From positions 1-44,232 of IMG/VR virus record IMGVR_UViG_3300008740_000016: DNA of 44,232 bases; one strand, given 5' to 3'. This document shows, piece by piece, positions 1 to 44,232 of the stretch. The translations under genes were made by a program, and so were the position numbers. The notes under the pieces were generated by a model. It was not told the DNA's origin. It saw only the letters and a program-made list of their open reading frames with translations, and made no database searches. This stretch comes from a virus. How positions within the stretch are numbered: the first letter of the stretch is position 1; each line of letters starts with the position of its first letter.

Positions 1-2
1 CT

Positions 3-1169
3 GAGTTAGCCAAAACTGTTATGACAGCCCAAAAATTCGGGGCAGAAATGGATACAATAGCAGGTATAGGAGATAGTTTATTAGATTTTGAATCTTCAAT
101 TCAAAAAGAATTAGAAGCAGAGTTAATGTTAGGTCAAGATATTAACCTTGAAAAAGCTAGACAATATGCTTTAACAGGGGACCAAAAAGGATTAACAGAA
201 GAGTTAATGAAGCAGGAAGCTATTTTAAACGCTTTTAAAACGGATAATGTTCTAGCCCAACAATCAGCAGCGGCAGCTATAGGTTTAACAAGAGACCAAT
301 TAGCTGAAATTATCATGAAACAAGAAGAACAAAATGCTTTGCAAGCAACTTTTGGTGATGGGGTAACAGATATTACAGGTGCCTATAACCAATACAAAGA
401 AGATTTATCAGAAATTAATGCCCAAATTGCAGCAGCTACAACAGAAGAAGAAAAACAAGCTTTATTAGAAGAGAAAAAAAGACAAGAAAAGGAAATATTT
501 ACTGAATTAGGGAATGAAAATTTACAACAACAGTTAGAAAGCCTTTCACTCGCTGAAGAAATTGAACAAACAAAGAAAAAAGAAAGGGACAATGCAAAAG
601 AGATAGCAGCAAGTATGTTAAAAAATAAGAAGGAAATGATGGCTATGGTTAAGAGTGCTATAACACTAGCAAAATGGTTTGGTATTATAATACTCTCCCT
701 TAAAACTTATCAAATGGTAACTAAAAGTATTGAAGGTATCCAAAAAGCTATTTATATGTGGAAGAATAGAGAAAAAATCCTTGAAGCCCAGAAAAAAGCA
801 ATGCAATTAGGATCTCTAGGAAGAGAAATAGGAATAGCTTCTATGAAAGCATACGCATTTTTAGGACCCATTTTAGGGATTGCTGCTGCAGCTGGAATAG
901 CGGCATTAGGATATTCTTACATGAATGATGGCGTAATAGGCCCAGGAGGTGAAATGGTAGTATCTGGTCCTAAAGGATCAATTCAATTAGACAAAAAAGA
1001 TTCAATTATAGCAGGAACCAATCTTGGTGGTGGAGGAGGAGGAAACAAAGAAGACAACAGTGAAATGTTAGGTTTACTTAAACAAATTGCAAATAAATCC
1101 ACAGTAATAGAAATGGGTGGAAATGAAGTAGGACAAGGAATTAATACAGCAGAACGTGAAATACAATAA
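3..1169 (+). CDS. Tail tape measure protein, C-terminal part (partial)
   Basis: The frame is open to the left edge of the window, so the gene begins outside it. About 388 residues remain. The visible part has a long alpha-helical, Gln/Glu/Lys-rich stretch (roughly residues 30-200 after the first Met, coiled-coil-like), then two hydrophobic segments (around 'WFGIIILSLKTYQMV' and 'AFLGPILGIAAAAGIAALGY'), then a short tail ending in a Gly run. The end, with 'NDGVIGPGGEMVVSGPKGSI' followed by a Lys-Asp-rich 'DSIIAGTNL', is the kind of C-terminus seen on tape measure proteins of T4-like phages, which set tail length and line the tail tube. The baseplate genes that follow support this. Tape measure is inferred from architecture and position. 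Confidence 0.72.
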   Translation, partial: ELAKTVMTAQKFGAEMDTIAGIGDSLLDFESSIQKELEAELMLGQDINLEKARQYALTGDQKGLTEELMKQEAILNAFKTDNVLAQQSAAAAIGLTRDQLAEIIMKQEEQNALQATFGDGVTDITGAYNQYKEDLSEINAQIAAATTEEEKQALLEEKKRQEKEIFTELGNENLQQQLESLSLAEEIEQTKKKERDNAKEIAASMLKNKKEMMAMVKSAITLAKWFGIIILSLKTYQMVTKSIEGIQKAIYMWKNREKILEAQKKAMQLGSLGREIGIASMKAYAFLGPILGIAAAAGIAALGYSYMNDGVIGPGGEMVVSGPKGSIQLDKKDSIIAGTNLGGGGGGNKEDNSEMLGLLKQIANKSTVIEMGGNEVGQGINTAEREIQ

Positions 1170-1176
1170 AATTACA

Positions 1177-1194
1177 TATTTATAACAAACATTA
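1177..1194 (+). promoter_or_regulatory. Candidate late promoter (TATTTATA class)
   Basis: TATTTATAACAAACATTA lies 12 nt before the ATG at 1207. The identical 18 bases recur at 17423-17440 before another unit, and shorter TATTTATA matches lie before 21643 and 33238. There is no TTTG box 20 nt upstream, unlike the other promoter class here. T4 late promoters also consist of a single TATA-type element. The late assignment is inference. Confidence 0.55.
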
Positions 1195-1206
1195 AAACAT
1201 AAAATT

Positions 1207-1554
1207 ATGGGACTATTAGATAGATTAGACAACAACGGAACAACTTATAATCCTGGAGTTAGTAGCACTTCATTATCACCAACATTTGGTAACTCTTTAT
1301 CAAAACCACTTTCAATAAGGCATAAAGACTATTCAGTGAATGGTATACCTTCAATTAATGGGGCCTTAGTAGGAGATTACTTTCCAGGTGTTCTTAAAGG
1401 TTTTGGTATAAAACCTACACCTTCATTATTAGATGGAATCTTAAATGGTAATAACCCATTAGGTCCATTAAGAGATGGGGCTATCCCTTCAATTAATAAT
1501 ACTTTTTCATGTGGAGAATACAAAAATTGTGCTCCTGCAGGTAGTCATATATAA
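1207..1554 (+). CDS. Small tail/baseplate-region protein, unknown
   Basis: Encodes 115 residues, rich in Gly, Ser, Asn and Pro, with no membrane segment or signal peptide. Two related stretches are visible, 'GIPSINGALVGDY' and 'AIPSINNTFSCGEY', so the protein may contain a weak internal duplication. The C-terminus has two cysteines (in 'FSCGEYKNCAPAGSHI'). It sits between the tape measure gene and a baseplate gene behind a late-type promoter, so a virion role is likely. I do not recognise the family. Confidence 0.7.
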   Translation: MGLLDRLDNNGTTYNPGVSSTSLSPTFGNSLSKPLSIRHKDYSVNGIPSINGALVGDYFPGVLKGFGIKPTPSLLDGILNGNNPLGPLRDGAIPSINNTFSCGEYKNCAPAGSHI

Positions 1555-1560
1555 AAATAA

Positions 1561-3348
1561 ATGGGTATAGTAAACCTACAAACCAATCTTAAATCATTAA
1601 AATTTGGTAGAGATAGAGCAGATGGGGGAAATAGTGGGCAGCCTTATACAACAACCCCAATTCCTGAATCTACTCAATATTCTATAGCAGATAAGGATTT
1701 TATATTGAGAGGAGGATTAAAAGCTCCTACCACTGCTTTACAAGATGTTGAAAGATTAACCAAATGGTTTTTTGATACTAAAAACCCATCAGGTTTATTA
1801 TTCATTGCAAAACAAAATTCCTTATCTCTTACCTCAGTAAGAACACAAGCTAGTGGGATTGGCCCTAATGAAGGAATTTATAACCCCTTATCCACTTTAG
1901 CTCAAGCAGGTATAAATTTTGTTGGGGGGCATTTTCCAAAACAGGGGTCAATTCCTGGAGTAGGAGTTAGGTATTATGGTCCTAGAAATAATAATAACCC
2001 TGAAGCTTTAAGTGTAATTGAAAAAGTTATTGGGGGGGAAGATGGATCAGAAAATAGATTAGTTAATTTAAATACATTAAAAATACTAAATCCTTCTAAT
2101 TCTTCCGAAAAATCTGGGGATATTCAAAGAAATAACCCCAATTTCCTTAATAAAATCTTTAAAAATAATCAAATATCCCTTGATCCTAATTTTATTTTAT
2201 CCTATATTGGTGGTCCTAAATCTATTTTGGGTGTGGGAAGAACAAGAATTTCATTTGCTACTGATAATTTGGGCCAACCATTAAGAACTGGGATAAATTC
2301 AAAAGCGTATATTTCTATAACTAATTGGAGGGATCAAGGAACTATAGGTCTTCCTAATTATAATGATTCATTACAAGTCAAAAGAACATATCAAAATTTA
2401 AATAATATTCCTGAAGATCTCACTTCAGGACAACCCCATGATATTATTGAAAGTTTTCAAAAACCTATTTTAAAAGAGGATATCAAATCTTCTACTATAA
2501 TGAGTATTTCTCCTTCTTATTCTCAAAAATCTTCATCCCCCTTTACCATAGATGGTGTTTCTGATTCAAGAATAAACCAAATATCCCCAGGTCAAAGAGG
2601 AAATATAATTAATTATACAGAGGGAAAAAAAAGAGGTGATGGTACTTCTACAGGACCTGTAGATAGAATTAATGCAATGCCCATATATAATTCAAAAGAT
2701 GGGCCTAATAAATGGTGGGCTAATGATTTAATCCAATTCAGAATAGCTTCTTTAAATAATGTTGATCCTAATATAAAAGATTATATTCATTTTAGAGCAT
2801 ATATAGATAACTTCTCAGATAAGTATAAATCCAAATGGAAACCTATAAATTATATGGGGAGAGCAGAATCTTTTTATAAGTATGATAGTTTTGATAGGGA
2901 TATAAGTTTAGATTTTACAGTAGCAGCCCAATCTAAAGAAGAATTAATGATTCAATACAAAAAGTTAAATTATCTAGCTTCTAATTTAGCCCCTACTTAT
3001 AGTAGTGCAGGTTATATGGGGGGTTCTTTAATTACTTTAACAGTGGGGGGTTGGTTATATGAACAACCAGGTTTTATTACAGGATTATCCTTATCACCCC
3101 ATAAAGAATCTCCATGGGAAATAGGTATTAATGATAAAGGCACCCCTGATGAATCAGTTAGGGAATTACCCCATATAATTACAGTTAGTGGTTTTGGATT
3201 TACCCCAATTCATAAATTTAGACCACAAAAACAAACATTAAAGTTTGGTGAGGACAATAATGTTTCATATTATGGTAAGGAGCATTATATAGCTTTAGCA
3301 GATGGAAATGATACTGATGGAGATAAAGGGTATAATAAAACAAAATAA
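1561..3348 (+). CDS. Baseplate / tail-tube-associated structural protein
   Basis: Encodes 595 residues. The first two thirds are Ser/Asn/Gly-rich and low in hydrophobic segments. The last 200 residues are better conserved in character: 'FRAYIDNFSDKYKSKW', 'YDSFDRDISLDFTVAAQS', 'LNYLASNLAPTYSSAGYMGG' and 'GGWLYEQPGFITGLSLS' form a beta-rich domain typical of phage tail-tube or baseplate cap proteins. It starts 6 nt after the preceding stop and is followed 9 nt later by a gp53-like gene. It could be the functional counterpart of T4 gp48/gp54, which join tube and baseplate, but that is inferred from position. Glycine is often coded GGG, giving G-runs of 6-7 (for example 2032-2038). Confidence 0.62.
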   Translation: MGIVNLQTNLKSLKFGRDRADGGNSGQPYTTTPIPESTQYSIADKDFILRGGLKAPTTALQDVERLTKWFFDTKNPSGLLFIAKQNSLSLTSVRTQASGIGPNEGIYNPLSTLAQAGINFVGGHFPKQGSIPGVGVRYYGPRNNNNPEALSVIEKVIGGEDGSENRLVNLNTLKILNPSNSSEKSGDIQRNNPNFLNKIFKNNQISLDPNFILSYIGGPKSILGVGRTRISFATDNLGQPLRTGINSKAYISITNWRDQGTIGLPNYNDSLQVKRTYQNLNNIPEDLTSGQPHDIIESFQKPILKEDIKSSTIMSISPSYSQKSSSPFTIDGVSDSRINQISPGQRGNIINYTEGKKRGDGTSTGPVDRINAMPIYNSKDGPNKWWANDLIQFRIASLNNVDPNIKDYIHFRAYIDNFSDKYKSKWKPINYMGRAESFYKYDSFDRDISLDFTVAAQSKEELMIQYKKLNYLASNLAPTYSSAGYMGGSLITLTVGGWLYEQPGFITGLSLSPHKESPWEIGINDKGTPDESVRELPHIITVSGFGFTPIHKFRPQKQTLKFGEDNNVSYYGKEHYIALADGNDTDGDKGYNKTK

Positions 3349-3357
3349 AAATATAGA

Positions 3358-3657
3358 ATGAGAAGATATAGAAATATGCCCCAAACACTTTCACCCTCAA
3401 AAAAACCTATGTACAAAACTGTTAGGTATCCCGAAATTCCAAGATCCTTTAGTGATATCTATATTTTCACTACAGTAGGGGATAGATATGATACTCTAGC
3501 TTTAAAATATTATAGTGATCCAACTTTATGGTGGGTAATATCTATTGCAAATGGAGATTTCAATCAGAATTCCATAATCCCCCCAATAGGGTCCCAAATT
3601 CGAGTTCCATCTAATCCAACCCCCTATATAGTAGAATATGAAAAAATAAATAAATAA
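3358..3657 (+). CDS. gp53-like baseplate wedge / LysM-type tail protein
   Basis: Encodes 99 residues. The core 'DIYIFTTVGDRYDTLALKYY' followed by 'DPTLWWVISIANGD' and 'IIPPIGSQIRVP' is the compact LysM-like fold found in gp53-type baseplate wedge proteins and other short tail 'protein X' families. The conserved pattern is T-x-GDRYD, then a D-P-T-L-W-W signature, then the P-P-I-G-x-x-I-R-V-P strand. It is much shorter than T4 gp53 (about 196 aa) and is essentially the LysM module alone. The giant hub gene follows 4 nt later. Confidence 0.72.
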   Translation: MRRYRNMPQTLSPSKKPMYKTVRYPEIPRSFSDIYIFTTVGDRYDTLALKYYSDPTLWWVISIANGDFNQNSIIPPIGSQIRVPSNPTPYIVEYEKINK

Positions 3658-3661
3658 AGTT

Positions 3662-6600
3662 ATGTCAAATTTAATAGGAGAACCTTTTGAGAAATATGTA
3701 AATAGGTAAATAATTGCCCGACAAAAACTCCATGGCTCAACCCAAAGAACCTTAGAACAAATCACTTACCTAAATTCTAGAAATGCTTGGATCAAAATAG
3801 CCTCAGGAGTTGAACTTACACCTAGAAAATACGAGGAGGTTACTAAGGATCTACCAAATTCCCAACCTATCCCCTCTGGTTCAATCTCAGATGGGGGGAA
3901 ATTAGCTAAAAATTGGGTTTTATTTAATGGGTTAAGTACTTATGAAAATGAAAGGGAAACAGAATATTATAATGATCCCACCAAAGATGTAAATAAATAT
4001 GTAAACCATTTTGAGGGAAATAAGGCAGGAATTAAATCCTTTTTTAATCCTGAAGGGGCTTATGGTATAGGTGGTACAAATTTTGGGTATGTTCCTATGC
4101 CTGGGATTGTAGATGCTAATCTTAAATGTTTGAATAGGGGTTCTATAAAAAAAACAACAATTAAAATAAAAGCCCATAATAGGGTTCAATTTAATATTAT
4201 TGATACTTTATATTTAAGGTTAGGTTATTCTATTTTTGTAGAGTGGGGGTATGATAAGTATATAGATAATGAGGGTGAATTACAAACCATGTATTCTTCA
4301 TTAATTGATGAAAAATTTTTTGATGATGAATTTAAAAAATCTGACTATTCTAAATGGATACCCGAAATAGATAAAAAAAGGGAGAATACTGATGGAAACT
4401 ATGAAGGAATATTTGGTACTGTTTCTAATTTTTCATGGACATTTCAAGATGATGGTACTTATGATATTAAATTAGAAGTAATAAGTTTGGGGGATATAAT
4501 TGAATCCTTAAGAGCTAATCTACCCCCCATAGGTAAAAGAGACAATGTATTTAGTGACGTAGTTTTAGCAGATAACCAAAGAAAATTTGGAAAGGTGGTT
4601 GCAACCCAAGAACAATTTTATGAAGAAATTTTCCCCAATTTAGAAGATTACCTAACAGACATATATAACAACTATATAACAAAAAAAGCAAGTTTTATCT
4701 CCACAGAACTTTTGGATTTTAGTAGGAGATCTGAGGCAAAATTCTCAAATCTTATCCTACTCCAAGACTTTGTTCCATATTTTGATAGCCCTGCATGGAA
4801 AACCATATACACAAACATTGGACCCCTATTTAAACAAGAACAATTTATTGGTTATTCTGTTAAAACAATAGAACAACAAAGTCGAGAACTTTTAGATAAA
4901 GGAGATATACCACAACCTAATATTCCTCAAAATATAGAAATAGTTGAATTTGAATTTGATGAAGATGGTAATATTATAGGTACTGTTGGAGACGATATAA
5001 ATACTGGAGCAACAGATTCAGAATTAGGTGATTTAGATGGTAATGTAGTAACTAGACGAGTTTCATTTGAAAGGAATTTAGAATGGTTAAAAATTGATGT
5101 AGATATTAGTTCTGCTCCATCCTTTAAGGGTTTAATTGATGCCAACACCAAATTCATAAAAGATAACGAATACATAGAAAAGGGGTTAATGTATGCTATA
5201 TATAGATATCTTCTTGTGAATGTGAATGATGATACAAAGGGGGGTAGGCAAGTAAATAGATATGAGGACACAACCAAACTAACAGAAGATTTAGGACAAG
5301 TTTTTGAGGAAGGAGAAGTAATTGAAACAACTGAAGCAGGTAGAACATACCCAACATTACCAGGAGTTTTGGATCTTAATACCCCCGAGGGTAACTACAG
5401 TATTAGTTGGTTTCAACCTTCTATGATTACCAGTACTACAGAATTAAATTTTTGGGGAATGTCTCTTAGTTTTCTACTTAAAAGTTTTTATCAATTTGCT
5501 GTTTATCAACAATTTGCTGGAGGAACAGGAGATAATAGGTTAAATACAGAAGAATTAGATACAGAATTACCTGAGGAAGAGGATGAAAGTAAAATTCAAT
5601 ATGAAGAATATGGGGGTGCTCAAAAAAATAGAATTTCTGCTTATTTAACCCGAGTTATGGAATACCAGAGAGCTTCTGGATTAGGAACTAAATTTGAAAG
5701 TACTATTCAAGATACTAAAATGATACCACATAAAATGTTTCCATCCAAAACAGATTTTGATAAATTTAAAAAAGCTATAGGCTATCCGTATTATAATTCA
5801 TCCAGATTTAGGAATGCCTTTGCGGGTTTTATAACGGGGGTTAATAACCTTTCATCTTATTATATGAAATTGGGAGTTTTTCTAGATTTTTTCGAAGAAA
5901 GAATTATTCCTAAAATAGAATCAACTAAAAAACCCCTAATAACTATAAATACCTCAAGAAGCAAAAACATATGTTATGTAACAGATAACTCCATTTCATC
6001 AAACCCTAAAAAACTTATAGTTAGAAATAAAAATTTCTATGCTTACCCTAAAAAAAACAAAATTAACCCTGGGTTAGATCAATTTATAGCTACAAGAAAG
6101 GGTATTAAATATGGACTTATTATGAATATTTATTTTTCTTTTGATAGGTTAATAAAAATTTTTGATAAGGTGGATACTAGGGATGAAGTAAGTGTTTTTA
6201 AAGTTTTAAAAGAATTATGTAAAGACATTAATGAATGTTTGGGGATGGTAAACAATATAGAACCTGTTATTAAAGAAAATAATGAAATTCGATTAATAGA
6301 TCAAACCCCAATTCCTGGGTTAGATGAAATAAAAGATGAATTTGGGGTTCGTAAGGATTCTGAGGAGGATGCAGTTTTAGAGGTTTTTGGGTATAAAGAA
6401 GTTAATGATTTTGATGATGAGGGAACTACAAATCTTTCAACTTTTGTTAATAAGATAGGAATTACTACTGAAATTAATAAAAAATATGCTACTATGATAA
6501 CCATAGGGGCTACTTCCCAAGGTTCTATTCCGGGTTTAGAAGCAACCGCATTTTCAAAATGGAATGAGGGGATATTAGATAGATTTAAAAATAATATTGT

Positions 6601-7888
6601 TGATGCTAAAAAATTTAAATCAAAAGGAACTAAAATTGATAAATTAGAAGACCAAAATGAAAATGTAATAGAAAATTATAAAAATTTTCTTGTAAATAGA
6701 GAACCGTTATTAGGTTATACTACTAATGTACATCCATTATTTAATGATGAGGTTATCCCCATTAATCAATCTGTTATAGAAAAATGGAATAAATTCTATC
6801 AAGCTAAATCCTCAATTTTATCTAATTCTGCTAAAAGTTCGGTGGGTTTTATGCCCTTTAATATGAAAGTTAGTATGGATGGGATAGGGGGGATTAAAAT
6901 TTATAATAAACTTAAAGTTAATACTAAGTTTTTACCTTCTAATTATGGGGATGAATTAGAATTTATTATTACTGGGGTAGACCATAAAATATCTGATAAT
7001 GGGTGGGAAACTTCATTATCAACTATCGCCACCTCTAATTCAAAAAATATTAAAGAAATAAAAACATATTCTACAAAAGAAATACTGGCCAAAGGGGGGG
7101 ATATTACTAAACTTGATGAAGGTCCTGTTGAACCCCCAGGTTGGGATACAGAGGATTATTGGGTTAGAGGAGAAGCAGACGTCCCCGAATGGATGAACCC
7201 AGGTAATAAGTATAAAACAATAAAATATGATAAAAAATCAAGTTTCGGTTCAGATGTTCTCAAATATTATATCCCCGAATTAAAAGCACTTACAGGAACT
7301 ACCTCACAAGGTACTAAAATAACAAGAGGGTTAAAAATATTAGCTATGATTATGGTAAACAAAGAAGGATTCCATGCAAATCCTAGGGGTTCAGGTCCAC
7401 CTGGATTGGGAGGGGATAGTGTAAATGGAACAAGATCATTTAGATTTAATAACCCCGCAAATATTGGTAATACAGATTCAGGGGCAAATAAGGCATTTGA
7501 TTCTCTAAAAGATGGAATCGTTTGGCAATTAGATTATCTTTATGGTGTAGCCACGGGTACAAATAAATTTGACCCATCAGGAAAAGAAATTAAAATCTCC
7601 AGATCTTACCCCATAGGAAAAACCAAAAAAATAAAACCCTATTTTTCTGAAGAAGTAGCATTAAGGGAAGGTTATAATCCTTATCTCCCTGGTTATGAAT
7701 TTACCTATACTGGAAAGATTAAAGAATTTGTAAAAATATACTCAACAGGAGCTCGAGGAACCAATAGTTATATTAGTACAATAGCATCCTTTTTTAGATT
7801 AAATGGTTATACTATGGTTGATGAGAATACCACCTTAACAGAATTAGTTGCTTTAGATGGAACTGAAGAAATTATAATCCCAAGTTAA
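3662..7888 (+). CDS. Giant baseplate hub protein with C-terminal lysozyme-like module, interrupted by in-frame TAA at codon 16
   Basis: One frame runs from ATG 3662 to 7888 (1408 codons) except for a TAA at 3707-3709. The N-terminus reads MSNLIGEPFEKYVNR-stop-IIARQKLHGS, and the frame then stays open for 129 codons to the first in-frame ATG at 4097. That downstream part is protein-like ('NRTLEQ'-type segment 'STQRTLEQITYLNSRNAWIK'), so 4097 is probably not the natural start. The body has motifs typical of phage hub proteins, such as 'LGYSIFVEWGYDKYI' and a late beta-domain 'LPSNYGDELEFIITGVDHKI'. The last 200 residues look like a peptidoglycan-degrading module: 'SFRFNNPANIG' (7433-7468), 'AFDSLKDGIVWQLDYLYG', then 'YISTIASFFRLNGY'. 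This suggests a hub fused to a tail lysozyme, analogous in role to T4 gp27-gp5. Hub and lysozyme are inferred from motifs. Readthrough, true mutation and sequence error cannot be told apart here. Confidence 0.66.
3707..3709 (+). other. In-frame stop codon within the hub gene
   Basis: TAA replaces a codon between 'KYVNR' and 'IIARQ'. A single C-to-T change would convert a Gln codon CAA to this TAA, and Gln fits the surrounding pattern. TAA is the normal terminator of most genes in this window, so genome-wide recoding of TAA is unlikely. Confidence 0.85.
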
Positions 7889-7894
7889 TAAACT

Positions 7895-8560
7895 ATGCCC
7901 CAATATTACCCTAAATCCCAAGTAACACTAAATCTTTTCACTAATGGACAAGAATATAAATCCTTCTCCACAGATAAAGAATATATAGGGTATTATTATA
8001 AGACTTCAAATGGAGAAATATTTGCTGGGAGAAATTTTGAATCTTTAACCCAAGAAAAATTAATACCTATTTTACCTCTTAAAGAAGAATTTCATAATTT
8101 ACCTATAGCTGATAATAATGTTTATTCCCTAAAAGAAGATGAAGATCTTTATATAACAAATGATCCTACTCCCCCCTACCCTATAGGGGGTATTGATTTA
8201 ATACCCAATAATTTCCTTATTACATCTTATCCCGATCCTAATTCATCATCACCAAGATCAATCCCTACCCAATTCAAATCTACTCCTACCCCTGAAGATA
8301 TAAGAGTAGGAGAATATCGAAGGTATTTTGCTAAAAAAATAAATGAAATTCAATATATGGAAATAAATAAAGAAACTTACACAAAATTTAAAGAAAAAAA
8401 TCCCACAGTGGCTTTTGATTTGTATGAAGTTGCTTTTCTCCCTTGGGATTTAGAAAATACCCAATCTTCCTTTTCAACCAATTCAAGGATATTATCTTTA
8501 ACTGAAAAGAATAATAATTGGTGGGGTTTTAGGTTATACTTTGAAAGATACCTTGCCTAA
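7895..8560 (+). CDS. Tail/baseplate-region structural protein, unknown
   Basis: Encodes 221 residues, starting 6 nt after the hub gene. The N-terminal half is beta-rich and polar ('YIGYYYKTSNGEIFAGRNF'). The middle holds Pro-rich low-complexity sequence ('NDPTPPYPIGG'). The C-terminal half contains 'VGEYRRYFAKKINEIQYMEI' and ends in an aromatic stretch, 'NNWWGFRLYFERYLA'. It has no membrane segment. It shares the G-rich codon use of the preceding tail genes and closes the structural block before the replication genes. Its function is not recognised; a virion protein is likely from context. Confidence 0.68.
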   Translation: MPQYYPKSQVTLNLFTNGQEYKSFSTDKEYIGYYYKTSNGEIFAGRNFESLTQEKLIPILPLKEEFHNLPIADNNVYSLKEDEDLYITNDPTPPYPIGGIDLIPNNFLITSYPDPNSSSPRSIPTQFKSTPTPEDIRVGEYRRYFAKKINEIQYMEINKETYTKFKEKNPTVAFDLYEVAFLPWDLENTQSSFSTNSRILSLTEKNNNWWGFRLYFERYLA

Positions 8561-8583
8561 TTAAATTTTCCTCATTATATTCA
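8552..8583 (+). promoter_or_regulatory. Candidate early/middle promoter (weak -33 box)
   Basis: CTTG at 8552-8555, a 20-nt spacer, then TATATTCA at 8576-8583. Only 4 nt separate the second box from the ATG at 8588, so the transcript could be nearly leaderless. It matches eight better sites in the window in spacing and -7 box; the upstream box differs by one base. Confidence 0.42.
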
Positions 8584-8587
8584 CTAT

Positions 8588-9856
8588 ATGTTCTATATAG
8601 TAGAAACCAAAAGACAATTAAACGAATTCAATAAAAAAGGTTATAAGGAAGCTTATATAGAGGTAATACCCTACTCTGATAAAACACATCCAACAATTAC
8701 AGATGTTAGTTTAGTTTACATTAGACCATTTGAAGCAACCAAGGGATATATTTTAACATTAGACCATAGCGAAGCTATGTCATTAAACAGCGAGTATATT
8801 GAAGAATCAATTAATAAATTCGATAAGTTATATGTTTGGGGTAGAAAAGAATTTAGGCATTTTTACTGGTGGACTAATGAGGTAATTGATTTATCCTTAT
8901 CCGCCCCTAATTATGAAAAAGAAACAACTCAAACACATAAATTATTCAATAGTTATAAGAGATACAAGGGTAAATTAGACATCAATCGAATTATTCCTCT
9001 TGTTAAACATTATGAAGCTTGTGAAAAAAATTATAATAATTTAAAACAATACAAAGATGAACCTGTCAACAAATTTTACAACCAATCAATACCATTTTTA
9101 TTCCACTTTATCGAGAAAAGTGGTATACGAGTGGATCCCCAACTCTTCGAAGACTACTTCGATCGTGGTAGCACGGATAAAGTGTACACACAGTATAACT
9201 TTAGAACCACAACAACAAGACCCTCAAATAGGTTCGGAGGGATTAACTTTGCAGCATTAAATAAAGAAAATGGCTGCCGTAAAGCATTTATACCAGATAA
9301 TGATAAGTTTGTTGAGATTGATATTTCTGCCTATCATCCTACTCTTGCTGCTCATCTTGTTGATTATAAATTCGATACTGATGACATTCATGCTTCCTTT
9401 GCAAAAATGTATAAGGTTGATTACAAAAAAGCTAAGGAATTAACATTTAAACAATTATATGGTGGGGTATTTAAACAATATAAGGACTTAGAATTTTTTC
9501 AAAAAGTTCAAAAGTATGTAGATGAATTATGGGAAAAATTTAACAATGATGGTTACATTGAATGTATGATTTCAAAATACAGGTTTGAAAAAGATAAATT
9601 AGATAACATGAACCCACAAAAATTATTTAATTATCTGCTACAAAATTTGGAGACGTCACTTAATGTTCGTATATTGAGGCATATATTAAAAAGAATAATA
9701 TTTAAAAAATCAAAATTGGTATTATACACGTATGATGCGTTTTTATTTGATTTAGCAGATGATGAAGAATATTTAATAGAAGATATAAAGAATATCTTTA
9801 AAAGATATGGATTAAAAGTAAAACTTAAACATGGAACAAACTACGATTTTGAATAA
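8588..9856 (+). CDS. Family A (Pol I-like) DNA polymerase domain protein
   Basis: Encodes 422 residues, much shorter than bacterial Pol I. The polymerase motifs are visible in order. A 'TTTTRPSNRFGGINFAAL' segment (207-224) resembles the TGRLSS..NLQNIP region, followed by 'RKAFIP'. Motif A is 'FVEIDISAYHPTLAAHL' with Asp245. The O-helix motif B is 'KELTFKQLYGG' with Lys283, Phe287, Tyr291 and Gly292 in the Pol I spacing. Motif C is 'LVLYTYDAFLFD' with Asp383, where the usual His-Asp-Glu has become Tyr-Asp-Ala. The position of the Pol I steric-gate Glu is His250. The N-terminal 100 residues loosely resemble a degenerate 3'-5' exonuclease fold. Both catalytic aspartates are kept, so activity is possible. 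A second polymerase of family B is also encoded here (29157-32417). The gene opens the replication block. Confidence 0.68.
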   Translation: MFYIVETKRQLNEFNKKGYKEAYIEVIPYSDKTHPTITDVSLVYIRPFEATKGYILTLDHSEAMSLNSEYIEESINKFDKLYVWGRKEFRHFYWWTNEVIDLSLSAPNYEKETTQTHKLFNSYKRYKGKLDINRIIPLVKHYEACEKNYNNLKQYKDEPVNKFYNQSIPFLFHFIEKSGIRVDPQLFEDYFDRGSTDKVYTQYNFRTTTTRPSNRFGGINFAALNKENGCRKAFIPDNDKFVEIDISAYHPTLAAHLVDYKFDTDDIHASFAKMYKVDYKKAKELTFKQLYGGVFKQYKDLEFFQKVQKYVDELWEKFNNDGYIECMISKYRFEKDKLDNMNPQKLFNYLLQNLETSLNVRILRHILKRIIFKKSKLVLYTYDAFLFDLADDEEYLIEDIKNIFKRYGLKVKLKHGTNYDFE

Positions 9857-10301
9857 CACAGATAGTATTTATAGGGAGAAATACGATTTTGAAAACCCGC
9901 TAAATATAGGAGACTTGAATAACAAATTATTTTGCACCTTCACAACATTAGAAGGGGTTGATGGGTTAGTAAAAGATCTTTCTTCCCAATATTCTATAAT
10001 GTATAATAAAATGTTTGTTCTTTATATTAAGAGCAATGAGGAATATGTTATCACTTATAATGTGGATCAAGGTAATGTTCAAGAAATTCCTGATAATACA
10101 ATTTTAGTTCATAGAAAAAAAGAAACAAACACCTTGTACACTATAAATGCTTTAAATGAACTTATAAAAAGCCTGAATGGTGGAGTTGTAGATACTAAAT
10201 TCCCCATAGACTGGCAACACTATAAAAACTGCGTTTTATTAACTCAACATAATGAGTTAAAACAGCTAAATACAAAAATTCATAAAATAATTGAATTATA
10301 A
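9831..10301 (+). CDS. Unknown protein overlapping the family A polymerase gene
   Basis: Encodes 156 residues; the ATG lies 26 nt inside the end of the polymerase gene, in another frame. It is an acidic-to-neutral soluble protein with no membrane helix, containing 'KMFVLYIKSNEEYVITYNVD' and a His/Gln-rich end. The 12-mer TACGATTTTGAA at the end of the polymerase (9842-9853) is repeated 40 nt on (9882-9893), and both copies encode Y-D-F-E. It precedes the gp32 gene. I do not recognise it; co-translation with the polymerase suggests a replication-linked role. Confidence 0.62.
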   Translation: MEQTTILNNTDSIYREKYDFENPLNIGDLNNKLFCTFTTLEGVDGLVKDLSSQYSIMYNKMFVLYIKSNEEYVITYNVDQGNVQEIPDNTILVHRKKETNTLYTINALNELIKSLNGGVVDTKFPIDWQHYKNCVLLTQHNELKQLNTKIHKIIEL

Positions 10302-10333
10302 TTTGGCCCCCAAATCAATTTTTATTATATTTA
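10302..10333 (+). promoter_or_regulatory. Promoter upstream of gp32
   Basis: TTTG (10302-10305), 20-nt spacer, TATATTTA (10326-10333). The ATG at 10361 is 27 nt downstream. The upstream box lies in a small palindrome, TTTGGCCCCCAAA. The form resembles Bacteroidota TTTG / TAnnTTTG promoters. Confidence 0.62.
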
Positions 10334-10360
10334 TTACAATTAATTATTAAAACTTACTAA

Positions 10361-11215
10361 ATGGATTTAAATGCTATTAAGTCGAGATTGAATACCTTAA
10401 ATAAGCAATCAAACTCGCAAAACAGAGAAAAAAAGGATTATACCTTAATTTATTGGAAACCTAAACAAGAGGGGAAATATCAAATTAGATTTGTTCCTTC
10501 GGCACATGAAGTTACTAATGATCCTTTTCATGAAATTATGATGCACTACGGAGTAGGAAAATTTCCTATTATGGCATTAACTAATTGGGGAGAAGATGAC
10601 CCAATTGTTGATTTTACTGCAAAATTGAGAAAAACATCTGAACCTGAAAACTGGAGACTAGCTAAAAAGTTATACCCTAAAATGAGAGTATTTGCCCCTG
10701 TAATTGTTAGAGGCGAAGAAGATAAGGGTGTTCGTTTATTCGAATTCAGTAAAACACTTTACATGGAATTGTTATCAATTGCTGATGATGAGGATTATGG
10801 AGATTTTACTGATGTAGCTGCTGGATTTGACTTTGTAGTTAATGCTACTAAAGTTGTTGATAGACCTGGTTTTTCATTAAGTTTAAGACCTAAACCAAAA
10901 CAAACTCCTTTAAGCAAAGATGCTAAGGAAGTAAAAGAATGGTTAGCTACTCAACCTTCATTATTAGAAGAAAGATTCAAATACACTTATGATAAACTGA
11001 AGGAAGAACTACAAAAGTTTATTTCTGAAGAAGAGAGTGGTGAAGAAGATGACATTTCATCAGAACCTATAAGTGAATTTGACAATGATACTACTGAGGT
11101 AAAGGAAAAAGAAAATAACTTTAATCTCGAAAATCAAGGGAAAAAAGCAACATCCAAAGCAACAGAATTTGATAAAATGTTCGCTGATGATGATGATGAT
11201 GGTTTACCATTTTAA
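10361..11215 (+). CDS. gp32: gp32-like single-stranded DNA-binding protein
   Basis: Encodes 284 residues. It has the T4 gp32 layout: a basic N-terminus ('IKSRLNTLNKQSNSQ') for cooperative self-binding, an OB-fold core ('EGKYQIRFVPS', 'RLFEFSKTLYMELLS', 'FDFVVNATKV'), and a long acidic C-terminal tail ending DDDDDGLPF that would recruit replication partners. In T4 the core holds a zinc-binding site of three Cys and one His; the corresponding loop here ('HYGVGKFPIMALTNWGED') has no cysteine, and the whole protein lacks Cys. It has its own promoter and is followed by uvsX, the usual recombination partner. Confidence 0.88.
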   Translation: MDLNAIKSRLNTLNKQSNSQNREKKDYTLIYWKPKQEGKYQIRFVPSAHEVTNDPFHEIMMHYGVGKFPIMALTNWGEDDPIVDFTAKLRKTSEPENWRLAKKLYPKMRVFAPVIVRGEEDKGVRLFEFSKTLYMELLSIADDEDYGDFTDVAAGFDFVVNATKVVDRPGFSLSLRPKPKQTPLSKDAKEVKEWLATQPSLLEERFKYTYDKLKEELQKFISEEESGEEDDISSEPISEFDNDTTEVKEKENNFNLENQGKKATSKATEFDKMFADDDDDGLPF

Positions 11216-11225
11216 ATAAGGTTAT

Positions 11226-12299
11226 ATGGCGAAAAGAAAATCTCTACAGGAGGCAGTCTCCAAAGAAATAAAATCTAAATTTGATTTAAGTTCCTTCAAA
11301 GAAAAGAAGGGACTTAAACAAAATATCAAATTTAAAGAACAAGAATGGATTCCACTTTCTAAGGCATTTCAAGACGTTACATCAATCCCTGGCATTCCAA
11401 TGGGGCATATTGTTTTATTAAGAGGTCATTCTGACACAGGTAAAACAACTGCTTTACTAGAAGCCGCAGTTTCAGCCCAAAAAAGAAAAATCCTTCCAAT
11501 TTTCATTATTACTGAAATGAAATGGAATTGGGAACACGCAAAACAAATGGGATTAGAAGTTGATGAAGTTGTTGATACAGATACAGGTGAAATTGTAAAT
11601 TACGAAGGTAATTTTATTTACGTTGATAGGGAAACTATCAATTCAATTGAAGATGTAGCTATGTTTATTTTAGATTTAATTGATGAACAAAAACGAGGTA
11701 ATTTACCATATGATTTATTATTCTTATGGGATTCAATAGGATCAGTACCCTGTGAAATGTCTCTCAAATCTAATAAGAACAACAATGAATGGAATGCAGG
11801 TGCAATGTCAACTCAATTTGGGAATAATGTTAATCAAAGAATTACATTATCTAGAAAAGAATCATCTAAACATACAAATACTTTAGTTTGTATAAACAAA
11901 GTATGGACTGCAAAAGCAGAATCACCAATGGGTAAACCTAAATTAATGAATAAGGGTGGATTTGCTATGTGGTTTGACTCTACCTTTGTAGTTACATTTG
12001 GTAATATTTCAAATGCTGGTACATCTAAAATTAAAGCAATTAAAGATGGAAAACAGGTGGAATTTGCTAAACGTGTTAATTTACAAATTGATAAAAACCA
12101 TATTAATGGAGTTACTACAAGAGGTAGAATAGTTATGACACCACATGGATTTATCAATGATAATGATAAGGAACTTAAAGAATACAAAAATGCTAATGCA
12201 TCCGCTTGGAAGAGTATTTTAGGTGGAAGTGATTTCCAAATTGTAGAAGAAGATCATGAGGTAAATGATATTTCCTCTTATACTGAAGAACCAGAATAG
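11226..12299 (+). CDS. uvsX: UvsX-like RecA family recombinase
   Basis: Encodes 357 residues. The RecA core has a Walker A motif GHSDTGKTT at residues 67-75 preceded by 'GHIVLLR', a catalytic-Glu region 'FIITEMKW', and Walker B 'LLFLWDSIG'. The 'NNVNQRITLSRKESSKHTNT' and 'INKVWTAKAESPMGKPKLMN' stretches match the DNA-binding loop region of UvsX. The C-terminus is acidic. It would form filaments on ssDNA coated by gp32 and drive strand exchange and recombination-dependent replication. It starts 10 nt after gp32 and lies 3 nt before the flap nuclease gene, consistent with one operon. Confidence 0.9.
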   Translation: MAKRKSLQEAVSKEIKSKFDLSSFKEKKGLKQNIKFKEQEWIPLSKAFQDVTSIPGIPMGHIVLLRGHSDTGKTTALLEAAVSAQKRKILPIFIITEMKWNWEHAKQMGLEVDEVVDTDTGEIVNYEGNFIYVDRETINSIEDVAMFILDLIDEQKRGNLPYDLLFLWDSIGSVPCEMSLKSNKNNNEWNAGAMSTQFGNNVNQRITLSRKESSKHTNTLVCINKVWTAKAESPMGKPKLMNKGGFAMWFDSTFVVTFGNISNAGTSKIKAIKDGKQVEFAKRVNLQIDKNHINGVTTRGRIVMTPHGFINDNDKELKEYKNANASAWKSILGGSDFQIVEEDHEVNDISSYTEEPE

Positions 12300-12302
12300 A
12301 CT

Positions 12303-13340
12303 ATGAGAAAAAAAGAATTACTAGACCTCTTGAACAATGATCAAGGGAATGATACAAGTATGCCTAAAGGTGATAGGATCTTATTAATAGATGGGTTAAA
12401 TCTATTTTTTAGAAACTTTGCCATGTTACAAATGGTTAACCCAAAAGGGGTACATATTGGGGGGTTAGGTGGTTTCTTTAGATCCTTAGGAGCATTAATT
12501 AGACAAATCCAACCTCATCAAGTATATGTAGTATTTGATGGGGCTGGTTCTTCATTAAATCGTAAAAATCTTGTTCCTGAATATAAATCAGGTAGGGAAA
12601 CTCAAAGAATTACTAATTGGGAAGTATTTGATAATTTGGATGAAGAACATGATTCCAAAATAGATCAAATAATAAGAATTATACAATATTTAAAAACATT
12701 GCCTGTTAAAACAGTATCAATAGATAAGGTAGAAGCGGATGATATTATCGCGTATTTAAGTCATAAAGCGCTAAAACAACGCGGTGATAAAGCATTCATA
12801 GTCTCCAGCGATAAGGATTTTCTTCAATTGGTAAATGACAGAGTTGTTGTTTATAGACCTATGGAAAAGAAATTTTATACTAATGAATCCTTTAAGGAAA
12901 AATACAATATGCCTCCTGAAAATTTCATTATTTATAAAACACTTATGGGTGATAGTTCTGATAAAATAAAAGGAATAAAGGGTTTAGGTCCTAAAAAATT
13001 ATTTAAATTATTTCCTGAATTAAACAAGTGGGAAGTTTCATGGCAGGATGTTTTGGATATTTGTGAAAGAAAGTTTAAAGACCATATTATATATGCTAGG
13101 ATAATTCAAGAAATAAATGAATTAGAAAAAAATTACAAAATAATGGATTTGAGTAATCCAATGATGGATGAAAAGGATAAAGAATATTTAAATGAATTTG
13201 TGAATTCAAAAGATTTATCGTATAATCCAAAATTGTTTGTAGATTTATACAATGAAGATGAATTAGGAGGAATGATCAGAAATGTAGATTTCTGGTTAAG
13301 AGAAAATTTTATAAAATTAGTTTCAAAAAATAAGTTATGA
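12303..13340 (+). CDS. rnh: 5'-3' exonuclease / flap endonuclease (T4 Rnh-like)
   Basis: Encodes 345 residues. PIN-like nuclease motifs are clear: 'RILLIDGLNLFFRNF' with the first metal Asp, 'QVYVVFDGAGSS', 'VEADDIIAYLSH' (Glu-Ala-Asp-Asp), 'FIVSSDKDFLQLV', then the helix-hairpin-helix region 'MGDSSDKIKGIKGLGPKK' that binds the 5' end. This is the T4 RNase H/FEN family that removes Okazaki primers and flaps. The C-terminal 100 residues are helical and charged. The stop overlaps the helicase start by 4 nt (ATGA), suggesting translational coupling. Confidence 0.88.
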   Translation: MRKKELLDLLNNDQGNDTSMPKGDRILLIDGLNLFFRNFAMLQMVNPKGVHIGGLGGFFRSLGALIRQIQPHQVYVVFDGAGSSLNRKNLVPEYKSGRETQRITNWEVFDNLDEEHDSKIDQIIRIIQYLKTLPVKTVSIDKVEADDIIAYLSHKALKQRGDKAFIVSSDKDFLQLVNDRVVVYRPMEKKFYTNESFKEKYNMPPENFIIYKTLMGDSSDKIKGIKGLGPKKLFKLFPELNKWEVSWQDVLDICERKFKDHIIYARIIQEINELEKNYKIMDLSNPMMDEKDKEYLNEFVNSKDLSYNPKLFVDLYNEDELGGMIRNVDFWLRENFIKLVSKNKL

Positions 13341-14707
13341 CATTAAAATCAATAGAAGAATACGGGCCAGGGTTTCAAATTAAAGTGTTATCTTCACTTT
13401 TAACTCATAAAGAGTTCTTAACGAACATTTATGATATTTTAAATGAAGATGATTTTAATAACCAAGCCCATAAATGGATTATACAAGAAATATTAAAGTA
13501 TTATGATAAGTATCATACTACACCCTCACTTGATGTTTTAAAGGTAGAGGTTAAAAAAGTAGAAAATGAAGTTTTACAATTATCAATAAAAGAACAATTA
13601 AGAGAAGCTTATATAACAAGTGATGAAGATTTAGAATATGTTCAAGGAGAATTTTCGGCATTTTGTAAAAATCAACAATTAAAACAAGCCCTACTATCAT
13701 CAGTAGATTTATTAAAGGCAGGGGATTATGATTCCATTAAATTTATGATTGAAAATGCCTTAAAATCTGGTCAAGATAAAAATTTAGGGCATGAATATAA
13801 TTTAGATATTGAAACTAGATATAGAGAAAACAACAGAAAAATAATCCCAACACCTTGGAGAAGAATAAATGAGCTATTACAAGGTGGATTAGGTGGAGGT
13901 GATTTTGGACTAATATTTGGTAATCCTGGAGGGGGAAAATCTTGGACTTTAGTTGCTCTAGGAGGATATGCAGTAAGAATGGGTTATAATGTTCTACACT
14001 ATACTTTAGAATTAGGCGAAGATTATGTTGGTTTAAGATATGATGCTTTCTTTACCCAAATTCCAGTAGACCATTTAACAAAACATAAAGAAAAAGTAGA
14101 AGAAGTAATTCCTCAAATTCCTGGAAAATTAGTTATAAAAGAATTTCCCACTGGAAGAGCAAGTATTCATACAGTAGAATCTCATATAAGAAAGTGTATA
14201 GACAGAGATGTAAAACCGGATTTAATTCTAATAGATTATGTTGATTTATTATCATCAAAAAGAAAGAATGTAGATCGTAAGTATGAAATTGATGATATTT
14301 ATACAAGTACTAAGGGATTAGCTAAAGAATTAAACCTACCAATTTGGTCAGTTTCTCAAGTAAATCGTGCAGGTGCAAAAGATGATATCATTGAGGGTGA
14401 TAAAGCAGCTGGTTCTTATGATAAAATAATGATTACAGATTTTTGTTTGTCACTATCAAGAAAAGCAAAAGATAAAGTAAATGGAACAGGAAGATTTCAT
14501 GTTATGAAAAACAGATACGGAATGGATGGATTAACATTTGGGGTAAAAGCAGACACATCAACAGGTCATTTTGAAGTTCATGATTATGATGAAGATGATG
14601 AATTGGTTACAAACCAACCCCCATCACGTCCAGGAGAAATAGATAATTGGGATAAGGATCACTTAGCTCATCAAGAGGTTACGAAGAATTTTTTTATTAA
14701 CACTTAA
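13337..14707 (+). CDS. gp41: DnaB-like replicative helicase (gp41-like)
   Basis: Encodes 456 residues. The N-terminal 150 residues are helical as in DnaB-type N-domains. The RecA-like motor domain holds 'GGLGGGDFGLIFGNPGGGKS' (Walker A GNPGGGKS), 'YTLELGEDYVGLRYDA' (motif H1a-like), 'KPDLILIDYVDLL' (Walker B), and 'LNLPIWSVSQVNRAG' (sensor Gln). This is the hexameric 5'-3' helicase of the phage replisome. The usual partner primase (gp61) was not found in this window and may lie outside it. The start overlaps the flap nuclease stop by 4 nt. Confidence 0.88.
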   Translation: MTLKSIEEYGPGFQIKVLSSLLTHKEFLTNIYDILNEDDFNNQAHKWIIQEILKYYDKYHTTPSLDVLKVEVKKVENEVLQLSIKEQLREAYITSDEDLEYVQGEFSAFCKNQQLKQALLSSVDLLKAGDYDSIKFMIENALKSGQDKNLGHEYNLDIETRYRENNRKIIPTPWRRINELLQGGLGGGDFGLIFGNPGGGKSWTLVALGGYAVRMGYNVLHYTLELGEDYVGLRYDAFFTQIPVDHLTKHKEKVEEVIPQIPGKLVIKEFPTGRASIHTVESHIRKCIDRDVKPDLILIDYVDLLSSKRKNVDRKYEIDDIYTSTKGLAKELNLPIWSVSQVNRAGAKDDIIEGDKAAGSYDKIMITDFCLSLSRKAKDKVNGTGRFHVMKNRYGMDGLTFGVKADTSTGHFEVHDYDEDDELVTNQPPSRPGEIDNWDKDHLAHQEVTKNFFINT

Positions 14708-14719
14708 ATTTTAATTAAA

Positions 14720-15706
14720 ATGGCAAAAACTAACCTACTTAAGGAAAGAATAGTCTATAAGCCTTTTGAATACCCGAAGGCTTTTGATTACTGGCTTAAA
14801 CAACAACAAGCACATTGGATTCATACTGAAGTCCCAATGATGTCAGACATTAATGATTGGAAACAAAACTTAAATAAAACCGAAAAAAACATTATTGGTT
14901 CTATTTTAAAAGGTTTTGCCCAAACAGAAACAGTAGTAAATGATTATTGGACAGGGTTAGTAACAAAATGGTTTCGAAAACCGGAAGTAATAGCTATGGC
15001 TACAACATTTGGTGCTATGGAAACAATACACGCAGAAGCTTATTCTTTACTTAATGAGGAATTAGGATTAGATGATTTTAGTGAGTTTTTAGAAGACGAA
15101 ACTACTATGGCTAAGATTGAAAATTTAATGGATATTAGAGATAGTTTTAATGGAGAAATTGATCCTCATGAGATAGCAAAATCTTTAGCTATATTTTCTG
15201 CATTTACAGAAGGGGTAAATTTATTTTCTTCATTCGCTGTTTTACTTTCTTTTAAAATGAGAAATAAACTTAAAGGAGTTGGGCAAATAGTTGAATGGTC
15301 AATAAGAGATGAATCATTACATTCAGAAGCAGGGTGTTGGTTATTTAGAACTTTAGTAAAAGAAAACCCTAACCTAAAAACTCCCGAATTAGAAACAGCA
15401 ATAAATGAAGCAGCTTTACTTTCTCTTCAATTAGAACTTGATTTTATAGAAAAGGTTTATGAACTTGGTGACTTAGAAGGTTGCTCAAAATATGATTTAC
15501 AAAATTTTATTAAAAATAGAGTAAATACAAAATTAGGAGATTTAGGATACAATCCTATAATTTTAGATGTAGATAGATCTTCAGTTAATAATATGAAATG
15601 GTTTGACCATTTATCTGCTGGAAAACAACATACAGATTTCTTTGCAAATAGAGTAACAAACTACAGTAAAGGTCATTTAGAATGGAATGCAGCCTCAATT
15701 TTTTAA
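14720..15706 (+). CDS. nrdB: Class I ribonucleotide reductase small subunit
   Basis: Encodes 328 residues. Di-iron ligands can be assigned: Glu70 ('AQTETVVNDYW'), Glu101 and His104 ('METIHAEAY'), Glu164 ('AFTEGVNLF'), Glu198 and His201 ('RDESLHSEA'). Tyr108 occupies the tyrosyl-radical position. It would generate the radical used by NrdA to reduce ribonucleotides to deoxyribonucleotides for phage DNA synthesis. The small subunit precedes the large one by 3 nt, the reverse of the common nrdA-nrdB order. Confidence 0.93.
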   Translation: MAKTNLLKERIVYKPFEYPKAFDYWLKQQQAHWIHTEVPMMSDINDWKQNLNKTEKNIIGSILKGFAQTETVVNDYWTGLVTKWFRKPEVIAMATTFGAMETIHAEAYSLLNEELGLDDFSEFLEDETTMAKIENLMDIRDSFNGEIDPHEIAKSLAIFSAFTEGVNLFSSFAVLLSFKMRNKLKGVGQIVEWSIRDESLHSEAGCWLFRTLVKENPNLKTPELETAINEAALLSLQLELDFIEKVYELGDLEGCSKYDLQNFIKNRVNTKLGDLGYNPIILDVDRSSVNNMKWFDHLSAGKQHTDFFANRVTNYSKGHLEWNAASIF

Positions 15707-15709
15707 TTT

Positions 15710-17419
15710 ATGGATGGAAATTTAATAGCAGATTATACACAGTGGGAAAGGGGTAAAGATTACCCTGAATTTTTTGATGAAGTAGCTTTATCTACAATTT
15801 CAAAAGGATATCTTTTACCTGGGGAAACACCTAAAAAAGCATATCGTAGGGTAGCAGGGGCAGTTGCTTTTAGGTTAAATAGACCTGATTTAGAATCTAA
15901 ATTTTTTAAATATATTTGGAATGGTTGGATCGGATTAGCTTCTCCTGTTTTATCAAATACAGGGACAGATAGAGGCTTACCTATTTCTTGTTTTGGGGTT
16001 GATACCCCTGATTCAATTCGAGGAATTGGTTTAACAAATGCTGAGTTAATGAAATTAACTTCCCAAGGTGGTGGTGTTGGAATTAGTTTATCTAGAATTA
16101 GAGAAAGAGGAACTCCTATTAGAGGAAATGGTAAAAGTGAAGGTGTAGTTCCTTGGGCTAAAATTTATGACTCAACTATAATTGCTACTAATCAAGGATC
16201 AGTAAGAAGAGGAGCAGCATCAGTTAATTTAAATATTAATCATGGGGATATAGAAGAATATCTTCAAATTAGAAGACCTAAAGGAGATCCAAATAGACAA
16301 TGTTTAAATTTACATCAATGTGTAGCTATTGATGACAATTTCATGAGAAAACTTCATGATAGAGATACTGAAGCTATGAACACGTGGCTTGAAATTTTAA
16401 AATCAAGAGTTGAAACAGGTGAACCCTATATAATGTATACTGATAATGTTAATAAGGATAACCCAATGGCTTATCTAATGAATAACCTTAATGTTTCAAT
16501 GACAAATATTTGTACTGAGATTACACTCCATACAGATGAAGAACATTCATTTATTTGTTGCTTATCTAGTTTAAATTTGGCTAAGTATGATGAATGGAAA
16601 GATACAGATGTAGTTGAAACTGCCGTTTACTTTTTAGATGGGGTAATGGAAGAATTTATCCAAAAAACAAATGGTAAAGAATCTATGATTAGAACTCATA
16701 GACATGCTAAAAAGGGTAGAGCATTAGGTTTAGGTGTAATGGGTTGGCATACATTTTTACAACAAAAGGATTTACCATTTAATTCTATATCTTCAACAGC
16801 TTGGACACATACAGTGTTTTCTCAAATAAAATTAAAAGCAGAATCTGCTTCTAGACAATTAGCAGAAGAATATGGTGAACCATTATGGTGTAGAGGAACA
16901 GGAATGAGAAACACACATTTGTTAGCTATTGCCCCCACAGTATCTAATTCTAGAATTAACAGCTGTTCAGCAGGAATTGAACCACAACCGGCAAATGTTT
17001 ATACTTTTAATGGGGCTAAAGGTACTTTTATAGTTAAAAACCCTGAATTAGTTAAGGTCTTAGAAGAAAAAGGATACAATACTGAAAAAGTATGGGATCA
17101 AATTTTAGTAGATAATGGATCAGTTCAAAACTTACCAAGTAAAATCCTATCGGAGGATGAGAAAGAAGTATTTTTAACATTTCCTGAAATTAATCAATTA
17201 GGATTAGTTCAACAAGCCGCCATCCGTCAGAAATATATAGACCAAACTCAATCGTTAAATTTAAGTTTTGACCCTACTGATTCTCCTAAATGGATAAATC
17301 AAGTACATATGGAATCCTGGAAGCTTGGAATTAAAACATTATATTATCTTCGTACGGATTCAGTAATTAAAGGTGATTTAGGTTCAAGAATGGCAGAATG
17401 TGTGTCTTGTGATGGTTAA
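15710..17419 (+). CDS. nrdA: Class I ribonucleotide reductase large subunit
   Basis: Encodes 569 residues, about 190 shorter than E. coli NrdA. The N-terminal ATP-cone is absent, which predicts loss of overall dATP feedback inhibition. Active-site residues are present: Cys94 ('GLPISCFG'), Asn266, Cys268 and Glu270 ('NICTEI'), the 'CCLSSLNL' cysteine near 283-284, the radical-relay tyrosines in 'LYYLRTDS', and the C-terminal shuttle pair in CVSCDG. It forms an operon with nrdB. A late-type promoter starts 3 nt after its stop. Confidence 0.93.
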   Translation: MDGNLIADYTQWERGKDYPEFFDEVALSTISKGYLLPGETPKKAYRRVAGAVAFRLNRPDLESKFFKYIWNGWIGLASPVLSNTGTDRGLPISCFGVDTPDSIRGIGLTNAELMKLTSQGGGVGISLSRIRERGTPIRGNGKSEGVVPWAKIYDSTIIATNQGSVRRGAASVNLNINHGDIEEYLQIRRPKGDPNRQCLNLHQCVAIDDNFMRKLHDRDTEAMNTWLEILKSRVETGEPYIMYTDNVNKDNPMAYLMNNLNVSMTNICTEITLHTDEEHSFICCLSSLNLAKYDEWKDTDVVETAVYFLDGVMEEFIQKTNGKESMIRTHRHAKKGRALGLGVMGWHTFLQQKDLPFNSISSTAWTHTVFSQIKLKAESASRQLAEEYGEPLWCRGTGMRNTHLLAIAPTVSNSRINSCSAGIEPQPANVYTFNGAKGTFIVKNPELVKVLEEKGYNTEKVWDQILVDNGSVQNLPSKILSEDEKEVFLTFPEINQLGLVQQAAIRQKYIDQTQSLNLSFDPTDSPKWINQVHMESWKLGIKTLYYLRTDSVIKGDLGSRMAECVSCDG

Positions 17420-17422
17420 TAG

Positions 17423-17440
17423 TATTTATAACAAACATTA
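17423..17440 (+). promoter_or_regulatory. Candidate late promoter (TATTTATA class)
   Basis: The 18 bases TATTTATAACAAACATTA are identical to 1177-1194. The ATG of the first leader-sharing gene is 6 nt downstream. No TTTG element is present at the appropriate upstream distance. It would drive the internal-protein and lysis unit. Confidence 0.58.
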
Positions 17441-17446
17441 GTTAAA

Positions 17447-17722
17447 ATGAAAAGATCAGAACTAAAAAAAATAATCAAAGAAGAAATTTTAAAAGAAGTT
17501 AGTGATGAAACTGCAAGAACTGCTAGAGCTACTATGGAGGAAGAAAATGCCTATAGAATGGCTCAAATTATAGCAGATAATGTAGACAAGTATAGTGTAT
17601 CACCTACTTCATTAGGTACTGCCATAGCATATGTTTTAGAAGAAAAATATTTTGGTAAATTATATTTATCATCACTAATAAATTCCATTAAAAAAGAATT
17701 AAAAAATGAAAAAAACTTTTAA
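17447..17722 (+). CDS. Leader-sharing small protein 1 (candidate internal head protein)
   Basis: Encodes 91 residues. The first 16 residues, MKRSELKKIIKEEILK, are a basic/acidic amphipathic helix shared with the next three genes, while the remainder ('ARTARATMEEENAYRMAQII' and 'SLGTAIAYVLEEKYF') has no resemblance to them. A common short leader on otherwise unrelated bodies is the pattern of T4 capsid-targeting sequences on internal proteins. This copy is the most divergent leader and ends EVSDE rather than VLNE. It is first in the unit behind a late-type promoter, and the stop abuts the next ATG. The head-protein role is inference. Confidence 0.7.
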   Translation: MKRSELKKIIKEEILKEVSDETARTARATMEEENAYRMAQIIADNVDKYSVSPTSLGTAIAYVLEEKYFGKLYLSSLINSIKKELKNEKNF

Positions 17723-18004
17723 ATGAAAAAATCCGAACTAAGAAAAATTATCAAAGAAGAAATATCTAAAGTACTAAATGAAAGTTTTGAATCTTTAGAG
17801 AATATAGGAGACGGAATGTATAGACAATCCGAAACCGGGTTTATATTTGGTGATGATGGGGTAGCAGAAGTCCAAATAAAAGACTATGACTCAGAACAAG
17901 ACTATTACGATGCTTTAAAAATTGGAAGAACTTCATTAAGTAGAGCAGGATATGATCCAAAAATTACCACCTATAGTTGGGGGGCATTAATAAAAATAAA
18001 ATGA
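17723..18004 (+). CDS. Leader-sharing small protein 2 (candidate internal head protein)
   Basis: Encodes 93 residues. The leader MKKSELRKIIKEEISKVLNE is followed by a distinct acidic body with a beta-rich look ('MYRQSETGFIFGDDGVAEV', 'TTYSWGALIKIK'). The leader offers I-K-E and L-N-E triplets that fit the (L/I)-x-E cleavage preference known for the T4 prohead protease gp21. The gene starts immediately after the previous stop and overlaps the next gene by 4 nt (ATGA). The body is not recognised. Confidence 0.72.
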   Translation: MKKSELRKIIKEEISKVLNESFESLENIGDGMYRQSETGFIFGDDGVAEVQIKDYDSEQDYYDALKIGRTSLSRAGYDPKITTYSWGALIKIK

Positions 18005-18240
18005 AAAAATCAGAATTAAGAAAAATGATTAAGGAAGAAATATCTAATACATTAAATGAAGATATAGATGTAAAAGCTGTATATAGTTCAACAGATAAGA
18101 TACTTAATGGGTATAATGTATTAAGAGAAAAAATTAAAAGAGAATATGGGTTGAATTCAGAGGAATCTAATAGAATGGGTGAGATTGCAAATCGTGCATT
18201 GAATGAATTAAATTATTTTCTTGGTACTTTAAAAAAATAA
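18001..18240 (+). CDS. Leader-sharing small protein 3 (candidate internal head protein)
   Basis: Encodes 79 residues from ATG 18001. An upstream in-frame ATG at 17977 exists, but 18001 is preferred because it makes the ATGA overlap and places the conserved leader MKKSELRKMIKEEISNTLNE at the N-terminus. The body is all-helical and charged ('VLREKIKREYGLNSEESN', 'IANRALNELNYFLGTLKK'). It is unlike the bodies of its neighbours, so only the leader is shared. Confidence 0.72.
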   Translation: MKKSELRKMIKEEISNTLNEDIDVKAVYSSTDKILNGYNVLREKIKREYGLNSEESNRMGEIANRALNELNYFLGTLKK

Positions 18241-18242
18241 AA

Positions 18243-18638
18243 ATGAAAAAATCGCAATTAAAAAAAATTATCAAAGAGGAAATCTCCAAAGTATTAAATG
18301 AAGATATTAACCAAAGTAAACTAGGAGATATTGCACGATTAATGAAAAGATCGGGTATTGATGTTTTAGATGATGAAGATAATGAAGAGATATTAAAGGC
18401 ACTCAATTATCCTTCTGATTATAGTAATGAGTATAAAGCAAATATGATTATTGATTATTTAGGTGATCATTATTCAATTGAGGGCAGTCCTGAAGAATTT
18501 AAAAAGAATCTTTTAATAGTTCTTAGTAAAACCAAACCTGAGATAGTAGAACCTGGAACACGTATTGGAACTATAAGTCGTGAAGAAGGAGATACATTTT
18601 ATAAATTAACTAAAGACCTGGGACCATTTAGAGTATAA
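18243..18638 (+). CDS. Leader-sharing small protein 4 (candidate internal head protein)
   Basis: Encodes 131 residues. The leader MKKSQLKKIIKEEISKVLNE precedes a body with a helical, UBA-like-sized module ('LGDIARLMKRSGIDVL') and an acidic middle, ending in 'GDTFYKLTKDLGPFRV'. At the DNA level the first 60 bases align closely with those of the two preceding genes, while the rest does not, pointing to leader duplication or repeated gene capture behind the leader. The lysis genes follow 19 nt later. Confidence 0.72.
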   Translation: MKKSQLKKIIKEEISKVLNEDINQSKLGDIARLMKRSGIDVLDDEDNEEILKALNYPSDYSNEYKANMIIDYLGDHYSIEGSPEEFKKNLLIVLSKTKPEIVEPGTRIGTISREEGDTFYKLTKDLGPFRV

Positions 18639-18657
18639 AAATAATGAAAAAATTAAA

Positions 18658-18906
18658 ATGAAATTTGTAAGCGACATATTCACAGAAGATAAAAGAGATG
18701 ATAAATATTCATCTAAAAAAACCCTAGGAATTATCTCAGGTATACTTGTATGCCTTGCTTTTATAGGAGATGGTTTCCATTGGTTTACAGTAAACGAAAA
18801 CTTATTTAACTCAATGCTTATATTCTCAGCTACAATGTTAGGAGTATCAACTATTAAAGCATTTGCAAAACCTAAAAATAATGGGGAAAGAAATAACTTG
18901 TCCTAA
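18658..18906 (+). CDS. Holin-like small membrane protein
   Basis: Encodes 82 residues with two hydrophobic segments, 'TLGIISGILVCLAFIGDGF' and 'LFNSMLIFSATMLGVSTI', a charged N-terminus rich in Asp/Lys/Arg and a basic C-terminus. Size and two-helix topology suit a class II or III holin or an antiholin. Its 3' end overlaps the endolysin gene by 26 nt, a common holin-endolysin arrangement. The holin assignment comes from topology and position; no family motif is evident. Confidence 0.62.
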   Translation: MKFVSDIFTEDKRDDKYSSKKTLGIISGILVCLAFIGDGFHWFTVNENLFNSMLIFSATMLGVSTIKAFAKPKNNGERNNLS

Positions 18907-19585
18907 TTGTAACACAACTTTTGAAGTTAGTGTTAATGAAAAAAAAGATTCAAATTATTTATGGATTTTTGATAATGGTCATGGTGGTATTATAGATGGT
19001 GTATACCAAACATCTGGTAAAAGATCACCTGTATGGCCCGATGGTTCTATTTTATATGAAGGAGAATTTAATAGAGCTATTGTAGATAGATTAATGAAAT
19101 TATGTAATGATAAAGGAATTGATTGTGTTAATTTAGTAGATACTCAAGAAGATGTTCCCTTATCTGAAAGAACAGATAAAGCAAACGATATTTACCGCCA
19201 ACAAAGAGATAAAGATGGTAAACCTTGCATTTATGTTTCTGTTCATGCAAATGGTTTTGGTGAAGAACAAGCAAACGGATGGTCAGTCTATACTTCAGAA
19301 GGTGAAACCAAATCAGATAAAATAGCCCAAATTTTATTTGAAAAATCCAGTGCTGAATTTCCAGATGAGTATATGAGAAAAGATACTAGAGATGGAGACT
19401 CAGACAAAGAAGCAAATTTTTGGGTATTAAGAAAAACAGTTATGCCCGCTATACTTAGTGAAAACTTCTTTATGACAAACTACGATAATTGTCATAAGTA
19501 TCTTTTAAGTGAAGAAGGAAGAGATCGAATTGCTAAGATTCATTTTCAAATGATACAAGAGGTAGAAGAGAAAAAATTAGTTTAA
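18881..19585 (+). CDS. Endolysin: zinc-ribbon plus N-acetylmuramoyl-L-alanine amidase
   Basis: Encodes 234 residues from ATG 18881; an in-frame TTG at 18863 is less likely. Residues 1-18 form half of a zinc ribbon ('CPNCNTTFEV'). The rest is an Amidase_3-type zinc amidase: 'WIFDNGHGG' with the first His, 'LYEGEFNRAIVDRL' with the Glu ligand, 'VPLSERTDKAN', 'CIYVSVHANGFG' with the second His, and 'MPAILSENFFMTN' with the catalytic Glu. It would cut the amide bond between MurNAc and the peptide stem at lysis. It has no signal peptide, so release would depend on the upstream holin-like protein. Confidence 0.88.
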   Translation: MGKEITCPNCNTTFEVSVNEKKDSNYLWIFDNGHGGIIDGVYQTSGKRSPVWPDGSILYEGEFNRAIVDRLMKLCNDKGIDCVNLVDTQEDVPLSERTDKANDIYRQQRDKDGKPCIYVSVHANGFGEEQANGWSVYTSEGETKSDKIAQILFEKSSAEFPDEYMRKDTRDGDSDKEANFWVLRKTVMPAILSENFFMTNYDNCHKYLLSEEGRDRIAKIHFQMIQEVEEKKLV

Positions 19586-19586
19586 A

Positions 19587-20669
19587 ATGTTTAAAAAAAT
19601 AACAGAAAGAATATTCCCCTTTCTGATAGCTATTTCTGCACTGTCAGTTAGTGCTTCTGCTGCTTTTTATTCAGTAAGTGGTTTAAGTAAACTGTTTGCT
19701 GGAGCTCAGTGGGAAGTAATTATAATGGCAGGATCCTTAGAAGTAGCTAAATTAGTTATAGCATCCCTACTTTACCAATATAGAAAAACTTTACCTATAC
19801 TTTTAAAAGGTTATTTAATAACAGCTTGTACTGTTTTAATATTAATTACTTCAATGGGTATTTATGGGTTTTTAAGTGCTGCTTATCAAGAAACAGCTCA
19901 TAAAGAAAGTAATATAACTGCTCAAATTGAACTTTTAGAAACTAAAAGAGATAATGTAAAAGAACAATTAGAAGTCTATAATGAAGAAAAAACCTCAATA
20001 AATACTTCTATAACCGATCTAAGGAATGGATTATCAACCAATAAAATCCAATATACAAACTCAGGAGGTCAAGTAATAACAACTACTTCAGGTTCAACAC
20101 GAAGAGCTTTAGAGAAACAACTAGACCAGGCAATAACAAGACAAACAGAAATTAATACTAAAGTAGATTCATTAAACACTAAAGTATTTAATTTAGAATC
20201 AGAAATAGTAGAAACAAGAATAGGAGATGGAACTGTGGGCGAGTTAGGTCCTTTAAAATACCTAGCAGCATTAACAGGAATATCTATGGATAGAATCATT
20301 AATTACTTATTATTAATAATTATATTTGTATTTGATCCTTTAGCTATTAGTTTAGTAATAGCTGCTAATTTTGCTTTTGAAAAATTAAAACCCAAAGAAA
20401 AAAAGTTATACACAAAAAAAAACTGGATAGATGAAAACCAAAAAACAAAAACTAAAGAGGGGAATGTGGTTAATAAACAAGAAAAAAAACAACCACAAAA
20501 TAAAGAAGTTAAACAGAATGAGGGGAGGATTAGAGAGTTAGAAAAACAAAAAGAAAAAGCACAAAATAGTGGGTTAATTGAAAAAAGAAGGAATGAAGAA
20601 GTGAATAAAATACAATCTGAAATCAACCAATTAAAAAAGGATGATGATGATAAGACAATAACTTATTAA
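19587..20669 (+). CDS. Multi-span membrane protein with coiled coil
   Basis: Encodes 360 residues. Three N-terminal hydrophobic segments are visible ('FPFLIAISALSVSASAAFY', 'EVIIMAGSLEVAKLVIASLL' and 'YLITACTVLILITSMGIYGF'), then about 110 residues of Glu/Lys/Gln-rich coiled coil, a fourth hydrophobic helix ('NYLLLIIIFVFDPLAISLVI'), and a highly charged C-terminal tail ending KKDDDDKTITY. It lies 1 nt after the endolysin gene, so a role in lysis (spanin-like link between membranes) or in membrane takeover is possible. I do not assign a family. Confidence 0.66.
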   Translation: MFKKITERIFPFLIAISALSVSASAAFYSVSGLSKLFAGAQWEVIIMAGSLEVAKLVIASLLYQYRKTLPILLKGYLITACTVLILITSMGIYGFLSAAYQETAHKESNITAQIELLETKRDNVKEQLEVYNEEKTSINTSITDLRNGLSTNKIQYTNSGGQVITTTSGSTRRALEKQLDQAITRQTEINTKVDSLNTKVFNLESEIVETRIGDGTVGELGPLKYLAALTGISMDRIINYLLLIIIFVFDPLAISLVIAANFAFEKLKPKEKKLYTKKNWIDENQKTKTKEGNVVNKQEKKQPQNKEVKQNEGRIRELEKQKEKAQNSGLIEKRRNEEVNKIQSEINQLKKDDDDKTITY

Positions 20670-20675
20670 TTTTCC

Positions 20676-20722
20676 CGCGTAAATATTTGGATACCTGAAG
20701 AAGGGTTCGTATATTTACGGCG
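20676..20722 (+). promoter_or_regulatory. Promoter flanked by an inverted repeat
   Basis: TTTG at 20686-20689, 20-nt spacer, TATATTTA at 20710-20717. CGCGTAAATAT at 20676-20686 and ATATTTACGGCG at 20711-20722 are inverted copies differing by one inserted G, so the two promoter boxes sit at the arms of a dyad. The sequence GCGTAAATA also occurs as a direct repeat at both ends. It precedes the gene at 20744. An operator function is inference. Confidence 0.58.
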
Positions 20723-20743
20723 TAAATAAAAAAAATAAAGGTT

Positions 20744-20911
20744 ATGAAAGTATTAAGATTTTTTACAGATGAATTAACAGGTGATGAATGTGCAATTGCC
20801 TGGAATGGTAAAGAAGAGATTTGCATCACAGAAGCTGAAGCTTATGATATATTAGCTCAAGAACAAGCTGAGCATGATGCTTATGAATTAATGTGTGAAA
20901 GAGGATTTTAA
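20744..20911 (+). CDS. Small acidic protein, unknown
   Basis: Encodes 55 residues starting MKVLRFFTDELTGDECAIAW and ending AYELMCERGF. It is acidic and probably alpha-beta; no motif is recognised. It is the first gene after a strong match to the TTTG-N20-TATATTTA promoter and is followed 2 nt later by the SWIM-motif gene, which supports it being real despite its size. It may be an early host-interaction protein, but nothing in the sequence proves it. Confidence 0.6.
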   Translation: MKVLRFFTDELTGDECAIAWNGKEEICITEAEAYDILAQEQAEHDAYELMCERGF

Positions 20912-20913
20912 TT

Positions 20914-21363
20914 ATGGCACTATTCAAATTCCAAAATTTAAACAAATACGGAAATCTAAGAACTAGGATAATGTATCGTCCTTCTTCCCAATTTACATTT
21001 AATCCAAGGGGGTTAGGTAAATTTGTTAATGTTCAAAGATTTAGGTATGAGTATCATCATGATTATATGGCACCACAAATGCAAGTTAAAGATGGAGAAA
21101 AATTTATAATTCCTGGAAATATAAAAGTTCATCCTGAAACAACATTTGATGATATAGTTTGGATTAAACCAAAAAAAGAAAAAAGAACAGAACCCACAAT
21201 AGAAACTCATACTAGCAGTTCCAATGGGGGAGAATATAAAACAAAATATTATCCTGATTCAGGAAATTATTATTGTAGTTGTCCAGGAACATGGAGAGCT
21301 AAAGATAGAAGATGTAAACATATTAAACAACTAGAAAATAAAGTAAATGGCAAAAAGAGGTAG
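20914..21363 (+). CDS. SWIM-type zinc-finger protein
   Basis: Encodes 149 residues. The C-terminus has a C-x-C-x10-C-x-H motif (Cys121, Cys123, Cys134, His136 in 'YYCSCPGTWRAKDRRCKHI'), the signature of SWIM zinc fingers, which bind DNA or proteins. The N-terminal 80 residues are basic and aromatic ('FRYEYHHDYMAPQMQV') and unrecognised. The middle has a Lys/Glu-rich linker. It overlaps the next gene by 17 nt. Confidence 0.66.
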   Translation: MALFKFQNLNKYGNLRTRIMYRPSSQFTFNPRGLGKFVNVQRFRYEYHHDYMAPQMQVKDGEKFIIPGNIKVHPETTFDDIVWIKPKKEKRTEPTIETHTSSSNGGEYKTKYYPDSGNYYCSCPGTWRAKDRRCKHIKQLENKVNGKKR

Positions 21364-21619
21364 ACCGGTTGAAGAACCAAAAGAAGAAATAATTAAATAC
21401 ACTCAAGTATTTAAGTATGATGATGGATCAGTAATGACTTGGTATTGGGATAAATCAATTAGAACAGATGGACCAATCAAAACAGAAACTAAATATCCTA
21501 GAGGGATGTTGGATTTTGAACAGACTCAAGAATTACTTCCCAAAACAAAAAGAAAATACGCTTTGGATGATGGTAGGATAGTTGGTTATACAAGAGCTAA
21601 AGCTTTAGGAGTTATATAA
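21347..21619 (+). CDS. Small protein with AT-hook-like N-terminus
   Basis: Encodes 90 residues. The start MAKRGRPVEEPKEE contains the core R-G-R-P of AT-hook motifs, which bind the minor groove of AT-rich DNA. The rest ('FKYDDGSVMTWYWDKSIRTD') is beta-like and not recognised. It overlaps the SWIM-motif gene, so the two may be co-translated DNA-associated proteins. A single short R-G-R-P could be coincidental. Confidence 0.58.
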   Translation: MAKRGRPVEEPKEEIIKYTQVFKYDDGSVMTWYWDKSIRTDGPIKTETKYPRGMLDFEQTQELLPKTKRKYALDDGRIVGYTRAKALGVI

Positions 21620-21627
21620 TATTTATA
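21620..21627 (+). promoter_or_regulatory. Candidate late promoter (TATTTATA class)
   Basis: TATTTATA directly after the preceding stop and 15 nt before the ATG at 21643. It shares the 8-base core with 1177, 17423 and 33157 but not the full 18-mer. It precedes three genes that look like surface virion proteins. Confidence 0.42.
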
Positions 21628-21642
21628 GCCATATAATAAAAC

Positions 21643-21984
21643 ATGGCTAATTATACCTTCCACAATCCTTCAGGCTCAGCATATTTTGTTCACGAACTTA
21701 TCCCAAGAGAAACAGATGGATATTTTCCAACTTCATCAGCTCAAATATCATACTTTTCAGGTTCAACATTTTCAAACTTAACAAGTTCAGTTACAAACCC
21801 AATAGTAGCATATTGGACAACCGGAGTTACAAATGGAGTAGGAACAGTAAATGGAGGATTTCATTGGGGAATGGTAATACCTGAAGGCACCTCATCTGTT
21901 GATTTTACACCAGGATCATCAATTCCAGTTTCAGAATCAATATTTAGAGGAACAGGTGAATTTACTCTAATATTGACTACTTAA
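21643..21984 (+). CDS. Small beta-rich protein, probable virion component
   Basis: Encodes 113 residues rich in Ser, Thr, Gly and aromatic residues with almost no Lys, e.g. 'NPIVAYWTTGVTNGVGTVNG'. It is predicted to be all-beta with no membrane helix. It precedes two LamG-like proteins with a 1-nt overlap (TAATG), which suggests a shared structural role such as a head decoration or fibre component. The family is not recognised. Confidence 0.62.
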   Translation: MANYTFHNPSGSAYFVHELIPRETDGYFPTSSAQISYFSGSTFSNLTSSVTNPIVAYWTTGVTNGVGTVNGGFHWGMVIPEGTSSVDFTPGSSIPVSESIFRGTGEFTLILTT

Positions 21985-22712
21985 TGGCAACAACAATATT
22001 CACACCATCAATGCTAAGAGGAGCAGGTACTCGGGGAGTACCTGAAGTGCCTGCTGGGTCATCTTATGAAAATACCTACTCAATGGATTTTGATGGAATA
22101 GACGATTATGTAGATTTAACACAACACAATTTAGGAACAACAAGTACTATTAGTTTATGGATAAAACCAGATGCAACAGCAATAGTAACAGCAAAAAATT
22201 ATACAATATTAGGTGAAAATTCATATTCATTTGATTATTTGTTAGCTATAAAATTCAGCACACCAAACCCAAGAGTATTTTTTAGAATAGCAGGTGGTTA
22301 TCTTGCATGGAGCAGTACACCAATAGCAAACACAAATTGGCATAATATTATAATAGTTAGAGATACTTTAACAACTGCGAAATTATATTTGGACGGTGTT
22401 GACCAAGGTTCACCAACTGCTTCAGGTGGTACTTTTAGCGGTGATACTAAATTTAGATATTTATGTACCAATTACCCAACTAATACCCAATTTTTTATAG
22501 GTAACATTGATGAAGTTTCAGCATTTAATAGTGTTTTAACAACTAGTCAAATAACTACAATTTCATCTGGTCCGAGTGATTTAACTTCATTAAGTCCTGT
22601 GGCTTGGTATCAATTCGAAGAAGGGTCAGGTACAACAGCTATAGATTCTGGAACAGGTGGAAACAATGGTACTATTAATGGAGCTACTTATTCAACAGAT
22701 GTACCAACATAA
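21984..22712 (+). CDS. LamG / concanavalin-like virion protein A
   Basis: Encodes 242 residues. After an N-terminal tag 'TPSMLRGAGTRGVPEVPAGS', a LamG-type jellyroll is evident: 'YSMDFDGIDDYVDL', 'STISLWIKPDATA', 'NWHNIIIVRDTLTTAKLYLD', 'FFIGNIDEVSAFNSVLT' and 'WYQFEEGSGTTAIDSGTG'. Such domains bind carbohydrates or form spikes on virions. It is a tandem paralogue of the next gene, with near-identical ends and a divergent middle. A role as a surface adhesin or decoration protein is inferred. Confidence 0.75.
   Translation: MATTIFTPSMLRGAGTRGVPEVPAGSSYENTYSMDFDGIDDYVDLTQHNLGTTSTISLWIKPDATAIVTAKNYTILGENSYSFDYLLAIKFSTPNPRVFFRIAGGYLAWSSTPIANTNWHNIIIVRDTLTTAKLYLDGVDQGSPTASGGTFSGDTKFRYLCTNYPTNTQFFIGNIDEVSAFNSVLTTSQITTISSGPSDLTSLSPVAWYQFEEGSGTTAIDSGTGGNNGTINGATYSTDVPT
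22001..22033 (+). repeat. Direct repeat, 5' ends of the LamG paralogues
   Basis: A perfect 33-bp match between 22001-22033 and 22742-22774, encoding the shared tag around T-P-S-M-L-R-G-A-G-T-R. It marks a tandem gene duplication. Confidence 0.9.
22677..22708 (+). repeat. Direct repeat, 3' ends of the LamG paralogues
   Basis: A perfect 32-bp match between 22677-22708 and 23406-23437, encoding N-G-A-T-Y-S-T-D-V-P-T. With the 5' repeat it brackets the divergent middle of each paralogue and could allow recombination between them. Confidence 0.9.
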
Positions 22713-22724
22713 AGAAATTAAATA

Positions 22725-23441
22725 ATGGCAACAACCACCTACACACCATCAATGCTAAGAGGAGCAGGTACTCGAGGAATACCTGAGATTCCTGCTGGCT
22801 CGTCATTTGCAGATATTTATTCATTAAATTTTGATGGGATAGACGATTCTGTAACGGTCTCAAGTTTTACAACAAGCGGAAACGATTTAACAGTTTCAAT
22901 ATGGCTTAAAGCCGTAAATTTAGGAAGTGGCGACCCAAATGGTGCTTTTGTATATGGAGATGCAAATAATTTTATTTATTACAACCTTAATGAGGTTATA
23001 TATGCAAAAGTAAACGGACATACATCTATATTAGTGGCTAATTCAGGTGGTGTGCCACAAATATTTGGAACAGGAAATTGGCATCATTTAGCAATTACTA
23101 AAACAGGTTCTACTCTTACTTGGTGGGTTGATGGAGCATCCTTTGCAGATTTAGGTACAAGTGGAGCGGGTGGATTTACAATGGATTCAATAGGTGCAGA
23201 TGTTGGTGGTACAGTATATTACTTAGACGGTAATTTGGATGATTTAGCGATTTGGGACTCTGATCAATCTTCAAATATATCAACCATTTATAACGGGGGA
23301 ACTCCTGGAAACTTATCAAGTCTATCCCCATTAGGTTGGTGGCAATTCGAAGAGGGATCAGGTACAACTGCTATAGATTCAGCAGGTAGCAATAACGGAA
23401 CAATAAATGGAGCTACTTATTCAACAGATGTACCAACTTAA
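22725..23441 (+). CDS. LamG / concanavalin-like virion protein B
   Basis: Encodes 238 residues. It has the same N-terminal tag ('TPSMLRGAGTRGIPEIPAGS') and C-terminal block ('GWWQFEEGSGTTAIDS', 'GTINGATYSTDVPT') as the preceding gene. The central jellyroll strands ('YSLNFDGIDDSVTVSS', 'NDLTVSIWLKAVNL', 'NWHHLAITKTGSTLTWWVDG', 'YYLDGNLDDLAIWDSD') are clearly diverged. Conserved attachment ends with a variable middle suggest binding specificities that differ between copies. It is the last gene before the modification cluster promoter. Confidence 0.75.
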   Translation: MATTTYTPSMLRGAGTRGIPEIPAGSSFADIYSLNFDGIDDSVTVSSFTTSGNDLTVSIWLKAVNLGSGDPNGAFVYGDANNFIYYNLNEVIYAKVNGHTSILVANSGGVPQIFGTGNWHHLAITKTGSTLTWWVDGASFADLGTSGAGGFTMDSIGADVGGTVYYLDGNLDDLAIWDSDQSSNISTIYNGGTPGNLSSLSPLGWWQFEEGSGTTAIDSAGSNNGTINGATYSTDVPT

Positions 23442-23469
23442 TTATTTTTTAAAGACTTTTGAAAAAACA

Positions 23470-23501
23470 TTTGGCTCCACTAATGAAGAATATTATATTT
23501 A
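23470..23501 (+). promoter_or_regulatory. Promoter of the deazaguanine modification cluster
   Basis: TTTG at 23470-23473, 20-nt spacer, TATATTTA at 23494-23501, 23 nt before the ATG at 23525. The extended upstream box TTTGGCTCC is shared with the site at 42866. Confidence 0.62.
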
Positions 23502-23524
23502 CCCAAATATAAAATTAAAAATAA

Positions 23525-24313
23525 ATGAAGGTATCACATGAAGTCCCAATTCCATATTTAAAACAAAGCAGGGCTTTTAACGATTATGATTACTGTTTAC
23601 CTCATCTTTTAGATGAAAGTAAGGAATATAAGGAATATTTCCAACGATCTAAAGAAATGGGTCGTTATGTTATAATGGATAATTCCTTACATGAATTAGG
23701 AGAACCTTATGATGCTGATAGATTATGGCATTGGATGAATTATTTCAAACCTAATGAATTTATAGCCCCAGATTATTGGCAAGATAAAACAGCTACTTTA
23801 GTTGCAGCTAAAGAATGGATTCGAAGAGAATATCCTGAAGAAACAACCCCAGTAGCAGTAGTTCAAGCCAATAATAAATCAGAAGCATATGAATGTTACC
23901 ACATTTTAAAAATGCAAGGTTATAAAAAAATTGCTTTTAGTTATGGTGCTGATTGGTATTATGATGAAGGGTTAAGTACTACTCCTGATAAGAATAATAA
24001 ATGGGTAACTAAAGCTCATGGGAGATTTAACACTATTAAGGATTTTTATGAAAAGGGTTTAATTTCGGATTATGATAGTATTCATTTATTAGGATGTAAT
24101 ATACCACAAGAATTTAGTTGGTATAAAGATATGCCTTTTATAGAAACAATAGATACTTCAAATCCAGTTATTCATGGTTTAGCAGGAGTAAAATATGAGG
24201 ACTATGGTTTAGAAGAAAAATTACCACATAAAGTTGACAAATTTGAAGGTGAAGCTAAAAATTGGGATATAGTATTACACAATGTAGAAAAATTTAAAGA
24301 ATTTATAAAATAA
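23525..24313 (+). CDS. dpdA: DpdA-like (TGT-family) 7-deazaguanine DNA transglycosylase
   Basis: Encodes 262 residues. The sequence fits a TIM-barrel tRNA-guanine transglycosylase relative: 'YVIMDNSLHELGEPY', 'PNEFIAPDYWQDK' and 'PVAVVQANNKSEAYECY' (a TGT-like V-V-Q-A strand). A late 'SIHLLGCNIPQEF' is followed by 'FIETIDTSNPVIHGLAG', resembling the G-x-G/D-x-x-x-P end of TGT barrels. Phage DpdA proteins swap guanine in DNA for a 7-deazaguanine base. Its place just before queC, queD, queE and folE strongly supports this. Candidate catalytic aspartates lie in 'MDNS' and 'APD', but I cannot fix which ones act. It is smaller than bacterial TGT (about 375 aa). Confidence 0.66.
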   Translation: MKVSHEVPIPYLKQSRAFNDYDYCLPHLLDESKEYKEYFQRSKEMGRYVIMDNSLHELGEPYDADRLWHWMNYFKPNEFIAPDYWQDKTATLVAAKEWIRREYPEETTPVAVVQANNKSEAYECYHILKMQGYKKIAFSYGADWYYDEGLSTTPDKNNKWVTKAHGRFNTIKDFYEKGLISDYDSIHLLGCNIPQEFSWYKDMPFIETIDTSNPVIHGLAGVKYEDYGLEEKLPHKVDKFEGEAKNWDIVLHNVEKFKEFIK

Positions 24314-24319
24314 ATAATT

Positions 24320-24577
24320 ATGCAAACTAAAAATGGAACAGAATATTATTCATTATATGAATATTTAGGTTACCCAGCAGGGCCAGACTTAGGAGAGAAA
24401 ATAAATAAAGTGGCAATTAAAGCCAAACAAGAATATGTAACACAGTATATTGAACAAGGAGGTTATAAGGGAGAAGTATTTTGTTATACTACAAAGTTTT
24501 TAGATGAATATTTTGATAACCAAATGGAGGAAAATTTCTCCCCAGAACCAGATGAATTGGATGATTTACCTTTTTAA
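24320..24577 (+). CDS. Small protein with SSB-like acidic C-terminal tip
   Basis: Encodes 85 residues. The N-terminal part ('YYSLYEYLGYPAGPDLGEKI') is not recognised. The C-terminus, EPDELDDLPF, matches the acidic-hydrophobic tip of single-stranded DNA-binding proteins and closely resembles the end of this phage's gp32 (DDDDDGLPF). It sits between the DpdA-like gene and queC, so it may dock modification enzymes onto proteins that read SSB tips. That role is inference from the last ten residues. Confidence 0.66.
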   Translation: MQTKNGTEYYSLYEYLGYPAGPDLGEKINKVAIKAKQEYVTQYIEQGGYKGEVFCYTTKFLDEYFDNQMEENFSPEPDELDDLPF

Positions 24578-24588
24578 AAAATAAATAA

Positions 24589-25497
24589 ATGAAACAAGCA
24601 GTATTAAGTTTAAGTGGTGGAATGGATAGTAGTACACTATTACTTCACCTATTGGCAAATGATTATAAAGTAACAGCTCTTAGTTTTGATTATGGACAAA
24701 AACATAGAGTTGAATTAGAAAGAGCACAAGAATTAGTAGATTACTTAAATAGTAATTCTGAAGAATATGACGAAGTAACAGGTAATAAACATATTTTTCA
24801 TCCAATTACCTACCAAACCATAAAATTAGATGGTTTATCTCAGTTATTAAACTCAGCTTTAGTAGAAGGAGGAGATGAAGTACCTGAAGGTCATTATGAA
24901 GAAGATAATATGAAAGCAACTGTAGTACCTAATAGAAATAAAATATTTTCTTCAATTATACAATCAGTAGCATTATCAATTGCTAATGAAACAGAATCAC
25001 CTGTTAAAATAGCAATGGGTATTCATGCGGGTGATCATGCAATTTATCCTGATTGTAGGCAAGAATTTAGAGATGCTGATTATAAAGCATTTTGTGAAGG
25101 TAATTGGGAAGCTCAAAGAGTATCATCTTATACACCTTATTTAGATGGAGATAAATTTGACATTTTAAAAGATGGAGAACAATGTTGTAAATTGTTAGGA
25201 GTTGATTTTGATGAAGTTTATAAAAGAACAAACACAAGTTATAAACCAATTCAACACCCCACAGGAAACCACACTTTAAAATATGATACTGATTTTATCC
25301 CTACAAAACCAGAATACAAATGGTACTCTGATTACAAATCAGCTTCATCAGTAGAAAGAATAGAAGCATTTATAAAATTAGGAAGACCTGATCCTGTAGA
25401 ATATGCTGATGAAACAGGACCAGTAGATTGGGAAACAGCAAAACAACACGCAGAACAATTATTATATGATTGGGCAGCAGATAAAGGAAGAGATTAA
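24589..25497 (+). CDS. queC: QueC-like 7-cyano-7-deazaguanine (preQ0) synthase, zinc cysteines missing
   Basis: Encodes 302 residues. The N-terminal PP-loop 'LSLSGGMDSSTLLL' (residues 6-19), 'LSFDYGQKHRVEL', 'VVPNRNKIFSSI' and 'GIHAGDHAIYPDCRQEF' are diagnostic of QueC, which turns 7-carboxy-7-deazaguanine into preQ0 using ATP and ammonia. The usual C-terminal zinc site (S-C-Y followed by C-x2-C-x2-C-x-E-R-x-E-A-F) is altered: S217 lies in 'NTSY', and D248, S251 and S254 precede 'VERIEAF'. All four ligands are therefore lost while the flanking residues remain. The usual 'GxxDPxxY' end is present as 'GRPDPVEY'. It may act without zinc or stop at an intermediate such as ADG. Confidence 0.88.
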   Translation: MKQAVLSLSGGMDSSTLLLHLLANDYKVTALSFDYGQKHRVELERAQELVDYLNSNSEEYDEVTGNKHIFHPITYQTIKLDGLSQLLNSALVEGGDEVPEGHYEEDNMKATVVPNRNKIFSSIIQSVALSIANETESPVKIAMGIHAGDHAIYPDCRQEFRDADYKAFCEGNWEAQRVSSYTPYLDGDKFDILKDGEQCCKLLGVDFDEVYKRTNTSYKPIQHPTGNHTLKYDTDFIPTKPEYKWYSDYKSASSVERIEAFIKLGRPDPVEYADETGPVDWETAKQHAEQLLYDWAADKGRD

Positions 25498-25498
25498 T

Positions 25499-25654
25499 AT
25501 GAAATATCCAGACGCAAAAAAACACCAAATAATAAGTTTTATTAAATCAGGGATTAGAATACTTGGTTATATAATAATACCTTTTGATTTAGTATTAGCA
25601 GCAGGTATTTTAGTATTTAGTGAATTTATAGGAATAGTAGAAGAATTAGTATAA
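25499..25654 (+). CDS. Small membrane protein, unknown
   Basis: Encodes 51 residues from ATG 25499; an upstream in-frame ATG at 25466 would overlap queC by 32 nt and is less likely. One long or two short hydrophobic segments ('GIRILGYIIIPFDLVLAAGI' and 'LVFSEFIGIVEELV') follow a basic start, MKYPDAKKHQ. It lies between queC and queD, overlapping queD by 1 nt (TAATG). Its function is unknown. Confidence 0.62.
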   Translation: MKYPDAKKHQIISFIKSGIRILGYIIIPFDLVLAAGILVFSEFIGIVEELV

Positions 25655-26130
25655 TGGGAAAATTTCAATCAACAAAAATATTTGACAACTACTCAGTTGC
25701 AATTAGACAATGGAAAGCACAACACTCACATTGTCAGTTATTACATGGATATGCTTTAAAATTTAAAGTATGGTTTGAATCTAACACACCATTTGATGAA
25801 AATATGGGATTAGATGACATGAATTGGATTGTAGATTATGGTGGATTTAAAGATGCACCTGTAGGAAATGGTTTAAAATCTTGGATGAATGATATGTGGG
25901 ATCATACCTTATTAATTCAAAAAGATGATCCATATTATGACATATTTGAACAAATGGGACAAATGGGATTAGCTAAAGTACATTTTTTAGAGAAAATGGG
26001 AGCTGAATCTTGTGCTAAATTAGTTTATGATCATTTTAATGATGTTTTATCCAAAACTGATGCTGGAAGATGTAAGGTTGTAAAGGTGGAATGTTTTGAA
26101 AACGATAAAAACTCTTCAATCTATAAATAA
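25654..26130 (+). CDS. queD: QueD, 6-carboxy-5,6,7,8-tetrahydropterin synthase
   Basis: Encodes 158 residues. The PTPS/QueD zinc site is visible in 'HSHCQLLHGYALKF', where the Cys is the catalytic thiol and the His residues bind metal. 'WIVDYGGFKD' matches the M-V-x-D-F-x-x-L/K segment, 'MWDHTLLI' holds the catalytic D-H pair, and 'KVECFENDKNSSIY' the terminal Glu. It converts dihydroneopterin triphosphate, the FolE product, into the QueE substrate. It shares 1 nt overlaps with the genes on both sides. Confidence 0.9.
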   Translation: MGKFQSTKIFDNYSVAIRQWKAQHSHCQLLHGYALKFKVWFESNTPFDENMGLDDMNWIVDYGGFKDAPVGNGLKSWMNDMWDHTLLIQKDDPYYDIFEQMGQMGLAKVHFLEKMGAESCAKLVYDHFNDVLSKTDAGRCKVVKVECFENDKNSSIYK

Positions 26131-26420
26131 TGAAAATATTATTAGCAGTAATAATCTCCTTAATAACTGGGTTCTTTTTTGGTAGACATACAAGATTTAG
26201 GTCTAAAAACTATGGAGTTACTAGAAAAATGTTTTTAACTCTTGAAAGAAGTGAAATAGATAGAAAAATAGATATTGCTTTAGATTTGGAAGATTATGAA
26301 TCTGCAATGATTCTACATAGAAAATTACATAAATTAGATAAAAAAATAAACAGAATTAAACGTAAAGAAGAAAGAAAAAATGCACGATACAAAATTAATG
26401 GAAGGAATAAAAAGAAATAA
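26130..26420 (+). CDS. Membrane-anchored protein with UVR-like helical hairpin
   Basis: Encodes 96 residues. The N-terminus, 'ILLAVIISLITGFFFGRH', is a membrane anchor. The centre ('IDIALDLEDYESAMILHRKL') resembles the two-helix UVR motif of UvrB/UvrC, which mediates protein-protein contact, and the C-terminus is very basic. It sits in the que operon and overlaps queE by about 41 nt if queE starts at 26380. Function unknown; the UVR resemblance is a pattern match only. Confidence 0.58.
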   Translation: MKILLAVIISLITGFFFGRHTRFRSKNYGVTRKMFLTLERSEIDRKIDIALDLEDYESAMILHRKLHKLDKKINRIKRKEERKNARYKINGRNKKK

Positions 26421-27243
26421 ATATTATTATGATACTGACAGAAACAAACCATTTGAGTCTACTCCAGGGGTATTAAAACGAATAGAAGATTATACTAAAG
26501 TATTACCCATTTGTGAGGTATACCGGTGTGTTCAATCAGAAGGTAGCAGATTTGGTCGACCCACAATAGCAGTCAGAACAACCGGCTGTACTCATAGATG
26601 TTATTTTGGAGAAGGTGGATGGTGTGATAGTTGGTATACAAGTATCCATCCAGAAAAAGGAACATTTTGTTTTAATGATATTATAAAAATATATGATGAA
26701 AATCCTCATGTAGAAGAAATGATGTTAACAGGCGGTTCTCCAACAATGCATAAAGCATTAGTAAATGAAATAACACATTTTGCTAAAAAAAGAGATATAT
26801 TTGTTACAATTGAAACTGAGGGTTCTCATTTTTTAGAAACTGATTATCCAATTGATTTAATTTCTTTATCACCAAAATTCTCAAATACAATTCCACAATT
26901 AGGAACCAAGACACCTAAAGGAGTTGATGTAGATGAAAGAATGATCAAACAACACAATAAATTTAGATTAAACATTGAAGCCATAGAAAAAACACTTCAA
27001 TACCATAAAGATTATCATTTTAAACCAGTGTGGGATGGCACAGAAGAAAATTTAAATGAAATAGAAGAATTTAGAAGAGGATTAAGTATCCCTAAAAATA
27101 AAACATTTATAATGCCCGCAGGAGATACAAGAGAAGAATTAATTAAAATGTATCCCTTAGTATTTGAAATGTGTGCTGAAAAAGGATACAATATGACAGG
27201 TAGAGATCATATTATTGCTTACGATACAGAAAGAGGTGTCTAG
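26380..27243 (+). CDS. queE: QueE, 7-carboxy-7-deazaguanine synthase (radical SAM)
   Basis: Encodes 287 residues from ATG 26380; ATG 26398 is an alternative with less overlap. 'CVQSEGSRFGRPTIAVRTTG' is the QueE substrate/fold signature. The cluster cysteines are Cys70, Cys74 and Cys82 in 'CTHRCYFGEGGWCDSWY', a C-x3-C-x7-C spacing rather than the canonical radical SAM C-x3-C-x2-C. 'MMLTGGSPTMH' is the SAM-binding GGE/GGS-type strand. It makes CDG from carboxytetrahydropterin, between QueD and QueC in the pathway. Confidence 0.9.
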   Translation: MHDTKLMEGIKRNKYYYDTDRNKPFESTPGVLKRIEDYTKVLPICEVYRCVQSEGSRFGRPTIAVRTTGCTHRCYFGEGGWCDSWYTSIHPEKGTFCFNDIIKIYDENPHVEEMMLTGGSPTMHKALVNEITHFAKKRDIFVTIETEGSHFLETDYPIDLISLSPKFSNTIPQLGTKTPKGVDVDERMIKQHNKFRLNIEAIEKTLQYHKDYHFKPVWDGTEENLNEIEEFRRGLSIPKNKTFIMPAGDTREELIKMYPLVFEMCAEKGYNMTGRDHIIAYDTERGV

Positions 27244-27379
27244 AGAAGAAGCATTAGAAATATTAGAAGAAGTAAAAGAAAATGTCCATACTTGCTGTGC
27301 TATAACAATGGAACCAGATGAAGTATTAGATTTATTAGAAAAATTAGAAGAATTTATAAAAAATGAAACAACTGATTGA
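27236..27379 (+). CDS. Small acidic helical protein with GTG start
   Basis: A 47-residue frame fills the gap between queE and hpt, overlapping the end of queE by 8 nt and the start of hpt by 17 nt. It starts at GTG 27236, with AAGAGG directly in front. The protein is acidic and helical ('REEALEILEEVKENVHTCC', 'PDEVLDLLEKLEEFIKNE') with a Cys-Cys pair. There is no ATG start, so it is a moderate call. Confidence 0.45.
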   Translation: MSREEALEILEEVKENVHTCCAITMEPDEVLDLLEKLEEFIKNETTD

Positions 27380-27875
27380 TCCACAAGAATTACAAATTAA
27401 AATTAAAATCTTAGCAAAACAACTGTCTGATGACCATAGAGATAGCAAAACACCTGTGGTAGCAGTTTGTATATTAAATGGTGGTTTTATGTTTTTTACT
27501 GATTTTGTAAGAGCAATGCCTATAGATTTAGAATGTGGTTTTATGAGAGTAAAATCTTATGCTTCTAAAAGAAAACAAGGGGACCTTCAGATTACAAAAG
27601 ATTTAGAAACTCCTATAAAGGGAAAACACGTTTATATAATTGATGATATTTTTGATACTGGTAATACAATGAAAGCAGTTGTTGACTATTTAAGAGTTAA
27701 AAAACCTAAATCCTTAAATATTGTTACCTTATTAAAAAGAGAATCATCCCCTACTTTTGATTTAGAATATCCTTGTTATAATGTTTTAGAAATAAAGGAT
27801 GAATGGGTAGTAGGTTATGGTTTGGATGATGATAAAGGGTTATGTAGAAATTACAATACTATTTATGAAGTTTAA
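27363..27875 (+). CDS. hpt: Hypoxanthine(-guanine) phosphoribosyltransferase
   Basis: Encodes 170 residues. The PRPP-binding signature is 'VYIIDDIFDTGNTM'; the N-terminal 'VVAVCILNGGFMFFTDFVRA' and the C-terminal base-binding 'EWVVGYGLDDDKGLCRNY' match HPRT. It transfers phosphoribose from PRPP to hypoxanthine or guanine, feeding GMP and hence GTP, the FolE substrate. Placed inside a 7-deazaguanine operon, it could also recycle the guanine released when the DpdA-like enzyme exchanges bases, or act on a deazapurine base. The last two roles are inference. Confidence 0.88.
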   Translation: MKQLIDPQELQIKIKILAKQLSDDHRDSKTPVVAVCILNGGFMFFTDFVRAMPIDLECGFMRVKSYASKRKQGDLQITKDLETPIKGKHVYIIDDIFDTGNTMKAVVDYLRVKKPKSLNIVTLLKRESSPTFDLEYPCYNVLEIKDEWVVGYGLDDDKGLCRNYNTIYEV

Positions 27876-27907
27876 TTTGGATTCTATTAAAAAAATTATT
27901 ATATTTA
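27876..27907 (+). promoter_or_regulatory. Promoter upstream of folE
   Basis: TTTG at 27876-27879, 20-nt spacer, TATATTTA at 27900-27907, 19 nt before the ATG at 27927. A second promoter within the modification cluster, so folE and the downstream polymerase genes can be expressed apart from dpdA-queE. Confidence 0.62.
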
Positions 27908-27926
27908 CCTAAAAATTAATTATTAA

Positions 27927-28625
27927 ATGAGCGAAGAAAACAAAAGAAGAAAATACCACACTGATATTGAATGTGTTAAGGAAGGTTTTGCTAATGGGGT
28001 AGCAGCAGATCATCCTCTTAATGAAGAAGAAAAACAAGCAATGATAGATGAAGCAGCTATTCATTATGGTAAATTCCTTACAGCACTAAAATGTGATTGG
28101 CAGAATGACCCAAATTCAATGGAAACCCCAAAAAGAGTAGCTAAAGCCTATGTTAATGATTTATGGGCAGGTAGATACAATGAACTATCAGGTGTAACAT
28201 CATTTCCATCAGATGGTTATCAAGGAATTGTTTTAGAAAAGGACATACCAGTAGTATCACAATGTTCACACCACCACCAAACAATTTTAGGAAAATGCCA
28301 TATTGCTTATATACCTGGAGAAGATGGTAGGGTAATTGGATTATCTAAATTAAACAGAATAGTAGATCATTTTGGTAGAAGGGGAGCTATTCAAGAACAA
28401 TTAACAATGGCTATACACAATGCAGTTAATAAAGTAGTAGAAAAAAATGTGGGAGTAATGGTAGTTATGCAAGCAACCCATAATTGTGTTTCTTGTAGAG
28501 GAGTTAAACATATGGGAGCAAGTATGATTACATCAGAAGTAAGTGGTGTATTTTCGGAACATGAAAAAACAGCTAAACAAGAAGTAATGCATATGATTGG
28601 ATACGGATTAGATGCTTACAGATAA
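27927..28625 (+). CDS. folE: GTP cyclohydrolase I
   Basis: Encodes 232 residues. The N-terminus up to about residue 40 is a charged extension. The catalytic core has 'CSHHHQTILGKCHIAYIP' with the zinc ligands Cys113 and a following His, 'IGLSKLNRIVDHFGRR', 'QEQLTMAI' and 'THNCVSCRGVKH' with the third ligand Cys187. It converts GTP to dihydroneopterin triphosphate, the first step toward preQ0. The gene has its own promoter. Confidence 0.92.
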   Translation: MSEENKRRKYHTDIECVKEGFANGVAADHPLNEEEKQAMIDEAAIHYGKFLTALKCDWQNDPNSMETPKRVAKAYVNDLWAGRYNELSGVTSFPSDGYQGIVLEKDIPVVSQCSHHHQTILGKCHIAYIPGEDGRVIGLSKLNRIVDHFGRRGAIQEQLTMAIHNAVNKVVEKNVGVMVVMQATHNCVSCRGVKHMGASMITSEVSGVFSEHEKTAKQEVMHMIGYGLDAYR

Positions 28626-28636
28626 AAATAAAGATT

Positions 28637-29164
28637 ATGCAATTAGAAATACCTTTTGAAGAAAATATTAAAGAACGTTTTATCCCTTTTGTAGATGAAG
28701 TAGAAGAATTCAATCAAACTTTTGGTAAACCCAATAACTACAAACCCACAATCCCTGAAAAAAAGGAATGGATGTTTGTATATGATTTTATTCTAGAAGA
28801 ATTAGAAGAATATAAAACTGCTTGTGAAAATGGTGATATAGTAGAAGTATTAGATGCTTTATGTGATATTACTTATGTTTCTCTTGGAAATGGGACCATG
28901 TTACATGGATTAAAGGATAAAATTTGGCATGCTTATCAAGAAGTACAGGCCTCAAATATGTCTAAAGCTTGTAAAACTGAAGAAGAAGCAATAGAAACGT
29001 GTAAAAGCGAAGAACAACGAATAGGTGAAAAAACCCACTTTCAAAAAGTAGGGGATTATTATATTGTTTATAGAAGTAGAGATAAAAAGGTTTTGAAAAG
29101 TATTAATTATTTTAGACCTAATTTACATCATTTTTTTACAGAAGAGGAAATAAAGAATGTATAA
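28637..29164 (+). CDS. MazG-like NTP pyrophosphohydrolase
   Basis: Encodes 175 residues. The all-alpha NTP pyrophosphatase pattern is present: 'VDEVEEFNQTFGKP', 'FILEELEEYKTACENGD' with the E-E-x2-E metal site, 'VEVLDALCDITYVSLG' with the D-x3-D pair, and 'EVQASNMSKAC' for base contact. Members remove pyrophosphate from (d)NTPs or related nucleotides. Next to FolE and the polymerase it could clear an unwanted nucleotide or shape the dGTP pool. Its substrate cannot be read from the sequence. It overlaps the polymerase gene by 8 nt. Confidence 0.82.
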   Translation: MQLEIPFEENIKERFIPFVDEVEEFNQTFGKPNNYKPTIPEKKEWMFVYDFILEELEEYKTACENGDIVEVLDALCDITYVSLGNGTMLHGLKDKIWHAYQEVQASNMSKACKTEEEAIETCKSEEQRIGEKTHFQKVGDYYIVYRSRDKKVLKSINYFRPNLHHFFTEEEIKNV

Positions 29165-30890
29165 AAACATAGTTGCAGAACCTGTTAGAGGAGAAAAAAA
29201 CACTCACACAATTCACTTATGGACAGATTCAGGATATTCCCAAACAAAATGGGTTAATCCCGCTTATAAGGAATGTCATGAAGCTGACGCAACTCATATA
29301 GGCCTAAATGGTCAACCTTTAAGAAAAACAACAAAGTATTATTATAACCCTTATGGTCCTGATTCAGAAAATGAAAAAGGCATCCATTTTGCGGATATGA
29401 AAGCCCATCAAAAATTCCTAATTGAAAAGTATGGAACTAATGATGAACCCTCAACTACCCACAGTGAGGTATTTTTTGATATTGAAACTGAAATGTTAGA
29501 TTCCCTCTCAGAAGAAGGTATTAGGGAAGCTCCTAAAATGGTTACATCTATAGCTTGGTATGACAAACAAGCGGACCAATGGGGGATTTTAATTTTAGAT
29601 ACTAAAAACCAACTAAAACATACTAAAGCAAAAAATAAAGAAATCATTCCTGTACAACATGAATCTGATCTTTTATATAAATGGGTTGATAAATTAAAAG
29701 AAATCCAACCTGATATTTTAATAGGTTATAACTCGGATTATTTTGATATACCTTATCTTTATTATAGAATTTGTAAAGTATTAGGAAAAGATATTGCTGA
29801 TGAAATGTCCCCTATTGGAAAAGTAACTTCAAGTCTTACTAGACATAATAACAATATTAGAGGGAAAAATTTTCAAGAAATTGATTTAAAGGGAATATCA
29901 TCTCTTGATTATATGAGAATGCATAAAAAATATAGTTGGGCAGATGAACCAAGTTGGAAATTAGATGCTATTGGAGAGAAATATGCAGGAATAAATAAAA
30001 TTGAGTATGATGGAAATTTAGATACTTTATTTGAAACTGATATACAGAAATTTATTCAATACAACTTTATGGATGTTAAAATATTAGTTGAGTTAGATAA
30101 AAAATTAGAATATTTATCTTTAACTAAAAACTTAGCCCATAAAGGAAAACATTCATACCATGAAATTTATGCTAATACAGTCACTCAAGATGGTGCAATT
30201 TCAGCTTATTTATTAGGTAAAGGAATAGTTCCACCTAATAAGGATCCACACATTACTTATGCTGATAGTTATGCAGGTGGTTATTTATTTTGTCCTAAAG
30301 CAGGTATTTACAATTATGTATTTGATGAAGATTTAACATCACTATATCCTTGCATTATAATGTCTTTAAACATTGGTAAAGAAACATTAATGGGTTATAT
30401 AATAGATTCTGATGATAGAAATAGTCGTTTAGGATTAAATGATTTAATAAAAATGGATCCTAAAAAATCCCTTATAATTAAAAATAATAAAAATAAAAGA
30501 GCAGAAATAACAGTGGGCCAGTTAATAAATTTTATTAAATCGAACAAATGGACCATTTCAGCAAATGGTACAATGTATTCTACAGACAGGCAATCAGTAT
30601 TATCAACAATACTAGCTAAATGGTTTTATGAGAGAGTTTTTTATAAAAACGAAATGAAAAAAGCATATAAAGCTAAAGATAATGGGTTAGGAGCTAAATT
30701 CCATATGAAACAATATACAATGAAAATTTTATTAAATAGTTTATATGGTGCTACAGCTTTATCAAGTTTTAGATATGGTAATAGAACATTATCAAAATCT
30801 ATTACTTTAACAGGTCAACGAATAATACAAGAAAGCGCTTTATGTGCTAATAGAAGTATGAACAAAGAAATAAAGGGGGAATTATGTTAA
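29157..30890 (+). CDS. gp43A: DNA polymerase B (gp43-like), N-terminal fragment: exonuclease plus motifs A and B
   Basis: Encodes 577 residues. The proofreading exonuclease is complete: Exo I 'FFDIETE' (Asp108, Glu110), Exo II 'GYNSDYFDIPY' (Asp194, Asp197) and Exo III 'YNFMDVKIL' (Asp306). The polymerase part has motif A 'DEDLTSLYPCI' (Asp392) and motif B 'KILLNSLYGAT' (Lys523, Tyr530). The frame then ends at TAA 30888 after 'LTGQRIIQESALCANRSMNK', before motif C. Motif C is found on the separate gene at 31461. Alignment logic with T4 gp43 suggests nothing is missing between the two parts, so this is a split enzyme rather than a truncated one. The stop overlaps the next start by 7 nt. Confidence 0.9.
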   Translation: MYKNIVAEPVRGEKNTHTIHLWTDSGYSQTKWVNPAYKECHEADATHIGLNGQPLRKTTKYYYNPYGPDSENEKGIHFADMKAHQKFLIEKYGTNDEPSTTHSEVFFDIETEMLDSLSEEGIREAPKMVTSIAWYDKQADQWGILILDTKNQLKHTKAKNKEIIPVQHESDLLYKWVDKLKEIQPDILIGYNSDYFDIPYLYYRICKVLGKDIADEMSPIGKVTSSLTRHNNNIRGKNFQEIDLKGISSLDYMRMHKKYSWADEPSWKLDAIGEKYAGINKIEYDGNLDTLFETDIQKFIQYNFMDVKILVELDKKLEYLSLTKNLAHKGKHSYHEIYANTVTQDGAISAYLLGKGIVPPNKDPHITYADSYAGGYLFCPKAGIYNYVFDEDLTSLYPCIIMSLNIGKETLMGYIIDSDDRNSRLGLNDLIKMDPKKSLIIKNNKNKRAEITVGQLINFIKSNKWTISANGTMYSTDRQSVLSTILAKWFYERVFYKNEMKKAYKAKDNGLGAKFHMKQYTMKILLNSLYGATALSSFRYGNRTLSKSITLTGQRIIQESALCANRSMNKEIKGELC

Positions 30891-31144
30891 GTAAACAATC
30901 AATTAGAAAAGAACATTCTATTTATTTAAATGGGGAGTTACTTGAAAAAGATGAAATGTTGGAAATATCTGAAGAATTTACAGAAGCAGAAGAACAACGT
31001 TTTAGAAAAATGCTCCAACAAGGAGGAAAAATAAAGATCCAAGGAAATCTTTATGAAATTAGAAAATCAGAATATAAAATAAGAAATAGTAGAGGGGATT
31101 ATGAAAAACCCACAATATTAAAAAAACCTGAAGACTGGGAATGA
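30884..31144 (+). CDS. Unknown protein inserted between the DNA polymerase halves
   Basis: Encodes 86 residues, charged, predicted alpha-beta ('EISEEFTEAEEQRFRKML', 'GGKIKIQGNLYEIRKSEYKI'). It shows no homing-endonuclease (LAGLIDADG, GIY-YIG, HNH) or intein motif. It overlaps the polymerase N-part by 7 nt and the SET gene by 4 nt (ATGA), so translation is likely coupled. It might help the halves assemble, but nothing in the sequence shows this. Confidence 0.66.
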   Translation: MLSKQSIRKEHSIYLNGELLEKDEMLEISEEFTEAEEQRFRKMLQQGGKIKIQGNLYEIRKSEYKIRNSRGDYEKPTILKKPEDWE

Positions 31145-31464
31145 AACAAGAAAACTATAGACCACTACCTGATAATTTAACTATCAAAGAATCGAAGATA
31201 GAAGGATTAGGATTATTTGCAACAGAAGACATTGATAAGGGAGATTATATTGGATTTACCCATTTTTACAGTGAAGGTCACCCTGACAACTATATTAGGA
31301 CTCCTTTAGGGGGTTTCATAAACCATAGTGAAGATCCTAATTGTGAATTATTTGATTCTAAATTTAGAAACAAACTAAAATCCCTATTTTTGATATCTAA
31401 AAAAGATATTAAGGTAGGAGAAGAATTAACCCTAAAATATAATCTATACAACCCAGAGGAATGA
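31141..31464 (+). CDS. SET-domain protein (putative lysine methyltransferase)
   Basis: Encodes 107 residues, essentially one SET domain. The opening is 'IEGLGLFATEDIDKGDYIGF', then 'GGFINHSEDPNCEL' with the N-H-S cofactor/knot motif, and 'KVGEELTLKYN' with the G-E-E-L-T-x-x-Y catalytic end. Such domains methylate lysines with SAM. There is no separate post-SET cysteine cluster. The gene lies inside the split polymerase gene with ATGA overlaps on both sides, so a partner in the replisome or a host protein is a possible substrate. The target is unknown. Confidence 0.84.
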   Translation: MKQENYRPLPDNLTIKESKIEGLGLFATEDIDKGDYIGFTHFYSEGHPDNYIRTPLGGFINHSEDPNCELFDSKFRNKLKSLFLISKKDIKVGEELTLKYNLYNPEE

Positions 31465-32417
31465 AACATTTAGAAGATACACCCTGGTGGATATGTGATC
31501 CTGAGGATGAAAACTATTGTGCCTATGTTGACACAGATAGTAATTATTTTCATGCTGAACCTTTATTAAGACATCGTCATCCCAATTTTGATGAAATGGC
31601 TGAAAAAGAAAAAGATACTGCTTTAGAAGTTGTAGCTTTAGAATACCAGGATCTTATTACAGAGCATTATGATGTTTTAGCTAAAGATGTCTTTAATGTT
31701 TATAAATTCCCTTGGTTTGAAGATAGAAAAAAAGACCATTGGTTAGAAATGAAAACTGAATGTGTAATAAGATCCGCTTATTTTAGAGCCACTAGAAGAT
31801 ATGCTCAATGGATTACAAAACAAGAGGGAGTAGAAAAAGAAACATTAGATATAAAGGGATTAGAATATAAAAAAGCTAATTTTCCTCCTATATTAGGTAA
31901 ATTTTTTAAAGAGGTTTTAGTTGATGTTCTAAAAGGAGCATCCCAAGAAGAAATAAATGAAAGAATTAAAAAATATAGAACCCAATTATTAGATGGTTCT
32001 ATACCCTTAATTGAATTAGGCAACCCCACAGCAGTAAAAACATTAAGTAAATACACAGGAAGACAGGCTAGAGCAGGAGAAATGTTTTCAAAAATTATAA
32101 AGGGGGCTCCTGCACCTGTTAAAGCAGCAATCGTGTATAATGATTTAATTAGGTTTTGGAGGTTAGATAAAAAACACAGTTACATAGCCCAAGGAGATAA
32201 AATTAAATGGATTTACTTAAAACCAAACAGATATCGAATTGAAGCTCTTGCTTTTTTACCTTTTGATATTCCAGAAAAGATACTTACATTTATAGAGGAA
32301 TATGCTGATAGGCAAAAAATATTTGATAGTATATTACTTAACAAATTAGAAGGTTTTTATACTGACCTAGGATGGTCATTAAAATTAAACAGTTATAAAG
32401 AAAAGTTTTTCGTATGA
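31461..32417 (+). CDS. gp43B: DNA polymerase B (gp43-like), C-terminal fragment: motif C and thumb
   Basis: Encodes 318 residues, starting just before motif C, 'YCAYVDTDSNYF' (Asp24, Asp26 provide the second set of metal ligands). The rest matches the gp43 palm-thumb: 'FKEVLVDVLKGASQEEINER', 'KYTGRQARAGEMFSKI', 'IKWIYLKPNRYRIEALAF', and a clamp-binding-like end 'LGWSLKLNSYKEKFFV'. It must combine with the product of 29157-30890 to form an active palm. The overlap with the sliding clamp gene is 4 nt. Confidence 0.9.
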   Translation: MKHLEDTPWWICDPEDENYCAYVDTDSNYFHAEPLLRHRHPNFDEMAEKEKDTALEVVALEYQDLITEHYDVLAKDVFNVYKFPWFEDRKKDHWLEMKTECVIRSAYFRATRRYAQWITKQEGVEKETLDIKGLEYKKANFPPILGKFFKEVLVDVLKGASQEEINERIKKYRTQLLDGSIPLIELGNPTAVKTLSKYTGRQARAGEMFSKIIKGAPAPVKAAIVYNDLIRFWRLDKKHSYIAQGDKIKWIYLKPNRYRIEALAFLPFDIPEKILTFIEEYADRQKIFDSILLNKLEGFYTDLGWSLKLNSYKEKFFV

Positions 32418-33148
32418 TACAAAAATTATTATTACAATCATTAATATCCAAATATTATTTAGGGATAAATGAATCAGTTAAATGGGTTATTAAAGATAAC
32501 ACGTTATCAATTAAATTTATGTCCCCTAATGGAGATATAATAGGTGAAGTTACCTGTTCAGATTTTGAACTTGAAGACGTTGAATTAGCAATATTTAATA
32601 CCCACAAACTAAAGAATCTAACTTCAATTACTAATGGTGAATTACTTTTAGAATTAGTAAAACAAAAGGAACTAGTCACTAAGTTAAGAATTTCAGATGA
32701 AAGTTTTAATCTGGAATTTTCACTATCAGACCCACTATTGATCCCATCTCCTAAAAAGGTAAAGGATTATGAATATGAAGTTACTTTAACTTTAGATCCT
32801 GAAGATATAACTAATTTAGTCAGAGCAAGGTCTGCTCTATCTGATTCATCCTTATTAAGATTAGAAACTGGGGAGGATTTAGATAATAATCCTATATGCA
32901 ATTTTACATTTGGGGAAGGAGATACTTATAGTGATAAAATAGTTTATCAAAAAAGAGGTGAAATAAAAGAAGATTTACCAAGTATTCCCTTTGACTCAAA
33001 TACCTTTAAAAGCATATTAAATGCAAATAAAGATGCTGATATAGGATATTTAAGACTATTTTCGGGGGGTTTAATGAATTTAAGTTTTGAAAAAGAAACA
33101 GTTAATAGTAATTATTATATAGTTAGAAAAGAAGATATGCCTTTTTAA
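32414..33148 (+). CDS. gp45: Sliding clamp (gp45-like)
   Basis: Encodes 244 residues, close to the T4 gp45 length of 228. Two-fold clamp-like architecture is suggested by 'FELEDVELAIFNTHKLKNLT' (compare the gp45 segment around D-F-D-V-A-I-Y-D-L-N), a linker with Pro-rich 'DPLLIPSPKK', and a second half starting 'YEVTLTLDPEDITNLVRARS'. Position directly after the polymerase supports it. It ends in K-E-D-M-P-F, another acidic-hydrophobic tip. It would form a trimeric ring loaded by gp44/gp62 (36043, 37413). Confidence 0.76.
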   Translation: MIQKLLLQSLISKYYLGINESVKWVIKDNTLSIKFMSPNGDIIGEVTCSDFELEDVELAIFNTHKLKNLTSITNGELLLELVKQKELVTKLRISDESFNLEFSLSDPLLIPSPKKVKDYEYEVTLTLDPEDITNLVRARSALSDSSLLRLETGEDLDNNPICNFTFGEGDTYSDKIVYQKRGEIKEDLPSIPFDSNTFKSILNANKDADIGYLRLFSGGLMNLSFEKETVNSNYYIVRKEDMPF

Positions 33149-33156
33149 AATTAACG

Positions 33157-33164
33157 TATTTATA
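33157..33164 (+). promoter_or_regulatory. Candidate TATTTATA-class promoter for hsp20
   Basis: TATTTATA 73 nt before the hsp20 ATG, without a TTTG box upstream. It leaves an unusually long leader containing a hairpin. Confidence 0.38.
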
Positions 33165-33171
33165 TCTGCAA

Positions 33172-33212
33172 ACTTAGGTGCAAAAAGCAGCTCACCAAAA
33201 TGGGAGCTAAGT
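33172..33212 (+). promoter_or_regulatory. Hairpin in the hsp20 5' leader
   Basis: AGCTC (33189-33193) pairs with GAGCT (33204-33208), extended by CC/GG across a bulged A around an AAAAT loop. ACTTAG (33172-33177) and CTAAGT (33207-33212) form an alternative outer pairing sharing two bases with the inner arm. This gives two exclusive folds 26 nt or more before the hsp20 start. A regulatory or temperature-sensing role is speculative. Confidence 0.35.
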
Positions 33213-33237
33213 ATTTAACAACATAAATTTAAGAATT

Positions 33238-33681
33238 ATGACTTATTTAAAAGAAATAGAAAACGGCCTAGCGCCAAGAATCACATCACCATTTGACATA
33301 CTTGTCAGAAATTTTTTCGATACAGAAACACCTTTCCACCCTTTACACTCAGTTAAACTAAAACATCCAGTTGATGTTTATGAAGACAGTGATGGCCTTC
33401 ATTTAGAAGTTGCTTGTACAGGGTTGACAAAAGAAGATGTCTCAATCAATATTGAAGGAGACATTTTAAGAGTTAGTTATGAAAAAGAAAATGATGAACC
33501 AACAAACAGGGATTATCACTATTCAGGAATAGCTAAAAGATCATTTAACTTTGGGTATAAAGTAAACAATAGATTTAATTTATCTGAAGTTGATGCTAAA
33601 ATGGAAAATGGATTGTTAAACATTACAGTCCCTTATTCACCACACGTAGTTACAAAACCAAAAACAATAACAATAAAATAA
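33238..33681 (+). CDS. Hsp20-family small heat-shock protein
   Basis: Encodes 147 residues. The alpha-crystallin domain runs from 'HPVDVYEDSDGLHLEVACTG' through 'DVSINIEGDILRVSYEKEN', 'SGIAKRSFNFGYKV' and 'DAKMENGLLNITVPYS' (the A-x-x-x-N-G-L-L-x-I-x-V-P signature). A short N-terminal arm precedes it. It would hold unfolding proteins for refolding by the GroEL/GroES pair encoded next. It has a TATTTATA-type upstream site and a structured leader. Confidence 0.9.
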   Translation: MTYLKEIENGLAPRITSPFDILVRNFFDTETPFHPLHSVKLKHPVDVYEDSDGLHLEVACTGLTKEDVSINIEGDILRVSYEKENDEPTNRDYHYSGIAKRSFNFGYKVNNRFNLSEVDAKMENGLLNITVPYSPHVVTKPKTITIK

Positions 33682-33698
33682 AACTTTTGCACCTGAGT

Positions 33699-33729
33699 TT
33701 TGCTTATTGAAAAAGAGTTATTATATTAA
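33699..33729 (+). promoter_or_regulatory. Promoter of groES-groEL
   Basis: TTTG at 33699-33702, 19-nt spacer, TATATTAA at 33722-33729, 22 nt before the ATG at 33752. It is slightly off consensus in spacing and in the second box. Confidence 0.52.
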
Positions 33730-33751
33730 TCCAAACATAAAAAATTATTAA

Positions 33752-35741
<1,990 letters not shown>

Positions 35742-35742
35742 T

Positions 35743-36006
35743 ATGAAAACAAAGGTTGTAGAACAAAACGAAGTCATTGCTACTAGAGTTCCACCTGGAG
35801 ACAGGTGGGTTCTAGTAGAAGACTCTAAAAAGGTAATTCACAAAACCCTAACAGATGCTTTAGAAGCATATTTAAATACTACTGGATTTAAGGGTGAATA
35901 TAGATTAGCCCCCTTAGACAGTAAATTATACGCTATTAAAACTTCTGAAGAAGAAATAAAACCCGAACCAGTTAAAAGATATAACATCTATGGAGATGAA
36001 TATTAA
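35743..36006 (+). CDS. Unknown protein after groEL
   Basis: Encodes 87 residues, starting 1 nt after groEL. The protein is alpha-beta with 'GDRWVLVEDSKKVIHKTL' and a charged C-terminus 'KPEPVKRYNIYGDEY'. No motif or membrane segment is seen. Its closeness to groEL suggests co-expression, but the function is unknown. Confidence 0.62.
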   Translation: MKTKVVEQNEVIATRVPPGDRWVLVEDSKKVIHKTLTDALEAYLNTTGFKGEYRLAPLDSKLYAIKTSEEEIKPEPVKRYNIYGDEY

Positions 36007-36038
36007 TTTGGAATATCCAATAAAGGTTCGTATATTTA
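36007..36038 (+). promoter_or_regulatory. Promoter of the clamp-loader operon
   Basis: TTTG at 36007-36010, 20-nt spacer, TATATTTA at 36031-36038. The ATG at 36043 is only 4 nt further on, so transcription starting 5-8 nt after the second box would give a leaderless or nearly leaderless mRNA. Confidence 0.62.
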
Positions 36039-36042
36039 AGTT

Positions 36043-36990
36043 ATGAAAGATCACTCATTATTAGTTGAACGTTATCGTTCAAAAACATTAGAGGAATATG
36101 TGGGGAATGAACAAATTAAAACAAAACTTCAAACCTACATAGACCAAAATGATATACAAAATTTCATTTTTTATGGTCCCGCAGGTACAGGGAAAACAAC
36201 ATTAGCTAAATTATTAGTTAATAACCTAGATTGTTCTCACCTTTATATAAATGCGAGTGATGAAAGAGGTATAGAAACAATAAGGGATAAAGTATCTGGT
36301 TTTGCCTCAACAATGTCTTTTAGTTCTTTAAAAGTAGTAATATTAGATGAAGCTGATTTTCTCACAATCCAAGCACAAGCATCATTAAGAAATGTAATTG
36401 AAACATTTTCTAGAACTACACGTTTTATTATGACGTGTAATTTTATAGAGAGAATAATAGACCCATTACAATCAAGATGTCAGGTCCTTAAAATAGTACC
36501 ACCTAATAAATTAAAAATATTTGGTCATCTTAAAGATATTTTAAATAAAGAAAAAATAGTACATGAAAATGAGGAATTAGCTAGCATCATTAAAACCCAT
36601 TATCCGGATATACGAAAGATGTTAAATACTATTCAATTATCAATTAAGGATGGTATTAGGGGAAACAATAGAAGCCGTAAATTAGAATTAGACAAATCAG
36701 TTTTAGTTGCTAACAATTACATTATTGAAATACTTAAAGAACTAAAAAATAAAAACACCAATTTTAGAACATTAAGACAAATCATAGCAGATTCAGGAGT
36801 TAAAGACTTTGAGGGATTGTACAGGGAACTTTTTAATAAAGCTCATATTTATGCCCCAGGTAGAGAAGGCAGTGTAGCAATGATTTTAAATGAACATCAA
36901 TACCATTCAAATTTTAGAATAGATAAAGAAATTAATATAGCAAGCGCATTAGCAAAAATAATAGAAATAAAAAAACCACAAGTAATATGA
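36043..36990 (+). CDS. gp44: Clamp loader ATPase, large subunit (gp44-like)
   Basis: Encodes 315 residues. AAA+ motifs are in order: 'ERYRSKTLEEYVGNEQI' (the RFC-box-like start), Walker A 'FYGPAGTGKTT' (45-53), Walker B 'VVILDEADFL' (98-107), sensor 1 'FIMTCNF', and the arginine-finger S-R-C in 'DPLQSRCQVL'. The C-terminal collar domain follows. With gp62 it opens and loads the gp45 clamp. It starts right after a promoter and overlaps the next gene by 4 nt. Confidence 0.92.
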   Translation: MKDHSLLVERYRSKTLEEYVGNEQIKTKLQTYIDQNDIQNFIFYGPAGTGKTTLAKLLVNNLDCSHLYINASDERGIETIRDKVSGFASTMSFSSLKVVILDEADFLTIQAQASLRNVIETFSRTTRFIMTCNFIERIIDPLQSRCQVLKIVPPNKLKIFGHLKDILNKEKIVHENEELASIIKTHYPDIRKMLNTIQLSIKDGIRGNNRSRKLELDKSVLVANNYIIEILKELKNKNTNFRTLRQIIADSGVKDFEGLYRELFNKAHIYAPGREGSVAMILNEHQYHSNFRIDKEINIASALAKIIEIKKPQVI

Positions 36991-37232
36991 AAAACGGACA
37001 AACACCGCAAATGAACATTGACTTTAAAAACACCACTGCAATCGAAGGATTTGATGGAGGTCAATTATTTGGACAAGCTTTTGTAATAAGAAAAGTATCC
37101 AAATTTATAACAGGAGGAGATGAAGATGCTCTTTTACCAATTCCTGTTTTTTATGATATGGAAACTAAAAAAATTATATTAGAATCAATCCCCTCAGAAT
37201 TGAGAGAAGAATATAAAGAAATAGGGATTTAA
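36987..37232 (+). CDS. Unknown protein in the clamp-loader operon
   Basis: Encodes 81 residues with 'FDGGQLFGQAFVIRKVSKFI' and 'LLPIPVFYDMETKKIILESI', predicted beta-rich and soluble. It overlaps gp44 by 4 nt and the next gene by 1 nt, so it is part of the operon. The family is not recognised. Confidence 0.62.
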   Translation: MKNGQTPQMNIDFKNTTAIEGFDGGQLFGQAFVIRKVSKFITGGDEDALLPIPVFYDMETKKIILESIPSELREEYKEIGI

Positions 37233-37444
37233 TGCTAGGAAAAGGAATAAGAAAAATTAACATGAAAACCCAACTATTATTCAATGGTTGGTGGGCTCAT
37301 TACCACCCAGATTGTTGGTTTAAAGAATCAGAAGATAATTTATATTTAAATGAAGAGGGAGTATTGGTTGGTTTTAGACCTAGGGAAGAAGGAATAACAC
37401 TGAAAGAAGCTTATGAAAAATCCAAGAACGAAAAACATCTTTGA
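37232..37444 (+). CDS. Small Trp/His-rich protein, unknown
   Basis: Encodes 70 residues from ATG 37232, or 60 from ATG 37262, which gives the more natural start MKTQLLFNGWWAHYHPDCWF. The aromatic and His/Cys-rich beginning could bind metal; the rest is charged. It overlaps the gp62 gene by 32 nt and the preceding gene by 1 nt. Function unknown. Confidence 0.55.
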   Translation: MLGKGIRKINMKTQLLFNGWWAHYHPDCWFKESEDNLYLNEEGVLVGFRPREEGITLKEAYEKSKNEKHL

Positions 37445-37841
37445 TTGGTTAAATGAGATAACCCTCCATAAAACACCCGCTGAGGAATTTGCTGATAAAG
37501 ACTGGGAGAATTTTAACTCATATATGGTCCATAGATTCATAAGTATGAACGTATATTACGTTGAACTTGCTGATTATGCGCAAAGTTTAATGCCAAATAA
37601 TAAAAAACAAATATATAATTTTTATAAAGAGATGTTACCAAGAAGAAAAGCCTTTTTTAAATATATTAAGACAAAAAAGAAACAACCCAATAAGGAATTA
37701 GTAGAAAAAATGACTTCTTACTTTGGGATTGGATCCTCAGATGCTTCTACGTATATTAAATTAATGACCCAAGAAGACATGACTGATGTGTTAAAAGAAA
37801 TGGGAATTGAAGATAAAGAAATAAAAAAATTATTAAAATGA
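37413..37841 (+). CDS. gp62: Clamp loader small subunit (gp62-like)
   Basis: Encodes 142 residues, somewhat shorter than T4 gp62 (187 aa). The opening 'IFDWLNEITLHKTPAEEFAD' followed by 'WENFNSYMVHRFISMN' matches the gp62 pattern (W-L-x-x-I-x-x-x-K, then W-x-x-Y-x-x-x-R-x-x-S). The middle has 'YNFYKEMLPRRKAFFKYIK'. It pairs with gp44 in the same operon and overlaps the next gene by 4 nt. Confidence 0.78.
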   Translation: MKNPRTKNIFDWLNEITLHKTPAEEFADKDWENFNSYMVHRFISMNVYYVELADYAQSLMPNNKKQIYNFYKEMLPRRKAFFKYIKTKKKQPNKELVEKMTSYFGIGSSDASTYIKLMTQEDMTDVLKEMGIEDKEIKKLLK

Positions 37842-38107
37842 ATAAATGTCAATATTGCTCAAAAGAAACAGATTTACCTTGGATGTATTTAGCTATGACT
37901 CTTCCTATAGAAGAAATGGAAGAAAAAATAGATAAATTAGGTAGAGATGGTTGGTGGGAAAATATTGATTGGGATAAACCATCTAAAGAATTAGACAAAT
38001 TGTCATTTTATGACCAATTATTAAATACAGTAGGTAGAGGATACTCTTGTAAGCCCTGCCTTGAAAAAGGAGATAAATTACACGAAAAATATTATGGAAA
38101 AAAATAA
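37838..38107 (+). CDS. Zinc-ribbon protein, unknown
   Basis: Encodes 89 residues. Two C-x2-C knuckles, 'NKCQYCSK' at the N-terminus and 'YSCKPCLEKG' near the C-terminus, could hold one zinc ion across a helical, Trp/Lys-rich middle. It is typical of small phage zinc proteins of unknown function. It overlaps gp62 by 4 nt and the following gene by 14 nt. Confidence 0.62.
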   Translation: MNKCQYCSKETDLPWMYLAMTLPIEEMEEKIDKLGRDGWWENIDWDKPSKELDKLSFYDQLLNTVGRGYSCKPCLEKGDKLHEKYYGKK

Positions 38108-38438
38108 AGATTCAGTACAAATAGTAAAAGAACAATACCCTGAAATATATAATGGTTATACCACAATAGTAAAAGAACAATTAAAACTATTTTGTGATAA
38201 ACATTTAGATTATGGAATGACAAACATTTCAGCTGGTACTCAATTAGCTAATAAAGATGAAAAAGAATTCGCCTTAACTGGACTCTGGTATAGATTATCA
38301 GATAAAGTAAATAGGTGGAAAAATTTAATTATTAGTAAACAAAGTACTAGAAACGAACCATTGATTGATACCTACCAAGATATAGTTAATTATGGTATCA
38401 TAGCTCAATTAGTTGAGAAGGATCAGTGGAAAAGGTAA
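38094..38438 (+). CDS. DUF1599-like protein (nucleotide-modification-associated)
   Basis: Encodes 114 residues from ATG 38094; an in-frame TTG at 38061 would overlap more and is less likely. The pattern 'KLFCDKHLDYGMTNIS', 'LTGLWYRLSDKVNRWKNLI' and 'NEPLIDTYQDIVNYGIIAQL' fits the DUF1599 family (K-x2-D-Y-G, R-L-x-D-K-x-x-R, N-E-x-x-x-D-T-x-x-D), which is associated with nucleotide metabolism or modification. It may act on the modified nucleotides of this phage; that link is inference. Confidence 0.66.
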   Translation: MEKNKDSVQIVKEQYPEIYNGYTTIVKEQLKLFCDKHLDYGMTNISAGTQLANKDEKEFALTGLWYRLSDKVNRWKNLIISKQSTRNEPLIDTYQDIVNYGIIAQLVEKDQWKR

Positions 38439-38441
38439 ATT

Positions 38442-39389
38442 ATGGCTAAAAAAATTCCTGCGATAGTAAGGGAAATTAAGCAATATAAACCTCAAGAGGT
38501 TAATTATGCTTACCAAAAAAATATTTCTTATTCACAATATTCAATGTGGAAGAAATGCCCAAAACAATGGTCACTCCAATATAGAGATGGCCATAAGATT
38601 TACACTCAAAGTATTCATACTGTGTTTGGAAGTGCATTTCATGAGACTTTACAACATTATTTAGAAGTAATGTATGAAAAGAGTGGAGCGGCCGCAGATA
38701 GAGAAGATATAGATGCTTTATTAAAGGATAAATTAAGAGAGCATTATATGGAAGGTTATAAGAAAAATAATAATCAACATTTTTCAGAACCAGGTGAATT
38801 GCAAGAATTTTACAATGATGGAAGAGAGATTCTTAAGTTTATTAAAAAGAATAGAGGTAAGTATTTTAGTAAAAGAGGATGGCATTTAATAGGAATTGAA
38901 ACCCCTATATTAGTGGCTCCAAATCCAAGATTTAAAGATGTTTTATATATGGGTTATTTAGATGTTGTTTTTTATCATGAACCCTCAAATACCTTTAAAA
39001 TTATTGATATTAAAACATCAACTAAAGGATGGAATGCATACACTAAAACAGATGAAGAAAAACAGTTTCAACTTATTTTGTATAAAATGTTTTTTTCACA
39101 ACAATTTGGAATCCCTGAAAAAGATATTGATATTGAGTTTTTCATAGTAAGAAGAAAAGTATACACAGATGGGGATTATCCCCAAAAACCAGTTCAAGAA
39201 TTTAAACCTCCATCAGGTAAAATTAAGATGGGAAGAGCTTCAAGAGCTTTAAATAAATTTATTGAAGAGTGTTTTGAAGGTAATACTTATAGTGAAAAAG
39301 AAATGTTACCAAATCCTAGTAAATGGAATTGTACTTTTTGCCCTTATAAAGAAAAAAAGGAATTATGTTCATTTGGACATATTTCGTAA
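38442..39389 (+). CDS. PD-(D/E)XK nuclease, Cas4/RecB-like with Fe-S cysteines
   Basis: Encodes 315 residues. 'VFGSAFHETLQHYL' provides the motif His67, 'YMGYLDVVFYHE' Asp174, and 'FKIIDIKTSTKG' Asp189 and Lys191, the PD-(D/E)XK core. Cys39 ('KKCPKQW') together with Cys297, Cys300 and Cys309 ('CTFCPYKEKKELC') resembles the iron-sulfur staple of Cas4 and AddB nucleases. Likely a DNA exonuclease for recombination or DNA processing. A promoter for the next gene overlaps its 3' end. Confidence 0.84.
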   Translation: MAKKIPAIVREIKQYKPQEVNYAYQKNISYSQYSMWKKCPKQWSLQYRDGHKIYTQSIHTVFGSAFHETLQHYLEVMYEKSGAAADREDIDALLKDKLREHYMEGYKKNNNQHFSEPGELQEFYNDGREILKFIKKNRGKYFSKRGWHLIGIETPILVAPNPRFKDVLYMGYLDVVFYHEPSNTFKIIDIKTSTKGWNAYTKTDEEKQFQLILYKMFFSQQFGIPEKDIDIEFFIVRRKVYTDGDYPQKPVQEFKPPSGKIKMGRASRALNKFIEECFEGNTYSEKEMLPNPSKWNCTFCPYKEKKELCSFGHIS

Positions 39390-39403
39390 TACTAATATAT
39401 TTA
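39372..39403 (+). promoter_or_regulatory. Promoter of the RHH regulator gene
   Basis: TTTG at 39372-39375 (inside the nuclease gene), 20-nt spacer, TATATTTA at 39396-39403. TATTTATA at 39398-39405 overlaps it. The ATG at 39429 is 25 nt downstream. Confidence 0.58.
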
Positions 39404-39428
39404 TATAATATTAACAAAAACAAATAAA

Positions 39429-39608
39429 ATGGCAGATAAAAAATTAACAAGTGTTAAGATTGATAACGAGCTATGGGATAGTTTTAGAATTGAATGCATT
39501 AAAAGAAAATTTTCATTCCAAAAACTATCAGAAAGAGCAGTTGATCTTTACATGAAAGATGAAGAATTTAGAAGAACAATTACTAATCACGATTTAAAAT
39601 TAAAATAG
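39429..39608 (+). CDS. Small ribbon-helix-helix-like DNA-binding protein
   Basis: Encodes 59 residues. 'KLTSVKIDNELWDSFRIEC' (beta strand then helix A) and 'FSFQKLSERAVDLYMKDEEF' (turn and helix B) match the ribbon-helix-helix pattern of CopG/Arc-type repressors. It has its own promoter and heads the glycosyltransferase genes, so it may autoregulate or control phage or host transcription. It is 3 nt from the next start. Confidence 0.66.
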   Translation: MADKKLTSVKIDNELWDSFRIECIKRKFSFQKLSERAVDLYMKDEEFRRTITNHDLKLK

Positions 39609-39611
39609 TCT

Positions 39612-41075
39612 ATGAATAAAGATTTTAAGTATCTTCCACCTAATAAAAGGAAGAAAATACTCCTAATATGTGATGACATAAGAGTACACTCAGGGGTAGC
39701 TACAGTTGCAAAAGAAATGGTTCTACATACGGCCCAACATTTTAATTGGGTCCAATTGGCAGGAGCTATAAAACACCCAGATAAAGGGAAAAAATTTGAT
39801 TTATCACCTGACACTAATAAACAATCAGGGTTAGATGATGCAAGTGTACTTCTATATCCAGTAGATGGGTATGGGAATCCAGATTTGATTAGACAAATAA
39901 TCAAATTAGAAAAACCTGATGCTCTTTTTATAATAACCGATCCTAGGTATTTTACTTGGTTATTTCAAATAGAAAATGAAATAAGAAGAAAAATGCCAAT
40001 AATTTATCTTAATATTTGGGATGACTACCCAGCTCCTTTATACAATAAAGCTTATTATGAATCGTGTGATGCTTTGTTAGGTATCTCTAAACAAACTGTA
40101 AACATAAACAAAATTGTATTAGGGGATAAAGCAGAAAATAAAATAATCAAATACGTACCTCATGGATTAAATTCTAAGATGTATTTCCCAATAGATAGGA
40201 ATTCTGAGGAAATGAATGGATTAAGGAAAAATATTTTTGGGGATAGGGAAGTTGATTTTTTAATGTTTTTTAATTCTAGAAATATTAGAAGGAAACAAAT
40301 CTCTGATACTATGATGGCCTTTAGAATGTTTTTAGATTCTTTACCTAAAGAAAAAGCAGATAAATGTGCTTTCTTATTACATACTGAAGTAGTAAGTGAA
40401 CATGGAACTGATTTGGAAGCTGTTAGAGAATTATTATTTGGGGAAAAATACCCAAATGCTATTTATTTTTCAACTAATAAAATCAGTACAAAGGAATTAA
40501 ATTTACTTTATAACTTATCTGATGTTCAAATATTGTTAACCTCAAATGAAGGTTGGGGATTAACATTAACTGAAGCAATGCTAACAGGAACACCAATTAT
40601 AGCAAATGTAACAGGTGGAATGCAAGACCAAATGAGATTTGAATATGACTATGATGAAGGTCCCGGTGTTAAAAAGGGAGAATGGATTGATTTTGATGAA
40701 GATTTCCCTTCTAATCATTTAGGAACTTACAAAACACACGGAGATTGGGCATTCCCAGTTTTTCCAACTAGTCGTTCTTTACAAGGTTCACCTATAACTC
40801 CTTATATTTGGGATGATAGGTGTACAGCAGAAGATGCAGCATTTAGAATTAGAGAAGTATATGATTTATCACCCGAAGAAAGAGATAGAAGGGGTAAAAA
40901 AGGTAGAGAATGGGCCTTAAGTGATGAAGCGGGATTTACTGCTGTAAAAATGAGTAATAGAATAATTGAAGCTATAGATGAATTATTTGATACTTGGGAA
41001 CCAAGAGAAAAATATGAACTCATAGATACTAACATTGATACTAAAAAAACACAAAAACACGCATTAATATATTAA
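39612..41075 (+). CDS. Glycosyltransferase, GT-B fold (GT4-like)
   Basis: Encodes 487 residues. The N-terminal Rossmann half has 'KILLICDDIRVHSGVATVAK' (the Gly-rich acceptor loop). The C-terminal half has the nucleotide-sugar site 'SNEGWGLTLTEAMLTGTPII' with the E-x7-E pattern, then 'ANVTGGMQDQM'. A C-terminal helical tail is rich in charged residues. It transfers a sugar from an activated donor; the acceptor (modified DNA base, virion glycan or host envelope) cannot be told. It pairs with a second GT-B gene 3 nt downstream. Confidence 0.85.
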   Translation: MNKDFKYLPPNKRKKILLICDDIRVHSGVATVAKEMVLHTAQHFNWVQLAGAIKHPDKGKKFDLSPDTNKQSGLDDASVLLYPVDGYGNPDLIRQIIKLEKPDALFIITDPRYFTWLFQIENEIRRKMPIIYLNIWDDYPAPLYNKAYYESCDALLGISKQTVNINKIVLGDKAENKIIKYVPHGLNSKMYFPIDRNSEEMNGLRKNIFGDREVDFLMFFNSRNIRRKQISDTMMAFRMFLDSLPKEKADKCAFLLHTEVVSEHGTDLEAVRELLFGEKYPNAIYFSTNKISTKELNLLYNLSDVQILLTSNEGWGLTLTEAMLTGTPIIANVTGGMQDQMRFEYDYDEGPGVKKGEWIDFDEDFPSNHLGTYKTHGDWAFPVFPTSRSLQGSPITPYIWDDRCTAEDAAFRIREVYDLSPEERDRRGKKGREWALSDEAGFTAVKMSNRIIEAIDELFDTWEPREKYELIDTNIDTKKTQKHALIY

Positions 41076-41078
41076 AAC

Positions 41079-42407
41079 ATGAATAAACCACAATTTATAA
41101 TAAGCTGCCCAATAGATACTTATTCAGGATACGGAAGTCGTGCAAGGGATGTAGCCAAAGCAGTTATAGAGTTAGATAAATATGATGTTAAAATTTTGGC
41201 TCAAAGGTGGGGTAATACTCCTTGGGGTTTCATTGAGGATCATCCTGAATGGGAATTTTTGAATAAGCATTTATTTCAACCAGAACCAAATAAACAATAC
41301 CCCAAACCTGATGTTTGGATGCAAATAACAATTCCTAATGAATTCCAACCACAAGGACATTATAATATAGGAGTTACAGCAGGAATTGAATCAACAATTG
41401 CTCCCTCTGATTGGATTGAAGGTTGTAATAGAATGAATTTAGTTTTAGGTTCTTCTAAACATACTTTAGATGTTTTAAAACATAGTAAATTCCAAAAACA
41501 TGATAAACAAACAAATCAAGTAGTAGGAAATGTAGAATTGACTACACCCACAGAAATATTATTTGAGGGTTTTAATCAAGATATTTACAAGAAAAATGTT
41601 CCTATTGGCTTACAATTAAAAGTAAGAGAAGAATTTTGTTATTTATTTGTTGGTCATTGGATACAAGGTGATTTTGGACACGATAGAAAAAATATAGGTT
41701 TATTAATTAAATCATTTTGTGAAACTTTTAAAAACAAACCAAAACAACCTGCTTTAATATTAAAAACAGCTCATGCAGGGTCTTCTTATATGGATAGGGA
41801 TTTAACATTGAAAAAAATCCAAGATATAAAGAAAACTGTAAAGGGTAAATGTCCTAATGTTTATTTGCTTCATGGTGATTTTACTGATACTGAAATTAAT
41901 GAATTATATAACCATCCAAAAGTAAAAGCTATGGTTAGTTTAACTAAAGGGGAGGGTTTTGGAAGACCTTTACTTGAATTCACTCAAACTAAAAAACCAA
42001 TCATAACAACAGGTTGGTCTGGTCATATTGATTTCCTTAAACAGGATATGAGTATTTTATTACCTGGAACTTTAAATGATGTACATCCAAGTGCTAGAAA
42101 TAATTGGTTTATAGAAGGAGCAAAATGGTTTGATGTTGATACAATGCAATTAGGAAGAGTATTAAAAGACACTTATAAAAAATATAAAGGTTTTATCCCA
42201 AATGCTAAACGTCAAGCCCATTATTGTAAAGAAAATTTTACATATAATAAGATGAAAGAATTATTAGGTGAAATATTAGATAAAAATGTTAAAGCAGCCC
42301 CTAAACAAGTTCCCTTACAATTACCAAAATTAAAGAAAATAGGTGAAGATAAAAAACCCGAATTACCTAAATTAAAATTACCTAAATTAAAAAAGATAGA
42401 AGCATGA
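41079..42407 (+). CDS. Glycosyltransferase, GT-B fold (GT4-like), with basic repeat tail
   Basis: Encodes 442 residues. 'CPIDTYSGYGSRARDVAKAV' is the N-terminal acceptor loop; 'YLFVGHWIQGDFGHDRKNIG', 'VSLTKGEGFGRPLLEFTQTK' (E-x7-E) and 'GWSGHIDFL' define the donor half. The C-terminus carries L-P-K-L-K-type repeats ending PKLKLPKLKKIEA, a lysine-rich tail that may bind acidic partners. It overlaps the next gene by 4 nt. Confidence 0.85.
   Translation: MNKPQFIISCPIDTYSGYGSRARDVAKAVIELDKYDVKILAQRWGNTPWGFIEDHPEWEFLNKHLFQPEPNKQYPKPDVWMQITIPNEFQPQGHYNIGVTAGIESTIAPSDWIEGCNRMNLVLGSSKHTLDVLKHSKFQKHDKQTNQVVGNVELTTPTEILFEGFNQDIYKKNVPIGLQLKVREEFCYLFVGHWIQGDFGHDRKNIGLLIKSFCETFKNKPKQPALILKTAHAGSSYMDRDLTLKKIQDIKKTVKGKCPNVYLLHGDFTDTEINELYNHPKVKAMVSLTKGEGFGRPLLEFTQTKKPIITTGWSGHIDFLKQDMSILLPGTLNDVHPSARNNWFIEGAKWFDVDTMQLGRVLKDTYKKYKGFIPNAKRQAHYCKENFTYNKMKELLGEILDKNVKAAPKQVPLQLPKLKKIGEDKKPELPKLKLPKLKKIEA
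42363..42392 (+). repeat. 15-bp tandem repeat encoding L-P-K-L-K
   Basis: TTACCTAAATTAAAA occurs twice in succession (42363-42377 and 42378-42392), with a diverged related copy near 42318. It encodes the basic repeat tail of the glycosyltransferase. Confidence 0.9.
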
Positions 42408-42865
42408 ACGCAGATAAATTAACAGAATGTCCAAGATGTGGATCTGATGCTTGTTACTCACAAGAAATAAATGATAAAATTACCAATCATATGTGTTATG
42501 GTTGTGGATTCCAAAGTAATTCATTAATGAAATCAAATGAAGAATTCCTCAATGAACAAATAGAAACACTCCCAGAACTCTATAAAGATTTAATTTTTGA
42601 AGATGAAGAAGGAAAATCATGGTTACCTTCAACTATAAATTTACCTAAACAAGGGATGGTATTTGCTAATGGTTCTAAACCAGAAAATTGGAAATGGGCA
42701 GCCGTAAAAGCCACTGAAGTGAAAGAAGAAGAAAAGGAAAGATACCCTATACCTAATAAGGAAGGTGAGTATTATGAGCATAGGATGGATATGACTACTA
42801 TGAAAATGTTTAGTGAAAGAGATTTCATGGATGCTTTAAGTTATATAGGAGTCCTCCCAGAATAA
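42404..42865 (+). CDS. N-terminal zinc-ribbon protein, unknown
   Basis: Encodes 153 residues. 'ECPRCGSDACYSQE' and 'HMCYGCGFQSNS' form a four-Cys zinc ribbon (C-x2-C ... C-x2-C) in the first 40 residues. The remainder is acidic and helical ('NEQIETLPELYKDLIFEDEE', 'ERDFMDALSYIGVLPE'). It is similar in style to small zinc proteins elsewhere in T4-like phages. Function unknown. Confidence 0.66.
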   Translation: MNADKLTECPRCGSDACYSQEINDKITNHMCYGCGFQSNSLMKSNEEFLNEQIETLPELYKDLIFEDEEGKSWLPSTINLPKQGMVFANGSKPENWKWAAVKATEVKEEEKERYPIPNKEGEYYEHRMDMTTMKMFSERDFMDALSYIGVLPE

Positions 42866-42897
42866 TTTGGCTCCCACAAACATTGTTTGTATATTCA
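42866..42897 (+). promoter_or_regulatory. Promoter of the 42915 operon
   Basis: TTTG at 42866-42869, 20-nt spacer, TATATTCA at 42890-42897, 17 nt before ATG 42915. It shares TTTGGCTCC with the site at 23470. Confidence 0.58.
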
Positions 42898-42914
42898 CCC
42901 AAAATTAAAAAGTT

Positions 42915-43175
42915 ATGATGAGACTAACAGTACACGTAGAAGATGCACCTTTTGTTGAAAGGGAAAGAAAATTACTAGGTAAAGACCTACAAGGTAAAGA
43001 TATTTTTAAACCTAAAAAATCAAAATGTATAGTAAATACATTTTCATTCAAAAATCTGAAAAATGATAAGGATGTAAATGATAAATTGGCTCTAATTAGG
43101 TCAAAGTATAAAATAGCCAAATTTACTGATGGTTGGAAAAATGGTAAAGAAATGATTTACGTTTCATATTGTTAA
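42915..43175 (+). CDS. Small basic protein, unknown
   Basis: Encodes 86 residues; Met codons 1 and 2 (42915, 42918) are equally possible starts. Lys-rich, with 'KNLKNDKDVNDKLALIRSKY' and an aromatic end 'GWKNGKEMIYVSYC'. No recognised family. It is first in an operon with a GT2 enzyme 1 nt downstream. Confidence 0.6.
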   Translation: MMRLTVHVEDAPFVERERKLLGKDLQGKDIFKPKKSKCIVNTFSFKNLKNDKDVNDKLALIRSKYKIAKFTDGWKNGKEMIYVSYC

Positions 43176-43176
43176 G

Positions 43177-43815
43177 ATGAAGATAAGTTACGCAATTACA
43201 GTCTGTAATGAATTTCAGGAAATTCAAAGACTAGTCAATTTTCTTATTGATAATAAAAGAAATGAAGATGAAATAGTAATACAACAAGATTCTCGTGGTA
43301 GTGTTAAAGGATTACCTGATAATAAAGTAAAAGCATATTGTGAAGAATTAGAAAAGTTAGGAAAAATTGTATATACTATATTCGATTTAAACAGTCACTT
43401 TGCCAACTTTAAAAACAACTTAGCTAAAGTATGTACTGGAGATTATATCTTTCAGATTGATGCTGATGAAATGATTACTCCTACAATGTTAGAAAATTTA
43501 TCCAGTATATTAGAGGTAAATTCTCATGTAGATGTTTTTTTAGTTCCAAGAATTAATACTGTAGAAGGATTAACTCAAGAACATATTGATAAATGGGGGT
43601 GGAAGGTTAATGAAAAAGGATGGGTTAATTTTCCTGACCCTCAATTTAGGATTTATAAAAATAATGGTAAAATAAAATGGAAAAATAAAGTTCATGAAGT
43701 ATTAGAAGCCCATACAACAATTTCTCAATTACCCCATGATGAAGAATATTGTTTATATCATCCTAAAACAATAGAAAGACAAAAGAAACAAAACGAATAT
43801 TACGATACGTTATGA
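43177..43815 (+). CDS. Family 2 glycosyltransferase
   Basis: Encodes 212 residues. 'KISYAITVCNEFQEIQRLVN' is the typical GT2 start with the nucleotide-binding Asn-Glu, and 'GDYIFQIDADEMITPTM' holds the D-x-D metal motif (DADE). 'WVNFPDPQFRIYKN' and 'VHEVLEAH' match the short glycan-type GT-A members (W-x-x-x-V-H-E). It adds a sugar from a UDP/GDP-type donor. It overlaps the HAD-like gene by 4 nt. Confidence 0.85.
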   Translation: MKISYAITVCNEFQEIQRLVNFLIDNKRNEDEIVIQQDSRGSVKGLPDNKVKAYCEELEKLGKIVYTIFDLNSHFANFKNNLAKVCTGDYIFQIDADEMITPTMLENLSSILEVNSHVDVFLVPRINTVEGLTQEHIDKWGWKVNEKGWVNFPDPQFRIYKNNGKIKWKNKVHEVLEAHTTISQLPHDEEYCLYHPKTIERQKKQNEYYDTL

Positions 43816-44105
43816 ACATTTATGTTGATATAGATGAAACTATATGTTTTTATGAAGGAGAAAGAAATTATTTACTCGCTATTCCTAATAAAAAAAACAT
43901 AGCCAAGATTAATAAATTATATGATGAAGGTAATGAAATAACATATTGGACTGCAAGAGGATCAGCTACAGGAATAGACTGGAAGCTTGAAACCGAGGTA
44001 CAATTAGAAGATTGGGGTTGTAAATATCATAGATTAAGTGTTGGTAAAAAACCTGCTTATGATTTACTAATATGTGATAAAACTAAAAGAATAGAAGAAG
44101 TATGA
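43812..44105 (+). CDS. HAD-like phosphatase, short
   Basis: Encodes 97 residues. 'IYVDIDETICFYEGERNY' has the D-x-D-E-T nucleophile motif (Asp6, Asp8), 'EITYWTARGSATGIDW' supplies the motif II Thr and the conserved T-A-R-G, Lys follows in 'VGKKPAYDLL', and 'ICDKTKRI' gives the late Asp. It could be a sugar-phosphate or nucleotide phosphatase acting with the adjacent glycosyltransferases. It overlaps the last gene by 4 nt. Confidence 0.72.
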   Translation: MNIYVDIDETICFYEGERNYLLAIPNKKNIAKINKLYDEGNEITYWTARGSATGIDWKLETEVQLEDWGCKYHRLSVGKKPAYDLLICDKTKRIEEV

Positions 44106-44232
44106 AAGAACAAATACTACAACATTTATCACAAGTAGGTATATGTGTTATAGAAGACTATTTTTCTTCTGAGTTTTGTGATGAAGCTATTGAAAATATT
44201 GATGAAGGTTTAATAAAATTTAAAAACAAAAT
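44102..44232 (+). CDS. Possible 2OG-Fe(II) oxygenase, N-terminus only (partial)
   Basis: The frame from ATG 44102 runs off the right edge after 43 codons. 'HLSQVGICVIEDYFSSEFCD' resembles the N-terminal start (G-x-x-V-I-x-D-F/Y) of phytanoyl-CoA/prolyl hydroxylase-type dioxygenases. No catalytic residue lies in the visible part, so the family is only a suggestion. It is translationally coupled to the HAD-like gene (ATGA). Confidence 0.42.
   Translation, partial: MKEQILQHLSQVGICVIEDYFSSEFCDEAIENIDEGLIKFKNK

Follow-up and report, generated by a model that had tools for sequence, protein, structure and literature searches.

Four consecutive genes of an uncultured T4-related phage encode proteins with a common N-terminal leader of ~20 residues on mutually unmatched bodies, and this leader is very probably a cleavable head-packaging propeptide that is cut by an S77 (gp21-type) protease, with the bodies as head cargo. 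The four ORFs lie at 17447-18638 (+ strand) of the window, i.e., the whole of IMG/VR virus record IMGVR_UViG_3300008740_000016 (44,232 nt, positions 1-44,232). A capsid-targeting, protease-cleaved leader had been proposed in a preliminary description of the DNA; it is now strongly supported by comparison of related sequences, namely by the junction motif, leader swaps, S77 co-occurrence, head-operon location, a late motif and cysteine depletion. Within the window, none of the four bodies matches a known family (Pfam, PHROGs) and head genes are absent (the record is a fragment). The principle is known; the leader class is new and its repertoire is unusually large.

The Leader Cassette and Its Flanks

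The leader consensus is M-K-(K/R)-S-(E/Q)-L-(R/K)-K-(I/M)-I-K-E-E-I-. With a slash marking the predicted cut, leader protein 1 (91 aa, 17447-17722, +) starts with MKRSELKKIIKEEILKE/VSDE and would be cut after residue 17 (base 17497); leader protein 2 (93 aa, 17723-18004, +) starts with MKKSELRKIIKEEISKVLNE/SFES, leader protein 3 (79 aa, 18001-18240, +) with MKKSELRKMIKEEISNTLNE/DIDV and leader protein 4 (131 aa, 18243-18638, +) with MKKSQLKKIIKEEISKVLNE/DINQ, with predicted cuts after residue 20 (bases 17782, 18060, and 18302, respectively). The (L/I)-x-E sites noted earlier are found at residue 20 in genes 2-4, but gene 1 has no LNE there; its (L/I)-x-E is L-K-E at residues 15-17. The upstream flank is the ribonucleotide reductase large subunit gene nrdA (15710-17419, +; 74% identity to nrdA of Flavobacterium phage vB_FspM_immuto). 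The unit was said to precede lysis genes, and an N-acetylmuramoyl-L-alanine amidase (endolysin) gene does follow at 18887-19585 (+; Pfam Amidase_3 E = 3e-22, PHROG 435 endolysin E = 1e-27).

Leader pairs share 10-17 identical residues among residues 2-20, and more than six are shared in just 8 of ~85,000 other ATG-started 20-mer pairs on the + strand of the window; two of these eight share 15-16 residues. Two tandem paralogous Laminin_G_3 lectin-like proteins are encoded at 21984-23441 and probably account for the two pairs of starts outside the leaders with at least seven shared residues. As described earlier for four genes with unrelated bodies and ~60 homologous bases at each start, the leader DNA is identical at 44-52 of 60 positions between genes, and BLASTP of body against body gave nothing better than E = 0.4 among the four window bodies; the body length of 55-110 aa is corrected to 59-111 aa counted after residue 20. 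Each leader pair differs by 3-6 synonymous codon changes while the peptide is kept, and selection thus acts on the leader peptide. This argues against the reading of the leaders as products of recent DNA duplication at a recombination hot spot, kept by a common translation start and without protein function. The tandem array, with near-zero spacing, overlaps and a gene content that varies between relatives, would fit such duplications, but the same peptide is also found in very diverse contigs and we regard this origin as highly improbable.

Cysteine is absent from each of the four window proteins. A low-depth structure model of leader protein 4 is mostly helical, and a fold search with it found no significant match. 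An amphipathic-helix leader was considered but not supported, the 20-mer consensus being not unusually amphipathic. Homologs of body 1 were found only in two near-identical contigs plus one weak relative, and those of body 2 in two near-identical contigs only. Body 3 is conserved in a variant cassette of record L078 (9341-9580), and body 4 has 52% identity to L078 9583-10149; besides near-identical contigs, the homolog searches with bodies 1, 2, and 4 returned one more distant relative at most.

Relatives of the Window Phage

Where it overlaps the window, the 45-kb record G009 shows 99.9% identity to it. The window carries replication genes, nrdB-nrdA, queuosine genes, GroES-GroEL and glycosyltransferases, and its gene order is broadly that of immuto and of two uncultured records, G047 (155 kb) and G037 (100 kb). 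A small SET-domain protein is encoded at 31141-31464. All three syntenic relatives encode S77 protease and gp23 capsid genes, from which we infer an S77 protease and leader cleavage in the window phage as well. In G047 a membrane-protein gene directly follows nrdA with no leader genes between, and L078 has a different leader-gene set at the window's site (two bodies in common, two different); the cassette is therefore accessory.

Distribution of the Leader and the Junction Motif

Related phages were searched for the leader, a check suggested in the preliminary description, by an IMG/VR pattern scan with a regular expression that fixed residues 1-14 only. The scan gave 89 matching stretches, which together with fetched regions yielded 169 distinct full-length proteins with this leader (class A); at E ≤ 1e-3 their bodies form 141 clusters, a maximum for the number of true families since remote homology lies outside the clustering. 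Up to seven copies are found in one stretch and up to 10 genes in one record. In cellular genomes, a scan found the leader in no more than three contigs, all from one metagenome bin, and gave no host link. Literature searches for the leader strings, or for capsid targeting together with metagenomes in T4-like phages, returned nothing relevant. Searches of the leader-protein bodies with Pfam, PHROGs and PADLOC gave mostly weak or unnamed matches, those to ADP-ribosyltransferases (ART) excepted.

In 82 of 141 leaders an (L/I)-x-E motif ends exactly at residue 20, and in 37 more at residue 16, 17, or 19, compared to 0-4 of 141 (about one) at body positions; the region at residue 20 was unconstrained by the search expression. 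Sequence information is 1.42 bits at residue 20 but drops to 0.36 at residue 21 and ~0.1 beyond. About 10 of the 141 leaders have no (L/I)-x-E at residues 15-30.

Leader Swaps and Polyproteins

A second leader class (class B), M..ILxEEFxRMQxLAGIITE, is likewise carried by differing bodies. In G017, G037, and G022, class B genes occupy the interval between the protease and scaffold genes. Loci of the class are L127 10255-11267, L138 12293-13676, and L131 10484-11062, from three uncultured records with this placement, and two copies in immuto (QQO91720.1, 25061-25456; QQO91867.1, 111675-112139).

All fetched DNA was also searched for body homologs without the class A leader. An ART-like body, found outside the window, occurs in 15 such contexts, behind MIKLxDILNE-type or other leaders or internal to proteins of ~500-1274 aa. 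In 14 of the 15 an (L/I)-x-E directly precedes the body; the exception reads M-N-E. Large polyproteins that contain the ART-like segment along with numerous (L/I)-x-E sites are encoded at L191 2434-5328, L198 2428-4824, L199 1216-5040, and L193 1414-4842; the sites lie between apparent domains, and three of the four polyproteins inspected have no cysteine. S77 genes are present in two large records that carry the ART-like body. One homolog (L136 577-1053) scored 29.4 bits against Pfam Tox-ART-HYD1 (gathering score 25), and the others were below that cut-off. The model of this body has a pLDDT of 69, and a fold search found no PDB match at E ≤ 0.001.

These swaps bear on whether the leader is instead an uncut docking helix for an intracellular complex (polymerase, ribosome or scaffold), with proteins that act late in the cell only. 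The leader is charged and several cassettes, the window's included, lie far from head genes, as such a helix would allow. Against it, conservation stops at the boundary with an (L/I)-x-E that persists behind replacement leaders and in front of bodies inside polyproteins, and the proteins show a virion-like cysteine depletion (below); we consider the docking helix improbable.

Co-occurrence and Position Relative to Head Genes

Counted over leader-bearing records only, an S77 protease gene was found in 21 of 49 and a gp23 gene in 16 of 49; the records are mutually related, and per-genome counts are thus not independent. Among leader-bearing records above 60 kb, 8 of 10 encode S77. The remaining two probably lack head genes through truncation: G003 breaks off within the portal gene, and the start of G019 lies 3 kb ahead of the tail tube gene. 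Class A leader genes are found between the protease and scaffold genes of G034 (eight genes), G043, and G033, and two lie just after the capsid gene in G010. The capsid proteins had also been proposed as a place to look for the same cleavage motif: (V/I)-x-E is present in all 18 recovered, partly by construction since the motif search included that position, and in the one capsid protein aligned to T4 gp23 it lies near the mature T4 N-terminus.

The location beside scaffold and protease would also suit proteins that are tagged and cut but belong to the head structure or core (scaffold-like) and are not ejected effectors, and in T4 the prohead protease also processes core proteins (PMC9026906). 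Only the last step of the preferred explanation is varied here, and the two probabilities overlap. The ~140 mostly non-homologous bodies, their variable presence and the ART-like bodies are typical of accessory cargo, however, and a structural role seems rather unlikely to us.

Late Motif and Cysteine Content

The motif TATTTATA is present at 17423-17430 (+), 24 bp ahead of the first leader gene. As regards the late-type promoter proposed earlier, this motif is the T4 late box TATAAATA in reverse complement. In eight related records TATTTATA is found 16-40 bp upstream of 28 of 139 late head/tail genes and 13 of 45 class A leader genes, but of only 4 of 162 early/metabolic genes; at operon starts, it precedes leader genes in 8 of 13 cases vs. 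3 of 49 for early genes (p = 5e-5). Judged by its placement, TATTTATA is the form upstream of late genes in this phage group. The T4 late box TATAAATA in T4 orientation was tried as the motif in the same eight records and rejected for lack of enrichment, and a literature search found no pairing of TATTTATA with a phage late promoter. Copies of TATTTATA in the window are at 1177, 17423, 21620, 33157, and 39398.

Cysteine-free proteins make up 132 of 141 with leader A and 15 of 17 with leader B, compared to 14 of 131 cytoplasmic proteins. The leader proteins contain 0.11 cysteine per 100 residues vs. 1.03 for cytoplasmic proteins of the same phages. The virion-assigned set contains 0.35, a mean raised by terminase (1.15) and protease (1.79), which are not expected in the finished particle; the other families of this set are at 0-0.45. 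Cysteine depletion is independent of leader sequence and gene position, yet it is a correlation. The mean charge of the leader-protein bodies is near zero.

Proposed Function

A cleavable head-targeting propeptide is the simplest account of these results, with T4 supplying the mechanism; packaging, cutting and ejection are put forward by analogy. The four window ORFs would be late genes for small head-cargo proteins, and the shared leader would draw each precursor into the assembling prohead. A gp21-type S77 protease would then cut after (L/I)-x-E at residue 20 (genes 2-4) or 17 (gene 1) and free the body inside the head. Like the T4 internal proteins, the bodies would most likely be ejected along with the DNA and turn against the host immediately.

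T4 carries anti-restriction proteins in its head, and few such proteins have a known function. An anti-restriction role of the bodies, perhaps against modification-dependent restriction, is a guess. The window encodes 7-deazaguanine (queuosine-type) synthesis genes at 23525-28625 (QueC, QueD, QueE-like, and FolE), and the same locus has a homolog (35% identity) of an immuto gene annotated as dpdA. With these synthesis genes, the phage DNA may carry 7-deazaguanine; an anti-Type IV role would then be plausible, again as a guess.

On balance we favor, with some reserve, a wider reading in which the prohead-protease site is a universal joint, so that cargo may be carried either as a tagged small gene or as a polyprotein segment. 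This reading draws on the several swappable leader classes and on the polyproteins, which are large, mostly cysteine-free and joined at (L/I)-x-E sites. If it holds, the leader would be a key for mining about a hundred unknown families of head-delivered effectors. If the leader is a head-packaging tag, it marks ~140 candidate head-delivered proteins, nearly all of unknown function and each directly testable, in environmental relatives of a Flavobacterium phage, and the leader itself could serve protein delivery.

Comparison With Known Systems

In T4, gp21 removes capsid-targeting propeptides of 10-19 residues with the specificity L/I-x-E (PMC9026906), and each of the injected Ip1-3 inhibits a GmrSD restriction enzyme (PMC12373910). 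The leader proteins resemble T4 IPI-III/Alt (PMC9026906, PMC12373910) in the short shared N-terminal leader, the unrelated small bodies and the (L/I)-x-E junction, in the S77 protease and gp23-type capsid (here in relatives), in the variable tandem loci and in ADP-ribosyltransferase-like cargo. They differ in having an apparently distinct leader of ~20 residues, ~140 body clusters with up to 10 class A genes per record, and another leader class (M...RMQxLAGIITE) alongside; the phages are related to Flavobacterium phage immuto. T4 internal proteins are described as basic, whereas the bodies studied here are not.

In phage P1, the DarB/Dar system (PMC9024508) is similar in that an N-terminal signal suffices to package a reporter and the cargo is anti-restriction; the head-assembly scheme is different, and the paper describes no common leader of this kind. 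The polyvalent proteins of phages (PMC5512222) are multidomain proteins, ART domains included, that are predicted to be packaged and injected. In contrast to these, the domain joints found here have sites of the prohead-protease type, and a domain of the polyproteins is also encoded on its own as a tagged gene.
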